Assembly: GCF_900474295.1 (NCBI RefSeq)
Contig: NZ_UCOB01000014.1
Span: 186,001-250,000, forward strand
From: Synechococcus sp. UW140
GTDB lineage: Bacteria; Cyanobacteriota; Cyanobacteriia; PCC-6307; Cyanobiaceae
Reading direction: 5' to 3'
DNA: 64,000 nt
The position numbers and the translations under genes were made by a program. A model generated the notes under the pieces. That model saw only the letters and a program-made list of their open reading frames with translations. It searched no databases and was not told the DNA's origin. Shown here piece by piece: positions 1 to 64,000 of the stretch (its first letter is position 1; each line of letters starts with the position of its first letter).

Positions 1-701
1 CGTTCCCGATCACCCGGTGTGATCGACTGGACACCGTTCTGGGTGTACGAAAGCACCGTGCCGCCGAGGCCCTCAAACAGCTCTGCGAAGGGTTGAGCGA
101 CGTCCCCCTCCAAAGCCGTGGGATCACTCACCACCATCACTCGGGTCCAGCCACGATCGATGGCAGCCTTGGCAAGGGCTCTCAGGTCGTCCTGCCGAGA
201 CGGCAGCAAGGGCAACAGTCGACCCTGCTCATCAAGACCGCTGAGGCTGTCAAGAGAGGGGCCGCGCTGATGCCCCAGCAAGACGCGCGCATCACCAGCC
301 TGCGCCAACCGGCTGAAGCGACGCAGATCAGCCGCATAGGGCGCCACCACCAGAGACGGCACAACCGGTTGATTGTCAGCATCTCGAGCGAAGAGAGCGG
401 TCGGATCCTGATCCCAGCCAAGGGAATGAATCACGATTGCAACAGGATCCGCCCCGCAAGCACGCACCGCCTGCTCACCGAGCACAAGCCCCTGCAGAAA
501 GGATTGCCGTGCGCTTTCAAGTCCCTCAGGGATCACCAGAACCACGGGAGCGGTGATCTGTCGGCTGGCAGCCATGGCCTGGCAACCCACAACGCTGGCC
601 ACCACAAATAGAGCTGAACGCCAACGCAAGGACGACAACCTTCTGAACCACGATGGCCGCTGAGTGTTGTCGTTGGGGTCCGCCTCGGGGGGAAGGGCCA
701 T
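1..701 (-). CDS. Type I periplasmic-binding-protein-like lipoprotein (partial)
   Basis: I translated an open frame that runs from an ATG at 701 off the left edge, so the C-terminus is missing. The 233 visible residues have a basic N-terminus, a hydrophobic stretch (about 30-39) and a lipobox-like V-V-G-C ending at Cys40, suggesting an exported lipoprotein. The rest alternates beta strands and helices (for example VVLVIPEG, ARVLLGHQRG, RVMVVSDPT), the pattern of type I solute-binding proteins of the Leu/Ile/Val or LppC type. It is the last of a minus-strand run with ilvB. The ligand cannot be told. The frame is secure; the family is an inference from fold pattern. Confidence 0.7.
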   Translation of the reverse strand, partial: MALPPEADPNDNTQRPSWFRRLSSLRWRSALFVVASVVGCQAMAASRQITAPVVLVIPEGLESARQSFLQGLVLGEQAVRACGADPVAIVIHSLGWDQDPTALFARDADNQPVVPSLVVAPYAADLRRFSRLAQAGDARVLLGHQRGPSLDSLSGLDEQGRLLPLLPSRQDDLRALAKAAIDRGWTRVMVVSDPTALEGDVAQPFAELFEGLGGTVLSYTQNGVQSITPGDRE

Positions 702-725
702 GGGGGAAATCCCGGCCGTATCAAG

Positions 726-962
726 CTAGGGAGAGCTGTCTTGGCCGTCCGTTTTTGTGACAGGATCTGACTCGGGGATCAGATAGGTCAGAAGTCCCAC
801 AGCCGGCAACAGGATGCCCAGTCCGACCGCGAGAGGTCGATTCGCTCCTGCCGCTTCATTCCAGATCGCTGTGCATAAGAAAGCAACTCCCAGCACGATG
901 CAAGGCACCATCACCACTCCAGAAGCAACACGATTACGAGACACGGTCAGGCAGCGGAGCAA
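726..962 (-). CDS. Small two-helix membrane protein
   Basis: A 78-residue protein with two predicted membrane segments (about residues 16-34 and 45-62) and a polar Asp/Lys tail. It starts just inside the 3' end of the nuclease-like gene and ends 24 bases before the lipoprotein gene, so it belongs to the same minus-strand transcription unit. A GTG at 944 is an alternative start that would remove the overlap. No function recognised. Confidence 0.55.
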   Translation of the reverse strand: MLRCLTVSRNRVASGVVMVPCIVLGVAFLCTAIWNEAAGANRPLAVGLGILLPAVGLLTYLIPESDPVTKTDGQDSSP

Positions 963-1330
963 GTAAACCGGGCAAGGCCGGCATCCGCCAGTTCCAGACT
1001 GAGATCTTGATCCTCTCCAAGGGGAGTAACCCGTGCCAACAGTGTGCCTTCAAGCACTCCTTCAGGCCGAAAATTGACCCGTCGGCGTCGAGGGAGAGCC
1101 TTTTTCAACCATTCAGTGGCAGCCTGCTCATCGGCTGGGTCCACCTCCAGGCAAGCCAGCTGAACGGTGTAATTGCGGTTGCGATCACCGATCTGCAGCA
1201 AGGACGACGATCGGACCTGCAGCACCTCCGCCCCCCAGGCATGCAGTGGCCAGGCGATCAGAACCACCAACAGCAGGGCAACCGAACAGGCTCGACGGCT
1301 CCAAGCCGGGATCAACGCCGCCAGCGTCAT
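947..1330 (-). CDS. Secreted staphylococcal-nuclease-like domain protein
   Basis: A 127-residue protein with an N-terminal hydrophobic export signal (about residues 15-33, ending near AWG/A) and a small beta-rich domain containing the sequence IGDRNRNYTVQLACLEVDP. That resembles the first strands of staphylococcal-nuclease (thermonuclease) domains, but I cannot see the full catalytic Arg/Asp/Glu set, so nuclease activity is doubtful. I chose the ATG at 1330 because it overlaps the ilvB stop codon as ATGA; a start nine codons upstream is possible. Its tight coupling to ilvB suggests cotranscription, not necessarily shared function. Confidence 0.6.
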   Translation of the reverse strand: MTLAALIPAWSRRACSVALLLVVLIAWPLHAWGAEVLQVRSSSLLQIGDRNRNYTVQLACLEVDPADEQAATEWLKKALPRRRRVNFRPEGVLEGTLLARVTPLGEDQDLSLELADAGLARFTCSAA

Positions 1331-3204
1331 CAAAGCGATGCCCCGCAAGAGGGACAAAAGCGATGTTCATGACTGGTCACTGCACCGCAAGAGCCGCAAG
1401 TTCGGGTCGGATCCATGGCCAATTCGGGATGGGAGGGCAAGCCCACCATCTGAGCATTGCTGCAGCCCGGCGGCACCATCGGATAGCAATTCTCACCGCG
1501 CCGCACTCGCACATCGATCAGCATCGGCCCTGGCGTCTGAAGGGCCTCCTGCAGTCGGGGCACCAGCATCTCGCGCGAATCGATGCGCATGCCACCAACC
1601 CCGAAGGATTCAGAGAGCGCAACAAAATCAGGCATGCCGGTCTGCATGTTTGAAGCGGAATAGCGCTCCTCGTAGAAACTTTCTTGCCACTGGCGCACCA
1701 TGCCTTGCCATTGGTTGTTAACGATGACGACCTTCACAGGCAGTTGATACTGCGCGAGGGTTCCCAACTCCTGAATGTTCATCAGGATGCTGGCGTCACC
1801 CGCCACACACACCACCGTGCTTTCTGGGAAAGCGGCCTGTGCCCCCAAGGCAGCAGGCATGCCGAAGCCCATGGTGCCAAGACCAGCACTGCTGATCCAC
1901 TGACGAGGTCCATTGCGCAGATATTGGGCCGACCACATTTGATGCTGCCCCACATCGGTGGTGACGATCGCCCCGGTGGCGAGATCGCGGAGGGCAATCA
2001 GGACTTCCTGGGGATAAATGGGCCCATCAGGCGTCGGCACGCTGAGTGGATAGCGCTGTTTCCAGCTGTCGATCTTCTCCAGCCACGGAGCGGTCGAAGG
2101 ACTCACCTCCCTTTGGCGACTCTGCTGAACCAGCTGAGTCATGCTCTGGGCCAGATCACCCAGCACCGCCACATCGGCACGGCGCGTTTTGCCGATCTCA
2201 GCCGGATCAATCTCGAATTGCACAACACGAGCCCTAGGGGCGAATGTATCGAGCTTTCCTGTGACACGGTCATCGAAGCGAGCACCCACTGCGATCAGCA
2301 GATCGCATTCGGTCACTGCGAAGTTGGCATAAGCAGTGCCATGCATCCCGAGCATGCCCACTGCGAGAGGATCATTCTCGTCAAACGCGCCCTTGCCCAT
2401 CAACGTGGTGGTCACGGGCAGCTTGTGGCGATTGGCCAACTCGGCCAAGGATTCATGCACACCAGCGGAAATCGCTCCACCCCCCACGTAAAGCAAGGGA
2501 CGCTGAGCCGCCTGGATCAGATCCAGGGCTGCGGCAAGTGCAGCAGGATCAGGAGGCTGCGGCAGACGGAAGCCGACGGGCACCACGGAGCCTGGTTCCA
2601 TCGGCACATAATCGAATTCCTCCTGTCCCACATCCTTGGGGATGTCGATCAGCACAGGACCAGGGCGCCCGGAAGCGGCGATAAAGAAGGCCTGGGCTAC
2701 CACGGAAGCAAGATCGGCTGGATCCCGAACCACCCAGGAATGCTTCACAATCGGAAGGGTGATTCCGAAAATGTCGGTCTCTTGAAAAGCATCGGTGCCA
2801 ATGGCCGGACGGGGCACCTGACCAGTGATCACCACCATCGGGACGGAGTCCATCTGGGCGGTGGCGATGCCAGTGACCAGATTCGTTGCTCCAGGACCTG
2901 AGGTTCCGAAGCACACGCCCACGCGCCCAGTAGCACGCGCATAGGCATCAGCGGCATGGGTTCCCGCCTGTTCATGGCGCACAAGAATGTGACGCACCCA
3001 TCCCTGTTGCTCTGCCAGATGCAGTGCGTCGTAAATCGGCAGGATCGCGCCGCCTGGATAGCCGAAGATCGTGTCCACACCGTGACGACGGAGTGCATCC
3101 ATCAGCGCTTCAGCACCGGTGATCCGTTGCCTGCCGTCCTGAATGGACGTACCAGAGACCGTCGGCGCAGAAGTCAGGGTCACAGCGTCGTCACACAGGG
3201 CCAA
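1330..3204 (-). CDS. ilvB: Acetolactate synthase, large (catalytic) subunit
   Basis: Thiamine-diphosphate enzyme that condenses two pyruvates (or pyruvate with 2-ketobutyrate) in the first common step of valine, leucine and isoleucine synthesis. Near the N-terminus are GYPGGAILPIYD and RHEQAGTHAADAYARATGR, carrying the cofactor-activating Glu. The C-terminal ThDP/Mg motif GDAS...VVIVNN lies around residues 467-495. At 624 residues it is longer than typical ALS because of a C-terminal cysteine knuckle: Cys603-x2-Cys606 and Cys617-x2-Cys620, the layout of a zinc ribbon. The small regulatory subunit (ilvN/H) is not in the window. First gene of a minus-strand run. Confidence 0.95.
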   Translation of the reverse strand: MALCDDAVTLTSAPTVSGTSIQDGRQRITGAEALMDALRRHGVDTIFGYPGGAILPIYDALHLAEQQGWVRHILVRHEQAGTHAADAYARATGRVGVCFGTSGPGATNLVTGIATAQMDSVPMVVITGQVPRPAIGTDAFQETDIFGITLPIVKHSWVVRDPADLASVVAQAFFIAASGRPGPVLIDIPKDVGQEEFDYVPMEPGSVVPVGFRLPQPPDPAALAAALDLIQAAQRPLLYVGGGAISAGVHESLAELANRHKLPVTTTLMGKGAFDENDPLAVGMLGMHGTAYANFAVTECDLLIAVGARFDDRVTGKLDTFAPRARVVQFEIDPAEIGKTRRADVAVLGDLAQSMTQLVQQSRQREVSPSTAPWLEKIDSWKQRYPLSVPTPDGPIYPQEVLIALRDLATGAIVTTDVGQHQMWSAQYLRNGPRQWISSAGLGTMGFGMPAALGAQAAFPESTVVCVAGDASILMNIQELGTLAQYQLPVKVVIVNNQWQGMVRQWQESFYEERYSASNMQTGMPDFVALSESFGVGGMRIDSREMLVPRLQEALQTPGPMLIDVRVRRGENCYPMVPPGCSNAQMVGLPSHPELAMDPTRTCGSCGAVTSHEHRFCPSCGASL

Positions 3205-3248
3205 CCTTCAGATTAAGGTCCAACCCGTCAGCTGGTGCTGACGAACGC

Positions 3249-4424
3249 TCAGAGCAGCCCGAGCGCATGCAGCGGACCGTGACCACTGACCAGTTCCAGG
3301 AGAAAAGCGGAGAAACCCAACATGGCCAGGCGGCCGTTCCACACCTCCGAACTGTTGTTCCATCCCCACTCCCATTTCTCCTGGGGATAAAGCTTGACAG
3401 TGGTGGGCAATTCAGCGGCCTGGTCGAGATTCACCTCCGGACCCGCAAGGCTGTCAGCCACCATGTCAGCCAGGCCTTTGATGAAGGGGGGATAGGTGTC
3501 AAGGGCACGGACACGCCGGAAGTTGACGACCCCTGCTTCGGTGGCCAACTCCCGGTATTCGATATCGATCTCTTCAAGAGTTTCAATGTGCTCGCTCACG
3601 AAGCTGATCGGAACGACAACCAGATCACGGGTTTTCGCCTCACCAAGCGCCTCTAGGGCTTCTTCGGTATAAGGCTTGAGCCACTCGACCGGACCAACCC
3701 GGCTCTGGTAGGCGAGGGTATGGGGATTGCTGGAGCCAAGAATTGACTCCAATTCGGCCATGATCAAGCCTGCACAGGCCTGGATCTCCTGCTGATAAGG
3801 GTCTCCCGCCTCTTCGACATAACTCTTGGGCACACCGTGGGCACTGAAGAAAACGTGAGCCTCCTCAGGCACATCTGAGGCGCGGATCTGCTCAGCGATC
3901 AGTTCAGCCATGGAGCGGACGTAGCCAGGATGGTCGTACCAGCTACGAATGCAGCGCAGAGGGAGGTTATGGAAAGCGGGGTCGAGCTGACGGAGACGCT
4001 GCAACTCACGAAAGCTTGAACCGCTGGTGCTGATCGAGAAATGGGGGTAGAGGGGAAGCACCACCACTTCATCAATGCCATCGGCCTTGATGTCTGCGAC
4101 TGCAGATTCTGTGAAGGGATGCCAGTAGCGCATCGCCACATAGGACGTGGCCTCGATGCCGCGCTGACGCAACTCACTCTGCAGCTCACGGGCCTGCTGC
4201 TCTGTGATCCGGCGCAGGGGGGATCCTCCACCAATGGAGCGATAGGCCTCCTGAGACTTGCGACTGCGCAGGGTGCTGATCAACCAGGCCAGAGGTTTCT
4301 GCAGGGCCGGATTCGGCAATCGAATGATCTCCGGATCCGCAAACAGGTTGTAGAGAAAAGGCCCTACATCCTGGATTCGTTCCGGGCCTCCGAGGTTGAG
4401 CAGAAGGACGCCGACCCGGGCCAT
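3249..4424 (-). CDS. hemH: Ferrochelatase with C-terminal chlorophyll-binding-type helix
   Basis: Inserts Fe2+ into protoporphyrin IX to make protoheme. The N-terminus [12 protein letters not shown], the catalytic SAHGVPKSY (His196) and the metal-site segment [11 protein letters not shown] (about 277-287) are all present. After a linker, residues about 350-391 form a CAB/HLIP-like transmembrane helix with E360-x-x-N363-G-R365 followed by LAMLGF, as known for cyanobacterial and plastid type II ferrochelatases; this helix tethers the enzyme to thylakoids and can bind pigment. It is transcribed divergently from the recombinase gene starting at 4506. Confidence 0.96.
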
Positions 4425-4505
4425 GAAACACCCGCACTTTCAAATTCGACTTGAGCGTAACCCGCATCGACGCCAAGGTGACGACAAAATGACGCCCGCC
4501 TCCCC

Positions 4506-5726
4506 ATGACCACCACCGTGGATCTGAGCGACGATCTGGAGGTCATCAACAGCGCCATGAGCAGCGATGGCATTCGACTTCGCATCGAGAAGCGCGGTGA
4601 ACGCCTGAATTTGCGGGGTCCGCTGCCCTGTCGAACAACGCCTGGTCGCACCAGGATGCAACGGCTCAGCCTCGGGGTGCCAGCCACCACTGACGGTCTG
4701 CAAGAAGCCAAGCAGCTTTTGCTTTTAGTGGATCTCCAGCTGCGCCGCGATCAGTTTGATTGGCAGCAATGGACGAAGCAGACAGCGCGCCCCGCCAGCG
4801 ATCTCTCCAAAACGTCATCCAGGCGATCTGAAGGGAGGTCGTTGCAGAGCAGCGATCCGATCACCCTTCAGTTGGCGGGCTTTGAGAAGAGCTTTTTCTG
4901 CGACCCAATCCGGCGACGCTCACCTGCCGGCAGCCGCACGACCTGGAGTTCTGCCTACAGGCCCTACCTCAGACGCTTGAAGGGAATCGCTGAGGAGCGC
5001 AACCTCAGCCTGGGCACCGAACTGCTGGCCCTCACCCTCAGCAGTTATGCAGACGCCAGCCGCAGCCGTCAACAGTGCGCCACCAGTCTCAGCGCCTTGG
5101 CGCGCCACTACGCCATCCCCCTGCCTGACAACTGGCGAGCGGAAGCGGCGGGCTACGGGCTGCATCGAGCACGGTTCCGTCAGCTGCCCAGTGATGGCCA
5201 GATCTTGGAGGCCGTACTGCGAATCCCAAACCCCGGCTGGCGGCTGGCCTTCGGCCTGATGGCCACCTACGGGCTCCGGAACCACGAGTTGTTCTTCGCC
5301 GACCTCAGCGCGCTTGCCCCAGGGGGAGACCACGTGCTGCGAATCCTGCCCACAACCAAAACTGGCGAACATCAGGTCTGGCCGTTCCATCCCGACTGGG
5401 TGGAGCGTTTCCAGCTGTGCGAACTCGGTCGCACCCCCAACCTGCTACCGAGCATCAACACCGATCTGAACCGCACCACACTGCAGCAGGTGGGACGGCG
5501 GGTTGCTGAACAGTTCCGTCGTTATGAGCTGCCTCTCACCCCCTACGACCTCCGCCATGCTTGGGCCGTACGCACGATCCACATCGGCCTACCTGACACC
5601 GTTGCTGCCAGGATGATGGGCCACTCGGTTGCGATCCACACCCGCACCTACCACCACTGGATCACCCGACGTGATCAGCAGCAGGCGGTGGATGCGGCGC
5701 TCGCCCGTCAAAAAAACACTGGATGA
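4506..5726 (+). CDS. Tyrosine recombinase / integrase-family protein
   Basis: A 406-residue protein whose C-terminal half carries the tyrosine-recombinase active site: Arg258 (GLRNHE), Lys285 (TTKTGEH), Arg350 in PYDLRH, His373 (MGHS) and nucleophile Tyr382 (TRTYHHW). The first His of the usual HxxR box is Tyr347, a tolerated change in the family. The N-terminal part holds a core-binding helical domain (about 145-205). It sits between hemH and a core methyltransferase, with base composition like its neighbours and no visible att repeats, so it looks like a resident chromosomal recombinase and not a recent insertion. Its stop overlaps an ATG of a 25-codon frame (ATGA, 5723) of unknown reality. 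Confidence 0.85.
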   Translation: MTTTVDLSDDLEVINSAMSSDGIRLRIEKRGERLNLRGPLPCRTTPGRTRMQRLSLGVPATTDGLQEAKQLLLLVDLQLRRDQFDWQQWTKQTARPASDLSKTSSRRSEGRSLQSSDPITLQLAGFEKSFFCDPIRRRSPAGSRTTWSSAYRPYLRRLKGIAEERNLSLGTELLALTLSSYADASRSRQQCATSLSALARHYAIPLPDNWRAEAAGYGLHRARFRQLPSDGQILEAVLRIPNPGWRLAFGLMATYGLRNHELFFADLSALAPGGDHVLRILPTTKTGEHQVWPFHPDWVERFQLCELGRTPNLLPSINTDLNRTTLQQVGRRVAEQFRRYELPLTPYDLRHAWAVRTIHIGLPDTVAARMMGHSVAIHTRTYHHWITRRDQQQAVDAALARQKNTG

Positions 5727-5830
5727 GACGGCATTGGCTGCCGATAGCAGCGTTGCTGCTCAGTCCAATCCTTCAGCGGCAGGATGAGTGCTGTGACTGA
5801 CGTCCGAAGTCACATCCTTTCCCGTTCCTG

Positions 5831-6487
5831 ATGAGTTCGTTTCTAAGGCCCCTCGCCTACCGCCATCGCTGGATCTACGACACGGTCACAGCGGTGTCAT
5901 CTCTGAGCGTGGGCGGGGTGCAGCGCCTCAGGGGACTAGGGCTTGAAGTCATGAAGGCCAGGCTTCAGCCCGGGGCTTCCGTGCTGGACCTGTGCTGCGG
6001 CAGCGGGGAAGCAGCAGCCCCCTGGCTATCGGCCGGCTTCAAGGTGACCGGACTGGATGTCTCGCCCCTGGCCCTGAGTCTCGCTGCCAGCCGCCATCCT
6101 GACCTGAAACAGGTCGAGGCACTCGCCGAGGCCCCGCCCTTAGCCGATGCGTCATTCGACGCCATTCAATTAAGCGTGGCGCTGCATGAATTTCCCCGCC
6201 ACGAACGCGAGATCGTGCTTGGGCAATGCCTACGGCTGCTGCGCCCGGGGGGATGGCTGGTGCTGGTGGACCTCCATCCAGCTGGCCCTTGGCTGCGCCT
6301 GCCCCAGTGGCTGTTCTGCGCGCTGTTTGAAACCGACACCGCGACCGCCATGCTGGAGGACGACCTTCCCGCCCAGCTCAGAGGGCTTGGCTTCACCCAG
6401 GTGGAGCAGGAACTGCTGGCCGGCGAGGCCTTGCAGCGCATCACCGCCTCTCGCCCCACCGCTCGGCTCCCCGGAGAACAGTCATGA
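5831..6487 (+). CDS. Class I SAM-dependent methyltransferase (UbiE/Coq5-like)
   Basis: A 218-residue methyltransferase. Motif I VLDLCCGSGE lies at residues 51-60, the acidic motif II VTGLDVSP follows, and the post-motif LRPGGWLVLVD is clear. The order and size match UbiE/MenG-like small-molecule methyltransferases, but the substrate cannot be read from sequence. Its last codons overlap the start of cobO (ATGA), so the two are translationally coupled; a tetrapyrrole- or corrinoid-related role is possible but unproven. Confidence 0.8.
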   Translation: MSSFLRPLAYRHRWIYDTVTAVSSLSVGGVQRLRGLGLEVMKARLQPGASVLDLCCGSGEAAAPWLSAGFKVTGLDVSPLALSLAASRHPDLKQVEALAEAPPLADASFDAIQLSVALHEFPRHEREIVLGQCLRLLRPGGWLVLVDLHPAGPWLRLPQWLFCALFETDTATAMLEDDLPAQLRGLGFTQVEQELLAGEALQRITASRPTARLPGEQS

Positions 6488-7149
6488 ACAACAGCAATCT
6501 GGACCAGACCGCAGCCGAGCTGGGTATGGGCGGTCGACTGGCCCCTGAACAGGACAACGCGGGCTATCGCAAGCGGATGGAACGGCGTCAGCAGGTCCAA
6601 CGCCAGCGCGTGGAAGAACGGAATAAGGAAAAAGGCCTCCTGCTGGTGTTCACCGGTCAGGGCAAAGGCAAGACCACTGCAGGACTCGGCCTGGTCCTGC
6701 GCACATTGGGCCACGGGGAGAGGGTAGCGATTGTGCAGTTCATCAAAGGTGGATGGGAACCGGGCGAGGCCAGAGCCCTGAAAGCCTTCGGCGATCAGGT
6801 GGCTTGGCATGCCCTTGGCGAAGGATTCACCTGGGAGACACAAGACCGTGAACGTGACCAGCAACTTGTGGGCAATGCCTGGCAGACCGCCCTGGGCTAC
6901 CTGAAAGATCCATCCATCAAGCTCGTACTCCTCGACGAGCTGAATGTTGCTCTGAAGCTGGGCTATATCGAGGTCAGCACTGTGCTGGACGGCTTAAGCC
7001 AGCGCCCAGAGCTTTGCCACGTCGCGCTCACGGGACGGGGAGCCCCACCAGAACTGATCGAAGCAGCCGATCTCGTCACTGAAATGACGCTGGTTCATCA
7101 CCCGTTCCGAGAGCAGGGGGTGAAAGCACAGGCTGGTATCGAATTCTGA
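6484..7149 (+). CDS. cobO: Cob(I)yrinic acid a,c-diamide adenosyltransferase
   Basis: Transfers the 5'-deoxyadenosyl group of ATP to the cobalt of corrinoids (CobA/CobO/BtuR family). The P-loop GQGKGKTT is at residues 58-65, followed by VAIVQFIKGGW and the DELNVALK segment typical of the family. 221 residues is normal length including the N-terminal region. Start chosen at the ATG overlapping the methyltransferase stop. Together with cobK at 27.9 kb it indicates cobalamin-type synthesis in this organism. Confidence 0.93.
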   Translation: MNNSNLDQTAAELGMGGRLAPEQDNAGYRKRMERRQQVQRQRVEERNKEKGLLLVFTGQGKGKTTAGLGLVLRTLGHGERVAIVQFIKGGWEPGEARALKAFGDQVAWHALGEGFTWETQDRERDQQLVGNAWQTALGYLKDPSIKLVLLDELNVALKLGYIEVSTVLDGLSQRPELCHVALTGRGAPPELIEAADLVTEMTLVHHPFREQGVKAQAGIEF

Positions 7150-7158
7150 ATACTTGAT

Positions 7159-7344
7159 TCAGCTCTGCTCAAGATCAGTCTTGAGCAGAGCTGTGGCTGC
7201 TGTCAGCACCGACAAACCGCTCACCAGCAAGGCGCGGTGAACGATCGGATCACGCCAGCAAGAAGGATCCTGACTGGCACGGTCAAGGGCCGATAACGTG
7301 AGCCTCGCCATCACCCCACTGCGTGGCTTGCCGTGATCAGGCAT
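7159..7344 (-). CDS. Small hypothetical protein, one membrane segment
   Basis: A 61-residue frame facing cobO tail to tail. The second half contains a hydrophobic helix (about residues 34-55) followed by a short charged end. An internal ATG at codon 12 may be the true start. No family recognised; kept because it fills the gap between two oppositely placed genes and has a plausible membrane-protein pattern. Confidence 0.4.
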   Translation of the reverse strand: MPDHGKPRSGVMARLTLSALDRASQDPSCWRDPIVHRALLVSGLSVLTAATALLKTDLEQS

Positions 7345-7457
7345 GTGGGGGTCTCGGTTACACCATGCAAGCGCGTTTTCTTGTCCTGACCAGCCCTCGG
7401 CGAGAGGTCAAGACACAGGGAAACCCCTTGCTACTGTCGACAAGATCTGGTGGCTGA

Positions 7458-8165
7458 ATGGCATACAAGCGCGCCCTGCTCAAACTCAGCGGTGAAGCGC
7501 TGATGGGTGATCAGGGATATGGCATCGATCCCGAGATCGTTCAGTCCATAGCCGAGGATGTCGCCAGGGTGATCGCCAGCGGCACAGAGCTCGCCATCGT
7601 TGTGGGTGGAGGCAATATCTTCCGCGGCCTGAAGGGGTCTGCCGCTGGAATGGATCGAGCCACGGCCGACTATGTGGGCATGCTGGCAACGGTGATGAAT
7701 GCGATCACCCTGCAGGACGGCCTGGAGCGAGCCGGAGTCCCCACCCGGGTGCAAACAGCGATTGCCATGCAGGAGGTTGCTGAGCCCTACATCCGCCGCA
7801 AGGCCATTCGCCACCTGGAGAAGCGAAGAGTGGTGGTGTTCGGAGCTGGCTGCGGCAATCCCTTCTTCACCACCGACACCACGGCAGCGCTTCGCGCAGC
7901 CGAAATCAATGCCGATGTGGTGTTCAAAGCCACCAAGGTCGATGGCGTCTATGACAAGGACCCCGCCAAGCACGCCGATGCCGTGAAGCATGAAAGGCTC
8001 ACCTTTCAGCAGGTGCTCAGCGGTGAACTAGCCGTGATGGACAGCACTGCCATCGCCCTTTGCAAAGACAACAACATTCCTATCGTTGTTTTCAATCTGT
8101 TCGAACCTGGCAACATCGGCAAAGCCGTGGCTGGCGAGCCGATCGGTTCCCGCATCAGCAACTAA
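7458..8165 (+). CDS. pyrH: UMP kinase
   Basis: Phosphorylates UMP to UDP in pyrimidine nucleotide synthesis; bacterial amino-acid-kinase fold, hexameric in known homologues. Diagnostic segments: [12 protein letters not shown] at the start, [10 protein letters not shown] (about 51-60), [20 protein letters not shown] (about 133-152) and [10 protein letters not shown]. 235 residues is the usual length. frr follows after 7 bases, the pyrH-frr order conserved in many bacteria. Confidence 0.97.
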
Positions 8166-8172
8166 ATCCGTT

Positions 8173-8721
8173 ATGTCGAAACAAGAGCTCGAAACCAGCA
8201 TGCAGAAGTCGGTGGAATCCACCCAGCGCATGTTCAACACCATTCGCACAGGCCGGGCCAACGCCTCATTGCTGGATCGCATCAGCGTCGAGTACTACGG
8301 CGCCGACACCCCACTGAAGTCGTTAGCAACCCTCTCAACACCCGATTCCCAAACCATCCAAATTCAGCCCTTCGACATCAGTTCCCTCGCCTCGATCGAA
8401 AAGTCCATCGCCATGAGCGAACTCGGATTCACCCCCAATAACGACGGAAAGATTATTCGTATCAACGTTCCTCCCCTCACCGAGGAGCGGCGCAAGGAGT
8501 TCTGCAAGCTGGCTTCCAAATACGCCGAAGAGGGCAAGGTGGCGCTGCGAAATATTCGCCGCGATGCGATCGACAAGATCAAGAAACAAGAGAAAGACGG
8601 TGACTTCTCTGAGGACCAAAGCCGCGACGAACAGGACATTGTCCAGAAGACGCTGGACAAGTTCATTGGCATTCTTGAGAAGCATTTGGCCGACAAAGAG
8701 GCCGACATTCTCAAGGTCTGA
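8173..8721 (+). CDS. frr: Ribosome recycling factor
   Basis: Works with EF-G to split post-termination ribosomes. The 182-residue product has the family signatures [20 protein letters not shown] near the N-terminus, [11 protein letters not shown] in the middle and VRN-like [17 protein letters not shown] set the start at the ATG at 8173, which gives the standard length; a longer in-frame start inside pyrH would add about 29 unrelated residues. Almost certainly co-transcribed with pyrH. Confidence 0.96.
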
Positions 8722-8735
8722 GCGCAAGAACCAGC

Positions 8736-9896
8736 GTGAGCAGCTCTGACGTGGTGGTGATCGGTTCAGGAGCAGCAGGTGCTGCCGCTGCCTTTCACCT
8801 CAGCCAAGCAGGCCATCGCGTCACGGTGCTGGAAAAAGATGGCGGCAGCGAGGCGCCATTGCTCCAATCACACCACTCGCGCATCAAACCCTGTGGCGGT
8901 GGCATGGCAGCCTCAGTGCAGCAGTGGTTTCCCTTCCCTCTTGCGCCGGCAGTTGATGAAGTCATCGAGCGAGTGGAGTTCAGCTGGTGTCTGACCGATC
9001 CAGTCGTCGCCGAGCTACCAGGGTCGGCCCCGTTCTGGATCGTCCGCCGCGAACGGCTTGATTCGCTTCTGATCGAACGGGCTGTTGAACGGGGTGCTCA
9101 CTTGCACCAAGGCTTCGAAGTCACCGAGCTGAGCAGGCACGAGTCAGGCTGGCGAGTTCTCAGTGCTGATGGACGTGCGATCGAAGCGCGAGCAGTGGTG
9201 ATCGCGGATGGTTCTGCCTCGCCTTGGCCCGAACGCTTCGGCCTTGGACCTGGCAAACCACATTGCGCCAGCACCACTTCAGTACGGCTTGAGGGGCGGG
9301 GATCACTGCGGCCTGGCTCCGCCCGATTCGAATTTGGGCTTGTGCATCACGGCTTCGCTTGGGCTTTCCCGATGGGTGATGGAGTGAATGTGGGCGTCGG
9401 CACCTTCATCGGTCGCCATGCCGCCGACAGTGACGCGATCCTGTCCCAACTATTGCCAGACCTGGGGTTCTCCGCTGACGCAGGTCTGCGACAGCAAGCG
9501 CAGCTGCGGGTTTGGAACGGCCATCACCCCCTGCACGCCGATGGCATGGTTGCGGTGGGAGACGCGGCGTCGCTTTGCGATCCATTTCTGGCAGAAGGCC
9601 TGCGACCTGCCCTGATGAGTGGCTGTGAAGCCGCCTCCAGCCTGGACCTCTGGCTTCGGGGAGAGCAAAAGGATCTCTCGCTTTACTCGCAGCAGATGCG
9701 AGCACGATGGGGCGATTCGATGGCCTGGGGAAGGCGCATCGCCCAAGTGTTCTATCGCTTTCCGAAAGTGGGGTATCAACTCGGCATCAAGCGACCCACC
9801 GCCCCGCAGCGCATCGCCCAGATCCTCTCTGGAGACATGGGCTATGGCGACATCGCCCAACGCGTGATTAAACGGCTGCTGCTGAAACGGAGCTGA
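8736..9896 (+). CDS. Geranylgeranyl-reductase-family FAD oxidoreductase
   Basis: A 386-residue flavoprotein. The Rossmann motif VVVIGSGAAGAAAAFHL is at residues 6-22, followed by a Glu for the FAD ribose (VTVLEKD); the second FAD motif GDAASLCDPFLAEGL lies in the C-terminal half. The SRIKPCGGGM segment and the overall plan match the ChlP/geranylgeranyl reductase branch of the PHBH-fold family. ChlP itself reduces the chlorophyll phytyl tail; this shorter paralogue may act on another isoprenoid. It starts with GTG 14 bases after frr. Confidence 0.85.
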   Translation: MSSSDVVVIGSGAAGAAAAFHLSQAGHRVTVLEKDGGSEAPLLQSHHSRIKPCGGGMAASVQQWFPFPLAPAVDEVIERVEFSWCLTDPVVAELPGSAPFWIVRRERLDSLLIERAVERGAHLHQGFEVTELSRHESGWRVLSADGRAIEARAVVIADGSASPWPERFGLGPGKPHCASTTSVRLEGRGSLRPGSARFEFGLVHHGFAWAFPMGDGVNVGVGTFIGRHAADSDAILSQLLPDLGFSADAGLRQQAQLRVWNGHHPLHADGMVAVGDAASLCDPFLAEGLRPALMSGCEAASSLDLWLRGEQKDLSLYSQQMRARWGDSMAWGRRIAQVFYRFPKVGYQLGIKRPTAPQRIAQILSGDMGYGDIAQRVIKRLLLKRS

Positions 9897-9943
9897 AGAG
9901 ACTAACCAGCAGCCAGCTCAGACCCAGAGTTGACAGCGTTGGA

Positions 9944-10330
9944 TCAGGAGCGGTCGCTCAGTTTGAGATCACGCAAGCGCTCATCCACCGAGGCCAGCAA
10001 CTCAATTGCAAACATTGGAGACTCCTGCACAGCAAAGAGAAACTTCTCGCGGTTCATTTCGATCAAACGACAGGCTGTTTCAGCCATCGCCGTGCCAAGA
10101 CGACGATGATCCGGGGTCACCAGAGCACCCGAACCAAACACATTCCCTGCTGCGATCAATTCGTAGCCCTCGCTGCCATCCTCAGTTCTCCACCCCAATC
10201 GCACGGTCCCCTCAAGCAGACCAAACATCGAAGCACCGGATTCTCCAGCAGAGAAAATCACTTCTCCAGCCTGAGCAACTCTCACCTCACTGGTGGAAGC
10301 AAGAGCGCGCATGGTGTCAAGTGCGTTCAA
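9944..10330 (-). CDS. Stand-alone cyclic-nucleotide-binding-domain protein
   Basis: A 128-residue protein consisting only of a CRP/FNR-type effector domain: VAQAGEVIFSAGESGASMFGLLEGTVRLG matches the N-terminal jelly-roll, and a helix follows (SPMFAIELLASVDERLRDL). No helix-turn-helix is present and the gene ends right after the C-helix, so it cannot act as a classical CRP-like activator. It may be a cofactor or redox sensor subunit. Located between the ChlP-like gene (convergent) and tal. Confidence 0.75.
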   Translation of the reverse strand: MNALDTMRALASTSEVRVAQAGEVIFSAGESGASMFGLLEGTVRLGWRTEDGSEGYELIAAGNVFGSGALVTPDHRRLGTAMAETACRLIEMNREKFLFAVQESPMFAIELLASVDERLRDLKLSDRS

Positions 10331-10456
10331 TCTCCCAGCTCCAGAGCCATGTCTGATTCAAGCTCAAGAGGGCTTCCTGACGATGTCAAGAGCCCTACCG
10401 AAGAGCAATCAGGTGTTGCGAGACAACTGTTGAGCGAAACGGTGCGGAGTTTGCAC

Positions 10457-11629
10457 TCAGGCTGTCGTGAGTGAAAGAGCCGCGCCAAAACCAGAACGAA
10501 CCTCCTCCGGAGTCAGGCGTCCATCGTGATCCTGATCAAGGGCGTCGAAGACAGCGTCACTACCCAGCCATTCATCACGCGTGATCGAACCATCTCCGTT
10601 CATGTCGTTGAGCAAGAAAATCTCCTGAACGGCATGCCGAAAAGCGGCCCCTCCCTCGAGTTCAGCCAAGCGGTGAGCCAGCTGCGCCTCAAGGGTTTCA
10701 ATCGCCTTGCTGAAGCCCTTAATGCCCTCACTGAGCTTGTCGGTGGCCATGCGATCGTCGGCCATCATCGAATCGAAGCCCTGACGATCTAGATGGATTT
10801 GGGGCTCACCACCAGTGGGATTGCCTCCATCAAGCTTGCGCACGAGTGGAGCCTCCGTGCTGCGGAGTTGATCAAGCAGTTTCGGGGAAATGGTGAGAAG
10901 ATCACACCCCGCCAACTCAACAATCTCATCGGTGTTGCGGAAACTCGCTCCCATCACCTCTGTGTTGTAGCCGTAGGTCTTGAAGTAGTTGAAGATGCGG
11001 GTTACGGACAGCACGCCGGGATCCTCTGGACCGGGATAGGCATCCCGCCCTGTCTCGGCCTTGTACCAGTCAAGAATGCGACCAACAAAGGGAGAAATCA
11101 GGGTGACGCCGGCCTCCGCACAAGCGACGGCCTGGCCAAAACCAAACAGAAGCGTGAGGTTGCAGTGAATTCCCTCCTTCTCCAGCACCTCCGCCGCTTT
11201 GATGCCCTGCCAGGTGGAAGCAATCTTGATCAGCACATGGTCATTGCTGATTCCTGCATCGTTATAAAGACGGATCAGCTTGCGACCCTTCTCAATCGTG
11301 GCCTCAGTATCGAAGCTCAAACGGGCATCGACCTCGGTGGACACACGGCCTGGAACGATTTTGAGAATCTCCTTACCGAAGATCACACAGATCTCATCAA
11401 GGGCCTCATGCACAACGTCCTCGACCGGCGCATTACTGCCAAGCAGTCGGCGTGAGGAATTCAAAGCCTCATCGATCAAGCTCTGGTAAGCGGGGATCTG
11501 AGCGGCAGCCAGGATGAGGGAAGGGTTGGTGGTGGCGTCCCGCGGTGTGAAACGACGGATCGCCTCCAGGTCGCCGGTGTCGGCCACGACAACGGTCATG
11601 GCGGACAGCTGTTCGAGAAGAGAGGCCAT
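10457..11629 (-). CDS. tal: Transaldolase with C-terminal EF-hand pair
   Basis: Pentose-phosphate/Calvin-cycle-linked enzyme moving a dihydroxyacetone unit between sugar phosphates. The Schiff-base Lys is in [11 protein letters not shown], preceded by TTNPSLI near the N-terminus, which is typical of TalB-type transaldolases. After the barrel (about 330 residues) come two canonical EF-hand loops at residues 342-353 ([12 protein letters not shown]) and 365-376 ([12 protein letters not shown]), with acidic ligands at positions 1, 3, 5 and 12. The extension suggests calcium binding or regulation. Confidence 0.95.
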
Positions 11630-11695
11630 GGAAGCGAAGTACGGCTCTAGGTCCGTAACGTAGCCAGCCCAGCGGAACTGGCACCCCCCTGTTTG

Positions 11696-13537
11696 TTAAC
11701 CCGCAGAAGCTGGTGCCCCATCAAGAGCAACAGCAGGACGACGCGCGGGCTGATGGGCAGTGCGGCCTCCGCTGGGCGGAATTTTCTCGATTACAAGCAG
11801 ACCATCGATGATCTGTTTGGCCACCGGCACCGCAACGGTAGAACCGTAAGCATTCCCACCCTGGGGTTCATCCACCACGACCAACACCACGTAACGAGGG
11901 TCCTCGATCGGAAGGGTGGCCACAAAGCTGCAGATCTTGGCGCCTGGCACATAAACACCGTTGAGAGCTTTCTGGGCCGTGCCTGTTTTACCCCCAATGC
12001 GGTACCCCGCAGTTCTGGCACCCTTGCCGCTGCCTTTCTCCACCACCGATTCCATCCAAGCCAGCACGGTGCGCGTCACCTCAGGACGGATCAACGGTTG
12101 TCCCAGGGTGCGATTGCGTCTGGCCAGACCATCGCCGGAACGCAACCCACGGGTGATATGGGGACTCACCATGCGTCCACCATTGGCCAGCAGTGCATGC
12201 AGCTGCACCAGCTTCAACGGGGTGAGTGAAAAGCCCTGACCGAAGGCCGCAGTGGCGGGCTCGATTGGCTGAGTGGTGAATTGCTGACTGGTCTTGAGTT
12301 GCCCGGCAACAGCCCCGGGGAGATCGGTGTCGGGCTTGGACTCCAGACCAAGCTTCGACAACCACTGCCAATAGCGCAGTGGTTCCAGGTTGCGCATCGC
12401 CTGCACCATGCCCACGTTGCTCGACACCTGCAGCACAGTGGCGAAATCGATTACACCGTTGGCACCCTTGTCATGGTTGAAGATCGGCCATCCTCCGATC
12501 TGAAGCTGACCGATGTCATTCACCGTGTCATTAGGCCCGATCACCTTTTCCTGGAGCGCGATCGCCAGGTTGATCGGCTTAAAGGTCGAGCCGGGTTCGT
12601 AGAGATCCTGCACCGACCACTCACGAAACAGAGCTGGCGGGAAATCCCAGTAGCGGTTGGGGTCATAGGTGGGTGTCGATGCCAGTGCCAGGAGTTCCCC
12701 ATTGCGCACATCCATCACAATCGCCACACCCTTCTTCGCGCTCCACTCCTTAACCTGCGCCGCGAGGGCCTTCGCGGCTAGCTCCTGAAGACGGGCATCA
12801 AGAGTGAGCTGAAGCCGAAGGTCATCACCAAAGAAAATCCCTGGGCTGAGGTTGTCCGGTAGGGGGGTGCCATCCGCTCCTCTGCGCAGACTGCGGGATT
12901 GCTCATGGCGTTGCAGATCGCGATCTCGGCTCTGCTCCAAACCCGCCTGTGGCTCACGCTCCAGGTTCAGGAAACCCACCACATTGGCGAACAGATTGCC
13001 CTGGGGATAGACCCGATGGGAGTAGGCCTCGAGATCAAGACCACTGATACCGAGACGTCTTACCTCTGAGGCGGTTTCCGGATCCAAGCCTTCCGCCAAA
13101 CGAATCCCTGAGGGTCGATCGCCCATGCGCTGAACCAGATCGGCCATGGGCAGAGCCAACAAACCCGAGAGGCGACGTGCAAGATCAAGAGGCTGACGGA
13201 CGACAGACGGGTCATCCCCTGGAAAGCGAAAGTTGTTGGGATGGGCCCAAAGACGAAAGCGTTCCTCATCCAGGGCCACAAGACGTCCTGCACGGTCGAC
13301 GATCGGACGGCGGGTCCCAAGCGGATCGGTTCGCTGGGTCTGAACACTGCGGGCCCGGGCTTCAAGAGCGGAAGACTGCATCACTTGCAGCCAGGCCATA
13401 CGACCCATCAGGCCGATTAGGCCCAGACAGAGCAACGTGAACACCCAACGCATGCGTGCTGCCGGGACAGGTTCAAGAGGAATCACCCGCTGGCGTGGGC
13501 GGCGACGGCTTCGACGACCGGCTTCCGGGTCGGTCAT
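11696..13537 (-). CDS. ftsI: Division-specific peptidoglycan transpeptidase (PBP3/FtsI)
   Basis: Septal cell-wall transpeptidase. Residues 29-50 form a single membrane anchor; a PBP dimerisation domain follows (TRRPIVDRAGR near 75-85). The active-site boxes are S317-T-F-K320, S372-S-N374 and K517-T-G519, in the correct order and spacing. At 613 residues it is a normal class B PBP. The gene directly upstream encodes a bitopic FtsL-like protein with a 4-base gap, supporting a division role. Confidence 0.94.
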   Translation of the reverse strand: MTDPEAGRRSRRRPRQRVIPLEPVPAARMRWVFTLLCLGLIGLMGRMAWLQVMQSSALEARARSVQTQRTDPLGTRRPIVDRAGRLVALDEERFRLWAHPNNFRFPGDDPSVVRQPLDLARRLSGLLALPMADLVQRMGDRPSGIRLAEGLDPETASEVRRLGISGLDLEAYSHRVYPQGNLFANVVGFLNLEREPQAGLEQSRDRDLQRHEQSRSLRRGADGTPLPDNLSPGIFFGDDLRLQLTLDARLQELAAKALAAQVKEWSAKKGVAIVMDVRNGELLALASTPTYDPNRYWDFPPALFREWSVQDLYEPGSTFKPINLAIALQEKVIGPNDTVNDIGQLQIGGWPIFNHDKGANGVIDFATVLQVSSNVGMVQAMRNLEPLRYWQWLSKLGLESKPDTDLPGAVAGQLKTSQQFTTQPIEPATAAFGQGFSLTPLKLVQLHALLANGGRMVSPHITRGLRSGDGLARRNRTLGQPLIRPEVTRTVLAWMESVVEKGSGKGARTAGYRIGGKTGTAQKALNGVYVPGAKICSFVATLPIEDPRYVVLVVVDEPQGGNAYGSTVAVPVAKQIIDGLLVIEKIPPSGGRTAHQPARRPAVALDGAPASAG

Positions 13538-13541
13538 GGTG

Positions 13542-13997
13542 TCAATACCCCTGCTGGATCGGCTGATCCATCCAGGTCTGGATCATGGCCAGCTGGTCGA
13601 CATCCTGAGCAGGCGCACTGGCCTGTGGGCGATCGAGATAAACGAGATTGGCCGCTTGAGTGGGCACCATCGTGGCCGGAAGACTGGCCTGCTGAAGCAG
13701 ATGACGTTCAAGCGTCGCCGTTGACTCGGTCAGACGATGGGAGAGGCTGCGAGTTTCCTCCAATTGGCGGAACGCCACCGTCCAACGGTGCTGCCAGTGA
13801 AGCGTCAGACCCGACAGAGCTACGACAGCCAAAACGACACCACAAAGGGATCCATCTGCAACACGATGCAGACCAGCCAACAAAGGCGATCGACGCGCCA
13901 TCCGCTGCGCCGACATCGATCCCTGGATCAGCTCGAATGCCCCTGACGCTGCAGAGCGCTCTGCAGGGACAATCCGTGACTGGGGAACGGCGCTCAC
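13542..13997 (-). CDS. Bitopic coiled-coil protein, FtsL-like candidate
   Basis: A 151-residue protein with a short cytoplasmic tail, one transmembrane helix (about 51-68) and a predicted periplasmic coiled coil (about 72-105, heptad-like FRQLEETRSLSHRLTESTATLERHL). This topology, the size and the position immediately before ftsI match FtsL, which is poorly conserved in sequence. Assignment rests on architecture and synteny, not on sequence similarity. Confidence 0.7.
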   Translation of the reverse strand: MSAVPQSRIVPAERSAASGAFELIQGSMSAQRMARRSPLLAGLHRVADGSLCGVVLAVVALSGLTLHWQHRWTVAFRQLEETRSLSHRLTESTATLERHLLQQASLPATMVPTQAANLVYLDRPQASAPAQDVDQLAMIQTWMDQPIQQGY

Positions 13998-14083
13998 GTC
14001 ATCGACGCGTCAATGTGTCAGTGAACCATTCGCAAGGGCGTCCCGCAAGCCCGAAAACACCAATGAGAGCAGGGATCTGCTGA

Positions 14084-15481
14084 TTAAGAGCCCAGAAGGA
14101 TCAGATTGAGGAAGGTGGCCGCATTCCAGCAGGCGTGCATCACCACACAGGGCAGCAGACGACCACTACTCAGACGCAGCAGGGCGAGGCCGATGCCGAG
14201 CACCAGCAGGGGCGGCAGCTCACCAATGCTGAGGTGGGCCACGGCAAACACCAGGCCGCTGATGACCACGCCCCAGCCTCGACCAAGCACCCGAGCGAGA
14301 ACGGGCAGAAGCACACCCCGAAACACCAGTTCTTCAAAGAGAGGTGCAAGCACAACAGCAGTGAGAGCCAGCAGGACAAGAGCCCAGGGATTGTCATTAC
14401 GCAGCACCATCTCCAGCAGGGGGTTACTGCCGCCTTGATCACCAACCAGCTTCCCCGTCAGCCAACCTGTCAGCACCACGGGGGGCATCACCATCAACCA
14501 GCCGCGCACGCCCTGCAGCAGGCCCGTGAGCCAAGGAGAAGGGCGCCACTGGAGCCATCCCCCAACCGGCATCTCCACTCTCTCAAGGCCACCGAGTTGA
14601 AGGCGAAGGATTCCCAAGGGAGGAATTGCAAGGGCGATGTAACCGATCAGCACCGCAATCGCCTGACCGAGAGCCCCGGTCTGCCCCTGTGAGATCAGCG
14701 CGATCAGGGGACTGACCAGCACGGGCAGCAACACCTCCCCAAGCAAGACGAATCCTCCGGCCACGAGGATCGCCATGTCCGCCGGTGTGAGCAACGGACC
14801 AACCAGAGGGGGCCAAGCGGGCAGCTTTCCGCGAAAGCGCGACCAGAGATGGCGGATCAGCAGCCCCACTCCAGTCAGCAGCGCTGCGATTGGCAACAAT
14901 TCGGCCAGCAACAGTCGCTGGGTGGCCTGCGCAGCAGCGTTCGCATCGCTGGGATCCGTGCACCAGACCTTGCTGCCACCTAAGGCCTCACAGCTGAGCT
15001 GTCGCAGCAGCGGATCCATCGCCGGATCGGAAAGCAGCGCCTCGTTGGCTTCTGTGAGCCTCCCACCTTGCTCATAAGTAGAAAGAGCTTGTTGCATTGC
15101 GCTCAATTCAGGCCTCTGCATCGGCAAGGCGAGGGCTGCACTGCGCTGAGCCTCATCCCTAGTCAGTGCCGCCAACAGAAGCCGCTGGCGATCATCGAGC
15201 CGATCGAGCGGCACCTCCTCTAGGGCTTCAAGCATCTGAGCAGAAGGATCCCCTCCCACCAGCAGGGGCCTCAACTGCGGTGGCAGGGACGGTTCTGCCA
15301 ACAGGGCCTTCTCCTGCTGCTGCAGAGAGAGAGCCGGCGTGACGGAGTCGCGGCTGAGGCTACTGATCAACCCCATCACCCAGACGAGCATCGCCAGCAC
15401 AAGGGAGATCAGAGCCAGCAATGATTTGGACAGCCGGCGATCGGTCGGCGAAGACGTCAACGGATGCGGAGCAACAGACAC
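14084..15481 (-). CDS. CPBP-family intramembrane metalloprotease
   Basis: A 465-residue polytopic membrane protein with the CPBP/Rce1 signature in its C-terminal third: LFEELVFRGVLLPVL (EExxxR), then FAVAHL (FxxxH) and VVMHACWNAATF (HxxxN). The N-terminal part has one membrane segment followed by a soluble, Leu/Glu-rich stretch before the C-terminal membrane bundle. I prefer the GTG at 15481; starts further upstream would run into the divergent phosphatase gene. Substrate unknown; such proteins process prenylated or bacteriocin-type substrates, or act as scaffolds. Confidence 0.8.
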   Translation of the reverse strand: MSVAPHPLTSSPTDRRLSKSLLALISLVLAMLVWVMGLISSLSRDSVTPALSLQQQEKALLAEPSLPPQLRPLLVGGDPSAQMLEALEEVPLDRLDDRQRLLLAALTRDEAQRSAALALPMQRPELSAMQQALSTYEQGGRLTEANEALLSDPAMDPLLRQLSCEALGGSKVWCTDPSDANAAAQATQRLLLAELLPIAALLTGVGLLIRHLWSRFRGKLPAWPPLVGPLLTPADMAILVAGGFVLLGEVLLPVLVSPLIALISQGQTGALGQAIAVLIGYIALAIPPLGILRLQLGGLERVEMPVGGWLQWRPSPWLTGLLQGVRGWLMVMPPVVLTGWLTGKLVGDQGGSNPLLEMVLRNDNPWALVLLALTAVVLAPLFEELVFRGVLLPVLARVLGRGWGVVISGLVFAVAHLSIGELPPLLVLGIGLALLRLSSGRLLPCVVMHACWNAATFLNLILLGS

Positions 15482-15566
15482 CGATTCTCTCCGCTGGCGA
15501 CAGAAGCGGACGACAGAAAGGGGACCTGGCCCCCAATACGATGGCCGCGCCCCTCCCCACAAACCG

Positions 15567-16901
15567 TTGTCTCTCCGTCTTCTTCTGGTGCGCCACGGCC
15601 TGAGCAGCTTCAATGTGGAGCGCCGGATTCAAGGAAGGGATGACCTTTCCGTTCTGACAGCGGCAGGTGAGGAACAGGCGAGCCGAACGGGTCGAGCCCT
15701 GACTGACGTACCGATCAGTGCGGTGTACAGCTCTCCGCTGAAGCGGGCCAGCGCGACCTGTGAAGGCTTACTCAAGGCCAGGGGCGGCGACTCCCTCACT
15801 CCAGTCATGGATGACGGACTTCTGGAAGTGGATCTCGAACCTTGGAGTGGAATGAGCGCCGACGAGCGAGCCGCCCGCTACCCGGAGGCCTACCAGGCCT
15901 GGCGTCTTCATCCCGAAGAGCTGGAACTGACCCGGAAGGATGGCCGTGCCTACCGTCCTGTGCAGGAGCTGATGGCGCAGGCAAGGCATTTCCTCGATCG
16001 CCTCCTGGAGCAACATCCCACTGACGGCAACGACACAGTGCTGGTGGTGGGCCACAACGCCATTCTCCGTTGCTTGATCCTGGTGCTTCTTGGCGAACCC
16101 TCCCAGGGCTTCCGTCGTCTCCAAATCGACAACGCCTCGCTCTCGGTGTTCAACCTCAATCCGAAGGCCAGCGGCGGCCACCAAGTGCAGATCGAATGCC
16201 TGAACAACACAGCGCACCTTGGCCAGGGACTGCCGAAAAAAGGGGACGGAGCTCGACTGGTGCTGGTGCGCCACGGTGAGACCAACTGGAATCGTCAGGG
16301 CCGTTTCCAGGGACAGATTGACATCCCCCTCAACGACAACGGCCATGCCCAGGCTGAAGCGGCTCGAGGATTCCTCGAATCGGTATCGCTGCAAAGGGCT
16401 TACAGCAGCTCAATGACTCGGCCACGTCAGACCGCTGAAGGCATCCTTCGCTCCCATCCAGGGGTGCCCCTGACGGAGACTCGTGGCCTCGTGGAGATTG
16501 GCCACGGCCTCTGGGAAGGCAAGCTCGAAGACGAGATCAAAGCGGAGTGGGCAGATCTTCTCGAGGAATGGAAACGCACGCCTGAAACGGTGCAGATGCC
16601 AGAGGGAGAAACCATCCAAGACGTTTGGGAACGCTCTGTGAACACCTGGGACACGATCGCGGCAAGCCTTGAGCCTGAAGAAACTGCTCTGGTGGTCGCC
16701 CATGACGCGGTGAACAAAACCATTCTCTGCAAGCTGTTGGGCCTCACTCCAGGCGACATTTGGTCCGTGAAGCAAGGCAACGGTGGGGTGACGGTGGTCG
16801 ACATGCCGACGGATCCGGGCCAGCCTTCGGTTGTGACCTGTCTCAACCTCACATCCCACCTCGGAGGGGTTCTCGATCGCACCGCTGCAGGAGCCCTCTG
16901 A
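15567..16901 (+). CDS. gpmB: Tandem-domain histidine phosphatase / phosphoglycerate mutase family
   Basis: Two complete histidine-phosphatase domains in one chain: RHG at residues 9-11 (LLLVRHGLSSFN) and again at 235-237 (LVLVRHGETNWN). Each has its second-half catalytic motif, VVGHNAIL and VVAHDAVN. The family includes cofactor-dependent phosphoglycerate mutases and broad phosphatases. No ATG gives a sensible start; TTG at 15567 puts the first strand at the N-terminus and yields 444 residues. Divergent from the CPBP gene. Confidence 0.85.
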   Translation: MSLRLLLVRHGLSSFNVERRIQGRDDLSVLTAAGEEQASRTGRALTDVPISAVYSSPLKRASATCEGLLKARGGDSLTPVMDDGLLEVDLEPWSGMSADERAARYPEAYQAWRLHPEELELTRKDGRAYRPVQELMAQARHFLDRLLEQHPTDGNDTVLVVGHNAILRCLILVLLGEPSQGFRRLQIDNASLSVFNLNPKASGGHQVQIECLNNTAHLGQGLPKKGDGARLVLVRHGETNWNRQGRFQGQIDIPLNDNGHAQAEAARGFLESVSLQRAYSSSMTRPRQTAEGILRSHPGVPLTETRGLVEIGHGLWEGKLEDEIKAEWADLLEEWKRTPETVQMPEGETIQDVWERSVNTWDTIAASLEPEETALVVAHDAVNKTILCKLLGLTPGDIWSVKQGNGGVTVVDMPTDPGQPSVVTCLNLTSHLGGVLDRTAAGAL

Positions 16902-16905
16902 GCTC

Positions 16906-18216
16906 ATGCATCAGACCGTGCTTCTCGATCCCGTTCGGATCCTGGTTGGGTGTGGGCAGGATCCGATTGAGAAGGGTGCCGCCCTCATCCGGAACCATGA
17001 GCTGGTGGCCTTCGGAGAGGAGGCACGCCAGCAGGCAGCCAGCGAAGCGGTGCCGGTTCAGCCAGCACCCAACCAGCTGCTTGCCCCTTGCCTTGTGGAT
17101 CCTCATTCCGTTCTGGAAAAGCCTTTCGGTGAGCAAGCCGAGAACCTCAACAGCCTGCGCCATGTCGCGGCCAGATCCGGGTATGGACAAGTGGCGCTAT
17201 TGCCCCAAGCGAACGCCTGGAGGGATCGTGTCGAACGCCTCCAGGGATGGGGCAGCGATTGCAGTGATGTGCGCATCCACCTTTGGGGTGCGCTGAGCCT
17301 GGATGGTGCAGGCCAGCAGCTCAGCTGCCATGGCGATCTGCTCGACCAGGGAGCCATCGGTCTGTGTGACGGCGAGGCCATGCCCGCCACAGGGTTGCTG
17401 CAGCGCAGTCTGGTGCTGGCGGAGGGAGCGCATGCACCGATCCTGGTCGCGCCGCGGGATCCCAGCCTGCAGGGCGATGGCATGGTTCGCGAGGGCGTGG
17501 AAACGCTGAGGGCCGGATGGCCGATCGATCCGGTCGCCAGCGAGACCATCCCCATGGGGCAGTTGCTGGAACTGCAACGGCTCTATCCGGACCAACCCCT
17601 ATGGGCGATGAACCTTGCCACAGCAGACGGTGTCAACCTGCTGGAGCAAGCGACTGTTCGACCCACGGCCAGCGTGCATTGGTGGCATCTCGTCACGGAT
17701 CGGAGCAGGCTCCCATCAACGGCCCCGGGATGGTGCGTCACCCCTTCCCTCGGGGGGATCGATGATCAAAAAGCCTTGACCAGAGCCCTCAAGCACGGAT
17801 TGATTGGCGCAGTCGCTGTTCATGCCGTTCCCCTCGACCCAGAGGATTGCCTGTTACCTCCCGGACAACGTCGACCTGGCCTGATCGGTCATCAGCTGGT
17901 GTTACCACTGCTCTGGCAAACGCTTGTGCGCGAACAAGGGTGGACGATTCCTCAGCTCTGGGGTGCCCTCAGTTTCGGCCCCTCACGCTTGCTGAATCAA
18001 CCCAGTGAGGAGTTGGCAATCGGTAGCAATCGTTGGCTCCTATTCGATCCCGAGGCACTCTGGCGGCCAAGCCCCGACCATCCCGATGCTTCGAGGGGGG
18101 GCAATCAACCGATGCTCAATCTCGAGATCAAGGGGGCCGTGGTGGCCTGTGGACTCAGGAGTCCAGAGCGCCGGCCCGATCCCAAGGAAGAAAGCGCCAG
18201 ATCGCTCGGCCGATGA
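16906..18216 (+). CDS. Dihydroorotase-like protein, probably without metal site
   Basis: A 436-residue amidohydrolase-fold protein resembling PyrC. At the place of the DxHxHxRxPG metal/substrate motif it has D65-P-H67-S-V69-L-E71-K-P: the second His and the substrate-binding Arg are replaced. Such pseudo-dihydroorotases are known as non-catalytic partners of aspartate transcarbamoylase. It starts 4 bases after gpmB and its last 62 bases overlap the 3' end of lepB on the other strand. Confidence 0.75.
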   Translation: MHQTVLLDPVRILVGCGQDPIEKGAALIRNHELVAFGEEARQQAASEAVPVQPAPNQLLAPCLVDPHSVLEKPFGEQAENLNSLRHVAARSGYGQVALLPQANAWRDRVERLQGWGSDCSDVRIHLWGALSLDGAGQQLSCHGDLLDQGAIGLCDGEAMPATGLLQRSLVLAEGAHAPILVAPRDPSLQGDGMVREGVETLRAGWPIDPVASETIPMGQLLELQRLYPDQPLWAMNLATADGVNLLEQATVRPTASVHWWHLVTDRSRLPSTAPGWCVTPSLGGIDDQKALTRALKHGLIGAVAVHAVPLDPEDCLLPPGQRRPGLIGHQLVLPLLWQTLVREQGWTIPQLWGALSFGPSRLLNQPSEELAIGSNRWLLFDPEALWRPSPDHPDASRGGNQPMLNLEIKGAVVACGLRSPERRPDPKEESARSLGR

Positions 18217-18907
18217 TCGCTGACTGGGGCAAAAAGTGAGTGCCAGGCCAATAGCGGCCATCCCAGCTATTGCTTCGGTTGTCGCCCAGCACCAGCACAT
18301 GTCCGTCAGGAACAGTGACATTGAGAGGTGCACAGCGACTCATCCCCTGCGCATCAACAGGGCAGTAATTGGTGACATAGGGCTCGTTGAGCTTGTCCCC
18401 ATTAACCGTCACATCACCTCGGGGGGTCACCACGACGCGATCCCCAGGCTCCCCGATCACACGCTTGATATAGGCATCACAGGATTTAGGGGAAACGTCA
18501 GGAATTCTGTTGATAAAAGGAATATTGGCAGGAAGACAACGCCACAGAGAAGGGGCGAGGCTGTCCGCCTTCAGCACAGGATCGAAGGCATAGGGCGCAT
18601 CAAACACCACAATCTCCCCGCGGCGAGGCAGGCGGAAGCGGTAGGCCATCTTCTCGATAATCAACATGTCGTTGATTTTCAGACCAGGCAACATTGAACC
18701 GGATGGGATATATCGCGACTCGCCAACAAACATCCTCAGACCGAAGTAGAGGGCAATGGTGAAAAGAACAGGCGCCCAAAAATCCCAGAAGGGATGACCA
18801 CGGTGCTTTGCCCCCAATCGGTCCTTCGTTTTTGCGTCGTGACCTTGCTGCCCCCTTTCTGCCGGCGTCTGATCGGCGGGCTGATCGTCTCTCTGCGCGT
18901 CGGCCAA
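18155..18907 (-). CDS. lepB: Signal peptidase I
   Basis: Membrane Ser/Lys endopeptidase that removes Sec and Tat signal peptides. A charged N-terminal tail leads to one membrane segment (about 44-61), then catalytic Ser71 in PSGSM and Lys148 in YIKRVIGEPGD, followed by the conserved VLGDNRSNSWDGR. 250 residues. Its 3' end lies inside the 3' end of the convergent dihydroorotase-like gene. The N-terminus is unusually polar and Gln/Asp-rich. Confidence 0.93.
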   Translation of the reverse strand: MADAQRDDQPADQTPAERGQQGHDAKTKDRLGAKHRGHPFWDFWAPVLFTIALYFGLRMFVGESRYIPSGSMLPGLKINDMLIIEKMAYRFRLPRRGEIVVFDAPYAFDPVLKADSLAPSLWRCLPANIPFINRIPDVSPKSCDAYIKRVIGEPGDRVVVTPRGDVTVNGDKLNEPYVTNYCPVDAQGMSRCAPLNVTVPDGHVLVLGDNRSNSWDGRYWPGTHFLPQSAIIGRAIWRFLPWDRAGALDS

Positions 18908-18985
18908 TGCGGCTTAAAAGGAATGATTGCTCAGGATAGGCGCGATGGGCCTCAGCTTCTAGCCTGGGATTCAGAGAAACAGCTC

Positions 18986-20491
18986 ATGGTCCGCCCCCGC
19001 TGGCAAGCATTGCAGGCCACCTCGAAGGGCCGGTTCTGGAAACGCTGGGACCAGGGGCTGGCTCTGATCGCAGCAGCCAACCTTGCATGGGTTCTGTTTG
19101 ACGCCACCTACGTACCGCTGCGCAACTTCTGGTTGCAGCGCACGCTGTACCCCCTTCCTTCAGTGAGCCTGGGGATTCCCCTGCCCTGGTTGCCGGACAT
19201 TACCCCGTTCTATGACCCGGTGAAGGGGATTGCACCCCACCGCGACACGACCGCCTACATCGCCCATTTCCGCGCACTGGAGAAGCGAGCTCAAGCACAG
19301 GGCATCAACAGCACAGCGGCTCGCCAACATCGGCTCGAGATGGTGGTGCGCAACAGCCAGCTGATCGACGAAAACCCGTTCGTGGGTTCCGGCAATGCCG
19401 GCACGCTGGAAAAACTGAAAAATCGGCTCCGGGCAAGGGCGGGTCTTGACTCCCCCAAGCAAGCTGCCGCCCACCTACTTGGCGACACCTACCTGAGTGA
19501 CCACGACTGGGAACAAGAGCGAGCATTCTGGAACCAGCGCATCCTGCCCTTAGCAGCCACCAACTACTGGCGTGGCATCAACGACAGCGGCCAGCCAATC
19601 GACCATTCCTGGCGGATTGATACGCCCTTTCAGATCCTTTTTCTGATCGACATCCTGCTCAGGGCGGTTCGGCTGAAACGTCGTTATCCGGCGATTGGCT
19701 GGAGAGACGCCCTGCTGCGTCGCTGGATCGACCTACCGCTGTTACTGCCGTTCTGGAGGCTGCTGCGCGTGGTTCCCGTGACAGAACGCCTTTCAAATGC
19801 CCAGCTCATTCAGCTGGAACCCCTGCGAAAGGTTGTGAGTCGCGGCGTCGTGGCCGTGCTGGCACTGGAACTGTTTGAGGTGCTCACGGTGCGCATTCTC
19901 GATGCGATGCAGCAACTGATTCGCTCACCCCAGCTACCCAAGCGCATCAGGAATCTGCGCAGCCATCAGTCAGTGGATGACAACGGTGAGCGTGAACTCG
20001 CGGAACTGCTAAGGCTGTGGATTCCCCTGCTTCTCACCCAGGTGAGTCCTGGCATGCGTCCCCAACTGGTTGCTCTATTTAGCCATGCTCTGCAGCGCAG
20101 TCTCAACGATGTGATGCTGCCGACAGCGCTCAGGGATCTGGCTCCGGTCCAGAAAGCAGAAAACGAATTCAGCCGCCAGCTGGCCGTTGGGATGGTGGAT
20201 GGACTTCTAGGCCTGTCACGATCAGCCGGTGACAGACTCGGGAAACGAGACATCGAACTGGAGGATCTCTCCATTGATGTGCTCGATCGGTTCTGGGAGG
20301 AACTGGCCCGAACCCTGGAGCAAGGACCGGTGCTGGACCGCAGCCAGGAACTGGTGGCAACCTTCCTCGAGGAGCTCAAACGTTCGAGCATTCGTCAACT
20401 GAGGGATCAAGGCGGAGTGACCGAACTGATCACTGAACTTGATGGCCTCAGCTTCAGCGACCAAACGCCTCGACCCACTGGTCCTGCTTGA
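18986..20491 (+). CDS. Conserved-looking membrane protein of unknown function
   Basis: A 501-residue protein, start taken at the ATG at 18986 (a start at 18923 is also possible). Hydrophobic segments lie near the N-terminus (ALIAAANLAWVLFDATYV), in the middle (FQILFLIDILL, LPLLLPFWRLL) and at VVAVLALELFEVLTVRIL. The remainder is helical and charged. The arrangement of basic residues beside the middle segments (LLRAVRLKRRYP) is reminiscent of ion-channel-like proteins, but I do not recognise a family. Divergent from lepB; its end overlaps the thioredoxin-fold reductase gene. Confidence 0.75.
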   Translation: MVRPRWQALQATSKGRFWKRWDQGLALIAAANLAWVLFDATYVPLRNFWLQRTLYPLPSVSLGIPLPWLPDITPFYDPVKGIAPHRDTTAYIAHFRALEKRAQAQGINSTAARQHRLEMVVRNSQLIDENPFVGSGNAGTLEKLKNRLRARAGLDSPKQAAAHLLGDTYLSDHDWEQERAFWNQRILPLAATNYWRGINDSGQPIDHSWRIDTPFQILFLIDILLRAVRLKRRYPAIGWRDALLRRWIDLPLLLPFWRLLRVVPVTERLSNAQLIQLEPLRKVVSRGVVAVLALELFEVLTVRILDAMQQLIRSPQLPKRIRNLRSHQSVDDNGERELAELLRLWIPLLLTQVSPGMRPQLVALFSHALQRSLNDVMLPTALRDLAPVQKAENEFSRQLAVGMVDGLLGLSRSAGDRLGKRDIELEDLSIDVLDRFWEELARTLEQGPVLDRSQELVATFLEELKRSSIRQLRDQGGVTELITELDGLSFSDQTPRPTGPA

Positions 20492-20816
20492 AGCCGACCA
20501 GAAATCGCCCATCTGGCAGGGCAACGAAGGGACGCTTGATCAACTTGCCATCAGCGGCAAGCGCATCGAGAGCTTCTGGATCTGACATCGCCTTGACAAC
20601 AGCAGAACCAAGAGCGCGATAACTCTGACCACTGGTATTGAACAAAGGAGCGCGACGGCCCAAATAATCAACTGCTGCGGCAAGCATTGATCGATCAGGA
20701 GGACACTCGGTGATATCGACAACCTGATGGACAATTCCCTGCTGCTCAAGCCATGCCAGCGCCTTGCGGCAGGTGGAACAGCGGGAATAACTCCACACAA
20801 GGAGTGGTTCAGCCAA
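20454..20816 (-). CDS. ArsC/Spx/YffB-family thioredoxin-fold protein
   Basis: A 120-residue protein with a redox C-x-x-C at Cys13-Cys16 in the first loop (YSRCSTCRKAL) and the family segment LIKRPFVALPDGRFLVGFK near the C-terminus. This matches the ArsC-like superfamily (arsenate reductase, Spx, YffB). The exact role, arsenate reduction or regulator-like, cannot be decided. Ends in a 38-base convergent overlap with the preceding gene; ferredoxin lies 4 bases upstream on the same strand, so reductant coupling is possible. Confidence 0.85.
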   Translation of the reverse strand: MAEPLLVWSYSRCSTCRKALAWLEQQGIVHQVVDITECPPDRSMLAAAVDYLGRRAPLFNTSGQSYRALGSAVVKAMSDPEALDALAADGKLIKRPFVALPDGRFLVGFKQDQWVEAFGR

Positions 20817-20819
20817 GGA

Positions 20820-21179
20820 TCACTTTCCGAACAGGTTCTTCACAGCACCGATGAGGCTGTTCGAGCCTTTACCCACACCATCGGAAGGGCGGGTGCGCAC
20901 GGTCACGTCACCATTGACGCTTGTGCGGCAGCTCAGGCGGTAATTGGAAGGGCGATCAGCCAGATACACCTCTTCGACATCGCTGCGTGGGGAGAGGTTC
21001 TGGGAACCTTCAACAACCTCGACCACGCAAGTTCCACACTGGCCAACGCCACCGCAGTTGTTGAGATTGTTCAGGCCCTTATAGGGATTGATTCCTGCAG
21101 AAAGCGCTGCTTTGCGCAGATTGGCCCCCTCGATGCAACCGACCTGCTGGCCTTCCTGCTCAAAACGGATGGTGGGCAC
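20820..21179 (-). CDS. [2Fe-2S] ferredoxin with C-terminal extension
   Basis: Plant-type ferredoxin domain with cluster ligands Cys42, Cys48, Cys51 (CGGVGQCGTC) and Cys84 (RLSCRTS). Compared with photosynthetic PetF, the ligand spacing C-x5-C-x2-C is different from the C-x4-C-x2-C of PetF and the basic extension (about residues 90-119) is unusual, so this is likely a specialised ferredoxin. Probably co-transcribed with the adjacent ArsC-like gene. Confidence 0.88.
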   Translation of the reverse strand: MPTIRFEQEGQQVGCIEGANLRKAALSAGINPYKGLNNLNNCGGVGQCGTCVVEVVEGSQNLSPRSDVEEVYLADRPSNYRLSCRTSVNGDVTVRTRPSDGVGKGSNSLIGAVKNLFGK

Positions 21180-21277
21180 GGGTCGTTCACATGCTGGGCG
21201 CGCACCAACCTACAAGCTTGCGGGCACCATCCAACGAATCTGCAACGAATTTGCCCGGAACGTCACCGAGGGAAGGC

Positions 21278-21790
21278 TCAAGCCTGGGCCGCCGTAATGC
21301 AGTCCTGGAGTAGGGGCAGAACGGCATCGACATCCCTCCAGCCACCGATCGACGTCACGCGCCCTTCAAGGTTCTTGTAGACACGAAAGAATTCAGCCAC
21401 GTCCTCAAGCTGATGTTCAGCGATCTGGCGAATGCTCTCGATCCCTTTCTGACGGGGATCGGCCACAGGGACGCACAGAATCTTGCCGTCGTAATGACCG
21501 GTGTCATGCATATCGAGAACCCCGATCGGCCGCGCCACAATCAGACAACCGGCAAAGGTGGGTTCCTCCATGATCACCATCGCATCTAAGGGAGATCCAT
21601 CCTCAGCAAGCGTGTTGGGGATGAAGCCGTAATCAAAGGGGTATCTGACCGAGGAATGAAGCACTCGGTCGAGGGCCATGACCCCAGCCTCTTCGAAGTA
21701 TTCGTATTTGTTGCGACTTCCCGCTGGTATCTCAACCACCAGGTTGACGAGACCGGGTGACGGCGAGGGAAGAAGGGAGCGAAGATCCAT
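21278..21790 (-). CDS. ppa: Family I inorganic pyrophosphatase, catalytic Asp replaced
   Basis: 170 residues from the ATG at 21790, the size of soluble family I PPase. Most active-site residues are present: Glu20, Lys28, Glu30, Arg42, YPFDYGF tyrosines, Asp64, Asp69, Asp96, Asp101 and Lys103. The Asp corresponding to E. coli Asp67 in the DGDP-x-D motif is Ser66 here (DGSPLD). That residue helps activate the water nucleophile, so activity may be weak or lost. A second PPase with intact DGDPLD is encoded at 46142-46729. Confidence 0.9.
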
Positions 21791-21992
21791 CCCGATCCTG
21801 CGCAATGGGGTCGTGAACGGAGACAGATGGGCGGTCTGTGAGCACTGCAGCCACCGGAAAACCAATGGTGGCCAAGGCCAAAGTGAAGCCGATCAGGAGA
21901 AGAGATGGTCCTGAGAGATCAATGCCTTCTAGGCCAGGAGGTTCAGGCGGTGAGGGCTCTGATTGAGAACCGTTGGCAGGCTCAGGGTCCAT
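21732..21992 (-). CDS. Small membrane protein overlapping ppa start
   Basis: An 86-residue frame from the ATG at 21992: a Pro/Glu-rich N-terminal part, one hydrophobic helix (about 30-50, [21 protein letters not shown]) and a polar tail. Its last 59 bases overlap the 5' end of ppa in another frame, which is unusual and leaves its extent uncertain. Function unknown. Confidence 0.45.
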
Positions 21993-22118
21993 GCAAGGGT
22001 GATGGGGGACAACCCACTCGACCGTTCCGAAAGAAGAGGGTGGAGCAAGCACCACGCACAGCGTTAGCAGCGTGTGGCCTCCCAATCATGCCATCGATTT
22101 CGGCTGAAGACAGCCTGA

Positions 22119-22592
22119 TCAGGCAGCCGGTCGTTCCTGGCGGTCCCGACGGGCTGCAAGATCAGCAGGATCAGCAGGGGCCGTCGGCAGTGAATCCAAG
22201 TGGGAACGGATCATGCGCAGCTCCTCGAGAATCGCCGAAAGGCACTGCTGTGTGGCCGTCGATGGCGAATTAAGCACCTCAACGGTCACTTCCTTAATCC
22301 GAAGCACATCCTTGGCGAAACGCGCCACCTCGTTGGGATGGAACAGGAGTGGATCCTTCTGATCGCTGCGGTACTCGGAATTGAGCTTGCGTGGATTAAA
22401 AGGTGGATTGAGATTGCGAGGATCGGTGTTGGTGTAGCGATACACCGACGCCCTTGAACGATTGAGGGATTTCTGAACTTCGTCAATCCCAACCAGGGAC
22501 TCTGAACGGGCCATCACTGCATCCACGTCGGTGCCGCTTTCAACGCTCCGAGCAGGGACGGAAGGAGGAGAGTCAACCGAACGGGGAAACAT
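22119..22592 (-). CDS. Hypothetical protein with possible helix-turn-helix
   Basis: A 157-residue soluble protein. Residues about 36-60 (GIDEVQKSLNRSRASVYRYTNTDPRNLNPPFNPR) look like a MerR/resolvase-like helix-turn-helix with wing, followed by FHPNEVARFAKDVL and a C-terminal helix. It could be a DNA-binding protein. It lies alone between ppa and proS, read away from proS. Confidence 0.65.
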   Translation of the reverse strand: MFPRSVDSPPSVPARSVESGTDVDAVMARSESLVGIDEVQKSLNRSRASVYRYTNTDPRNLNPPFNPRKLNSEYRSDQKDPLLFHPNEVARFAKDVLRIKEVTVEVLNSPSTATQQCLSAILEELRMIRSHLDSLPTAPADPADLAARRDRQERPAA

Positions 22593-22751
22593 GCAAGCTG
22601 CCTTCTCAGGCCAAGCGTCCCGCGGAGATTAGCAGTTGAGACTCATGTTGCAGTCTCCAATGAGACCGGTCGTGCCAGTTCAACAATCGCCTAAACAGCC
22701 TGCCTGATTCGCAGCGGTGATAGCTTCCGGCTTCACTGCAAGTCCACTCCC

Positions 22752-24560
22752 ATGCGCGTCTCCCGCCTGATGCTGGTGACGCTGCGGGATGTGCCCGCCG
22801 ACGCGGAAATCGCATCCCATCAGCTGCTGTTAAGAGGCGGCTATATCCGTCGGATCGGATCCGGGATCTACGCCTACCTCCCACTGATGTGGAGGGTGTT
22901 GCGCAAGATCAGCGCAATCGTGCAAGAGGAAATGAATGCCACCGGCGCACTCGAGACGCTGCTTCCTCAATTGCAGCCTGCAGAGTTGTGGGAACGCAGT
23001 GGGCGCTGGCAGGGCTACACGGCGGGCGAAGGGATCATGTTCCACCTACAAGACCGACAGGGCCGAGATGTGGGCCTCGGGCCCACGCACGAAGAGGTCG
23101 TGACCACCCTCGCCGGCGAGCTGCTGCGCTCCTACCGACAGCTGCCTGTGACGCTCTACCAGATTCAAACCAAGTTCAGAGATGAAATCCGCCCCCGCTT
23201 TGGCCTCATGCGCGGGCGTGAATTCATCATGAAAGACGCCTACTCCTTTCACACTGACGAAGAGGACCTGCGTCGCTGTTACAAGGAGATGGATTTGGCG
23301 TACCGCCGGATCTTCGAGCGTTGTGGGCTTGAGGCCGTGGCCGTTGAGGCAGACAGCGGTGCCATCGGCGGCGCAGCGTCCCAGGAATTCATGGTGACCG
23401 CCGATGCGGGAGAGGACCTGATTCTTACCAGCGAGGACGGCAGCTATGCCGCCAACCTCGAGAAAGCGGTCTCGATCCCTTCTGAAGCCACCCCCCTGCC
23501 CCCAGGGGAAGCCGTTGTTCTGAACACCCCTGGGCAGAAGACCATTGAGGCCCTATGCAAAGCCCAAGGCCTACAACCGCAGCAAGTGGTCAAGGTGATC
23601 GCATTGCTGGCGCGGATGGAATCCGGTGCCCAGCGGCCTGTTCTGGTTTGCCTAAGGGGTGATCAACAGCTCAATGACGTGAAATTGAGCAATGCCCTAA
23701 CGAACGATCAACAGGACGGAGTGCTCGACATCACCCCGATCAGCGAGGAACAAATCGCCAATCAGGGTTTAGAAGCATGGCCTTTCGGTGCCCTCGGCCC
23801 CGACCTTGCAGACAGCTGCCTGCAAGGATCCAAATCCTGGGTGCCAGCCTTCCTGCGCTTCGCCGATCCAACCGCCCTGGAGCTGGAACGATTCGTATGC
23901 GGCGCCAACGTCGCTGATCAGCATCGCTGGGGAAGCCGCTGGGAGGAACTGGACTGCGCGCCAAAGACGGTCGATCTACGCAATGCTCAAGCAGGCGACC
24001 ACTGCCTGCAGGCCCCGGACCAAACGCTGATCGCCCGTCGCGGCATCGAAGTCGGACACATCTTCCAGCTAGGCCGAAAATATTCCTCAGCTATGGAGGC
24101 CACATTCACGACGGCCGACGGCGACCAGGAGCCCTTCTGGATGGGGTGCTACGGGATTGGCGTGTCCAGGCTGGCCCAGGCCGCCGTTGAACAGCACCAC
24201 GACAAAGCCGGGATCTGCTGGCCCCTTGCGATCGCACCTTTCCAGGCCGTGATTGTGGTGGCCAACATGCAGGACGAAACCCAGAAGCAGCTGGGTGAGC
24301 GGCTTTACCAAGACCTGCTCTCCAGTGGCGTTGATGCGCTGCTGGATGATCGCAGCGAGCGGGCCGGCGTGAAGTTCAAAGACGCCGACCTGATCGGCAT
24401 CCCTTGGCGAGTTGTCGTAGGTCGCGACGCAGCCGAGGGCCAGGTGGAACTGGTCGACCGTGCCAGCCAAGAAACCCAGCGCCTGCCTCACGCTGAAGCT
24501 CTCCAGATTCTCCAGGACGCAATCAGCGGCAAGACCACCCGTACAGTCGTCTCAACCTGA
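22752..24560 (+). CDS. proS: Prolyl-tRNA synthetase
   Basis: Class II aminoacyl-tRNA synthetase, bacterial long type (602 residues). The catalytic core has motif 2 (FRDEIRPRFGLMRGREFIMKDAYSFH) and motif 3 near GCYGIGVSRLAQA. Between them is the INS editing domain region (about 230-400), and the C-terminal anticodon-binding domain follows. Normal length, no defects seen. Confidence 0.97.
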   Translation: MRVSRLMLVTLRDVPADAEIASHQLLLRGGYIRRIGSGIYAYLPLMWRVLRKISAIVQEEMNATGALETLLPQLQPAELWERSGRWQGYTAGEGIMFHLQDRQGRDVGLGPTHEEVVTTLAGELLRSYRQLPVTLYQIQTKFRDEIRPRFGLMRGREFIMKDAYSFHTDEEDLRRCYKEMDLAYRRIFERCGLEAVAVEADSGAIGGAASQEFMVTADAGEDLILTSEDGSYAANLEKAVSIPSEATPLPPGEAVVLNTPGQKTIEALCKAQGLQPQQVVKVIALLARMESGAQRPVLVCLRGDQQLNDVKLSNALTNDQQDGVLDITPISEEQIANQGLEAWPFGALGPDLADSCLQGSKSWVPAFLRFADPTALELERFVCGANVADQHRWGSRWEELDCAPKTVDLRNAQAGDHCLQAPDQTLIARRGIEVGHIFQLGRKYSSAMEATFTTADGDQEPFWMGCYGIGVSRLAQAAVEQHHDKAGICWPLAIAPFQAVIVVANMQDETQKQLGERLYQDLLSSGVDALLDDRSERAGVKFKDADLIGIPWRVVVGRDAAEGQVELVDRASQETQRLPHAEALQILQDAISGKTTRTVVST

Positions 24561-24570
24561 CTCCTGATTC

Positions 24571-24996
24571 ATGCTGTCCGCCTTGAATCGTTTGACCAGC
24601 CAACTGATGCGCATCACCCTGGCCGCCTGCCTTGGGCTGTGCCTGATGCTCACAGCCTGTTCCGGCGCCGGGGCCTCCGGCCTCACCGGTGATTACGTGG
24701 AGGACACTGTGGCGGTGGTGCACACCCTGCAGTCCACCATTGCCATGGCGCAGGACGACGAGGGCAGGGCCGAGGCCGAAACGCAAGCAACTGCTGTGAT
24801 CAATGCGTACATGTCTCGCTATCGCCCCCGTCCCAAAGTGAACGGATTGAGCTCGTTCACAACGATGCAAACAGCCCTGAACTCCTTGGCTGCTCACTAC
24901 AAAACCTATGCCAACCGTCCCCTGCCAGACACGCTGCGCAGCCGGGTTGACAAAGAGCTGGGCAAGGCCGAGAAAGCGGCCGTTCGCGGCAACTGA
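24571..24996 (+). CDS. psb27: Photosystem II assembly lipoprotein Psb27
   Basis: Lumenal lipoprotein that binds CP43 and keeps unassembled PSII free of the manganese cluster. It has a lipobox L-T-A-Cys30, and a mature four-helix-bundle sequence beginning GLTGDYVEDTVAVVHTLQ and ending with SRVDKELGKAEKA. 141 residues with signal. It starts 10 bases after proS and may be read with it. Confidence 0.93.
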   Translation: MLSALNRLTSQLMRITLAACLGLCLMLTACSGAGASGLTGDYVEDTVAVVHTLQSTIAMAQDDEGRAEAETQATAVINAYMSRYRPRPKVNGLSSFTTMQTALNSLAAHYKTYANRPLPDTLRSRVDKELGKAEKAAVRGN

Positions 24997-25095
24997 TTCT
25001 CAACCAGTTCGCAACAGTTCCCCCACCCCTTTTGACTGAAGGCGGGGGGAGCTGCGAAAATCGTAGATTGTGCAGATTGGCGGCTTCGGGCCGCA

Positions 25096-26415
25096 GTGTC
25101 TTTGGCCAACGTTGTCGTCATCGGTGCGCAGTGGGGTGACGAAGGAAAAGGAAAGATCACGGATCTCCTCAGTCGATCCGCTGATGTAGTCGTCCGGTAC
25201 CAGGGCGGCGTGAATGCAGGTCACACGATCGTCGTGGACGATCAAGTGCTGAAGCTGCATCTCATTCCCTCAGGCATTCTTTATCCAGACACCGTCTGCC
25301 TGATTGGCTCAGGCACGGTGGTGGACCCCAAGGTGATGCTGGGGGAGCTCGACATGTTGATCGAGAACGGCATCGATATTTCCGGGCTGAAGCTGGCGTC
25401 GACTGCGCACGTCACCATGCCCTACCACCGCCTGCTCGATCAGGCGATGGAGAAGCAGCGCGGCGAGAGACGCATTGGCACCACAGGCCGAGGCATCGGC
25501 CCCACCTATGCCGACAAATCCCAGCGCAGCGGCATCCGCGTCATCGACCTGCTCGATGAAGCACGGCTGCGGGATCGGCTAGAAGCCCCCTTAAAAGAGA
25601 AGAACCAGCTTCTCCAGACCATCTACAACGTCGATGCTCTGGACGCAGAGGAGGTGATCAGCGAATACCTGGCCTATGGCAAACGACTGGCTCCCCACGT
25701 GGTCGACTGCACGCGCGAGATCCATCAGGCCGCCCGCAAACGCCAGAACATCCTGTTTGAAGGCGCCCAGGGCACTCTGCTGGACCTGGACCACGGCACC
25801 TACCCATATGTCACATCATCCAATCCGGTGTCGGGCGGTGCCTGCATCGGAGCCGGAGTGGGACCAACGCTGATCGACCGCGTGATCGGCGTGGCCAAGG
25901 CCTACACCACCCGCGTTGGCGAGGGACCATTCCCCACCGAGCTCGACGGCAGCCTTAACGACCACCTCTGCGACAGGGGTGGCGAATTCGGCACCACCAC
26001 CGGCCGTCGTCGCCGCTGCGGCTGGTTCGATGGCGTCATCGGCCGCTACGCCGTCGGCGTGAATGGGCTCGACTGCCTCGCGATTACCAAACTCGATGTG
26101 CTCGACGAGCTCGATGCCCTTCAAGTGTGTGTGGCCTACGACCTCGACGGAGAGCGGATCGAGCATTTCCCATCCTGTGCTGAGGAATTCGCTCGCTGCC
26201 AACCCATCTTCGAAACCCTGCCAGGCTGGCAGTGCTCGACCGCGGAGTGCCGCTCCCTTGAGGATCTGCCCGAGAAAGCGATGGCCTACCTCCGCTTCCT
26301 CGCCGATCTGATGGAAGTACCGATTGCGATCGTCTCTCTCGGTGCCGGCCGCGATCAAACGATCGTGGTGGAGGATCCAATTCACGGTCCCAAGCGAGCC
26401 CTGCTCAGCGCCTGA
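25096..26415 (+). CDS. purA: Adenylosuccinate synthetase
   Basis: Makes adenylosuccinate from IMP, aspartate and GTP, the first step towards AMP. GTP-binding loop [11 protein letters not shown] at residues 9-19, catalytic [19 protein letters not shown]-like [12 protein letters not shown] and [22 protein letters not shown] are all present. Starts at GTG 25096, with TTG 25102 as an alternative. 439 residues is normal. Confidence 0.97.
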
Positions 26416-26491
26416 TCCTTGCCGATCCAAACCGCAATGGGTCTCGGGCCCATGAGGGGTGATACTGCCTTGATTCCACAGTGACAGCCTG

Positions 26492-27502
26492 ATGAGTCCA
26501 TCCCGGTTCGGATCCACCCGCTCACTTGATGTTGTGGGGATCGGCAACGCCATCGTGGATGTGCTCGTCCAGACCGATGACGCCTTCCTCAGCACACACA
26601 ACCTCAACAAAGGGGCGATGGCGCTGGTGGATGAAGAACAAGCACAGCGCCTTTACAGCGCCAGTGGTGCGGGCATGGAGACCTCGGGTGGTTCCGCCGC
26701 CAATACCCTGGCAGGTCTGGCCCAACTGGGCAGCAAGGCAGGCTTCATCGGCCGGGTGCGAGATGACCAGCTAGGCACGATTTTCAGCCACGACATCCGA
26801 GCCGTCGGAACCCGTTTCGAGACACCTGCAGCCACGGAAGGCCCAAGCACAGCACGCTGCCTGATCTTGGTCACACCAGATGCGCAGCGCACGATGTGCA
26901 CCTACCTCGGTGCATCCGTACAGCTGGAGCCGGAGGACCTGGATCTGTCCATGGTGCGGGAGGCCAAAGTTCTGTATCTCGAGGGTTATCTCTGGGACAG
27001 CCCCGCAGCGAAGCGGGCCTTCATCGCTGCAGCAGAAACCTGTCGACAGGGCGGCGGCCAGGTGGCCCTCTCCTTGTCTGATGGCTTCTGCGTTGACCGT
27101 CACCGCGACAGTTTTCTAGAACTCGTGAACGGCCATGTGGACGTGCTCTTCGCCAATGAGGACGAAATCACCTCCCTCTACGGCACCGACGATTTCGAAG
27201 CGGCTTTGGACCAAGTAAAAGGCTGTTGCAAGGTCGCGGCGCTCACCCGCAGCGAGCAGGGATCGGTCGTGCTCAGCGGCGATCAACGCTGGGACATCCC
27301 CGCCTACAGCCTTGGCACCCTGGTGGACACCACCGGCGCAGGAGATCTCTACGCCGGTGGCTTCCTGCACGGCTACACCAAGGATCTGCCACTGGAGACC
27401 TGTGGAAACATCGGCTCGATTTGTGCCGGCCAAGTCGTGACCCAACTCGGCCCCCGCTCGCAAGTGTCCCTGAGCGAGCTGGTCCAGAAGCACCTCAGCT
27501 GA
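26492..27502 (+). CDS. PfkB-family carbohydrate/nucleoside kinase
   Basis: 336 residues. The family signatures are the N-terminal VVGIGNAIVDVLVQ, GGSAANTLAGLAQLG (residues 66-80) and the anion-hole/catalytic DTTGAGDLYAGGF with Asp285. The sequence plan is closest to adenosine-kinase/ribokinase-like sugar kinases. Substrate not determinable. Its end overlaps cutA by 8 bases, tail to tail. Confidence 0.88.
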   Translation: MSPSRFGSTRSLDVVGIGNAIVDVLVQTDDAFLSTHNLNKGAMALVDEEQAQRLYSASGAGMETSGGSAANTLAGLAQLGSKAGFIGRVRDDQLGTIFSHDIRAVGTRFETPAATEGPSTARCLILVTPDAQRTMCTYLGASVQLEPEDLDLSMVREAKVLYLEGYLWDSPAAKRAFIAAAETCRQGGGQVALSLSDGFCVDRHRDSFLELVNGHVDVLFANEDEITSLYGTDDFEAALDQVKGCCKVAALTRSEQGSVVLSGDQRWDIPAYSLGTLVDTTGAGDLYAGGFLHGYTKDLPLETCGNIGSICAGQVVTQLGPRSQVSLSELVQKHLS

Positions 27503-27869
27503 GCGGCACGGGCGGACATGTGACGGCGTCCGCCACCCAGGCGCTGTAGGCGGCGGACGCTTCGGCCACCCAATGGATGATCTCGGGGGTGTCATAACTG
27601 TGCAGCTCTCGGATGCCATGTTCGAGCCGCGGCCAGCCATCACGACTGGTTTTGATCAGGAGCTGCACCTCCTCCGCACACTCGCGCCGCCCCTTCCAGC
27701 GGTAGGTGGAGCGCACGGGCCACTGGGAAACGCAAGCGGCTAGCCCCTGGTCAACCAAGGCCTGAGCCAAGGCATCGGCATGCGCCGCATCCGCCTCTGT
27801 GGTGAGCACAAGCACCAGGATCTGATCGGATCGCGACCCACGACTCTCCTCAGCAGTTGGGGAATCCAT
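27495..27869 (-). CDS. cutA: CutA1 divalent-cation tolerance protein
   Basis: A 124-residue trimeric ferredoxin-like-fold protein. Recognisable segments are GLAACVSQWPVRSTYRWKG, EEVQLLIKTS and SYDTPEIIHW, which define CutA1. The family is linked to copper/divalent metal tolerance and signalling, with no agreed enzyme activity. Downstream of cobK on the same strand (6-base gap). Confidence 0.93.
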   Translation of the reverse strand: MDSPTAEESRGSRSDQILVLVLTTEADAAHADALAQALVDQGLAACVSQWPVRSTYRWKGRRECAEEVQLLIKTSRDGWPRLEHGIRELHSYDTPEIIHWVAEASAAYSAWVADAVTCPPVPLS

Positions 27870-27875
27870 AGGAGT

Positions 27876-28658
27876 TCAATCCAGGCGGGCCAACATCTGC
27901 TCCACGCTATGCACCAGCAGCAGCGATGACGGCGGTGCAGGACGGCGCAGCAACCACAGCGGCAGCCCCCGATCGACGCAAACCTCATGCCAGCAGCGTT
28001 CGGCAGCACCACCAGACTGACGGCAAAGCACAGCAGTAATGCCCCAGTGGCGACAGAGAGCCTGTTCCAGACTCCCGGGACTCTCTCCCTGCAAAGGCCG
28101 AAGCAACGCCAGATGATGATCGGGCAGGCCAGCGGCCACCGCCTGACGAAGGGCCAAAGGCGTCGGCAGAACCCTGGCATAGAGGAGCGCACCTGCAGCG
28201 CGAAGCGGTGGCACCAGCCCACCTAAGTAGCGAGAGCCAAGAGCCAGCAGCAGGCGTTGACCAGCGAGGGCTTCGGCAGGAATCGACTCCACCGACTCGA
28301 TCACTCGACTGGAGGACGCTGGTTGAATCGGCCGCTCATAGCGCATCAACGGACATCCGACCTGGCGAGATGCCATCACCAGCTGGGCGGTGATCTGCGT
28401 GGCGAAAGGGTGGGTGGCATCCACAAGCTGGTCGACACCCTCTTGGCGTAGACGATCGACAATGGCCTGCTCGTCTGAGAGTGCTCCGACCCAGACCCGA
28501 TGCAGTGACAACGACCTGTAGGGCAGTGCTGCCGCCTCAGTCACCACACTCACACTGACTTGAAAACCTTTCGCCTGCAAAGCCGCCGCGAGGGCGGGTC
28601 CCTCCCCAGTTCCGGCAAGAAGCCACACATGCCCCTGGCGATTCCTCGGTTGGTGCAT
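27876..28658 (-). CDS. cobK: Precorrin-6A reductase
   Basis: NAD(P)H-dependent reductase of corrin ring synthesis. From the ATG at 28658 it is 260 residues, opening with VWLLAGTGEGPALAAAL and containing VDATHPFATQITAQ and YERP, all characteristic of CobK/CbiJ. A longer in-frame start would overlap the divergent ssb gene. With cobO it points to a resident cobalamin pathway. Confidence 0.9.
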   Translation of the reverse strand: MHQPRNRQGHVWLLAGTGEGPALAAALQAKGFQVSVSVVTEAAALPYRSLSLHRVWVGALSDEQAIVDRLRQEGVDQLVDATHPFATQITAQLVMASRQVGCPLMRYERPIQPASSSRVIESVESIPAEALAGQRLLLALGSRYLGGLVPPLRAAGALLYARVLPTPLALRQAVAAGLPDHHLALLRPLQGESPGSLEQALCRHWGITAVLCRQSGGAAERCWHEVCVDRGLPLWLLRRPAPPSSLLLVHSVEQMLARLD

Positions 28659-28693
28659 CAGGATGGCGCTCTCATTCAAACCAGCCGACGGCG

Positions 28694-29161
28694 ATGAACC
28701 ACTGCGTGCTCGAAGTGGAAGTGATCCAGGCACCCACCCTTCGCTACACCCAGGACAACCAGACCCCGATCGCCGAAATGGACGTGCGCTTCGATGGTCT
28801 GCGGGCGGATGACCCGCCTGGTCAGATCAAGGTGGTGGGCTGGGGAAACCTGGCACAGGAACTTCAGAGTCGGGTCCAACCCGGACAACGACTGCTGATC
28901 GAAGGCCGCCTGCGCATGAACACCGTGCCCCGTCAAGACGGCATGAAGGAAAAGCGAGCGGAGTTCACCCTGTCGCGCCTTCATCCTGTCGGTGGCGAGA
29001 TGTCCGCCCCTGCGCCGGAAGGCGCCACCGGTCGTGCACCTGCTCCGGTCCGCCAGGCGCCCCGGGCTGCAGCCACGCCAACGCAGCCTCCGGCTCAGGA
29101 GAGTGCAGCGCAATGGAATAGCGCCCCACTGGTGCCTGACACCGACGACATCCCCTTCTGA
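28694..29161 (+). CDS. ssb: Single-stranded DNA-binding protein
   Basis: OB-fold protein (residues about 1-105: VEVIQAPTLRYTQDNQ, IKVVGWGNLAQELQ, GQRLLIEGRLRM) followed by a Pro/Ala/Gln-rich linker and the acidic tip DTDDIPF that recruits replication and repair partners. 155 residues. Shorter and more diverged in its N-terminus than E. coli SSB, but the tip makes the assignment firm. Confidence 0.9.
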   Translation: MNHCVLEVEVIQAPTLRYTQDNQTPIAEMDVRFDGLRADDPPGQIKVVGWGNLAQELQSRVQPGQRLLIEGRLRMNTVPRQDGMKEKRAEFTLSRLHPVGGEMSAPAPEGATGRAPAPVRQAPRAAATPTQPPAQESAAQWNSAPLVPDTDDIPF

Positions 29162-29165
29162 TCGC

Positions 29166-29375
29166 TCAATTGAGCTGACCATCCCCCTCCATGCGTTCAC
29201 CTGCGCGGACCAGGAGCTGACCCAGTTCGCGCTCGAGGGCAGCAAGATCCAAGCGCAGCTCCGGCCAGCGTCCCCGGTCAATCTGTTCAAGCAACCAGGC
29301 CCGATCCTGATCGAGATCACGGATGAGGCTGTCGAGATCGGATTGATCTGGCTGGCTGGGGGAGCTGCTTTCCAT
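29166..29375 (-). CDS. Small acidic hypothetical protein
   Basis: 69 residues, almost entirely helical and charged, with a heptad-like central part (SDLDSLIRDLDQDRAWLLEQ...LERELGQLLVRAGER). Tail to tail with ssb, 4 bases away. No family recognised; a small coiled-coil partner protein is the simplest reading. Confidence 0.6.
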   Translation of the reverse strand: MESSSPSQPDQSDLDSLIRDLDQDRAWLLEQIDRGRWPELRLDLAALERELGQLLVRAGERMEGDGQLN

Positions 29376-29455
29376 CGGTCCTTTGGCATCGACTTATCCC
29401 TCCATTCTCGGGGGTGCGTCCGCAGTTGCGCGCAGCGTGCATCAGAGTGAGCCCC

Positions 29456-30022
29456 ATGAAAGATCTGTTCTCCCCAGGCAACCTGATCACCGTTGCCGGC
29501 GGCGTTCTCACCGTTGTGGGGGTCGTGGCGTACACCACAGGTAATGCCAATCTCAGCCTGCCGACCATCTTTTACGGGATTCCGATCCTGCTGGGGGGGC
29601 TCGCGCTGAAGTCTTCTGAGCTCCCTCCAGCCCGCCGGGTGGTACCCGCTGCCACCTTCAAGGCCCAGCGTGATGGAGCCCCCCCTGAGCTGGGCAAACT
29701 TCTGGCGGATGTGACCCGCTGGCGCTATGGCCAGAAAGCCCATCTCGAATCCTCCCTTGAAGCCCTCAAGCTTTGGGATGAGGACACCCCTCCCCAGCTG
29801 CTGGAAATCGAGGAATTCAGCGAAACAGAGAGCTATGGCCTGCGGCTGCGCTTTTCGCTTGGAGCCGTTGGTTTGGAGCGCTGGCAGGAGAAACAGGAGC
29901 GCCTTGGACGTTTCTTCGCCAAAGGGCTAAGGGCCGATCTGCACGAGGTGGATCCAGACCACATTGATCTACTCCTCCTCAGCGACGCTGTACCGGCTAC
30001 AGGTCAGCATGGGGAGCAGTGA
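29456..30022 (+). CDS. DUF2854-type membrane protein
   Basis: 188 residues from the ATG at 29456. Two hydrophobic helices (about 9-26 and 34-49, with the motif FYGIPILLGGLALKSSELPP) are followed by a soluble alpha/beta domain. This layout matches the cyanobacterial/plastid DUF2854 family of thylakoid-associated unknowns. argB begins 9 bases downstream, so they likely share a transcript. Confidence 0.8.
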   Translation: MKDLFSPGNLITVAGGVLTVVGVVAYTTGNANLSLPTIFYGIPILLGGLALKSSELPPARRVVPAATFKAQRDGAPPELGKLLADVTRWRYGQKAHLESSLEALKLWDEDTPPQLLEIEEFSETESYGLRLRFSLGAVGLERWQEKQERLGRFFAKGLRADLHEVDPDHIDLLLLSDAVPATGQHGEQ

Positions 30023-30031
30023 ACGGAATCG

Positions 30032-30895
30032 ATGGCCAGCGATGACGCCCTGAGGGTTTCCGTCCTCAGTGAAGCCCTCCCCTATATCCAGCGGTTCGCC
30101 GGTCGGCGAATCGTGGTCAAGTATGGCGGTGCCGCCATGGTCCACGCCGAGCTCAGAGAAGCGGTGTTCCGCGATCTTGCGCTGCTCACCAGTGTCGGAG
30201 TGCAACCGGTCGTCGTGCACGGTGGCGGGCCTGAGATCAACACCTGGCTCAAACGTCTGGACATTCCGGCTGAATTTCGCGACGGCCTACGCGTCACCGA
30301 TCCCGACACGATGGATGTGGTGGAAATGGTGCTGGTGGGCCGGGTCAACAAGCAGATTGTGAATGGCCTCAACAAGCTCGGGGCACGGGCCGTGGGCCTG
30401 AGCGGCAGCGATGGCGTACTGGTGGAAGCACGCCCCTGGGGGGACGGCAGTCATGGCCTTGTCGGCGATGTGGCCCGCGTTAACCCCGAAGTGCTCGAGC
30501 CCTTGCTGGAGAAGGGTTACGTTCCGGTGATCTCCAGCGTGGCGGCCACCAGAGCAGGAGTGGCCCACAACATCAATGCCGACACGGTGGCTGGAGAACT
30601 AGCGGCAGCCCTTGAAGCAGAGAAACTGATCCTGCTCACCGACACGCCTGGCATCCTTCAAGATCGGGACAACCCCGAATCATTGATCCATCAACTGCGC
30701 CTCTCGGAAGCCCGACAATTGATCGAAGACGGCATCGTGGCTGGGGGTATGACTCCGAAAACGGAGTGCTGCATCCGTGCCCTTGCCCAGGGGGTCGCCG
30801 CAGCCCATATTCTCGATGGCCGCGTGCCCCACGCCCTACTGCTGGAGGTGTTCACCGACGCGGGAATCGGCACGATGGTGATGGGACGCGGTTGA
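30032..30895 (+). CDS. argB: N-acetylglutamate kinase
   Basis: Second step of arginine synthesis and target of the PII protein in cyanobacteria. The amino-acid-kinase fold is marked by [53 protein letters not shown] and GGMTPKTE. 287 residues is normal, with the C-terminal PII-contact region present. Confidence 0.96.
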
Positions 30896-30898
30896 TCG

Positions 30899-32005
30899 AT
30901 GAGCTTGCCCACGGCCTTGGCTGAAGCAGCCCTGGAACGGGGCGATTACGGCCAATGCCTGGAACTACTGGAACCGCTGACTCACGATCGGCCGATCTCG
31001 GATCCTGAAGGAGCCCGCATCCGGATGTTGATGGTCACCGCCTGGATGGGACAAGGCCAGGAGGAGAAGGCACTCAGCACCTGTCGCCTGCTCACCCGCT
31101 GCCGCGACACAGACCTGCGGAACCGCGCCAAACAACTGCTGGAGGTGCTCGAGGCACCGAGCCTGCAGCGTCCTGCCAGCTGGTCGATGCAACTGCCCAC
31201 ACTCGACATGGACCCCACGATGGGTGGAGCTCCTGCCTCAACGCGGCGCAGCAGACGGAAAGGGCCACCACCACCGCCGCCGCCGCCGACCGGGCCCACC
31301 AAAGCAGCGGCTCCAGGTTTCGCCGTGCTTGTGATTGCCGTGTTGGTGGCGCTCACCCTGTTGCTGGGGGGATGTGGACGCCTGAACACAGAGATCGACC
31401 TGGTTGGACCGAATCGGATCCAACTGGGCTGGAGCAGTGATAGTGGCACCGGCCGCCTACTGCCATGGCAGACCGCATTCGCGAGGGAGCTACGCAGGGG
31501 GACTTGGCCGTGGCAACAGAAGACGACCGGCCTGCAACAGGGGAGCCAACGCTTCCAGGCGCCTGTCCTGAGGGCTGCGGCAGCCGAGCAGCTGCTCAGC
31601 GACACGATGGCCAGCGCCGGACAGGCCACGGGCCTGCAGCTTCCGAAACCAAGTCTGCAGCTGCATGAACGCAACTGGCTGATCGGCGTGCAACAGCGTC
31701 TGGAGCTCGATGTCGATCTCCAGCCCCTGAAGGATCTGCCACTGCCAGACCTGAGCGTGAGCATCAGCCCGGTGCCAAGACAGATCAACAAGCGACGTAG
31801 CACCCCCCTTTCGACCGTCACGCATAACACCCGATTGGAGTGGCCCCTGCAGCCGGGAGCCCGCAATCAGCTGACCCTGCAGTGCTGGCACTGGAGCCCG
31901 CTTGGCCTTGGCACAGTGTTGGTGCTATTTCTGCTGGGGTTCAGCTTGCTGTTGCAGCAACTGCGCCTAAAGCTTGGTTTCGGCTACCCGGAACTGCCCT
32001 CCTAA
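30899..32005 (+). CDS. DUF3153-type membrane protein with TPR-like N-terminus
   Basis: A 368-residue three-part protein. Residues 1-80 form helix-turn-helix repeats resembling TPRs, then comes a basic, eight-proline linker (about 122-131), a membrane segment with a lipobox-like LLLGGCG (about 142-160), an extracytoplasmic beta-rich domain, and a second membrane helix at the C-terminus (LGTVLVLFLLGFSLLLQQL). The DUF3153 assignment is from memory of the family layout. It follows argB by 3 bases. Confidence 0.75.
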   Translation: MSLPTALAEAALERGDYGQCLELLEPLTHDRPISDPEGARIRMLMVTAWMGQGQEEKALSTCRLLTRCRDTDLRNRAKQLLEVLEAPSLQRPASWSMQLPTLDMDPTMGGAPASTRRSRRKGPPPPPPPPTGPTKAAAPGFAVLVIAVLVALTLLLGGCGRLNTEIDLVGPNRIQLGWSSDSGTGRLLPWQTAFARELRRGTWPWQQKTTGLQQGSQRFQAPVLRAAAAEQLLSDTMASAGQATGLQLPKPSLQLHERNWLIGVQQRLELDVDLQPLKDLPLPDLSVSISPVPRQINKRRSTPLSTVTHNTRLEWPLQPGARNQLTLQCWHWSPLGLGTVLVLFLLGFSLLLQQLRLKLGFGYPELPS

Positions 32006-32030
32006 GCGTCCAACAACCGCCCTTGCAGGC

Positions 32031-34319
32031 TCAGAGTTGAAGAGGGTCAGGATCCACCGCAAGCGCCACATCGGCGGGAAGAGCCTCCCAAAGGGCAGTA
32101 CCGGGAGGCAGGGGGAGATCACTACCTGCAGGGCCATGAAGCAGCAGTTGCCAGCGACTGCGACCGGCCACCCGGGCCACCGGTGCCGGTGCCGGCCCAA
32201 GCAGCCACCACCCGGCCGCGCTGCAAAGCGGGCGCAAAGACTCGGCAACCAGGCTCGCTGCTGTGGCCGTAGCCGATGCCGATTCGCCTGAAAGACGCAA
32301 CAAGCAAGCGCGACTAAAAGGCACCAGACCGGCTTCACGGCGCAGAGCCACCTCCTCCTCCAGAAAGCGTTCGTAACGCCCATCCACCAAATGGCGAATC
32401 ACCGGATGGTCAGGTGAATAGGTCTGAACCAACACCTGACCCGGACGCTCGCCACGGCCTGCCCGCCCTGCCAGCTGAAGCAGCAATTGCAGGCATTGCT
32501 CACCGGCGCGCAGATCCGGGCGGTGCAACAGCCCGTCCGCAGCCAGCACAGCCGCCAACGTGACGCGGGGCAGATCCATTCCCTTGGCAAGCATCTGAGT
32601 GCCCACAAGCACATCAGCCTCGCCAGCGGCGAACTGCTCGAGCAGACGCCGATGGCCATCACGGCCACCGGTGGTGTCACGATCAAAGCGGAGTAAACGC
32701 AATCCCTCCAGCTCTTCGGAGAGACGTTCCAACACCCGCTGGGTGCCAGCGCCGAAGGGTTTAAAGGCCAGGGAGCCGCAATGGCTGCAACTGGACTCCA
32801 TCTCGGCCCGATAGTCACACCAATGGCAACGCAACCACTGGTGTCCAGGGCGACTGCCATGAACGGTAAGGGCCACGTCACAGTGAGGACACTGCACCAC
32901 CTCTCCACAGCTGCGGCAGCTGAGGAAACTGCTATAGCCGCGCCTGGGCACTAGAACAACAGCCTGCTCTCCGTTCTCCCTTAAACGGGCGAGCCGCTCC
33001 ATCAGGGCACGGCTGATCAAACGCTTGTGACCGTCCGCTAGCTCCGCGCGCATGTCAATGACATGCACAGGCGGCAGTTCCTGGCTGGAGATCCGCCGCG
33101 TCAAACGCGCTAGGGCCAAGGGACCGGCGGGTGACAGCTGGGTCCAGGTCTCCAGCGAGGGCGTGGCACTGCCCAGCAGGACCCGCCCGCCGAGAGCACG
33201 CACCCGCTCCAGAGCCAGATCCCGGGCGTGATAGCAGGGCATCGGTGACTCCTGCTTGTAAGAACTGTCGTGCTCTTCATCGAGCACGATCAGACCCAGT
33301 GGATCGAGAGGAAGAAACACCGCCGACCGGGTCCCCACAACCACCAAGGGGGCACCTTGCTGCTGCGCCGCTTCCAGGCTTCGACGCCAGGTACGGACAC
33401 GCTCTCGGTCGCTGCAACCGCTGTGATATTCAACAACCCGGGCACCGAAGCGACGGCGACAGCGATCCACCAGTTGGGGAATCAGACCGATTTCAGGAGT
33501 AAGGACCAAGGCATGGCGGCCAGCCTCCAGCTCTTGGGCCACCAGCTGGAGATACACCTCGGTCTTACCTGAGCCAGTGATCCCCCACAGCAGCATTCCA
33601 CCACCCTCTGGCTGACGGAAGAATGCCTCCACCACCTGCTCCTGCTCCGCCGTGAGTGTGCGTGGACTCTCGAGCGCGACTCCAGAATCAGAGCTGACGA
33701 GCGAGCCCACCACTGCAGCAGGGGAGGGCCGCTGCTCCCTCTGAGCCAGGCCACGCTGCACAAGGGCTTGAACCACAGAGCCACTAAACCCCTCCGCTAA
33801 CAACTGCCGCTGCCACCCCCCACCCGTTGTGATCAACAGATCCCACAGCTCCTTCTGTCGTGCTGGCAATGCCGGCTGTGCTGAAGCAACGTCATCGGTT
33901 TCGATCGCGCATGGCTGGACCCACCACATCAGCCGCTCCGACGCCTGCTGAAGAGGACGCTGACCCAACCAGCCTGGAGGCAAGGCAGCCTTGAGCATCC
34001 TGAACGGACTGGTATGACAGCGTTTGGCCATGGCATCCAGCCAATGGCGCCAGATCGGATCCACCGCTGCGCTTTGAACAAGAGCCTGAACCGGTTGAAG
34101 CGTTGGTTCGCTTAACTCTGAAGTCACCACCCGAGCGCCCACCACCAGTCCTTGTAAGGGCCGACCGCGCAGCGTCACGCGCACGAGATCGCCGATGCCA
34201 ATGCCGAGCTGGTGACGATCGCAATAGCTAAAAGCACGACCATCTCTGCCGGCCTCGAGCCACACATCCACCTCAGTGATCGGCGCAGTTGCCTGCCTAG
34301 CTGTCACCATCGCCTCCAT
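32031..34319 (-). CDS. priA: Primosomal replication restart helicase PriA
   Basis: Superfamily 2 helicase that reloads the replisome at stalled forks. Walker A GITGSGKT is at residues 246-253 and DEEH at 347-350. The zinc-binding insertion has eight Cys, at 468, 471, 477, 480, 498, 501, 511 and 514. An N-terminal 3'-DNA-binding domain precedes them. 762 residues. A second ATG three codons in is an equally good start. Confidence 0.94.
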   Translation of the reverse strand: MEAMVTARQATAPITEVDVWLEAGRDGRAFSYCDRHQLGIGIGDLVRVTLRGRPLQGLVVGARVVTSELSEPTLQPVQALVQSAAVDPIWRHWLDAMAKRCHTSPFRMLKAALPPGWLGQRPLQQASERLMWWVQPCAIETDDVASAQPALPARQKELWDLLITTGGGWQRQLLAEGFSGSVVQALVQRGLAQREQRPSPAAVVGSLVSSDSGVALESPRTLTAEQEQVVEAFFRQPEGGGMLLWGITGSGKTEVYLQLVAQELEAGRHALVLTPEIGLIPQLVDRCRRRFGARVVEYHSGCSDRERVRTWRRSLEAAQQQGAPLVVVGTRSAVFLPLDPLGLIVLDEEHDSSYKQESPMPCYHARDLALERVRALGGRVLLGSATPSLETWTQLSPAGPLALARLTRRISSQELPPVHVIDMRAELADGHKRLISRALMERLARLRENGEQAVVLVPRRGYSSFLSCRSCGEVVQCPHCDVALTVHGSRPGHQWLRCHWCDYRAEMESSCSHCGSLAFKPFGAGTQRVLERLSEELEGLRLLRFDRDTTGGRDGHRRLLEQFAAGEADVLVGTQMLAKGMDLPRVTLAAVLAADGLLHRPDLRAGEQCLQLLLQLAGRAGRGERPGQVLVQTYSPDHPVIRHLVDGRYERFLEEEVALRREAGLVPFSRACLLRLSGESASATATAASLVAESLRPLCSAAGWWLLGPAPAPVARVAGRSRWQLLLHGPAGSDLPLPPGTALWEALPADVALAVDPDPLQL

Positions 34320-34459
34320 CGCTTGCTACTGCAGTGGGGTTGCAGGTGTCGCAAGTTTTTTTTAAGATAAGGATGTTGGACAGCACTGCGCTGTTGTCGG
34401 AACCAAGCAGAGTTCCGTCCAGAGGGAAGACACGAAGCTCGAGCAAGGGATCCATCCCA

Positions 34460-34576
34460 ATGTTGATCGACCGGTCTAAGAAAGCCCCTGACAGCCCTGC
34501 ATCGGTCCAAGAATCCAGTCAAACCTTGTTGATTCAGCTGCGTCACCGCTTCTCCTCGGTACCGAAGAACGCCTGA
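34460..34576 (+). CDS. Candidate small protein upstream of rpoD
   Basis: A 38-codon frame (MLIDRSKKAPDSPASVQESS...) between priA and rpoD. It is basic and Ser-rich with a short helix at the end (TLLIQLRHRFSS). Reality is uncertain; it might be part of the rpoD leader. Confidence 0.25.
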   Translation: MLIDRSKKAPDSPASVQESSQTLLIQLRHRFSSVPKNA

Positions 34577-34657
34577 ACATTTTTCACCGCTCACGATCCG
34601 ACCATCGAGCCGGTTTTTGAGTGTCGTACTGCTAACCCCGCTGCCCCTTCTGCCGTT

Positions 34658-36253
34658 ATGAGTCCTGCTGCGAGCAAAACAGCACAGGCCAAGCCCAAAG
34701 CCGCTGCTAAGCCATCGATCATGATGCTGGCCGACTCACGTGGCAAATCCAAGGTCGTCAAAGCTGCCGGTGCAGAGGCCAAAAGCAAAACCAAAGCTGA
34801 CGGCAAGACCCGTTCCAGCAAAAGCAAAACATCCGATCTCCCTGCCGGAACTGACTTGAAGGCTGCCGCCGACCAACTGCTGGCCGCTGCGGACGGCAAG
34901 AGCAAAGCCGCCAAAACAACCAAGACAGCCAAAGCAACCAAAACCACCGGCACCAAGGCTGCCGCCAAGACCAGTAGCGCTAAATCCTCAACAACCAAGG
35001 CTGCCGCCTCAAAAGCAGCCACAGCATCGATGAAAGCTGGAGATGCCAAGGCTGTCACGGCCAAGGCTGTCACAGCCACGGCCACCCCAACGAGCGCCGA
35101 GAAGGAAGCCAAGGCAAAGGCCCTGGCCAGCATCAAGATCGGCCCCAAAGGCGTTTACACCGAAGACTCCATTCGGGTCTATCTCCAAGAGATCGGACGC
35201 ATTCGCCTGCTGCGTCCTGATGAAGAGATCGAGCTAGCACGGAAAATCGCCGACCTGCTCTACCTCGAGGAACTCGCTGCCCAATTCGAAAGCGACAACG
35301 GCCGCGAACCCGACAACAAAGAGTGGGCGGCCTTGGTCGAAATGCCCCTGATTCGCTTCCGCCGTCGCTTGATGCTGGGCCGTCGGGCCAAGGAAAAGAT
35401 GGTGCAGTCGAACCTGCGCCTGGTGGTGTCGATTGCCAAGAAGTACATGAACAGAGGCCTGAGCTTCCAGGACCTGATTCAGGAAGGCAGCCTTGGCCTC
35501 ATCCGTGCCGCTGAGAAATTCGATCACGAGAAGGGCTACAAGTTTTCCACCTACGCCACCTGGTGGATTCGTCAGGCCATCACCCGTGCGATTGCCGACC
35601 AGTCCCGCACGATCCGTCTTCCGGTGCACCTCTACGAGACGATCTCTCGGATCAAGAAAACCACCAAGGTGCTCAGTCAGGAGTTCGGCCGCAAACCGAC
35701 CGAGGAGGAGATTGCCGAGTCGATGGAAATGACTATCGAGAAGCTGCGTTTCATCGCCAAGAGCGCCCAGCTGCCGATCTCGCTCGAGACTCCGATCGGC
35801 AAGGAAGAGGACTCTCGTCTCGGCGACTTCATCGAAGCGGACATTGAAAACCCTGAACAGGATGTCGCCAAGAACCTGCTCCGCGAAGACCTTGAGGGAG
35901 TGCTGGCCACACTCAGTCCACGCGAGCGCGACGTGCTCCGCCTGCGCTATGGCCTGGACGACGGTCGCATGAAGACCCTTGAGGAGATCGGCCAGATCTT
36001 CGATGTCACCCGCGAGAGGATCCGCCAGATCGAAGCCAAAGCGCTGCGCAAGTTGCGTCACCCGAATCGCAACGGCGTCCTGAAGGAATACATCAAGATA
36101 ATAGCGGGGAGCATGGCAAACCCTCTAAAGCCATCAGGCAACAGGGGGTTCAGCAAAGCACTGAATGTGCGTGGGATGCATCTTTCAGAGACCAGTCCCA
36201 GTGGTCATCACTTCGGTCGACCTCCGAGTCGCCTCTACTCAGAGAGTACATAA
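34658..36253 (+). CDS. rpoD: Principal RNA polymerase sigma factor with abnormal tails
   Basis: Group 1 sigma-70 protein (531 residues as read). Region 1.2 starts near residue 167 ([16 protein letters not shown]), followed by regions 2 ([36 protein letters not shown]), 3 and 4 ([31 protein letters not shown]). The first 150 residues are a low-complexity Lys/Ala/Thr tail resembling histone H1. The usual end, GVLKEYIK, falls at residue 480, but the frame continues for 51 residues ([14 protein letters not shown]...) into DNA that adjoins a broken integrase. The extension is probably acquired by the island insertion or by loss of the stop. Confidence 0.92.
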
Positions 36254-36399
36254 GCCGTAGCTTATGGAAGCGAAAGCTGGGCAAGGGACAACGCTGATCC
36301 AGCACACAAGATCAGCTCACTGTGGCCTGAGTATTTGCAGGAACAGGATGCTTTCGTGGTGGTTCGGTTGAATTATTCGGACGCTCAATACTAGGAACA

Positions 36400-36837
36400 G
36401 CCGGAGCAGCAGCACTTGCTGTGGCATCTATGTCGATGAGCATGTGCCCACATCAGCGAAGTGGCAGGCCTAAAAAGAACAGATATTGACCTAAAAGGAG
36501 GAGTTATTAACATCACCCCAACCAAAGAGCTGCCACTGAAGAGAAAGCTCCACGAGAGAGTCATCACAATTCAGAAGTATCTATTAACCAAACTCGAGAA
36601 GATCCAAGACAAGCTCCAAACAAAGGACACCTAATCCCCTTGGTTTTCAACGCTGAGCGGTACAGATGGCGTGAGGGCATCCAATGGGAACGGAGGCTCG
36701 GAATCACACCCAAAGAAACTCTGGAAACGGTAGCTACTTGCCGGGGGGGAAGGAGATTAATGAGCGCACTATCGGCAAGCTCTTCGGTCACAGCCCAAGC
36801 AAGGACTCAATGACTGATGGCTAGGCTCAGCCGATCC
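36400..36837 (+). pseudogene. Decayed tyrosine recombinase (integrase)
   Basis: Pieces of an integrase can be read in different frames. Near 36452-36630 is ISEVAGLKRTDIDLKGG, VINITPTKELPLKRK and a downstream helix ending at a stop: the Arg box region and beta strands of the catalytic domain. Near 36745-36830 is INERTIGKLFGHSPSKDSM, the LGH box close to the C-terminus. Stops and frame changes separate them, so it is inactive. Its place directly after rpoD suggests it once integrated there. Confidence 0.7.
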
Positions 36838-37122
36838 CGACTCTCTGAGGAGGGCGGCAAAGCAGCTTGGCCGAGACCTTGTGGAGAGTCTCGGCACAGG
36901 GGGCTTCACAGTGATGGTGATGCCCTTGAAACAAGTTCCAGCAGTTCGCATGACGGCGGTTGATTCACCCTCAACAGCAGCTCTGAATGAAATCTTCTCA
37001 GACATACACCAGGCAACCGAGTTGCCAGCGGAAGACAGCTGAACTACACTGAACTTAAGAAAGATAGAATTTTCCAAGACAATTCTCTTTCGCTCCAGAA
37101 TTAATTGGGTTGAGGCAAGGCT

Positions 37123-37998
37123 ATGCTTCGCAGAACGTTTATTGGACTGACGACGACAGCAGGCCTTGCGCTTGCAAGTTTGGGCCGAGTCAAGCATGCC
37201 AAGGGAGAAGAGGATCATGATTCTGATCAAGACTGCTATATCAATCTTCAGGCTGTTCAAACACGCGACGAATTGATCAAGTACTTCAAAGAAAATGGCT
37301 ACCACTCGATCAACCCTTTACCTCTGGTCACCGGAGTTGAATTTAATGGCGGCCTTCAATTTGATGACGACAGCTTGCGAATAGGCGCCAGAGACTATTC
37401 CATTCAAGCTTCCGCAAGAGTGGAGGATCTCAGCGAAAAAAACAAACCAGGAGCGCTGCCACTCTTCCACGTGATGGCACTCAGTCCTGCAGGCGGGATA
37501 CAGCCAAATCAAAGCATTGACCTCAGCCTGAAGTTTCTCATCAATCAACTGGGCATTGTTCATGACCGATTGCGTGTCACAGGGACAAATCACCTCTCAG
37601 CTCATTTGCCGCTGCTTCAGCAGTATGGAATTCAAGAATCACAGATCCGCTTCGTTGACTTAAAAGAGGCTAGGATAGCTGGGAAAGGTTCAGGCTACTT
37701 TGAGCCTAAAGGCCATCCACGCTCACCATCTCTAGAGACATACTCGATCGAATATGTCTTACCAAGCGGTCAGGAAATTGAAATTGTCGAAATCGGCCTC
37801 GATGGAATTGGGCTTGGCCTTGGCATCGAGCGATTGACGATGGCACGTCACAATCAGTTGCTGACCTGGAAGCAAGGACTGAAAAGTTTCAGAGATGCAG
37901 TACAGGCAAGTGCCCAGCGGCAGGACCTGCCATTGCCCAGAGGGTACTTCGAAATCCTTGGACTCCCGCAACCGGATTCAGACACTGGCGATGCCTAG
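37123..37998 (+). CDS. Exported protein resembling a class II aminoacyl-tRNA synthetase core
   Basis: 291 residues. The N-terminus RRTFIGLTTTAGLALASLG looks like a twin-arginine or Sec signal. Beyond it the order of segments recalls the AlaRS catalytic core: LIKYFKENGYHSINPLPLV (residues 51-69), SIDLSLKFLINQLGIVHDRLRVTG (131-154), YGIQESQIRFVD, and class II motif 3-like G228-x-G230-x-G232-x-G234-I-E-R237. I judge this only by eye. AT-richer than neighbouring core genes and within an island, so probably acquired. It could equally be a diverged enzyme using the same fold. A Shine-Dalgarno-like GAGG precedes the ATG. Confidence 0.7.
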   Translation: MLRRTFIGLTTTAGLALASLGRVKHAKGEEDHDSDQDCYINLQAVQTRDELIKYFKENGYHSINPLPLVTGVEFNGGLQFDDDSLRIGARDYSIQASARVEDLSEKNKPGALPLFHVMALSPAGGIQPNQSIDLSLKFLINQLGIVHDRLRVTGTNHLSAHLPLLQQYGIQESQIRFVDLKEARIAGKGSGYFEPKGHPRSPSLETYSIEYVLPSGQEIEIVEIGLDGIGLGLGIERLTMARHNQLLTWKQGLKSFRDAVQASAQRQDLPLPRGYFEILGLPQPDSDTGDA

Positions 37999-38460
37999 AC
38001 ACAGCGATACCCAGGGCCAGCGATCCATAATTTGCCCACCACCTGCTCCATGCCCACCTAAAGGACGACGACAAGCGGGAGTGCCAAATCAAGACCCGGC
38101 CAGCCGGGGCCATACCTTCGCGAGGTCCACATGCATGGCCTGAGATGCCATCCAAACTCACTCCCTTAGGGGATCTTATTTGGCATTGACCCTCCTCCAA
38201 TGGAAACCACACCCCAAACTCAGAGCGTCCAGCGCTTTTGAGGCTGAAGGCAAGCCCCCTACTTGGGGGTTTTTTAATGGTCAATCCGGCGATGATCCCA
38301 GCACCGGAGCTCCAGCAAAGTCTTCAAAGCAATTGAGTGGAGGACTGCAGCTCGAGCACCCCAATAGCCCCCCTCAGTCGTTTGATACCGATCAACAACT
38401 CATTTGGAGAGTCAACGCAAGGCAGAAACCCCTATGACACTGAAGCGAAACTGCCGATGA
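37999..38460. other. Gap with terminator, no convincing gene
   Basis: 462 bases after the synthetase-like gene. No frame has a convincing start and composition. The stretch holds the terminator at 38252-38275 and, from about 38360, the upstream region of the first small-paralogue gene. Confidence 0.6.
38252..38275 (+). terminator. Rho-independent terminator
   Basis: AAGCCCCC pairs with GGGGGTTT around a five-base loop and is followed by a run of T. Probably ends transcription from the 37123 gene. Confidence 0.8.
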
Positions 38461-38718
38461 ATGGAATTAAGCCGCGTCGACCGCATCTCCCTGGCGCATC
38501 GCTGGCTCCCGAGACAGGACATTGTCCTCATGCTGGAGTGCGCTTACAGAGGCATCTCAGAAGACTGCCAAGATGGTGAATTATTGATGAAGATGGAGAG
38601 TTGGATCGAAGGGGCATGTCGACTCTCAGAACACAACATGAAAAACCTTCTGGCGCGAGTGAAAGAGTTTGCAGTAGAGGAGTGCGAAGACAAGTCATCA
38701 ACAAAACGATTGAGCTGA
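38461..38718 (+). CDS. Small helical protein, tandem paralogue A
   Basis: 85 residues, all-helical and charged. It aligns without gaps with the next gene: RVxRIxxAHxWLxRxDIxLML, then SEDxxxGExxxKMExW, then LSEHxxxNLLAxxKEFxVE (about half the residues identical). The 5' flanks also match (TTTGATACC and a purine-rich stretch 60-100 bases before each start), so the unit was duplicated with its leader. No family recognised. Confidence 0.7.
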   Translation: MELSRVDRISLAHRWLPRQDIVLMLECAYRGISEDCQDGELLMKMESWIEGACRLSEHNMKNLLARVKEFAVEECEDKSSTKRLS

Positions 38719-38843
38719 TGTGCACAGACATCCATACGCAATAGAGAGTTCACCTCAAAGTCTTTTGATACCAGCGAGCAGGTCATTTGCAGGAGAGAGT
38801 AAGCAAAAGAACCGTTATGAGTGGAGGATAGGATCAATCGCCA

Positions 38844-39089
38844 ATGAAACCGAATCGAGTCGTCCGCATCGCACAGGCTCACCCATGGTTGGCAAGGAAA
38901 GACATCTGTCTCATGCTCCACCAGGCGTACGACACATTTTCAGAAGACTACAAAGGCGGGGAAATACAGATCAAGATGGAGAAGTGGACAAGTAACTTGT
39001 GCAAACTATCCGAACATGAAGCGAGAAACCTTCTTGCACTAGCAAAAGAGTTCTCTGTTGAAGGAATTGAATACAGTCAATATCCATAA
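38844..39089 (+). CDS. Small helical protein, tandem paralogue B
   Basis: 81 residues, second copy of the pair. The conserved His-x-Trp-Leu (AHPWLARKD) and Ser-Glu-His (KLSEHEARNLL) are kept in both copies, which suggests selection. Copy B differs most in its middle and at the C-terminus. Function unknown. Confidence 0.7.
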   Translation: MKPNRVVRIAQAHPWLARKDICLMLHQAYDTFSEDYKGGEIQIKMEKWTSNLCKLSEHEARNLLALAKEFSVEGIEYSQYP

Positions 39090-39232
39090 CGAAGAGAGAC
39101 TCACCAGCCCAGCCAAAACACCCTCAAGCAAGCAGGCCCAGACAGCAAGCTTTACATTTGCTAATGAAGTTCGGTGAGAGTCCGTAGACAAGTGCTCACC
39201 AGCGCATAGGTTGGCCAATATGGAGTTTCCCT

Positions 39233-39400
39233 ATGACGAGCTTAATTCATCTGGATGCCCCGCTTCACGACGAGATCCTTGATTGGTGGCAAGAAAGAGT
39301 TGTAGAACTTGCCCAAAAAAAGATGAACCATGATGCCGTTGCTTTGTTTGCAGAGTTTGAATTAGACAACCGGCTTCTCCTCACAGACCTGAGCGACTAG
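39233..39400 (+). CDS. Short hypothetical protein
   Basis: A 55-codon frame beginning MTSLIHLDAPLHDEILDWW and ending LLLTDLSD. It is amphipathic and acidic, with no transmembrane segment. It ends 3 bases before the 3' end of the convergent gene at 39404. Composition is like its island neighbours; reality is moderate. Confidence 0.4.
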   Translation: MTSLIHLDAPLHDEILDWWQERVVELAQKKMNHDAVALFAEFELDNRLLLTDLSD

Positions 39401-39403
39401 CGC

Positions 39404-39892
39404 TTAGCCATCGATCCCTACAGCAGAAAAACCACCTGCAATCCACTCCTCTTCCAACCGATAAAAGTCCAAGAACCATTCCTTTTTCCAATCCTCTGGG
39501 ATGTCCAGACTCCAGAAATGAGGGACGACAAGGCAGGTCACTAGATGGCCTGTGTGTCGCGTGAGCTGACCAGTTTCTTCCAGATAGGGCTTGTCCTCTG
39601 GCTCGGGCAAGAGGTGACGGCACTGAGGGAGCACCACGAACTGAAACAAGCGCTCCTTATCTCCACCCGTTGCAATATCTGCTTCGGCGGCCTTGGTGAA
39701 GTCCTCTATGAATTGACTATTGACGTAATCAAGGATGGTCTCCCTACTCCATCGCTGATCAGGGTGGAAGTGATCCAAGCAGTCACCACTGTCCTCCAGG
39801 TAGCCACAGACATTCGTAAAGAGCCGGACCTTCTCATCATCAGGAAGGGCTTCAATCCAGTAAGGGTGGAGACTGAATCGCTGAGTTGTCAT
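39404..39892 (-). CDS. Hypothetical soluble protein
   Basis: 162 residues from the ATG at 39892; a longer start is possible. Acidic and Trp/Phe-rich with segments ALPDDEKVRLFTNVCGYLEDSG and WSRETILDYVNSQFIEDFTKAAEAD. No signal or membrane segment, and no family recognised. It looks like a genuine soluble globular protein. Confidence 0.65.
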   Translation of the reverse strand: MTTQRFSLHPYWIEALPDDEKVRLFTNVCGYLEDSGDCLDHFHPDQRWSRETILDYVNSQFIEDFTKAAEADIATGGDKERLFQFVVLPQCRHLLPEPEDKPYLEETGQLTRHTGHLVTCLVVPHFWSLDIPEDWKKEWFLDFYRLEEEWIAGGFSAVGIDG

Positions 39893-40190
39893 AAGCCTCA
39901 GTCTATTTTCCAGAGCATTGCCTCTACGGCTGTAAGACACACGCCGGAGATAACATCCGCCCCTCTGCCTGACCTTGCTTCGGCGTTGGCATGGATCACG
40001 GGGCCTTTGGCGTTACCTCAGCCACGCCCCCCTGTGAAGCACCGGAGCAAAACAAGGTTCTTGGTGTCAGCTCAACAGCTGGACTCCTTCTCCATGAACC
40101 CCATTGCCTGCTCGATGGAGCCGGGTATAAATGCGCCAGGTGCAGACAAAAAGACCGCCCCTTATGGAGCGGTCAGATCAGCCAAGTAAT

Positions 40191-40385
40191 CCCCATCACC
40201 CGGCCCTTGTCTGCGCCACATATGTGGTACATGGCTTGAATGGTACAAGCTGAACCTTATAGATGGTGTAGCTAAAGCTGCTCTAAAGGTTTGGGTGAAC
40301 TTTTAATTGGAAGCCAGCCAGCAAGGTCCAAAGCACTGCATGTAGCGGTCATCGGATGTAAGTTTGGAGACCCCATCACCCGGCC
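40191..40385. repeat. 15-bp direct repeat, two copies 180 bp apart
   Basis: CCCCATCACCCGGCC occurs at 40191-40205 and 40371-40385. The second copy runs into the terminator stem. Flanks do not match. It may be chance or a recombination scar. Confidence 0.55.
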
Positions 40386-40408
40386 TGCCCAAAGAGGCAG
40401 GCTTTTTC
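40383..40408 (+). terminator. Rho-independent terminator
   Basis: GCCTGCC and GGCAGGC form a 7-bp stem around CAAAGA, followed by TTTTT. No obvious gene precedes it on this strand, so it may end an unannotated small RNA or be an orphan left by deletion. Confidence 0.75.
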
Positions 40409-40706
40409 TTTGGGAGACACCAGTGGTAGTGGTGCCTCCAAGGAATCAGACGCTGGATCAGAAGCGAGAGGTCACAGGGGCGAGTCGTCAGGATCACTAA
40501 ATGCAGCGGATGCACGCAGACAGAGCGACGCAAACAAGAGAGACATCAGGAGTGTCACCGCGAATTCCATGCCCAACAAGCGAATTTGGCAAGAGTTTCG
40601 CCCTGCCAACAAGAAACGTTTGTGGGATTAACAACCAGACGGAGAACAGCATCGAAACCTGACACCCTTCCCTTTGCAGCTGACTTGGAACGCGAGGCGC
40701 ACTCGA

Positions 40707-40922
40707 TCAGGAGCACGAGTCCGGCTCCAGCGCATGAAAGTTGGTTGCATACGGATAGCCAAAACCCCGTTCAAGCTCTCGAACGATCTCTTCAGCCTTG
40801 TAGAGGCCAGAGACCAATTGACAGTTGTGACCTTGGTCGCAGACGCGGTATTCACCCTCTCCGATCCGATGGATCGAGGACCCTCTTGGAGTCAGGGCGA
40901 TCAGGCAACTCGGTGACGTCAT
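40707..40922 (-). CDS. Small Cys/His-containing protein of the YRVCD family (copy 1)
   Basis: 71 residues. The core IGEGEYRVCDQGHNCQLVSGLYKAEEIVRELERG is also found, diverged, in the 55-residue protein at 56667. The shared pattern is G-x-G-x-YRVCD-x2-H-x-C-x4-GL-x2-A-x-E-x2-REL-x2-G. The two Cys and His suggest metal or redox binding. Alone on its strand. Confidence 0.55.
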   Translation of the reverse strand: MTSPSCLIALTPRGSSIHRIGEGEYRVCDQGHNCQLVSGLYKAEEIVRELERGFGYPYATNFHALEPDSCS

Positions 40923-40958
40923 GGCTTGCGTTCAACTTGAGATAGAGAGCAGACAGCA

Positions 40959-41471
40959 GTGGAGAGGGACGTGGGGCAACCAACTTCCCTCAACTCCGCA
41001 TCCCAAAGCCATGCAGGACTCGGGACCCCTCTTGTCATGACCCTGGCCGGCTTGGCGATGTCGTATCAGTTGCCACATCTGGAGCGCTCAGCCTGCAAAG
41101 ACTTGGACTCCTTGCCGACGAACGGATTGCCAGACCAGCGAACACCGCTAGAACTAGCCAATTGGTACAAACGTTCTATGCCCACCAAAAAGGCTGCGGC
41201 CGCCTTGGGTCCCACGGCCGCTCGACCAGCGCCCCTTTTTCTCTCGGTGACGCCCGGTGATTTCGTCATCGTGAATCACCAGGCTGACTCCGCCCAACCC
41301 CAGAACAGCGATTGGTGGATGGGCCAAGTCATCTTCTGCGAAGGAGGCGCCAGGGACCCCAGCGCGAACAGCCTGTTTCAAATCGCCGATGTCGATGACG
41401 GGAGCATCCGATGGGTGAATGCAGACCAGGTTTCCCATATCCTGCACGGACTAGACGGGCTGAACCCATAG
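40959..41471 (+). CDS. DUF3104-like protein
   Basis: 170 residues as read. The C-terminal 80 residues, beginning FLSVTPGDFVIVNHQADS and including DWWMGQVIFCEGGARDP and FQIADVDDGSIRWVNAD, match the DUF3104 family found mainly in marine picocyanobacteria, as I recall it. ATGs at 41037 and 41178 are alternative starts; the N-terminal 70 residues look less constrained. Function unknown. Confidence 0.7.
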   Translation: MERDVGQPTSLNSASQSHAGLGTPLVMTLAGLAMSYQLPHLERSACKDLDSLPTNGLPDQRTPLELANWYKRSMPTKKAAAALGPTAARPAPLFLSVTPGDFVIVNHQADSAQPQNSDWWMGQVIFCEGGARDPSANSLFQIADVDDGSIRWVNADQVSHILHGLDGLNP

Positions 41472-41583
41472 GCCAGGACGCCTTGCCGATGGATCGGCGC
41501 CAGATCAGGCCAGCTCACGACGTTCTCCTCACACCGCACCTGAGAAGAGCGCGCGGCTTCAATGTCTCCAGAGCCATGGAGGC

Positions 41584-42006
41584 CTACTGATACCAAAGAT
41601 CATTGACATGGGTGACACATTCTCTGATCTGCTGTTCCGAAGCCAGTGTCATCTCATCTGACAAGGCCGAGCCACGCCTTGCAGACACCTCTCGAAGATG
41701 GTCATGGGCCTTCTGACATCGTTCCATCTGCCTGTCCATCACGGCATTCATCACCTGAGCCTCGATTCCTTGACACTCTGCAGGCGACTCCCGCACCGTT
41801 GGCTCATCAGGACTATTGATGTATTTCGTCGGTATTCGCCCACCAGTCTTAACTAAACAACGATCTATTCTGTCCGGAGCGACCTCTTCAAGTTGCTCAC
41901 GTGAATCCAATCCACGCGTATAAGTCGCCGAGTCATAACCACATTTCCAAGCAGAGGCCAGCAGCCCAAAAAAGACTAGTCCGAACCATATCCTGTTCTT
42001 CTTCAT
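41584..42006 (-). CDS. Secreted or membrane-anchored hypothetical protein
   Basis: 140 residues from the ATG at 42006, which begins with a basic start and one hydrophobic helix (about 6-19) ending near AWKCGY. The rest is polar, with four Cys and a Glu/Arg-rich helix (MDRQMERCQKAHDHLREVSARR). A longer in-frame start lacks a signal logic. No family recognised. Confidence 0.6.
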   Translation of the reverse strand: MKKNRIWFGLVFFGLLASAWKCGYDSATYTRGLDSREQLEEVAPDRIDRCLVKTGGRIPTKYINSPDEPTVRESPAECQGIEAQVMNAVMDRQMERCQKAHDHLREVSARRGSALSDEMTLASEQQIRECVTHVNDLWYQ

Positions 42007-42185
42007 CCGTTCACAGCTGCTGACTCTGATGGCTAAGAAGTGGGAATCAAAAGAGCGATCAACTGGCTTGATACTTCCATGCTTGCTGCCATGCAGAGAA
42101 GCATAGGCTTCGCACCATTCCCATCGCCTCAACGCGCAAGCACATCAAACAGCAAGGAGACGCGGCTCAGAGCGGGAGCGTTCTC

Positions 42186-42329
42186 ATGACACCGCTTGCG
42201 CGGCTGCTATTGGTTCGTTCCATGGCAGCGCTCTGCGTTGGTTCCAACCATCTTCATCTCAAGGCCTCAGCAGAGAGAGCGGCAAACAAAGACACGATCA
42301 GGCATAGGCTCGATCGCGGCGAAGACTGA
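42186..42329 (+). CDS. Candidate small secreted peptide
   Basis: A 47-codon frame with a hydrophobic Leu/Ala-rich N-terminus (LARLLLVRSMAALCVG) and a polar, basic end. The reading frame is short and may be spurious. Confidence 0.3.
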   Translation: MTPLARLLLVRSMAALCVGSNHLHLKASAERAANKDTIRHRLDRGED

Positions 42330-42714
42330 TCGGTTCAAACGGAAAGAAAGCACGCATGGCCATGGCTTAATGCAGTAGTGGTTGGAAAACAAAAAGCATC
42401 AAGGCATGACCACATTCATCCAGAATGATGCCTGGAAACTAAGATCAACTCCGTTGATGCATGCGCATCTGACGAGCTTGTGAGAGTTTGCATCAAGAAT
42501 CAACGAGGCATCATCGAGCGACAGACTTTCGAGTCTTGCTGATCAGAACACTCAGGAGAATCGATTCATTCATCCTAAAAAAGGAGGCACTTAGGCGCTG
42601 AAATCTGCAGGTCAATACAGGAGTGTTATCAAAGCCGTTTCTGGATCTCTTGTGGACAGGGGCTGAGAGCTGGCCACGCCCCTAAGGTGCAGGCCAGAAC
42701 CACACATCCCAGTC
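42330..42714. other. Gap, no gene seen
   Basis: 385 bases without a plausible coding frame, repeat or strong hairpin. Confidence 0.5.
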
Positions 42715-43080
42715 ATGATCAAACGCTTCACAAGCCTGATGGGATGTCTGTTGCTGGCGGCAACACCTGGAATGACAGCGGCGGCATTCAGTGAACGGCA
42801 ACTGAACACCGTAGGAACAGAGCTCGCAAAAGGCCTGCTCCCGCTTGCCTGCAAGGGCGGCCGATCGATCAGCATGAAAAATCTGGATGAAACAATGATG
42901 CTGAAGGCCTTTCTCACTGCCGACATCAACCCCATGGACATGCCTGATCTCACAGATGACCAGGCGGGTTACTTCGTGACGGCCATGATCGTTGAACTCT
43001 CCGACGGCATGAGTCGTTCCTGCCCTCGCGTCGATCGTGTCAACGCCATCTATGGCCTACTTGAAAGCTTTTCCAACTAA
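42715..43080 (+). CDS. Secreted hypothetical protein
   Basis: 121 residues with a clear signal peptide (MIKRFTSLMGCLLLAATPGMTAA/A). The mature part is helical, with two Cys (LACKGG and SCPRVDR) likely to form a disulfide. No family recognised; the cleavage site suggests the periplasm. Confidence 0.65.
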   Translation: MIKRFTSLMGCLLLAATPGMTAAAFSERQLNTVGTELAKGLLPLACKGGRSISMKNLDETMMLKAFLTADINPMDMPDLTDDQAGYFVTAMIVELSDGMSRSCPRVDRVNAIYGLLESFSN

Positions 43081-43158
43081 GTACGACATGGGGGGCAACA
43101 AACGAACGATCACAGCACCAGTGCTCATGCCCAGCGGCTCTGTTGCGTTGCAGCAAGC

Positions 43159-43341
43159 ATGAACGGCTTCAATCTGCTTTCCATCACGCTGCTTTCTGGC
43201 GGGTTCGCAGCCACTATCACGGTTCTGTTGTATGCCCTGAAGCGAAACCAAACCTATGAGCTCAACCGCTCCAAGCACATCCGCGTCAAACGCCAGCTGA
43301 AAAAAATGTTGCACAGCACAACCGAATTGGATCGGGACTGA
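43159..43341 (+). CDS. Small membrane protein with basic tail
   Basis: 60 residues: one helix (LLSITLLSGGFAATITVLLYAL) then a Lys/Arg-rich cytoplasmic tail. Typical size and layout of small picocyanobacterial membrane proteins. Function unknown. Confidence 0.5.
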   Translation: MNGFNLLSITLLSGGFAATITVLLYALKRNQTYELNRSKHIRVKRQLKKMLHSTTELDRD

Positions 43342-43580
43342 GGTCTGCTGATCTCTGCGGATCAAGAGCAAAGGCTTCAGAAGCAGGGCGTGAGCAGCCG
43401 CAGCGGACGCTCAACGCAGCCAGATCCCACACGGAAAGGCTTGGTTAAGGCAACAAAGCGCCCGGATTGGCCAGCAATGGCATCGGCAAGATGCATGCTC
43501 AGGTTTAAACCCCTATCCACCGCCCGCCAGTAAAGCGACCAAACAAAGCCCCTAAGGTGTGGCGACATTTGGGGAGGCCA

Positions 43581-43919
43581 ATGAGTTATCAATACCGCGT
43601 GGTGGGAGTCAACGTCACCCCGATTGCTGCTCCGGATCCGGTTAAAGCCAGCGAGCAGTTGAAGATGTCAAAGGAATTCATCGAGAAAGAGTTCGCCAGC
43701 CACTACCAGAGCAGTCAGGCCACCAACACGCCTCTACAAGTTCAGAACCTGCTGAACATCTATGGCAAGCGAGGCTGGGAGCATTACTACGAAGGCCAGA
43801 TCGGAGATCAGGTGCTGCTCTATTTCCGGCGCGATACAGATCTTGCCGTGCCGTCAGTCGACTTCACCGCTGAAGAGATGGCCACGACCCAGATGCTGGC
43901 AGCTGAGCAGCGTCCCTGA
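43581..43919 (+). CDS. DUF4177-like small soluble protein
   Basis: 112 residues from the ATG at 43581. An opening strand (YQYRVVGVNVTPI) and the segment LLNIYGKRGWEHYYEGQIGDQVLLYFRR resemble the short ferredoxin-like DUF4177 pattern (LNxxGxxGWEL). No membrane segment. Role unknown. Confidence 0.65.
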   Translation: MSYQYRVVGVNVTPIAAPDPVKASEQLKMSKEFIEKEFASHYQSSQATNTPLQVQNLLNIYGKRGWEHYYEGQIGDQVLLYFRRDTDLAVPSVDFTAEEMATTQMLAAEQRP

Positions 43920-43968
43920 ACGGAGCGGCCCTCAGAATCAAGGTCGATGCCGACACGCGACCACGACC

Positions 43969-44442
43969 TCAGCCGCCCTCAATGCTTTCGGTGAACTCCT
44001 GAAACGCACGCTTGAGCCGCTCAACCGGTGTATCCGAAGGCGGGCATTCCTGATTGGTTCGAGTGGTGTACGCCTGAATCAGGCGGGGCTCTGGATCAAG
44101 GATCGAGGCCACCGCAACTTTGAAGAGAACAAGATTCGCCTGGGATGTGAGACCGGAGAGAAACGGACTGAGCATCCAGCCGCTACCGCCATCGTCTCCC
44201 TCCAACGATCCCTTCGGCTGAACCTCCAAGGGCCGCAGCAACTGATAAGCCCGATCACCATCGCGGTCGCTGGTGTTGCGTAACCGGGCGATCACCAATT
44301 GACCGCTGCAGAGGAGCAGAAGCTTGATCGTGCCCTCAGCCAGCAACGGCATAAAAGGGGCATCGGTCACGCCGGCCTGACCCGGCGGCATCGCTGTTGA
44401 GGAAGGATTGCTGCGAACGCCATTCACCACCGGCCCAGGCAT
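43969..44442 (-). CDS. Hypothetical protein
   Basis: 157 residues from the ATG at 44442. Mixed alpha/beta with a hydrophobic core (TIKLLLLCSGQLVIARL) and a charged C-terminal helix. It faces away from hemC. A longer start upstream is possible. No family recognised. Confidence 0.55.
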   Translation of the reverse strand: MPGPVVNGVRSNPSSTAMPPGQAGVTDAPFMPLLAEGTIKLLLLCSGQLVIARLRNTSDRDGDRAYQLLRPLEVQPKGSLEGDDGGSGWMLSPFLSGLTSQANLVLFKVAVASILDPEPRLIQAYTTRTNQECPPSDTPVERLKRAFQEFTESIEGG

Positions 44443-44525
44443 GGAGACAAGCTCATCACGACGTATGGCAAATCGTAAAGCTGAGAGCACGACTGCGTAG
44501 TCTGGTCGGCTGCTAGTGACTCTCC

Positions 44526-45476
44526 ATGGCCCTCGAGCAACTGCGCATCGCTTCCCGCCGAAGCCAGCTGGCCATGGTGCAGACCAATTGGGTGAAGGCT
44601 GAACTTGAAAAGGCCCACCCTGGCCTCGCGATTTCTGTGGAGGCGATGGCCACCCAAGGCGACAAAATCCTGGATGTGGCTCTGGCCAAAATCGGCGACA
44701 AGGGGCTGTTCACCAAAGAGCTGGAAGCTCAGATGCTCGTCGACCGAGCTGATATCGCGGTGCATTCGCTGAAGGACTTACCGACCAACCTGCCCGAGGG
44801 CCTGATGCTTGGGTGCATCACCGAGCGCGAAGACCCTGCTGACGCCCTGGTGGTGAATGCGAAGAATGCCGACTACCAACTCGACACCCTTCCTGAAGGC
44901 TCCGTGGTGGGCACCAGCTCACTGCGCCGGCTCGCTCAGCTGCGCCATCACTACCCCCATCTGGAGTTCAAAGATGTGCGCGGCAATGTGATCACCCGCC
45001 TCGAGAAGCTGGACGCCGGCAACTACGACTGCCTCATCCTTGCGGCAGCAGGCCTGACCCGCCTGGGCTTCGGGGATCGCATTCACCAAAACATCCCCAG
45101 CGAGATCTCTCTGCATGCGGTGGGACAAGGAGCCCTCGGCATCGAGTGCGTGGAGGGCAAACCGGAGGTGCTGGAACTGATCAAAGTGCTCGAGCACGCA
45201 CCCACCTCCAGCCGCTGCTTGGCGGAACGCTCCTTCCTGCGGGAACTGGAGGGAGGATGCCAGGTGCCGATCGGAGTCAACACCACGATCGACGGCGACA
45301 CCCTCACACTGATCGGCATGGTGGCCAGCCTCGATGGCAAGCGGCTGATCCGTGAGCAACAGAGCGGCACGCTTGCCGAAGCCGAAACGATCGGCAAGAA
45401 ACTGGCCGACATCCTCAAATCTCAGGGGGCCGGGGAGATCCTCAAGGAGATCTTCGACACCGTTCGCCCCCAGTGA
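44526..45476 (+). CDS. hemC: Porphobilinogen deaminase (hydroxymethylbilane synthase)
   Basis: Polymerises four porphobilinogens for heme, chlorophyll and bilins. The dipyrromethane-cofactor Cys is in [14 protein letters not shown], with substrate-binding Arg/Lys residues in [12 protein letters not shown] and [11 protein letters not shown], and [14 protein letters not shown]. 316 residues, intact. Confidence 0.97.
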
Positions 45477-45485
45477 TGGGAGGTC

Positions 45486-46040
45486 TCAGCGCGTGATCAG
45501 CACAGGCGTGCCCACATCCACCAGTTCATACAGCTGATGAACGTGGGCATTCAGCATGCGCACACAACCGTTGGACACAGCTGCACGGATTTTCACCCAG
45601 TGGGGCCAGGGAGTGCCGTGAATGCCGAATTGATTCTCACCCTGCTGCAGAAAACCAATCCAACGATGCCCAAGCGGTCCACCTCGACCCGTGACCGGAT
45701 TGACCTCGCCTGATTTGGTGCTCTGATACTGCGGATTGACGCGCATATTTTCCACGCGGAACAGACCCGTTGGAGTTGGAGTCTTGGGGTCACCGATCGC
45801 AACAGGCCAGAGACCGAGGCGCTGACCGTTACGGATCACGCTGATCCTGCGGCTGTTCAAATCGAGATGAATCCTGGTCGCGGTCAGCGCTGGCAAGGCA
45901 GCCACCTGCTTCTCACTGGCAGCAGCAGCAGGTGGCAACATCACCGGCAGGGCCGCTGCAGCCGCCAGAACAGCTGCAGACGAACGAACAAGCGCCACAG
46001 CAATGATTGACATGAGACCAATGAGACCCGCTGGTCTCAA
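45486..46040 (-). CDS. Periplasmic L,D-transpeptidase (YkuD domain)
   Basis: A 184-residue exported protein with a Sec signal (about residues 1-40) and a YkuD domain: GVHGTP-like FGIHGTPWPHWVKIRAAVSNGCVRM contains the catalytic His and Cys (S-x-G-C-x-R). These enzymes form 3-3 peptidoglycan links or attach proteins to the wall. Tail to tail with hemC. Confidence 0.9.
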   Translation of the reverse strand: MRPAGLIGLMSIIAVALVRSSAAVLAAAAALPVMLPPAAAASEKQVAALPALTATRIHLDLNSRRISVIRNGQRLGLWPVAIGDPKTPTPTGLFRVENMRVNPQYQSTKSGEVNPVTGRGGPLGHRWIGFLQQGENQFGIHGTPWPHWVKIRAAVSNGCVRMLNAHVHQLYELVDVGTPVLITR

Positions 46041-46083
46041 CCTAAATATCGCTCAGAGAAAAAGCAGCTGCGACGATCTGAAG

Positions 46084-46111
46084 ACAAAACAAAGGCGGGG
46101 TCTCCCCCGCC
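46084..46111 (-). terminator. Rho-independent terminator of ppa2
   Basis: GGCGGGG (46094-46100) and CCCCGCC (46105-46111) form a 7-bp stem, with an A-rich stretch on the plus strand giving U-rich RNA on the minus strand. Confidence 0.75.
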
Positions 46112-46141
46112 GATAAAACAATCTGGACAGGCTGGTCAGAC

Positions 46142-46729
46142 TCAGTCGACCAGCTTGGGGTCGATCTCTGCCAGATAACGGGCCTCACAGCTCTTGATGA
46201 TCTCAACAGCCTTGTCGTTACCGAAGAAGCCATTCACCGTGCAGGTGCCAGGCTTCTTCAGATCCTTGTAGTGCTGCCAGTAGTAGGTGGTTTCCTTCTT
46301 CCAGTGCTCGCCGAGGTCCTCAAAACTCTTGATGTGATCCATCCGCTTGTCATCGGCCAGCACAGCGATGACTTTGTCATCCACCTCACCACCGTCATCG
46401 AAGGTCATGATGCCGATGATCCGAGCCTCCACCACGGAGCCGGGAATCAGAGGCTCAGTCACGCCCACGATCTCGATATCGAGAGGATCACCGTCCTCAT
46501 CCCAGGTGCGAGGAATGCATCCGTAGGCAAAGGGGTAAGCCAGGGAGGAATAGCCAACGCGGTCCAGCTTGAGGTGACCGGTTTCAGTGATCAGCTCGTA
46601 TTTATTGATCGTGTTGGAGTTGAGCTCCACGATCGTGTTCAGGCGCAGCTCCGCCTCATCAGCGAATGCCGGCAACACATGCAAAAGATTCGGCATGCTG
46701 CGGCTCGGAGCCTGGTCGAGATTGGCCAT
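46142..46729 (-). CDS. ppa: Family I inorganic pyrophosphatase, second copy, intact motif
   Basis: 195 residues. All catalytic positions appear: NKYELITETG with Lys and Glu, LDRVG, YPFAYGCIPRT tyrosines, DGDPLD (Asp79, Asp81, Asp84) and DDGGEVDDKVIAV. The sequence is strongly diverged from the copy at 21278, pointing to a different origin, and it keeps the Asp that the other lacks. Two ATGs near the N-terminus are possible. Confidence 0.92.
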   Translation of the reverse strand: MANLDQAPSRSMPNLLHVLPAFADEAELRLNTIVELNSNTINKYELITETGHLKLDRVGYSSLAYPFAYGCIPRTWDEDGDPLDIEIVGVTEPLIPGSVVEARIIGIMTFDDGGEVDDKVIAVLADDKRMDHIKSFEDLGEHWKKETTYYWQHYKDLKKPGTCTVNGFFGNDKAVEIIKSCEARYLAEIDPKLVD

Positions 46730-46914
46730 GGGGGGCGTTGAACAGCGCCGCGCATCCTACGAGCCACCCCCGACAACCCAGACCTGCTGCCCACCCAACA
46801 GCTCAAAAGCTTGGTCTCAAAACCACAGCCGCCGCCGCCAAGATCAAAAGGAACCCACGGCTGGCAACAGCAGCGCATAGGGTTGAATTCCTCTTACCAG
46901 ACCCAGCAGGACGA

Positions 46915-47094
46915 ATGGTGGATCTCTACCTTGCTGCCAGGCTGCACAATCGAATTTCCAACAAGGAGTACAGGTCTCTTCTGCTCAGTCAAGACCTGGA
47001 TCAACAGGAACAGAAACTACGCCAGAGCCTGCTGCGCTTGATCGAAACCGGCTCAATTCGGCTCGAACCGGACGTCGCTGTCACTCCGGCTTAA
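46915..47094 (+). CDS. Small helical hypothetical protein
   Basis: 59 residues from the ATG at 46915 (MVDLYLAARLHNRISNKEYR...), with a helical charged centre (QDLDQQEQKLRQSLLRLIE). The frame is open further upstream, but that part looks low in coding character. No family recognised. Confidence 0.5.
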   Translation: MVDLYLAARLHNRISNKEYRSLLLSQDLDQQEQKLRQSLLRLIETGSIRLEPDVAVTPA

Positions 47095-47139
47095 GAGAGC
47101 TAGCAGTGAGGTGGCTTGCTTCGCCGCCGCTGCCCCCTG

Positions 47140-47496
47140 ATGCTGATCACCACCACTCCCAATGTGGAAGGCCAGAAAGTGATTCACTACCGCGGTCTGG
47201 TCACCGGAGAGGCGATCATTGGCGCCAATCTGTTCCGCGACATGCTCGCCAGCATGCGAGACATCGTCGGTGGGCGTTCCAAGGCCTATGAGGAGGCCCT
47301 GGCAAAAGCACGTCAGGCCGCCACAGACGAGATGGTCAATCGCGCCGTGAGCATGAACGCCAATGCCGTCATCGGCGTGGACCTCGACTACGAGGTGTTC
47401 GGAGATGGCGGGATGATGCTGGTCTCCGTGAGTGGCACCGCCGTGCTGCTCGATGGCCAGCCACCAAAACAAGACCTGCCACCAATCAGCCACTAA
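47140..47496 (+). CDS. UPF0145/YbjQ-family protein
   Basis: 118 residues, opening [29 protein letters not shown] and containing [14 protein letters not shown]...[14 protein letters not shown], the classic UPF0145 (YbjQ, putative heavy-metal-binding) pattern. Pentameric in known structures; cellular role unclear. Confidence 0.88.
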
Positions 47497-47564
47497 CGGC
47501 TGCAACGCTCATTCAATCTTGCAGGGAGAGAAAAATGAGCACAATCGCCCAAAGCCAACCCGCC

Positions 47565-47647
47565 TGACCAGCCCCATCCTTAGTCCACGGGTCCCACCGC
47601 TTGGTCGGGATGGGGGCAGAGTCGAGGGTCAAACCTCGACTTTTTTT
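47565..47647 (+). ncRNA. Candidate small noncoding RNA with two hairpins
   Basis: Upstream hairpin: CCCCATCC (47572-47579) pairs exactly with GGATGGGG (47608-47615) around a 28-base loop containing GTCCCACCGCTTGGTCG. It is followed by GTCGAGG/CCTCGAC (47621-47640) and TTTTTTT, a strong terminator. The stretch has no gene and lies between two convergent genes. The loop sequence vaguely recalls cyanobacterial Yfr2-type RNAs, but I cannot confirm this. Confidence 0.4.
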
Positions 47648-47672
47648 ATGCGCAGTTGAAACGTCCAAGCCC

Positions 47673-48011
47673 TCAGCCGAAGGTCTTGCCATTCCAGCCC
47701 CAGGCCGTGGCCTTGACGTCATCAAAGCCGATATAGATGCGATTGGAGGGAATACCGGTGCGCTTGCTGATCAAGTCGCAAAATGCCTCGGTCATCGCTG
47801 GCGGTTTCAAAGCTCCGATCGACTTGACCTCCACATAAGCGCAGGGATCGCTGCTGCCGGCAAAGGTCATCGGCACCCCCGTCTCCAGCAGAGTCATCAC
47901 ATAGGCCTCAGGCTTACCGGTCAGCTGCGCGAGGGTCGACGAGAGTTCCTTGAGGACCCCATCAGCATCGGCCAGCGATGACAACGATGTGCGGACGTTA
48001 ATAAGGGGCAC
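47673..48011 (-). CDS. MIF/phenylpyruvate-tautomerase-like protein
   Basis: 112 residues of the tautomerase fold. It begins MPLINVRTS; the N-terminal Pro would be the catalytic base after Met removal. Includes MTFAGSSDPCAYVEVKSIG and ISKRTGIPSNRIYIGFDDV, typical of macrophage-migration-inhibitory-factor family members. Substrate unknown. Confidence 0.88.
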   Translation of the reverse strand: MPLINVRTSLSSLADADGVLKELSSTLAQLTGKPEAYVMTLLETGVPMTFAGSSDPCAYVEVKSIGALKPPAMTEAFCDLISKRTGIPSNRIYIGFDDVKATAWGWNGKTFG

Positions 48012-48050
48012 CGTCGGTCTGGCGAGGATGATTGCATCCTGCCATCGTCA

Positions 48051-49073
48051 TTGAAGAGACCGATTCGGGACACAGTGTTTCTCTCTGATTACACCCGACC
48101 TGAAGCAGAGCACGTGTTGGCCGCAATGCTCAGCATCGCCCCAGATGACGGTAACCCCCATCACCCGAGCAAGGGCTTTGCCCTGTCGGTGCGGGATCAC
48201 CTTCTTCAGCATCCGGAAATCGCGCTCTCCTGCTTACCAGCCAGCACGCCTACAGCCCTTAACCGCAGCCTGAGCCAACCACACAAGGCCCGACAGGCCA
48301 TGCAGTTGCTCGTCTTAATGCCCTATCTCAGTGGCGACCTAGACGGCGATGCGATCGGCAGAGTGGAGGCCTATGCAGAGGAGCTTCATCTTCATCCCGA
48401 CAGCCTGAAGGACCTGAAACTGATTGGCGAAAAACGGCTAAAAAAAGCCCTCTTTGACTATGGCCGCCGCGCACTGAATGCATTTTTTCCGGGCAATGCC
48501 CTGCAGCAACTTGCAGCATCTCTACGCGAAGTGCACACGATGCTTGGCGACCGTCAACAACTGGCCCGTTATCTCGCCTTAGAACATCAACCTCAAGGCA
48601 GTCTGGGCAGGACAATTCACACCTTCTACAACGATCGTGGCTTTCACTTCCCTGGGGAAAGGGGAAACCTTGGTGAATTCGCTGTCCGTCACGACTGTGT
48701 TCATATTCTCTGTGGTGCCAACACGGATATGAAGGGAGAAATCGCGGTTGGTGGGGTGGAGGCAGGCATGGCACGCACACCCTATGGCTGGGAAATGCTC
48801 GCAGAGGTGATCATCGATTTCCACATGGGGATCGCCTGGAGCCTGCCACCAGGGATTGCCCCTGGAACCATGAATTTCGACCCTGAGATGGTGAGCCAAG
48901 GGCTGGCCATGGGGGCCGCGATGCACTGCGATCTACTCAGTGACTGGAATTTCTGGGATGACATCGAGACGCCTTTGCTCGAACTGCGCCAACGATTCGG
49001 CATCAACGGCGTATCAATCATCGACATGCCAGCGCCTGGCAACCACCCCAATGCCGCATCGGTGTATTGGTGA
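48051..49073 (+). CDS. COQ4-like protein
   Basis: 340 residues. The zinc motif H-D-x-x-H-x11-E occurs exactly at His214, Asp215, His218 and Glu230 (RHDCVHILCGANTDMKGE), the signature of the COQ4 family of quinone-related proteins. COQ4 in eukaryotes acts on the quinone head group; cyanobacterial relatives exist without known function. The N-terminal 100 residues are extra relative to short COQ4 forms. The start is TTG at 48051. Its TGA stop overlaps the ATG of the TrpF-like gene (TGATG). Confidence 0.75.
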   Translation: MKRPIRDTVFLSDYTRPEAEHVLAAMLSIAPDDGNPHHPSKGFALSVRDHLLQHPEIALSCLPASTPTALNRSLSQPHKARQAMQLLVLMPYLSGDLDGDAIGRVEAYAEELHLHPDSLKDLKLIGEKRLKKALFDYGRRALNAFFPGNALQQLAASLREVHTMLGDRQQLARYLALEHQPQGSLGRTIHTFYNDRGFHFPGERGNLGEFAVRHDCVHILCGANTDMKGEIAVGGVEAGMARTPYGWEMLAEVIIDFHMGIAWSLPPGIAPGTMNFDPEMVSQGLAMGAAMHCDLLSDWNFWDDIETPLLELRQRFGINGVSIIDMPAPGNHPNAASVYW

Positions 49074-49729
49074 TGCGCGTGAAGATCTGCGGCATCCGGA
49101 GCAGCGACGATGCCCTACAAGCAGCCCACTTGGGTGCCGATGCCGTAGGGGTGCTGGTAGGGCAAGCCCATCCGAGCCCCGATTTCATTAGTGCACAGCA
49201 GGCCCACTCCATTCTCAGAGTGCTCCCCCCATTCGTGAGCGGTGTGCTGGTGAGCCATGCCAGCGACCCTGAGGATCTACTGATGCTGATCGAACAGGTG
49301 CAACCAACGGCGGTGCAGATCCACAGCACGATGGCTGTGGCGTGTGTGGCAACGGTGCGTCGCCGTCACCCAGGACTGACTCTGCTCAAAGCGGTCCATG
49401 TCAACGGAGACGAGCCGCTGGCCATGGTTCGCCGCTATGCCGATCTGGTGGATGGGGTGGTGGCCGACAGCTGCAACGACGCCACAGGACAGGTGGGTGG
49501 CACTGGTCTCACCCATGACTGGGGATTGAGCTCCGATCTGGTCAAGCAGAGCAAGCTCCCCTTCCTTCTGGCCGGAGGGCTCACTCCTGAGAACGTGCAG
49601 CAAGCCATCGCCAAGGTCAGGCCCTGGGGAGTGGATGTGAACAGCGGCGTGAAGGGAGCCGATGGATTCAAATGCCACAGGCGGATGAAAGAGTTCATCG
49701 ACCGTGCCCGCGACCGTCCTCATGCCTAG
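49073..49729 (+). CDS. trpF: Phosphoribosylanthranilate-isomerase-like protein
   Basis: 218 residues of a (beta/alpha)8 barrel with the TrpF signatures VKICGI (catalytic Cys6), HLGADAVG, VVADS (candidate acid Asp) and FLLAGGLTPENV, VDVNSGVKG. Some positions are altered from typical TrpF (VKGADGFKCHRR at the end, weaker QLHG-like segment). It may be the tryptophan enzyme or a divergent paralogue. Its start overlaps the COQ4-like gene, so they are translationally coupled. Confidence 0.82.
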   Translation: MRVKICGIRSSDDALQAAHLGADAVGVLVGQAHPSPDFISAQQAHSILRVLPPFVSGVLVSHASDPEDLLMLIEQVQPTAVQIHSTMAVACVATVRRRHPGLTLLKAVHVNGDEPLAMVRRYADLVDGVVADSCNDATGQVGGTGLTHDWGLSSDLVKQSKLPFLLAGGLTPENVQQAIAKVRPWGVDVNSGVKGADGFKCHRRMKEFIDRARDRPHA

Positions 49730-49755
49730 ATCCCCTTGCCGAGAGCCCTGCTGTT

Positions 49756-49899
49756 GTGGTCAGGGCCGATAGTGTCAAGACAGCTTTTCTTGCCGTCGCC
49801 GTGTTGAGGCCCAACGATCCACGCTTCTGGAGAGCCCTTGTCGGTTTGGTGTCGCTTGGAGTGAGCTGCACGTTGGCATGGCTGATCCTGCAGCTCTGA
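49756..49899 (+). CDS. Possible small membrane protein
   Basis: A 47-codon frame from GTG at 49756 (GTG at 49801 also possible) with one hydrophobic helix near the end (ALVGLVSLGVSCTLAWLILQL). No ATG. Weak. Confidence 0.3.
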   Translation: MVRADSVKTAFLAVAVLRPNDPRFWRALVGLVSLGVSCTLAWLILQL

Positions 49900-50040
49900 A
49901 GCCCAAAGCCCTACAGAACCTGCAAGCAGGTCGGAGGACTGGTTCCCGACCCCGGCAAGCCTTGGATAGGCGATGCAAGCAACAACAACGGAGCTTGGCG
50001 CTGACGATCTGACTGGCTTAGCGCTCGTAGCGCTAAAGAC

Positions 50041-50205
50041 TCAGGCCTTGACCTTGCGGAACTGGCGAATCTCACGCCCCAGCTCCCTGATCCCATACAG
50101 GATGCCGATCAGCGTGAGCGTTGAGATGCCAGTGATCACAGCAGTGTCCCGCAACGCCGATGGATCAGCGATCAGAGACGAGATCGACGAGGTGAAGACG
50201 GACAT
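50041..50205 (-). CDS. Small membrane protein
   Basis: 54 residues with a Ser/Thr-rich N-terminus, one helix (AVITGISTLTLIGILYGI) and a basic tail (RELGREIRQFRKVKA). Good start and composition; divergent from the metallopeptidase gene. Function unknown. Confidence 0.5.
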   Translation of the reverse strand: MSVFTSSISSLIADPSALRDTAVITGISTLTLIGILYGIRELGREIRQFRKVKA

Positions 50206-50277
50206 AGCAACACCAGAGGAGCTTCTGTCTTGTTAGCAACGATGGTTCAATTCAAATCAGTACACCGCGTGTTATCG

Positions 50278-51406
50278 ATGCGGATCGCGATGGTCCGACG
50301 CCCGCTCACCGCCCTGGGGGTGGGCATCTTGCTCGTGCTGCCGGCGATCGCCAAGACCCCACAAACCGACCGCAAGCCCCGCTCTGACTTGAATCAGGCC
50401 CCTATGCCGTCGGTGAAATCGCTGCTGAACAAGGTGCGGGACTTCCGTCCCGATATCGCCAGTGGCAGAACCTATGGAACCTATGTAGGCGCACACCACA
50501 AACTGCTGGGCTTGTACTGGCGCCAGGTGGCCCGCGACCGCGTGGAAGATTTGCCACTGGTCACCCTGATGGGCCGGAACGGTCGCTTCTCCGGCTGCGG
50601 CCGTAGCCGGAGCGTCAATGCCTACTGTCCGGAAAGCAACGAGATCATCCTCAGCACCCGCGGGATGCCCCGATCCCAGCGCTTCTCAAACGTCAGTCGA
50701 CACCTGCTTGCCCTCACGGTGCTCGCCCATGAATGGGGCCACCATGTCAATCACCACAGCAGCCGTGGCAGCTACAGCAAGCGCGAGGAGGATGCGGCCG
50801 ATTGGCGCGCAGGACGTTATCTCGCATGGCTACTGGACAACGAGGCGCTAGGGGTCAAGGACTTCACCGATGCAGCCAATCTCTTCTTCAGCATCGGAGA
50901 TTTCCACTTGGAGTCTCCACACAACAATCCCAAAGCCCGCTATGAAGCCTTCATTGCCGGCGTTGGCAGCGAACTGAAACCCGGACTGCGCCGTGGCGGC
51001 TGGACGATGGACACAGCCGAAACCTTCTCGCGGGTGACCAACAGGAAAGGCAACAGACGCGGCGAAGACGACAAACCTGCAGGGCCCAAAACCGTCAGGG
51101 CCGAGGTCTACCGCTTTGAAATTGAACGGGGGGGGGCAGATCGCCGGCAACGTGTTCGGCGCGCTTCTCGGGGTGGTGAACTGCGGCATCGGATCGGCCT
51201 CATCCTGCGCCAACTCTCTGAATCAACAAGGCAAAGCCAAGCCGGATGGCTGGTACCGCCTGCGCACCATGCGAATCAATTGCAGTCGCAAAGATTTCGA
51301 CATCGATGGTGATGGCCTCCGCCGCCAACCGTTTCAAGGAGACCGCAAAGGCCAGGCCGCCGTGATCGCGGCACGCGCCTGCAAGCGACCATCACCAGGG
51401 AGCTAG
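50278..51406 (+). CDS. Secreted zinc metallopeptidase-like protein, frameshifted at poly-G
   Basis: Signal peptide (MRIAMVRRPLTALGVGILLVLPAIA), then HEWGHH (HExxH with His167, Glu168 and His171 counted from the ATG-like start at 50230), in an extracytoplasmic domain. Upstream start at 50230 is possible. A run of nine G at 51128-51136 changes the frame: the first frame continues to 51312 with Arg/Gln-rich junk, while the other frame continues with a sensible Cys-containing tail (GQIAGNVFGALLGVVNCGIG) to 51406. The intact product probably ends at 51406. Either a phase-variable tract, a real pseudogene or a sequencing error. Confidence 0.7.
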
Positions 51407-51514
51407 GGCAATCCAGGCAGGCCTGAATCAAGGCAGCCAACACAACGGCAGAGAGCACCCATCGAAAGCCAGCAGGATTGCTTCAAGGTGTAGGCAGAGC
51501 CCTAGGGAGGCGCC

Positions 51515-51640
51515 ATGATCCATGCACGCAAGGGCGACACCATGAATGGCAAGCTGCTGGTAATGGCGATGTTGCTATCGCTGCTCGGGGTGGCCATCTA
51601 CGAATCAGTTCTAGTCAGGGGGCTGAGCCCGATTCACTGA
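51515..51640 (+). CDS. Possible small membrane peptide
   Basis: A 41-codon frame (internal ATG at 51542) with one hydrophobic segment (LLVMAMLLSLLGVAIY). Its stop is 24 bases before the YccF-like start. Weak evidence. Confidence 0.3.
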   Translation: MIHARKGDTMNGKLLVMAMLLSLLGVAIYESVLVRGLSPIH

Positions 51641-51663
51641 CCCGATCGCCTCAGACGAACCCC

Positions 51664-52074
51664 ATGATCACGCTGCTGCTCAACCTTCTCTGGCTGCTGC
51701 TTGGAGGTGTTGTGATGGCTCTGGGCTGGTGGTTGGCGGGCCTGATCTGTGCCCTCACGATTGTGGGTTTGCCCTGGGCACGTGCCTGTTTTGTGATTGG
51801 GAATTTCGCGCTCTGGCCTTTCGGTCAGGAAGCCATAAACCGACGAGAACTGAACGGTCGCCATGATCTCGGCACAGGTCCCCTGGGGCTGGTGGGCAAT
51901 GTGCTGTGGTTCGTCGTGGCTGGTTGGTGGCTGGCGATCGGTCACCTCAGCTCAGCCCTGGCCTGCTTCGTCAGCATCATTGGCATTCCCTTTGGGATCC
52001 AGCACATCAAACTGGCTCTGATTGCCCTGGCGCCGGTCGGGATGACGATTCAACCGATCACAAACAAGCGCTAA
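51664..52074 (+). CDS. YccF-family (DUF307) membrane protein
   Basis: 136 residues in two related halves, each with a hydrophobic helix pair. The first is NLLWLLLGGVVMALGWWLAGLI...GLPWARACF, the second NVLWFVVAGWWLAIG...IIGIPFGIQHIKLA. This repeated W-L-x-G-x7-G-W-x4-G..GxPxGxxxxK pattern defines YccF. Small inner-membrane protein of unknown role. Confidence 0.88.
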   Translation: MITLLLNLLWLLLGGVVMALGWWLAGLICALTIVGLPWARACFVIGNFALWPFGQEAINRRELNGRHDLGTGPLGLVGNVLWFVVAGWWLAIGHLSSALACFVSIIGIPFGIQHIKLALIALAPVGMTIQPITNKR

Positions 52075-52136
52075 CCGATTGATAACGACAGGAATGGAAT
52101 GCTGAGGCTTTAATTCCTGCGCGAGAGGAAGCGCCT

Positions 52137-52526
52137 GTGACTGATCTCACGCCACGAAGTGATCGATGGCGGGAAGCAGACCAAAGCCTCGCCATAGCTT
52201 CAAACGCATGCCAAATGAAGACCGCTATGAAATGCATTCCCGACTCCGTCTCCGGAGTGCGGCTGGCAGCCTATGCCGCGAAGGCAACCTGGCAAGGTCA
52301 TGACGAGAGCACAAGTGACTTGGCCAGACAGGTGCAATACATCTGCAATGACCTAGAGCTCATCCTTGGCGAACTCGATAGTGCAACCTTTGGGGGCTTC
52401 GAGAAGCATCAGCAACGCGCGCTTCAGGGCAGCAAAGCTGCTCTGAAAATTGCAATGCATCGGCTCCGGCAAACAACGGCTTCAAGGGATGCCAAGACCA
52501 GAAAACGACTCAGACGCGCTGGTTGA
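52137..52526 (+). CDS. Hypothetical protein
   Basis: 129 residues from GTG 52137. Mostly helical with a hydrophilic, Arg/Lys-rich C-terminus (RDAKTRKRLRRAG). An ATG at codon 27 is an alternative start. No family recognised. Confidence 0.45.
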   Translation: MTDLTPRSDRWREADQSLAIASNACQMKTAMKCIPDSVSGVRLAAYAAKATWQGHDESTSDLARQVQYICNDLELILGELDSATFGGFEKHQQRALQGSKAALKIAMHRLRQTTASRDAKTRKRLRRAG

Positions 52527-52609
52527 CATTGTTGATGTGCTGACCTGATCCACCTTGACGTTGCCTGGTCACCACGGTGTGGTGAGAGCAAAGTGCCAAT
52601 CGTCTTGCG

Positions 52610-52789
52610 ATGGAAGACCCCAGACAAGACACCCTTTTCAACGACGAAGCACTGACCCTGATCTATCAGCAGCATCGCAACGACTCGCTGCAAAATCTCT
52701 GTTTCTGCGATGCCTGCAAAAGGATCCGCACCCAGATCAACCAGCTGAAAGTCGCCGAAATCCGTCACGCTTTAGGCGAAGCCTGCTGA
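52610..52789 (+). CDS. Small CxxC protein
   Basis: 59 codons starting MEDPRQDTLFNDEALTLIYQQ. The centre reads LCFCDACKR, with three Cys that could bind a metal or form a redox pair. Ends close to the next small gene. Confidence 0.5.
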   Translation: MEDPRQDTLFNDEALTLIYQQHRNDSLQNLCFCDACKRIRTQINQLKVAEIRHALGEAC

Positions 52790-52796
52790 GACCGAT

Positions 52797-52907
52797 ATGG
52801 ACCCCGACGTGCGCCAATTCGTGATTCTGCAATTACTGGTGATCGTAGTGCCGGTAGGGACCCTCTTTGCCATTTGGATCGCGATGCTGGGGCGAGAACG
52901 TCGATAA
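52797..52907 (+). CDS. Tiny membrane protein (36 aa)
   Basis: MDPDVRQFVILQ then a single hydrophobic helix LLVIVVPVGTLFAIWIAML and RERR tail. Starts 7 bases after the CxxC gene, so a two-gene unit is likely. Resembles the small subunits of photosynthetic complexes in size only. Confidence 0.5.
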   Translation: MDPDVRQFVILQLLVIVVPVGTLFAIWIAMLGRERR

Positions 52908-53436
52908 CTCGACCTTGATTGACTGAACCAACGTTTCCACCCATCGCCAGACTGATCCTGCCCATAGGGTGAAAGCTGACTGCGCCTGGGTTAAGCGCTA
53001 AGCACTTGTGCCGCGTGTGCCGCGAAGCCAGATCAAGGGCCGGCACGTTGACATCACAACCAGCCGCAACGTCTTGCTTGGGATGAACAGACAAATGAAA
53101 GCTGAAGCGGTGCACCATTGGAAACTGATTAAGGCCATCACCCTGCCGATCAAGACCCTCAGACTTCTGCCCCAGAGGACTGCTCGGTGCAGGATTTAAG
53201 GCAATCACGACGCTCTAACGGATCACGAGCGAGCCGCTGGTCAGCAGAAAAAGCACTGAATCAGGCCTGCAGAAACGACCCAAGCTGAAGGAAAGAGGTA
53301 CGACTAATCCCGCACCTGGGCCGGACTCGACGCTCAAAACAGAGAACGGAAAGAACGGCCACTGACGGGGTGGAGATCAAATACTTGACGAGAAGAGATC
53401 GATACTGCATTAATAGATTAATCGGAGCTCTAAAGG
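52908..53436. other. Gap, no convincing gene
   Basis: 529 bases. A 63-codon frame at 53008 (GTG start) and a long minus-strand frame both lack convincing composition. A -35-like TTGACG at 53385 lies upstream of the AbrB gene but without a good -10 box. Confidence 0.5.
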
Positions 53437-53811
53437 ATGCTTACTGGATCTGATCTACTGACCAAAGTCAAGGACTTAGGCGACGTCTCCAAGACAGACC
53501 TGGCCACTGCATGTGGCTATGTGTCTGACAAGAAGGATGGTGGCCAGCGCGTCAACTTCACTGCTTTCTACGAAGCCCTCCTCAATGCCAAAGGCATCGA
53601 CCTTGGCACCGGTTCAGCTGGCATCGGCAAAGGTGGGCGAAAGCTTTCTTATGTCGCCACTGTGCAAGGAAACGGCAATCTTCTGATTGGCAAGGCTTAT
53701 ACTGCAATGCTTGACCTTGAGCCTGGCGACACCTTCGAAATCAAGCTTGGTCGTAAGCAGATCAAACTGATTCCCACTGGCGCCTCAGACGAAGAGGGTG
53801 GCGAGGAATAA
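53437..53811 (+). CDS. CyAbrB-type transcriptional regulator
   Basis: 124 residues with the cyanobacterial AbrB-like layout: an N-terminal helical part (SDLLTKVKDLGDVSKTDLATACGY), a Gly-rich linker and a C-terminal SpoVT-AbrB-like swapped-hairpin strand pair (NLLIGKAYTAMLDLEPGDTFEIKLGRKQIKLIP). CyAbrB proteins regulate carbon/nitrogen balance and stress genes. A strong terminator follows. Confidence 0.88.
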   Translation: MLTGSDLLTKVKDLGDVSKTDLATACGYVSDKKDGGQRVNFTAFYEALLNAKGIDLGTGSAGIGKGGRKLSYVATVQGNGNLLIGKAYTAMLDLEPGDTFEIKLGRKQIKLIPTGASDEEGGEE

Positions 53812-53846
53812 TCCTCCTATCAATTCTGCTCTGCGCTTCTTTTGCT

Positions 53847-53878
53847 TCCCCCTGTTGACCAATCAACAGGGGGATTTT
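53847..53878 (+). terminator. Rho-independent terminator after the AbrB gene
   Basis: A perfect 12-bp stem, TCCCCCTGTTGA (53847-53858) with TCAACAGGGGGA (53863-53874), loop CCAA, then TTTT. Confidence 0.85.
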
Positions 53879-53904
53879 GATGACTGAGCCCGATCAAGCG
53901 GTCC

Positions 53905-54354
53905 TTGCCTTGTCAGATTGGATCGCCGATTCACGACACCTGGAGGAAGAGCATCATTAACAAAAGGCCGATACTGAGCTCAGATCAGTTTGAGCGAGCC
54001 CTTGCTGCCGCAACATTGACAACTGACGAAGAAGCATTGATCGACTTTGTGAGATACACCGGAGTGATCGATGCGTTAATCCTCAGGAAAGGCTTGTCCT
54101 TAGCGGCAAAACCACCAGCACTCTGCCTGCTCGCTGATGCATGCGAAAAAGTGGGCAGCGCGATACCTGATCACTATGCAGAGATCATGAGGTGGTCTGC
54201 GGCCGTTAGCCCTGACTCCATTGCCTGGAGAGGAAATTTGTTATGCGGTCTCGCCTACAACAGCGATGGCATCGAGCTTTCACCCAATGCAGGCACGACT
54301 TTGTATCACACCTACGTTGTTCATCAAGAACTGTTTACGGGCTTAGGCTTTTAA
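53905..54354 (+). CDS. Hypothetical soluble protein
   Basis: 149 residues. Helical with a hydrophobic centre (ALCLLADACEKVGSAIPDHYAEIMRW) and a Gly/Asn-rich end. Starts 26 bases after the AbrB terminator. An internal start cannot be excluded. No family recognised. Confidence 0.5.
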   Translation: MPCQIGSPIHDTWRKSIINKRPILSSDQFERALAAATLTTDEEALIDFVRYTGVIDALILRKGLSLAAKPPALCLLADACEKVGSAIPDHYAEIMRWSAAVSPDSIAWRGNLLCGLAYNSDGIELSPNAGTTLYHTYVVHQELFTGLGF

Positions 54355-54494
54355 TCAGTCGAACACACTAAGCGCGTGCAAACGGCCAAAAGTCATAACC
54401 AAGCCTGTTCAGAATGTACGTGTGAGTCGGCTTTCGTCGCCCCCAAGCCAAACAAAGCCGAGCACAGATATCAGTCAGTGCAAAAGGCCATCAC

Positions 54495-54896
54495 TCAATA
54501 AAGATATTTCACTAGGCAAGCTCCAGACCAGCCTCGGTACTGAATCTGATTTGCAACAGCTCGCACAATCCTAACCTTATAAGAATCAACTCCTGTGACA
54601 TATTGATTTCCCAATCTGGAACAACCGATCCATTTATAGCCGGGAGGATCAGTCTTCACAACACATAACCCTGGCCGACTCCCCCTTGGCAATTGACCAA
54701 TGACATCATTGGCTTGGGTGGGGGTGAATCGGACCAGCCTTTGCTCCAACACATGCTCACCCGTGGATTGAAGAATGACTGAATCGCCTATGGCAAAGCA
54801 CTGAGCAGGGAAACTGGGCTCCACTTGTGCTTTTGCTGTTAACAAAAATGAGAGGCTGATCAACCCTGCCGAAGCGAGTGAACCCAACAGTTTCAT
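54495..54896 (-). CDS. Secreted hypothetical protein
   Basis: 133 residues from the ATG at 54896, opening with a signal peptide (MKLLGSLASAGLISLSFLLTAKA/Q). The mature part has four Cys and a segment CFAIGDSVILQSTGEHVLEQRLVRF. A longer frame upstream includes the tandem repeat and is less likely coding. Confidence 0.6.
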   Translation of the reverse strand: MKLLGSLASAGLISLSFLLTAKAQVEPSFPAQCFAIGDSVILQSTGEHVLEQRLVRFTPTQANDVIGQLPRGSRPGLCVVKTDPPGYKWIGCSRLGNQYVTGVDSYKVRIVRAVANQIQYRGWSGACLVKYLY

Positions 54897-54945
54897 GCCA
54901 CCACGGACCACACCATGATTTGAACATAGAGCTGCCAAGCCCTGA

Positions 54946-54994
54946 GCGCAGAGGTCCAAGTGCAGAGGTCCAAGTGCAGAGATCCAAGTGCAGA
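54946..54994. repeat. Tandem repeat, 14-bp unit, about 3.5 copies
   Basis: Unit GTGCAGAGGTCCAA repeated at 54946, 54960, 54974 (one mismatch) and partially at 54988. It lies upstream of the secreted-protein gene; a regulatory or slippage array. Confidence 0.85.
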
Positions 54995-55253
54995 CTGACG
55001 CGCTGGGAAAACTGGGATGAAGGACAAGCCATGCAGCCCTAAGCAGCCATCGATCCTCCGCAGTGCGATTCCACTCAGTAGGGGCCATGACGTTGTGGAC
55101 AGAACTGCGCAGCCTTGACTGGAACCAAACCGATCCTTAGTGGTGAACACAAAGCGGGAAAACAAGCGGAGACTGGTCAGAAGAGCACCAGCGCTGGGAC
55201 TTGACAGATCCCTGGGCGGCTCCTGAATAGAACCGGCCAAAGGGTTGAACCAA

Positions 55254-55403
55254 ATGTTGGATCAGAAGCTTGAGCGCCTATTTCAGGAAGCCGAAGAGCA
55301 TCTGCGTAATCAAAGCTGCCGTTCGCGGTATGAGCGTTCCGTCATTCGATTGCCAGATAGCCGTCGCGGCATCTGGTTCGGAGACGACAAGCGAGCTGCC
55401 TGA
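55254..55403 (+). CDS. Small basic protein
   Basis: 49 residues beginning MLDQKLERLFQEAEEHLRNQ, Arg-rich second half. No family recognised; plausible but unproven. Confidence 0.45.
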   Translation: MLDQKLERLFQEAEEHLRNQSCRSRYERSVIRLPDSRRGIWFGDDKRAA

Positions 55404-55482
55404 TCCACGCACCACAGCAAAGAACTCGTGAACAAGCTGGCCGTGATGGACAACATGTTCACGAGTGCTTGTCGCTTGAGCT

Positions 55483-55767
55483 TCAGAAGCTCAGATAAAG
55501 GCCGGGTCCACGACCATCACCAAAGAGACTCAAGCCAGCTCCGGGAGAGATATAGCGGCGCTCATAGCGATAGCGAGGGGCATAGCCATGGCGACGCAGA
55601 GACCGGTTATGGCGCTCCAGCCGTCGGATTTGACGTTGCTGACGGCGCAGCTGTTGCCTGTATTGAGACTTAGAAGCGGCTTCAGCGGGAGGGGAGAGCA
55701 AGGCCGTCGTACCGGTGCCCATGATCAGCCCTGCGGCTGTGATAGCTGCGATTGATTGGATAGACAT
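55483..55767 (-). CDS. Secreted Arg/Tyr-rich small protein
   Basis: 94 residues. Clear signal peptide (MSIQSIAAITAAGLIMGTGTTALLSPPAEA/A), then a strongly basic stretch of Arg, Gln and Tyr (RRQQRQIRRLERHNRSLRRH) and a Gly-rich C-terminus. Such a cationic secreted protein could bind nucleic acids or the cell wall. Function unknown. Confidence 0.65.
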   Translation of the reverse strand: MSIQSIAAITAAGLIMGTGTTALLSPPAEAASKSQYRQQLRRQQRQIRRLERHNRSLRRHGYAPRYRYERRYISPGAGLSLFGDGRGPGLYLSF

Positions 55768-56143
55768 GGTTCTGATGAATTGGATGAAGAGGAGGTCATC
55801 CCTCCGATGGCTTCACCCTCTCCACCGATGTGGTGAGAACGACCCCACAGGACTGGTGAAGTCCTGGTGAATCAAACATCAAGTTGAAACTGCTTTCAGC
55901 TTGACGGAAGACGACTGGGCAAGTGATCGCGTATTGAGCAGAGAACAAGCTTCGGCTCTGTCACAAGACAAAGCCGAATCCCTCGCTAGAGGAATTCGGC
56001 TGCATCAAGCAACGAAACCCACAGATGGTGAATGGCGACGTTTCCACCCACACCCAGAGCCGCAATGAACATGGCAAAGCAAAACAGCTGAGCATGTTCT
56101 GCCTCGTTAGCAGGCGCCCAGACGTCAGGCTCAGCAAGACGTT
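55768..56143. other. Gap containing the hli terminator
   Basis: 376 bases with no convincing coding frame. Contains only the hairpin at 55966-56000 described separately. Confidence 0.5.
55966..56000 (-). terminator. Terminator-like hairpin after the HLIP gene
   Basis: GCCGAATCCCTC (55973-55984) pairs with GAGGAATTCGGC with one mismatch around GCTA. On the minus strand it is followed by a short, weak U-run (TTTG). Placed downstream of hli. Confidence 0.6.
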
Positions 56144-56281
56144 TCAACCAAGACCAACCTGGGAGAGAATCCCCTGGCCCGTCAGAAGCTCAGTACTGAG
56201 ACCAATGATGAAACCCATCATGGCGAGGCGTCCGTTCCACTGCTCAGCAAAGGCAGAAAAGCCGAAATTCGAATCGCTCAT
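56144..56281 (-). CDS. hli: High-light-inducible protein (HLIP)
   Basis: 45 residues from the ATG at 56281: MSDSNFGFSAFAEQWNGRLAMMGFIIGLSTELL. The pigment-binding E13-x-x-N16-G-R18 signature and one helix are intact. HLIPs protect photosystems and chlorophyll synthesis under excess light. A longer frame upstream lacks HLIP features. Own hairpin terminator. Confidence 0.92.
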   Translation of the reverse strand: MSDSNFGFSAFAEQWNGRLAMMGFIIGLSTELLTGQGILSQVGLG

Positions 56282-56381
56282 CAAAAACGAAGAAACTTGA
56301 ACCTTTGTAACAGATCGTTGCGCCTCGGCGCGTAGCAAATGCGCTCTTAGGCTCACCTTGCTCTGGCAGCCACCCAACCAG

Positions 56382-56495
56382 ATGAGCAGATCAGATCAAG
56401 CCAAGGGCGGCCCAGCACAACGAGCAGCCTTAGCCGGAGTTCGCAATCAGCCATTGCGGCTCGTTAGACCAGTGGTCAAGGCCTTGATCAAGTGA
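56382..56495 (+). CDS. Candidate small basic protein
   Basis: 37 codons (MSRSDQAKGGPAQRAALAGV...), basic, just 6 bases before the next small frame. Weak. Confidence 0.25.
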   Translation: MSRSDQAKGGPAQRAALAGVRNQPLRLVRPVVKALIK

Positions 56496-56501
56496 GACGC
56501 G

Positions 56502-56630
56502 GTGACACGAGACAAGAAAAAGCAGGCTCTTGAGGAGATGATCCGCAGAGCAGCCGAAAACCTCAACCTGAGCGAAGAAGAAGCGCGTGCTCACATCAAC
56601 GAGCAGTTCAGGAAGCTCAAAGGCGAGTGA
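56502..56630 (+). CDS. Candidate small helical protein
   Basis: 42 codons from GTG 56502, highly charged helix (KKKQALEEMIRRAAENLNLS...EEEARAHINEQF). Coding-like composition. Confidence 0.4.
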   Translation: MTRDKKKQALEEMIRRAAENLNLSEEEARAHINEQFRKLKGE

Positions 56631-56666
56631 GCAACGCGTGGAGATGCAGCGATGCAGCTCGATCAG

Positions 56667-56834
56667 CTAGTGAACCCGACCTTGATCCAGCTCCCTCAAC
56701 GCCTCATACGCAGCCCACAGCCCCGTCTGAAAGCTGCAGCTATGGCTCTTGTCGCACACTCGATATCTGCCAAGGCCTAGAGCATCGATCGTGGAGCCCT
56801 TGGACGTGCAGCAGATTCGACTCACAAAAGCCAT
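56667..56834 (-). CDS. Small Cys/His-containing protein of the YRVCD family (copy 2)
   Basis: 55 codons, second member of the family seen at 40707. Core LGLGRYRVCDKSHSCSFQTGLWAAYEALRELDQG aligns with that protein: GxYRVCDxxHxC and GL-x2-A-x-E-x2-REL all conserved. Supports both being real genes. Confidence 0.55.
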   Translation of the reverse strand: MAFVSRICCTSKGSTIDALGLGRYRVCDKSHSCSFQTGLWAAYEALRELDQGRVH

Positions 56835-57176
56835 GTTTGACCTGATTCAGGTTTGAGATGGTCTATCGCGAGGAGAAGACCCAACTCAAACGACCGTTAC
56901 CCATCTAAATTTACCTATCCAAGGGTATAAAAAGCCGCATACACGCTTGGATGGGACGCGGCAACAAATCCCTTAAAATCGTGCAAGACGAGGCGCCCAA
57001 TCACATCGAGAAGATATTGGCGACTCCCATGCGCAAGAACAACACCGATATCACTGGTATCAACTGATGCCTGACCAAAACAGGATTGCCGCAACACCTG
57101 TTTACTGCAGGATCGTTTTCAAACAGCTAGTACAGTCGTCACTCACAAGGTGGGGGGTTAAGCCATTGCAAGCGAG
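56835..57176. other. Gap, no convincing gene
   Basis: 342 bases. A 60-codon minus-strand frame at 56915-57097 is possible but without support. Confidence 0.5.
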
Positions 57177-57983
57177 TCAAGACTTCGGATCGAGCTGGTA
57201 TGACTTCCGAGGCAATTCAGTGACCTTGTGAGGACCGTACTCTCTGATGGCCTGCAAATAGCTTGGATCAGCAGCCAAGTTATCAGCAAACTTGTCGTTG
57301 ACAGCCAACTGATCATACCAGTGAAACAATCTCTCCTTAAATTCCTCCTCAGAGTATGAGCGGAGACCTTTTTTGACTTGCATGTGTAGAGCATGATTCT
57401 TTTTCTTCACACCTTCGTAGGCCTGTTTATCTGGAAGGTGCGTCATTCTGTACTGCCCTTTATACAAGAACGGAAGCCTCAGAACATGTTTCACCAGTTT
57501 CCAATGTTTATTTACAGCGGTCTTAGATTCACTAAGATCCCAGCCAGAAGATTCAATCTCAGCCATCATCAACTGGAAGCAGATCCTGGTTGCTGTATTT
57601 CGACTGACAGTTGCTGAGTGGTGAGCAACCTTAAAGACCCCGTTCCTTCCCATGTGCGGCAGGATCTCGAGTCGTGTGGTTGCACCCAGTGGAGGGCAGC
57701 TGATTGTTGCGAAATAGAGACTACGCGGAAATGCAGCAACCTTTTTAGGGAGAGGCTGCCCCCCTTCCAGTTGAAAGGCTTGTGTCACACGAGGCCCTCC
57801 AATCTGAAGCCTATGAATGGTTTGCCCATCCTTATCAAACGCTTGCCTTGAAACCACCCTTCCTTCAAGGGTGATGAAGTTTCCGGCGAATCGCTGAAAC
57901 CAATCAGTCGCACCTGGGATCTCTGTAATGAGCGGGCAAGGGCTCTGGATCTCCTGAGGGGTGTCCGTAGCGGTGCTGTCCAT
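57177..57983 (-). CDS. Hypothetical protein
   Basis: 268 residues, soluble, Lys-rich in the C-terminal third (GVKKKNHALHMQVKKGLRSYSEEEFKE). The N-terminal half is beta-rich with ITLEGRVVSRQAFDKDGQTIHRLQIGG. No signal, no known motif. Good length and composition, so likely real. Confidence 0.6.
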   Translation of the reverse strand: MDSTATDTPQEIQSPCPLITEIPGATDWFQRFAGNFITLEGRVVSRQAFDKDGQTIHRLQIGGPRVTQAFQLEGGQPLPKKVAAFPRSLYFATISCPPLGATTRLEILPHMGRNGVFKVAHHSATVSRNTATRICFQLMMAEIESSGWDLSESKTAVNKHWKLVKHVLRLPFLYKGQYRMTHLPDKQAYEGVKKKNHALHMQVKKGLRSYSEEEFKERLFHWYDQLAVNDKFADNLAADPSYLQAIREYGPHKVTELPRKSYQLDPKS

Positions 57984-58333
57984 TGCATCACCCTATGCAG
58001 GCGAAGCTGTTCTGCCCTTGGCCACAGCTCGGCAATGGCCAAGACTGGCTCAGCATCAAACCGACAGAGGGCTGCGGTGATGAGCGATCGGGTCTGGGAC
58101 CTGCAGGAACACCTCCAAGCCAATGGCCTGGCAGGGCCAACACCTGGGCTTGAACCTGGCAACAAAGCGGCCCTGAAGCGCACCAGACAACCAGACAACT
58201 CTGAGCCACACCTTCAGGCCAAAGCAGCAGTGACAAGGATCACAGCTGTCAATGAGCAAGGTCATCGCCTTGACCGGTGAATGCCGAGATGGTGTGTGCA
58301 TCGGAGGGATACCTCCACCACCACCCAAAAATC
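57984..58333. other. Gap, weak frame only
   Basis: 350 bases. An 81-codon plus-strand frame from 58035 (MAKTGSASNRQ...) is possible but has no support. Otherwise only the leader region of the peptide gene at 58334. Confidence 0.4.
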
Positions 58334-58471
58334 ATGACCACCTCCCTCGTCACCAAAACCACTGAAACCGTCCAAGAGCTTGAAGCAACCGAGCAGGAGC
58401 TTCAGCTCGAAGAGCTTGAAGCCATTCATGGCGGACGGGCATTCACTCGCGTCTTCCAGTCAGGTCTGTGA
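58334..58471 (+). CDS. Candidate double-glycine-leader peptide precursor
   Basis: 45 residues. The leader, acidic and Leu/Glu-rich, ends ELQLEELEAIHGG with Gly33-Gly34; this is the form of double-glycine leaders cut by C39 peptidase-ABC transporters. The predicted core is only RAFTRVFQSGL. Start at ATG 58334. A hairpin follows at 58532. No transporter or modifying enzyme lies in the window. The maturation is inferred from leader form. Confidence 0.6.
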   Translation: MTTSLVTKTTETVQELEATEQELQLEELEAIHGGRAFTRVFQSGL

Positions 58472-58531
58472 ATCGTTGATTTCGAGATCAACGCAAGAGT
58501 TCCAACAGTTCAGATGCTCTGATCAGCCCAT

Positions 58532-58559
58532 GCCCCCCTCCTGAGTCGAGCAGGGGGGC
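58532..58559 (+). terminator. Hairpin between convergent genes
   Basis: GCCCCCCT (58532-58539) pairs with AGGGGGGC (58552-58559). There is no T-run, so it is termination-like but not a classical terminator. It ends at the stop of the convergent gene. Confidence 0.45.
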
Positions 58560-59080
58560 TATCGCAGGTTTGCCATCTTGTCGACACTGGAGCCAATCAC
58601 CTCAACAACAAAGGCCTCCAAACCGTCATCATCGACGCCAGAGTTGAGCCTGAACAGGAATGCATTGACCCACGCCGTTTCCTTGTTGTTTGTTTCATGG
58701 CCACGGTCTACAAATCCAGGCTTCTGCCTGAAGAGATACAGAAGGATATCCAACACATTCTGCGGCGAAAGATTCTCAGGGTCGATCGAGGGTAGAGATT
58801 CCCGGACATCCAGAAATGAGATGGAGGCGGTGTAGTCGAAATCCTCTGGAACCACGGAGAGATCTTTTGTGAGTGATAGAGGGATCGTAGCGGTAGGCCA
58901 AAGTTCGAACGAGTACTGAGATCCTGCTTGCAGCCTTGAGGGAAAAGGTGCTTCAACTCTGAAGCCAAAATGCACACCAAGACGACAATGACGAGGTGTC
59001 AAAACCAGTCTCTGGTCCGGTTCCTTCACCGCTAACTGTTCGGCTTTCACCCCCCAGGATCCAATGACCACTCCTACCAT
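58559..59080 (-). CDS. Hypothetical protein
   Basis: 173 residues from the start at 59080, with several longer starts available. Beta-rich, with VEPDFDYTASISFLDVRE-like segment (PEDFDYTASISFLDVRESLPS) and no signal. It overlaps the divergent small gene by 17 bases at its start, so a later start may be correct. Confidence 0.5.
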   Translation of the reverse strand: MVGVVIGSWGVKAEQLAVKEPDQRLVLTPRHCRLGVHFGFRVEAPFPSRLQAGSQYSFELWPTATIPLSLTKDLSVVPEDFDYTASISFLDVRESLPSIDPENLSPQNVLDILLYLFRQKPGFVDRGHETNNKETAWVNAFLFRLNSGVDDDGLEAFVVEVIGSSVDKMANLR

Positions 59081-59306
59081 CAAGGAACGTTGGCCCCCCA
59101 AAAGGACGCAGTTCGACCTTAAACAAGCAACGGGGTTTGAGGCGCTGAAAGTCGTTGCCATGAACACCCTTCTCATGATCAAAGAGAAAGAGCTGAAGGC
59201 TCGTCGCCTTCATCGAGCTCAGCTTTACTTTACCGCCCATCCAGAGGGTATTGATTACAAATCAGCCCACCTATCACCGGCAAAGCTTGCGTCCCTAGCA
59301 AAGTGA
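59064..59306 (+). CDS. Small helical basic protein
   Basis: 80 residues with a helical middle (FEALKVVAMNTLLMIKEKELKARRLHRAQLY) and a conserved-looking tail (AHLSPAKLASLAK). A terminator follows, which supports it as an expressed unit. Confidence 0.55.
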   Translation: MTTPTIKERWPPKRTQFDLKQATGFEALKVVAMNTLLMIKEKELKARRLHRAQLYFTAHPEGIDYKSAHLSPAKLASLAK

Positions 59307-59333
59307 ACCATTGGCTTCATTCAAAGAGAAGTT

Positions 59334-59355
59334 ACCCCGCTAAAAGCGGGGTTTT
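59334..59355 (+). terminator. Rho-independent terminator
   Basis: ACCCCGCT (59334-59341) with AGCGGGGT (59345-59352), loop AAA, then TTTT. Ends the preceding small gene. Confidence 0.85.
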
Positions 59356-59407
59356 GATTAATGTCTAAGGTCCAATTGGAACTCAGCCAAAACCAATCTG
59401 CATGAAA

Positions 59408-59842
59408 TCATGCAGGCATGTCCATCTCTCGCTTTCCATCTCTCATCGGTGAGTGGCCGGCGGAGGCTTTTCTATTGAGACGAGCTGACGCAAAGCATCC
59501 CTCTTTAAATCTGATGTGGGTTGAGTTGACCAGTTGTCTGCACGGCATCCCATAGAGGAACAGCAAAAAGCTCGACAGACATTCCGCATCCCTTCTCAGC
59601 CGGCCCAGATCTGCATGGTCAATCAGAGGAAGACGATCACCGCGATGATTGGCCAAATTGAGCTCATCGCTGAGAGAGAACATCCGACGTCGCACACCGA
59701 GGGGGGCAAAGGCACCCTGCGTGGTCACCCGCTCAGGTAGGAGCTGAATGGCATGAATCGCGGCAATCCTTCCTCCGATGACAGTCTCCGAGAGGGCAGG
59801 AGGAGAAGGAGGGCGCCCCTGAGGTCTGGATTTGCAGGCCAT
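59408..59842 (-). CDS. Uncertain open reading frame
   Basis: 144 codons, no recognisable motif, unusual composition; may be decayed DNA in a degenerate region. Listed only because nothing else fills it. Confidence 0.25.
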   Translation of the reverse strand: MACKSRPQGRPPSPPALSETVIGGRIAAIHAIQLLPERVTTQGAFAPLGVRRRMFSLSDELNLANHRGDRLPLIDHADLGRLRRDAECLSSFLLFLYGMPCRQLVNSTHIRFKEGCFASARLNRKASAGHSPMRDGKREMDMPA

Positions 59843-59862
59843 TCGCCGCTCTGAGAATCGAC

Positions 59863-60033
59863 CTAATCCGTGATCAACACCACAGAACGAAGCGTGAGTG
59901 CAATTAACGACATTGCGATCAAGAGGATCGTCAGCCGAGCCAGTCCAAACCGCTGTCCACCATCCGGCGCCTGGATCTTTTGGGCAATCTGCCAGACCAT
60001 TAAACCAATGCCACTGGCCTCAATCACCAGCAA
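59863..60033 (-). CDS. Candidate small two-helix membrane protein
   Basis: 56 codons from TTG 60033 (GTG at 60027 also possible). Two hydrophobic helices (LLVIEASGIGLMVWQIA and LARLTILLIAMSLIALTL) with a polar hinge. It follows the 38-codon frame 60064-60180 on the same strand. Confidence 0.4.
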   Translation of the reverse strand: MLVIEASGIGLMVWQIAQKIQAPDGGQRFGLARLTILLIAMSLIALTLRSVVLITD

Positions 60034-60063
60034 TAGCGGCCGGTTGTGGAGCAGATTTGGACG

Positions 60064-60180
60064 TCATTTCGCCCAGCCTTCGTCAGCCTTCACCACCAGG
60101 TGATGGGTTGGCCAAGCATGTCCATAGCGGTCTAAGGGTGCCCAAGCGGTGTGCCCCAGTACAGGATCGATCCAACGCAT
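60064..60180 (-). CDS. Candidate small Trp/His-rich protein
   Basis: 38 codons, MRWIDPVLGHTAWAPLDRYG...KADEGWAK, with three His and four Trp. Could be a fragment of something larger. Confidence 0.3.
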   Translation of the reverse strand: MRWIDPVLGHTAWAPLDRYGHAWPTHHLVVKADEGWAK

Positions 60181-60399
60181 GGGCCGAGATCCACGAACAG
60201 CACCACTCTGACGTCAGGGCGAGCACCGACCTGAACCAGACATGCGTGATTCAGCATGAGGGTGGCTGGGTTCACTGTTTCTTGTTCTTGCCATTGATCA
60301 GAGAGTTGGTTTAGTGGAGCAGCTTCTGCAGAGGTATGGCCCGCGTTTTGAAGGACTCCTGGATTCCTCTGTCGATTGCAACCCTTTCGCTAACAGCCT

Positions 60400-60837
60400 T
60401 GGTCTGGCTTGAACTGACTGCGTCGTGATCGCTTGAGCAGGTTGGCATCAACCTGGCCTACTGCGCATCGGTGATGGGGCCAAGTGATGTCATCGATCGG
60501 AGGCGTGGGAATCAATCTGGCCATTCAAGATGCCATCGCAACAGCGAACCTGCTGACGGAACCACTCAAAAAAGGATGCATCAACACCCATGCGCTCGCG
60601 CAGGTGCAATCTCAACGCCAAGAGGCAGTGCGCTCCATCCAGACCGATCAGAGCCTGATCCAGAACCGCATCATCAAGCGAGCGATGCGTGGTGATCAGC
60701 CCTTGCGTTTGCGGATGATCTTGAGGCTTCTGCTGCGACGTCCTGGTGTTCGTGATTGTCCTGCACGCATGCTCGCTTTCGGCAAACATCCAAAGAGGAT
60801 TTCAACGAAACTGATTGTGGCCCATCCCTCGACCTGA
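60400..60837 (+). pseudogene. Decayed FAD-dependent monooxygenase (UbiH-like)
   Basis: The second FAD motif survives as RIGDGAK...SSIGGVGINLAIQDAIATANLL, normally GDAAHxxSPxGGxGxNxAxxDA. A one-base change between GDGAK and SSIGG puts them in different frames, and the following C-terminal helical region (60484-60837) is an open frame of 117 codons. No N-terminal FAD domain is seen upstream. Likely inactive. Confidence 0.7.
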
Positions 60838-61056
60838 TCACAAACTTTTCAGCGTGGCACTATCAGTTCGGATCGACAAGCGCCAAGAGATTTTTTTTGG
60901 GTAGTTCATTGTTCGATTGCTCATACCTAGACAAGTTTTCAGAGCGGCAGGAGGGTGACAGAGAGGAGGCCTGATGAATGGAACGCAAAGAGCACTGACG
61001 GTTCCGAGCAAAAGCAGAAATGAGACAACTTATAGGCTGAATATTGAATATTATTT

Positions 61057-61989
61057 ATGATGCACGTTTTTCGCTTGGCAGTTGCCACACTGTACCCACA
61101 GGCTCTTAACTTGCCCGCAAAGATCACCATGATACCGCCTATAAGAACTCTTATAATTGGCCTGCTGTGCCTCTCGCTTGCCATAGCGACGCGGTTGGTT
61201 CTGTCACCTGTTCAGCAAATCGAAGCGACTGTAGATCTCCAGACCTGGATTTTTTATGGCTCTACTTCGGAACACATCCACGCAATAACCGCTTGTATTT
61301 TTCTCGTTCTCTCTACTTGCGCCATTATCGCCAAGAAGACATCCAAAGCCCATCGACTGTTTGGCAAGCTTGCAATTACCACATTACTTATTACATGTGT
61401 TTCCGCAGCTGTTCTTTTGGGCTACTTAGCAATTCAGAGCTCTGGCAATATGTTCAATTCAATTGTGGCAAGAAACGAAAATATGGCAATCTTCTTGATG
61501 CTTTTGTCAACTGGAATTTACGGAGGCCTGGCTGGCTACAGATGGACAGCATTCAGCCAAAGCAAGCATGACATTGACGTGGCCTTTGGCTTCATGGCAA
61601 TCACTATTTCTTTACTAGGAATTGCGATGGCCCCACTGGTCGCCTTCATCAATCCGTTGAACACAACGAACGACACTGGCTTCCCCCTGACTCCTTTCAT
61701 GGCAGGTTTTCTATTAATTAGCCAATCCGTTTTAATGCTTTCATTTGGCATCGACGATCTACATTCTTTTCATTCTGGCCAGATCTCTTATCAACAAAGG
61801 ATTGCTAAGCATGTGTACCGAGTAATGACAGCCGCAGGAGCTGCGGTAACAGCCGTCTTCATCGTTCACCTGGGGCCTGCATTCGCAGATAACGATCAAT
61901 TATTGTGGGCATTGTACATCATCCCACCCACCATTTTCGCCTTACTGACTTCATTCATATTATCGAAGCACCGGCTCTCCAAAGAATGA
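61057..61989 (+). CDS. Multi-pass membrane protein (DUF2306-like)
   Basis: 310 residues (an ATG at 61129 is also possible) with about eight hydrophobic helices. Between helices 2 and 3 is KTSKAHRLFGKLAITTLL, a pattern (HRxxGK) shared with DUF2306/heme-associated membrane families. AT-rich, island-like composition. Function unknown. Confidence 0.65.
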   Translation: MMHVFRLAVATLYPQALNLPAKITMIPPIRTLIIGLLCLSLAIATRLVLSPVQQIEATVDLQTWIFYGSTSEHIHAITACIFLVLSTCAIIAKKTSKAHRLFGKLAITTLLITCVSAAVLLGYLAIQSSGNMFNSIVARNENMAIFLMLLSTGIYGGLAGYRWTAFSQSKHDIDVAFGFMAITISLLGIAMAPLVAFINPLNTTNDTGFPLTPFMAGFLLISQSVLMLSFGIDDLHSFHSGQISYQQRIAKHVYRVMTAAGAAVTAVFIVHLGPAFADNDQLLWALYIIPPTIFALLTSFILSKHRLSKE

Positions 61990-62280
61990 TTTAGCACGTT
62001 CTACTTTGAGCAAGCTATTCCAATTTAGCTTCGTCAACCGAGCGAAAGCGGATGACAATAATTTTCCAGAAACAGAAGCCAGGTTCGTTGTATTCACACC
62101 AAGAATCACAAGCAGTCTCAAGAGGAACACAGGGTGGCTGAGCACTTCACCAGATCGTCACCACAACTTGCCGACAACCGCACCACAGCAGTGCGGTTGA
62201 ACTCACCAGAACGACTGTGACCTTGAAGGAGTCGAGGGAGCAACAGCCCACACACCACTCACCTCTCTCACTTCAAAACC

Positions 62281-62433
62281 ATGACTGAACTCAACACGCA
62301 AGCCCAAATCATCGAGCTCACTGACGATCTGATTAAAAACATTTCTGGAGGTCTTGACGTGATGGAACCAGAGCCGGGGGAGATCCCTCTGGATGACAGC
62401 TGGTATTACAAGAGACAAGTAGCCCGCTCTTAA
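62281..62433 (+). CDS. Candidate double-glycine-leader peptide precursor 2
   Basis: 50 residues. A short leader ends TDDLIKNISGG with Gly23-Gly24, followed by an acidic, aromatic core (LDVMEPEPGEIPLDDSWYYK...). The terminator at 62443 supports an independent transcript. The N-terminal sequence resembles precursor 1 only in general form, so the pair may be of different families. Confidence 0.55.
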   Translation: MTELNTQAQIIELTDDLIKNISGGLDVMEPEPGEIPLDDSWYYKRQVARS

Positions 62434-62442
62434 TCTCGCTAC

Positions 62443-62463
62443 CCCGCCACCCGCGGGTTTTTT
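62443..62463 (+). terminator. Rho-independent terminator
   Basis: CCCGC and GCGGG stem around CACCC, then TTTTTT, directly after the peptide gene. Confidence 0.7.
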
Positions 62464-62663
62464 GTTGCTTGTGTCGGCGTGTCAGCGCCGAGGGGATGGG
62501 CCGAACTCGCCGATAACGATGCTAAAAAGGCCGCCTGGTGCCTCCTCCCCCGCGAAAGCCAGCAAAATCAGATCTGCTGCATCGAGCGAGGCGGAGTATG
62601 ATCTTTTGAATGAACTAAAATAACTATAGGTCCTTGTTTAACACCTTGCCTCGAGCCAATACG

Positions 62664-63119
62664 ATGAAAAATTCATTCATTCTCTTTCTGCTTTTAATTG
62701 GAGCAAATGCTGCAGCACTTGCTTCCTCCAATGCGGTAGAGACTGGGTTTGCAATGCCATCGCTATCGCCCACAGACGGTGGAGACAAGCAAAGCAATAT
62801 TTCATGCGTTTATTACAACAAAAGGCTGCTCTGCGATGTTCATGATCATGCTTGGAAGGATTGGGGCATGGGTCAGCAGTGGGGTTCAATCGGAACTAGA
62901 TTTATGCTTCCTCAGCAGGGCCCGGCACAAGCAATAAGAAGCTCTGATGCGATCACTGGAGGCAATATTTTGAATTACGGAACGCGCATTGAATTCGGTT
63001 CAATCACTTGTAAATCCGAGAGAATTGGCCTTACTTGTACCAACACAACTGGGGGCATGATGCACTTAAACCGTGATTTTTATATACTGAACAAGCCAAC
63101 AAGTTCGATACCAAAATGA
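62664..63119 (+). CDS. Secreted protein with four Cys (DUF6636-like)
   Basis: 151 residues from the ATG at 62664. Signal peptide (MKNSFILFLLLIGANAAALA/S), then ISCVYYNKRLLCDVHDH and, near the end, LNYGTRIEFGSITCKSERIGLTCTN...GGMMHLNRDFYIL. The paired Cys and the closing pattern YGxxxxxGxxxCxSxxxGxxCxN resemble secreted DUF6636-type domains. AT-rich; function unknown. Confidence 0.65.
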   Translation: MKNSFILFLLLIGANAAALASSNAVETGFAMPSLSPTDGGDKQSNISCVYYNKRLLCDVHDHAWKDWGMGQQWGSIGTRFMLPQQGPAQAIRSSDAITGGNILNYGTRIEFGSITCKSERIGLTCTNTTGGMMHLNRDFYILNKPTSSIPK

Positions 63120-64000
63120 GCCCTTGGCGATCACTATATTATAGCAAATAAAACCATTAATGCCGGAATGACATTACCAGTGAAGCTGATGCTTTCAATC
63201 TTGTCTATTACCGAGATCGTTTAATCAGGATGCGCAGAGAGGGGAGGAATGCGACTCTCCAGACCATTGCCCTCAGTTGTTTTTACGAGGGGAATGTGAT
63301 TGAACTCAATCCAACTTTGCTGACCCTAATAAACTTTACCTGGTTGATGTAGCGAAGCAAGTCAATCGACAGGCGGGACATCAGAACAGCAAGGCGAAAT
63401 TTCGCGATTGCTTGTCATCACGTATAAATAAATTCTTGGTGAAAGCTTCATGAGAGAAGACTGAGAGATTGATCATTTTTTCCACATCAACTGTTGATAA
63501 CTAGGCTGCATTGTGGAGATTTAGGTGAATTCGGGGCAAAGGAGCCTCACCCGATTGAGGTCTCTTTGACCTTGTGGCAGCTCTATGTATTACTCCGCGC
63601 GGAATAGGAGTCGACTGGCAAGTCTAAACAACGGAGTTCGACCAATCGATCACAAACCAATGAATGCGGAGTCGACAGTGCTCAGCCCCTGCTCGATGCA
63701 TCCATCAGCTCTGCCGTGCGCAATTAACGCTTTACAGACCCAACAAATAAGAAAACTAGTACTTAGGAAGCATGCGGAAAGTAGCACAACTTTTAGGGGC
63801 ACGAACAGACCAGCTCCGCATCATGCGCGGACTGAGGGCTGATGATGAAGGACGGTATCATGAATTCAGCTGTGTCTACTTGAATTTATTAATATGTGGA
63901 TTCCACTGGTGAAAAGAAATAACCAGTATTCAACCTGGAAACGTTCATCCTTGTCTGCTGTAGCAATGAGACATACATTTCGGACCATCATTTCAATTGT
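63120..64000. other. AT-rich tail, no convincing gene
   Basis: 881 bases. A single TTTTTCCACA (about 63478) resembles a DnaA box but stands alone. An ATG at 63966 opens a frame (MRHTFRTIIS) that runs off the right edge and could be the start of a gene. No repeats of note. Confidence 0.5.

Follow-up and report, generated by a model that had tools for sequence, protein, structure and literature searches.

The window, i.e. the complete stretch of 64,000 nucleotides analysed here, contains at 37123-37998 a gene for a protein of 291 amino acids, of which the host genome (an assembly of 2.7 Mb in 35 contigs) has one copy. Judging by its gene sequences and the genome sizes of its relatives, the host is probably a cyanobacterium of the small-genome picocyanobacterial type. 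The gene is located downstream of an rpoD-like sigma factor gene, behind a degraded integrase fragment, and lies between the truncated ends of two genes which are its neighbours in other genomes. The features of the locus are:

36440-36631 (+), decayed remnant of a tyrosine recombinase (integrase), upstream of the synthetase-like gene; PF00589, E 0.0066, under the Pfam cut-off
36900-36987 (+), 3'-terminal remnant of a flavin reductase gene; 88 bp align to L004 with 73% identity
37123-37998 (+), gene for a synthetase-like protein of putative class II type, predicted to be Tat-exported, 291 aa; homologues, dN/dS 0.2-0.3
38017-38105 (-), 3'-terminal remnant of an AI-2E family permease gene, containing an in-frame stop; 80% over 25 aa

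In two relatives (G016 and G024) the gene has a flavin reductase gene (PF01613) on one side and an AI-2E permease gene (PF01594), convergent with the former, on the other. The corresponding empty site was found in at least 15 relatives, in which the ends of these two genes come within about 16 bp of each other with nothing between them; compared with this site, G016 and G024 show a clean insertion of the gene between the two core genes. The window copy is located elsewhere, with the same flanking ends as in G016 and G024, and the intact flavin reductase gene of the host genome is found on another contig. As the window gene is flanked by the ends of both neighbours, a segment of about 1.2 kb, comprising the gene and these two ends, was copied or transferred into the island. 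The first-pass annotation of this DNA had assigned the gene to an acquired region, which is borne out by the integrase remnant upstream and the truncated gene ends on both sides. The position of the integrase fragment downstream of the sigma factor gene suggests an old integration site. The island around the window copy is degraded, yet the reading frame of the gene is kept.

The sigma factor encoded upstream (34658-36253, +) carries a low-complexity N-terminal extension of about 160 residues, rich in Ala, Lys, Thr and Ser, which precedes the conserved region. The same island contains two tandem small ORFs of 85 and 81 aa (38461-38718 and 38844-39089, both +), which are paralogous to each other; the first of them shows only a weak match to DUF7833 (E 0.021). 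Far upstream, the C-terminal part of a 406-aa ORF (4506-5726, +) reads like a tyrosine recombinase (LTPYDLRHAW...GHS...Y).

No conserved functional partner could be identified in the gene neighbourhoods of the carriers, nor any conserved neighbour that would hint at a substrate. As resident genes around an insertion, flavin reductase and AI-2E permease were dismissed as partners, and so was the GMC oxidoreductase encoded downstream in G575, which is not common to the other carriers. The synthetase-like gene of the most distant carrier is followed, after about 400 bp and on the same strand, by a GMC oxidoreductase gene (L075, 10726-12231, +). Searches with PADLOC and PHROGs gave nothing of use.

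The reading frame is kept in four homologues, which according to the alignment are 61, 60, 49 and 43% identical to the window protein. Silent sites are saturated in most comparisons, so that dN/dS was measurable for few pairs; the closest pair of copies (L002 and L003) gives 0.28, and the window copy compared with L002 gives about 0.19. The gene is thereby shown to be under purifying selection, and the ORF is confirmed as a real gene beyond chance.

Carriers are rare at each level searched. The search of the genus covered each of its 31 genomes and found the gene in three; for the bacterial family the count is five out of 400 sampled genomes, spread over three genera. Genus-wide searches in the genera of the two distant carriers revealed no further members. 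A class-wide draw of 390 genomes returned only the window's own copy and a single weak match in G148, which lies inside an AI-2E permease and was discarded as chance; the sampled genomes of other bacterial families contained no member. No member was detected in the phages, plasmids, viral contigs and GTDB genome contigs searched. Because so few carriers turned up in the genus, family, class and mobile-element searches, the unnamed protein family is shown to be tiny, sporadic and cassette-like in its occurrence.

The first-pass annotation had described an exported-looking N-terminus (RRTFIG), followed by a segment LIKYFKENGYHSINPLPLV and by GIQESQIRFVD and GIGLGLGIER, all of which are present in the 291-aa ORF. 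An additional segment quoted as 'AIDL' is present as well, but its actual reading is SIDLSLKFLINQLGIVHDRLRVTG. Within the protein we distinguish:

37123-37206 (+), residues 1-28, predicted Tat-type signal peptide MLRRTFIGLTTTAGLALASLGRVKHAKG; alignment, hydropathy, background count, TatC
37264-37335 (+), residues 48-71, motif 1-like helix and following strand RDELIKYFKENGYHSINPLPLVTG; collinear with motif 1 of AlaRS and PheRS alpha
37402-37485 (+), residues 94-121, motif 2-like unit; R99, D102 and LPLFH (112-116) invariant
37687-37731 (+), residues 189-203, family-specific near-invariant stretch GSGYFEPKGHPRSPS; alignment
37810-37848 (+), residues 230-242, motif 3-like region GLGLGIERLTMAR; alignment, profile matches

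Signal peptides of Tat substrates are marked by a twin arginine in the context S/T-R-R-x-F-L-K, a weakly hydrophobic h-region, a basic c-region which acts as Sec avoidance, and an AxA-type cleavage site (PMC7317946). Sequence features of this kind were found in all five family proteins. In the alignment each of them starts with M-[LQ]-R-R-x-F, the h-region is only weakly hydrophobic (best 13-residue hydropathy mean 1.5-2.3), and a basic c-region is followed by [A/S]-x-[A/G] in one common alignment column. The residues at -3 and -1 are A and G in the window protein and S/A and A in the other four, and cleavage is predicted after residue 28. Outside the family an RR-x-hydrophobic start occurs in one ORF among the 583 ORFs of at least 200 aa in the fetched DNA. 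TatC is encoded in all five carrier genomes, and the NCBIfam Tat model TIGR01409 gives 11 bits, which is under its cut-off. The exported look of the protein, first proposed from the window copy, thus extends to a conserved signal and cleavage site in the whole family, and export via Tat is well predicted with high probability.

In the mature part motifs resembling the class II motifs 1, 2 and 3 are present in order, each match being individually weak. The distance from R99 to F115 in the motif 2-like unit is 16, as in AlaRS, and a helix follows at residues 131-144. ATP is held in class II cores by the motif 2 Arg and the motif 3 Arg. The motif 2 Arg with its acidic residue (R99, D102) and the motif 3 Arg with its preceding glutamate (E236, R237) are invariant in all five members, as are G232 and G234 of motif 3 (alignment numbering). 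The near-invariant stretch at residues 189-203, in which H198 is replaced by D in one member, probably forms a substrate-facing loop, as far as its role can be judged from the sequence. Strands are predicted around residues 207-225 before motif 3, and the protein ends about 50 residues past this motif.

We found no significant HMMER match in Pfam, NCBIfam or PDB. The PheRS alpha core (PF01409) is the sole Pfam family that matches more than one member (three of five, E 0.13-0.35, sub-threshold), always at motif 3 and with 12.2 bits at best versus a cut-off of 19.8. Weak matches to Nif11, SPIN and methanogenesis marker 11 occurred in one member each and were taken as chance. A profile-profile comparison was then made with 22 PheRS alpha, 31 AlaRS and 30 GlyRS alpha sequences from relatives, with 100 column shuffles each. 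In these tests, in which the compared sequences are mutually related and the hypothesis had been prompted by the same motifs, PheRS alpha scored 30.5 versus 14.7 +/- 2.6 for the shuffled profiles, GlyRS alpha 24.8 versus 15.2 +/- 3.0 and AlaRS 21.7 versus 15.0 +/- 2.6, and none of the 100 shuffles reached the score in any of the three cases. With motif 3 removed, AlaRS still scored 21.9 versus 14.4 +/- 2.5 (reached by one of 100 shuffles), whereas the PheRS alpha signal was mostly gone (19.4, reached by three of 100) and that of GlyRS alpha was lost (12.8, reached by 84 of 100). For AlaRS as for PheRS alpha, the segments that match best locally are equivalent motifs, and the alignment with AlaRS stays collinear over motifs 1 and 2 and the helix after them. 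When single sequences were compared to the PheRS alpha profile, three members scored above all 1000 shuffles. The family profile among 1109 background ORFs gave AUC values of 0.98 for PheRS alpha and 0.95 for AlaRS, or 0.92 and 0.86 against the long background ORFs, values which overstate the evidence because the background consists of loci fetched by synthetase searches and the group members are close relatives. Taken from these profile results and the motifs, a class II synthetase-type core is likely. The class II signature noted before thus persists as consistent weak profile evidence, without a significant database match and with a low-confidence single-sequence AlphaFold model (pLDDT 35).

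Its assignment to AlaRS in particular is not supported. Alanine is recognised in AlaRS by the conserved Trp-192 and Asp-248 of 2zzg (PMC4938167); in our by-eye alignment, which is uncertain at the Trp, the family has Tyr and Gly/Asn/Ser at these positions. The tRNA-recognition, editing and C-Ala domains are absent, and there is no room for them after motif 3. Because PF01411 is unmatched at E 10, these domains are absent, the recognition residues have no counterpart in our alignment and the host genome has its complete AlaRS gene at another place, the protein is not AlaRS. GlyRS alpha was likewise rejected, since it matches at motif 3 only and the match vanishes once this motif is removed. Membership among asparagine synthetase A, HisZ or EpmA found no Pfam or NCBIfam match. 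The motif 2 is of the AlaRS/GlyRS-alpha type (Arg, two residues, Asp) and motif 3 of the PheRS alpha type, and the comparisons support PheRS alpha as nearest for motif 3 and AlaRS as nearest for motifs 1 and 2. PheRS alpha belongs to subclass IIc, together with SepRS and PylRS. AlaRS and bacterial GlyRS alpha together make up subclass IId in PMC4938167. From its sequence, the family is best called class II-like, without assignment to a particular synthetase. Two further matches met in other cyanobacterial genomes, an AlaRS-like one with three internal stop codons (G057:C1:1089001-1090458, E 4.8e-61) and a PheRS-alpha-like one with one internal TAG (G043:C5:233618-234412, E 3.1e-78), each the second of its kind in the genome, are apparently decayed or frameshifted synthetase copies.

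The explanation we prefer, with a probability of roughly 0.6, is a Tat-exported, tRNA-independent class II synthetase-like core which binds or uses a nucleotide and acts on a non-tRNA substrate; for this protein we infer the fold, the dimerisation, the nucleotide binding and the extracytoplasmic role. The stand-alone core would fold in the cytoplasm and reach the periplasm or the thylakoid lumen through the Tat pathway, and signal peptidase would remove the 28 residues after export. Since the Tat route transports proteins in the folded state, the core could pass through it already folded and perhaps with a nucleotide or adenylate in its site. With the ATP-site arginines of motifs 2 and 3 retained, the exported core, be it enzyme or sensor, would bind either a nucleotide or an adenylate-like ligand produced in the cell, and would act on or sense a substrate other than tRNA. 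Since the arginines that hold ATP are kept, the tRNA part is absent and the AlaRS amino-group residues are lacking in our alignment, the protein is likely a nucleotide or adenylate binder with a non-tRNA substrate, and without a tRNA-binding part another role outside the cytoplasm is probable. Against this explanation stand the HMMER searches without a significant match, the low-confidence fold model, the dependence of the GlyRS alpha signal, and mostly of the PheRS alpha signal, on motif 3, and the expectation that the space outside the cytoplasm contains no free ATP. In a more far-reaching version, which we consider doubtful, the proteins would be exported enzymes of a new class II synthetase-like family; a nucleotide, either bound in the cytoplasm before the folded export or supplied outside, would enable them to activate small molecules, or to transfer them, in the periplasm or thylakoid lumen independently of tRNA.

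As a variant of the exported core, the protein could be a catalytically inactive binding or sensor protein derived from a class II core, following a logic like that of HisZ. We regard this as possible, though clearly a minority view: the replaced amino-group-recognition residues of AlaRS and the expected lack of free ATP outside agree with it, whereas the nucleotide-site arginines and the GSGYFEPKG-PRSPS stretch, kept in all five members, are more than a pure scaffold needs. It is rather unlikely that the fold of the exported protein is new or unrelated to class II cores and that its GxGxGxER and RxxD stretches came to look like class II motifs through chance or convergence. The sub-threshold database matches would fit such a fold, as would the fact that the strongest single signal is the motif 3 of 14 residues; AlphaFold from the single sequence, for the full length as well as the mature part, reached a pLDDT of 35, and Foldseek found no match for this model. 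Against it stand the best AlaRS and PheRS alpha matches, which fall on equivalent motifs in the correct order, and the matching residues R99, D102, F115, E236 and R237, which are invariant in the family.

Still less probable is a class II-like enzyme which stays in the cytoplasm, or is anchored N-terminally in the membrane and faces the cytoplasm, and which ligates its substrates at the expense of ATP in the manner of asparagine synthetase A or EpmA/PoxA. Both ATP-site arginines are retained, ATP is cytoplasmic and membrane-anchored synthetases are known in cyanobacteria (PMC4893482), but all five members have an N-terminus of the kind expected for a cleavable Tat signal, from RR-x-F and the weak hydrophobicity to the basic c-region and the small residues at -3 and -1. 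That the protein is a moonlighting alanyl-tRNA synthetase, be it a true or a truncated one, has practically no probability left, as the resemblance in the order of motifs 1 and 2 is outweighed by the complete AlaRS elsewhere, the lacking domains and recognition residues and the unmatched PF01411.

Among the class II synthetase-like proteins outside translation, none is reported as exported as far as the account in PMC9437257 goes. If the preferred explanation is true, a Tat-exported bare core with ATP-site residues would extend the class II repertoire across the membrane, and it raises the question which role an adenylating fold plays where ATP is not expected.

The family shares with PheRS alpha (PF01409) the motif 3 G-x-GVER-x-x-M and a motif 1-like helix; in contrast to PheRS alpha it has no similarity beyond the motifs, no beta subunit and no tRNA-binding coiled coil, and it is predicted to be exported. 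With AlaRS (PF01411) it has in common a collinear motif 1, motif 2 (R-x-x-D with equal spacing to F) and following helix, whereas the Pfam match, the recognition Trp and Asp and the tRNA, editing and C-Ala domains of AlaRS are missing and export is again predicted. Class II cores that lack tRNA domains have taken on other tasks in AsnA, PoxA, aa:CP ligases and HisZ, among them the synthesis of amides, the modification of proteins, the loading of carrier proteins and regulation (PMC9437257). Asparagine synthetase A, HisZ, EpmA/PoxA and the aa:CP ligases resemble our family in their class II-type core, with the tRNA domain lost in several, and differ in that they are not described as exported in that source (PMC9437257). 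A sequence link of the family to any of these four was not found. CAAD is an extra domain which is added onto full synthetases. Some cyanobacterial synthetases are membrane-anchored with this domain (PMC4893482), and like them the family would place synthetase-related proteins at cyanobacterial membranes; unlike them, it consists of a bare core with a predicted cleavable Tat-type signal.
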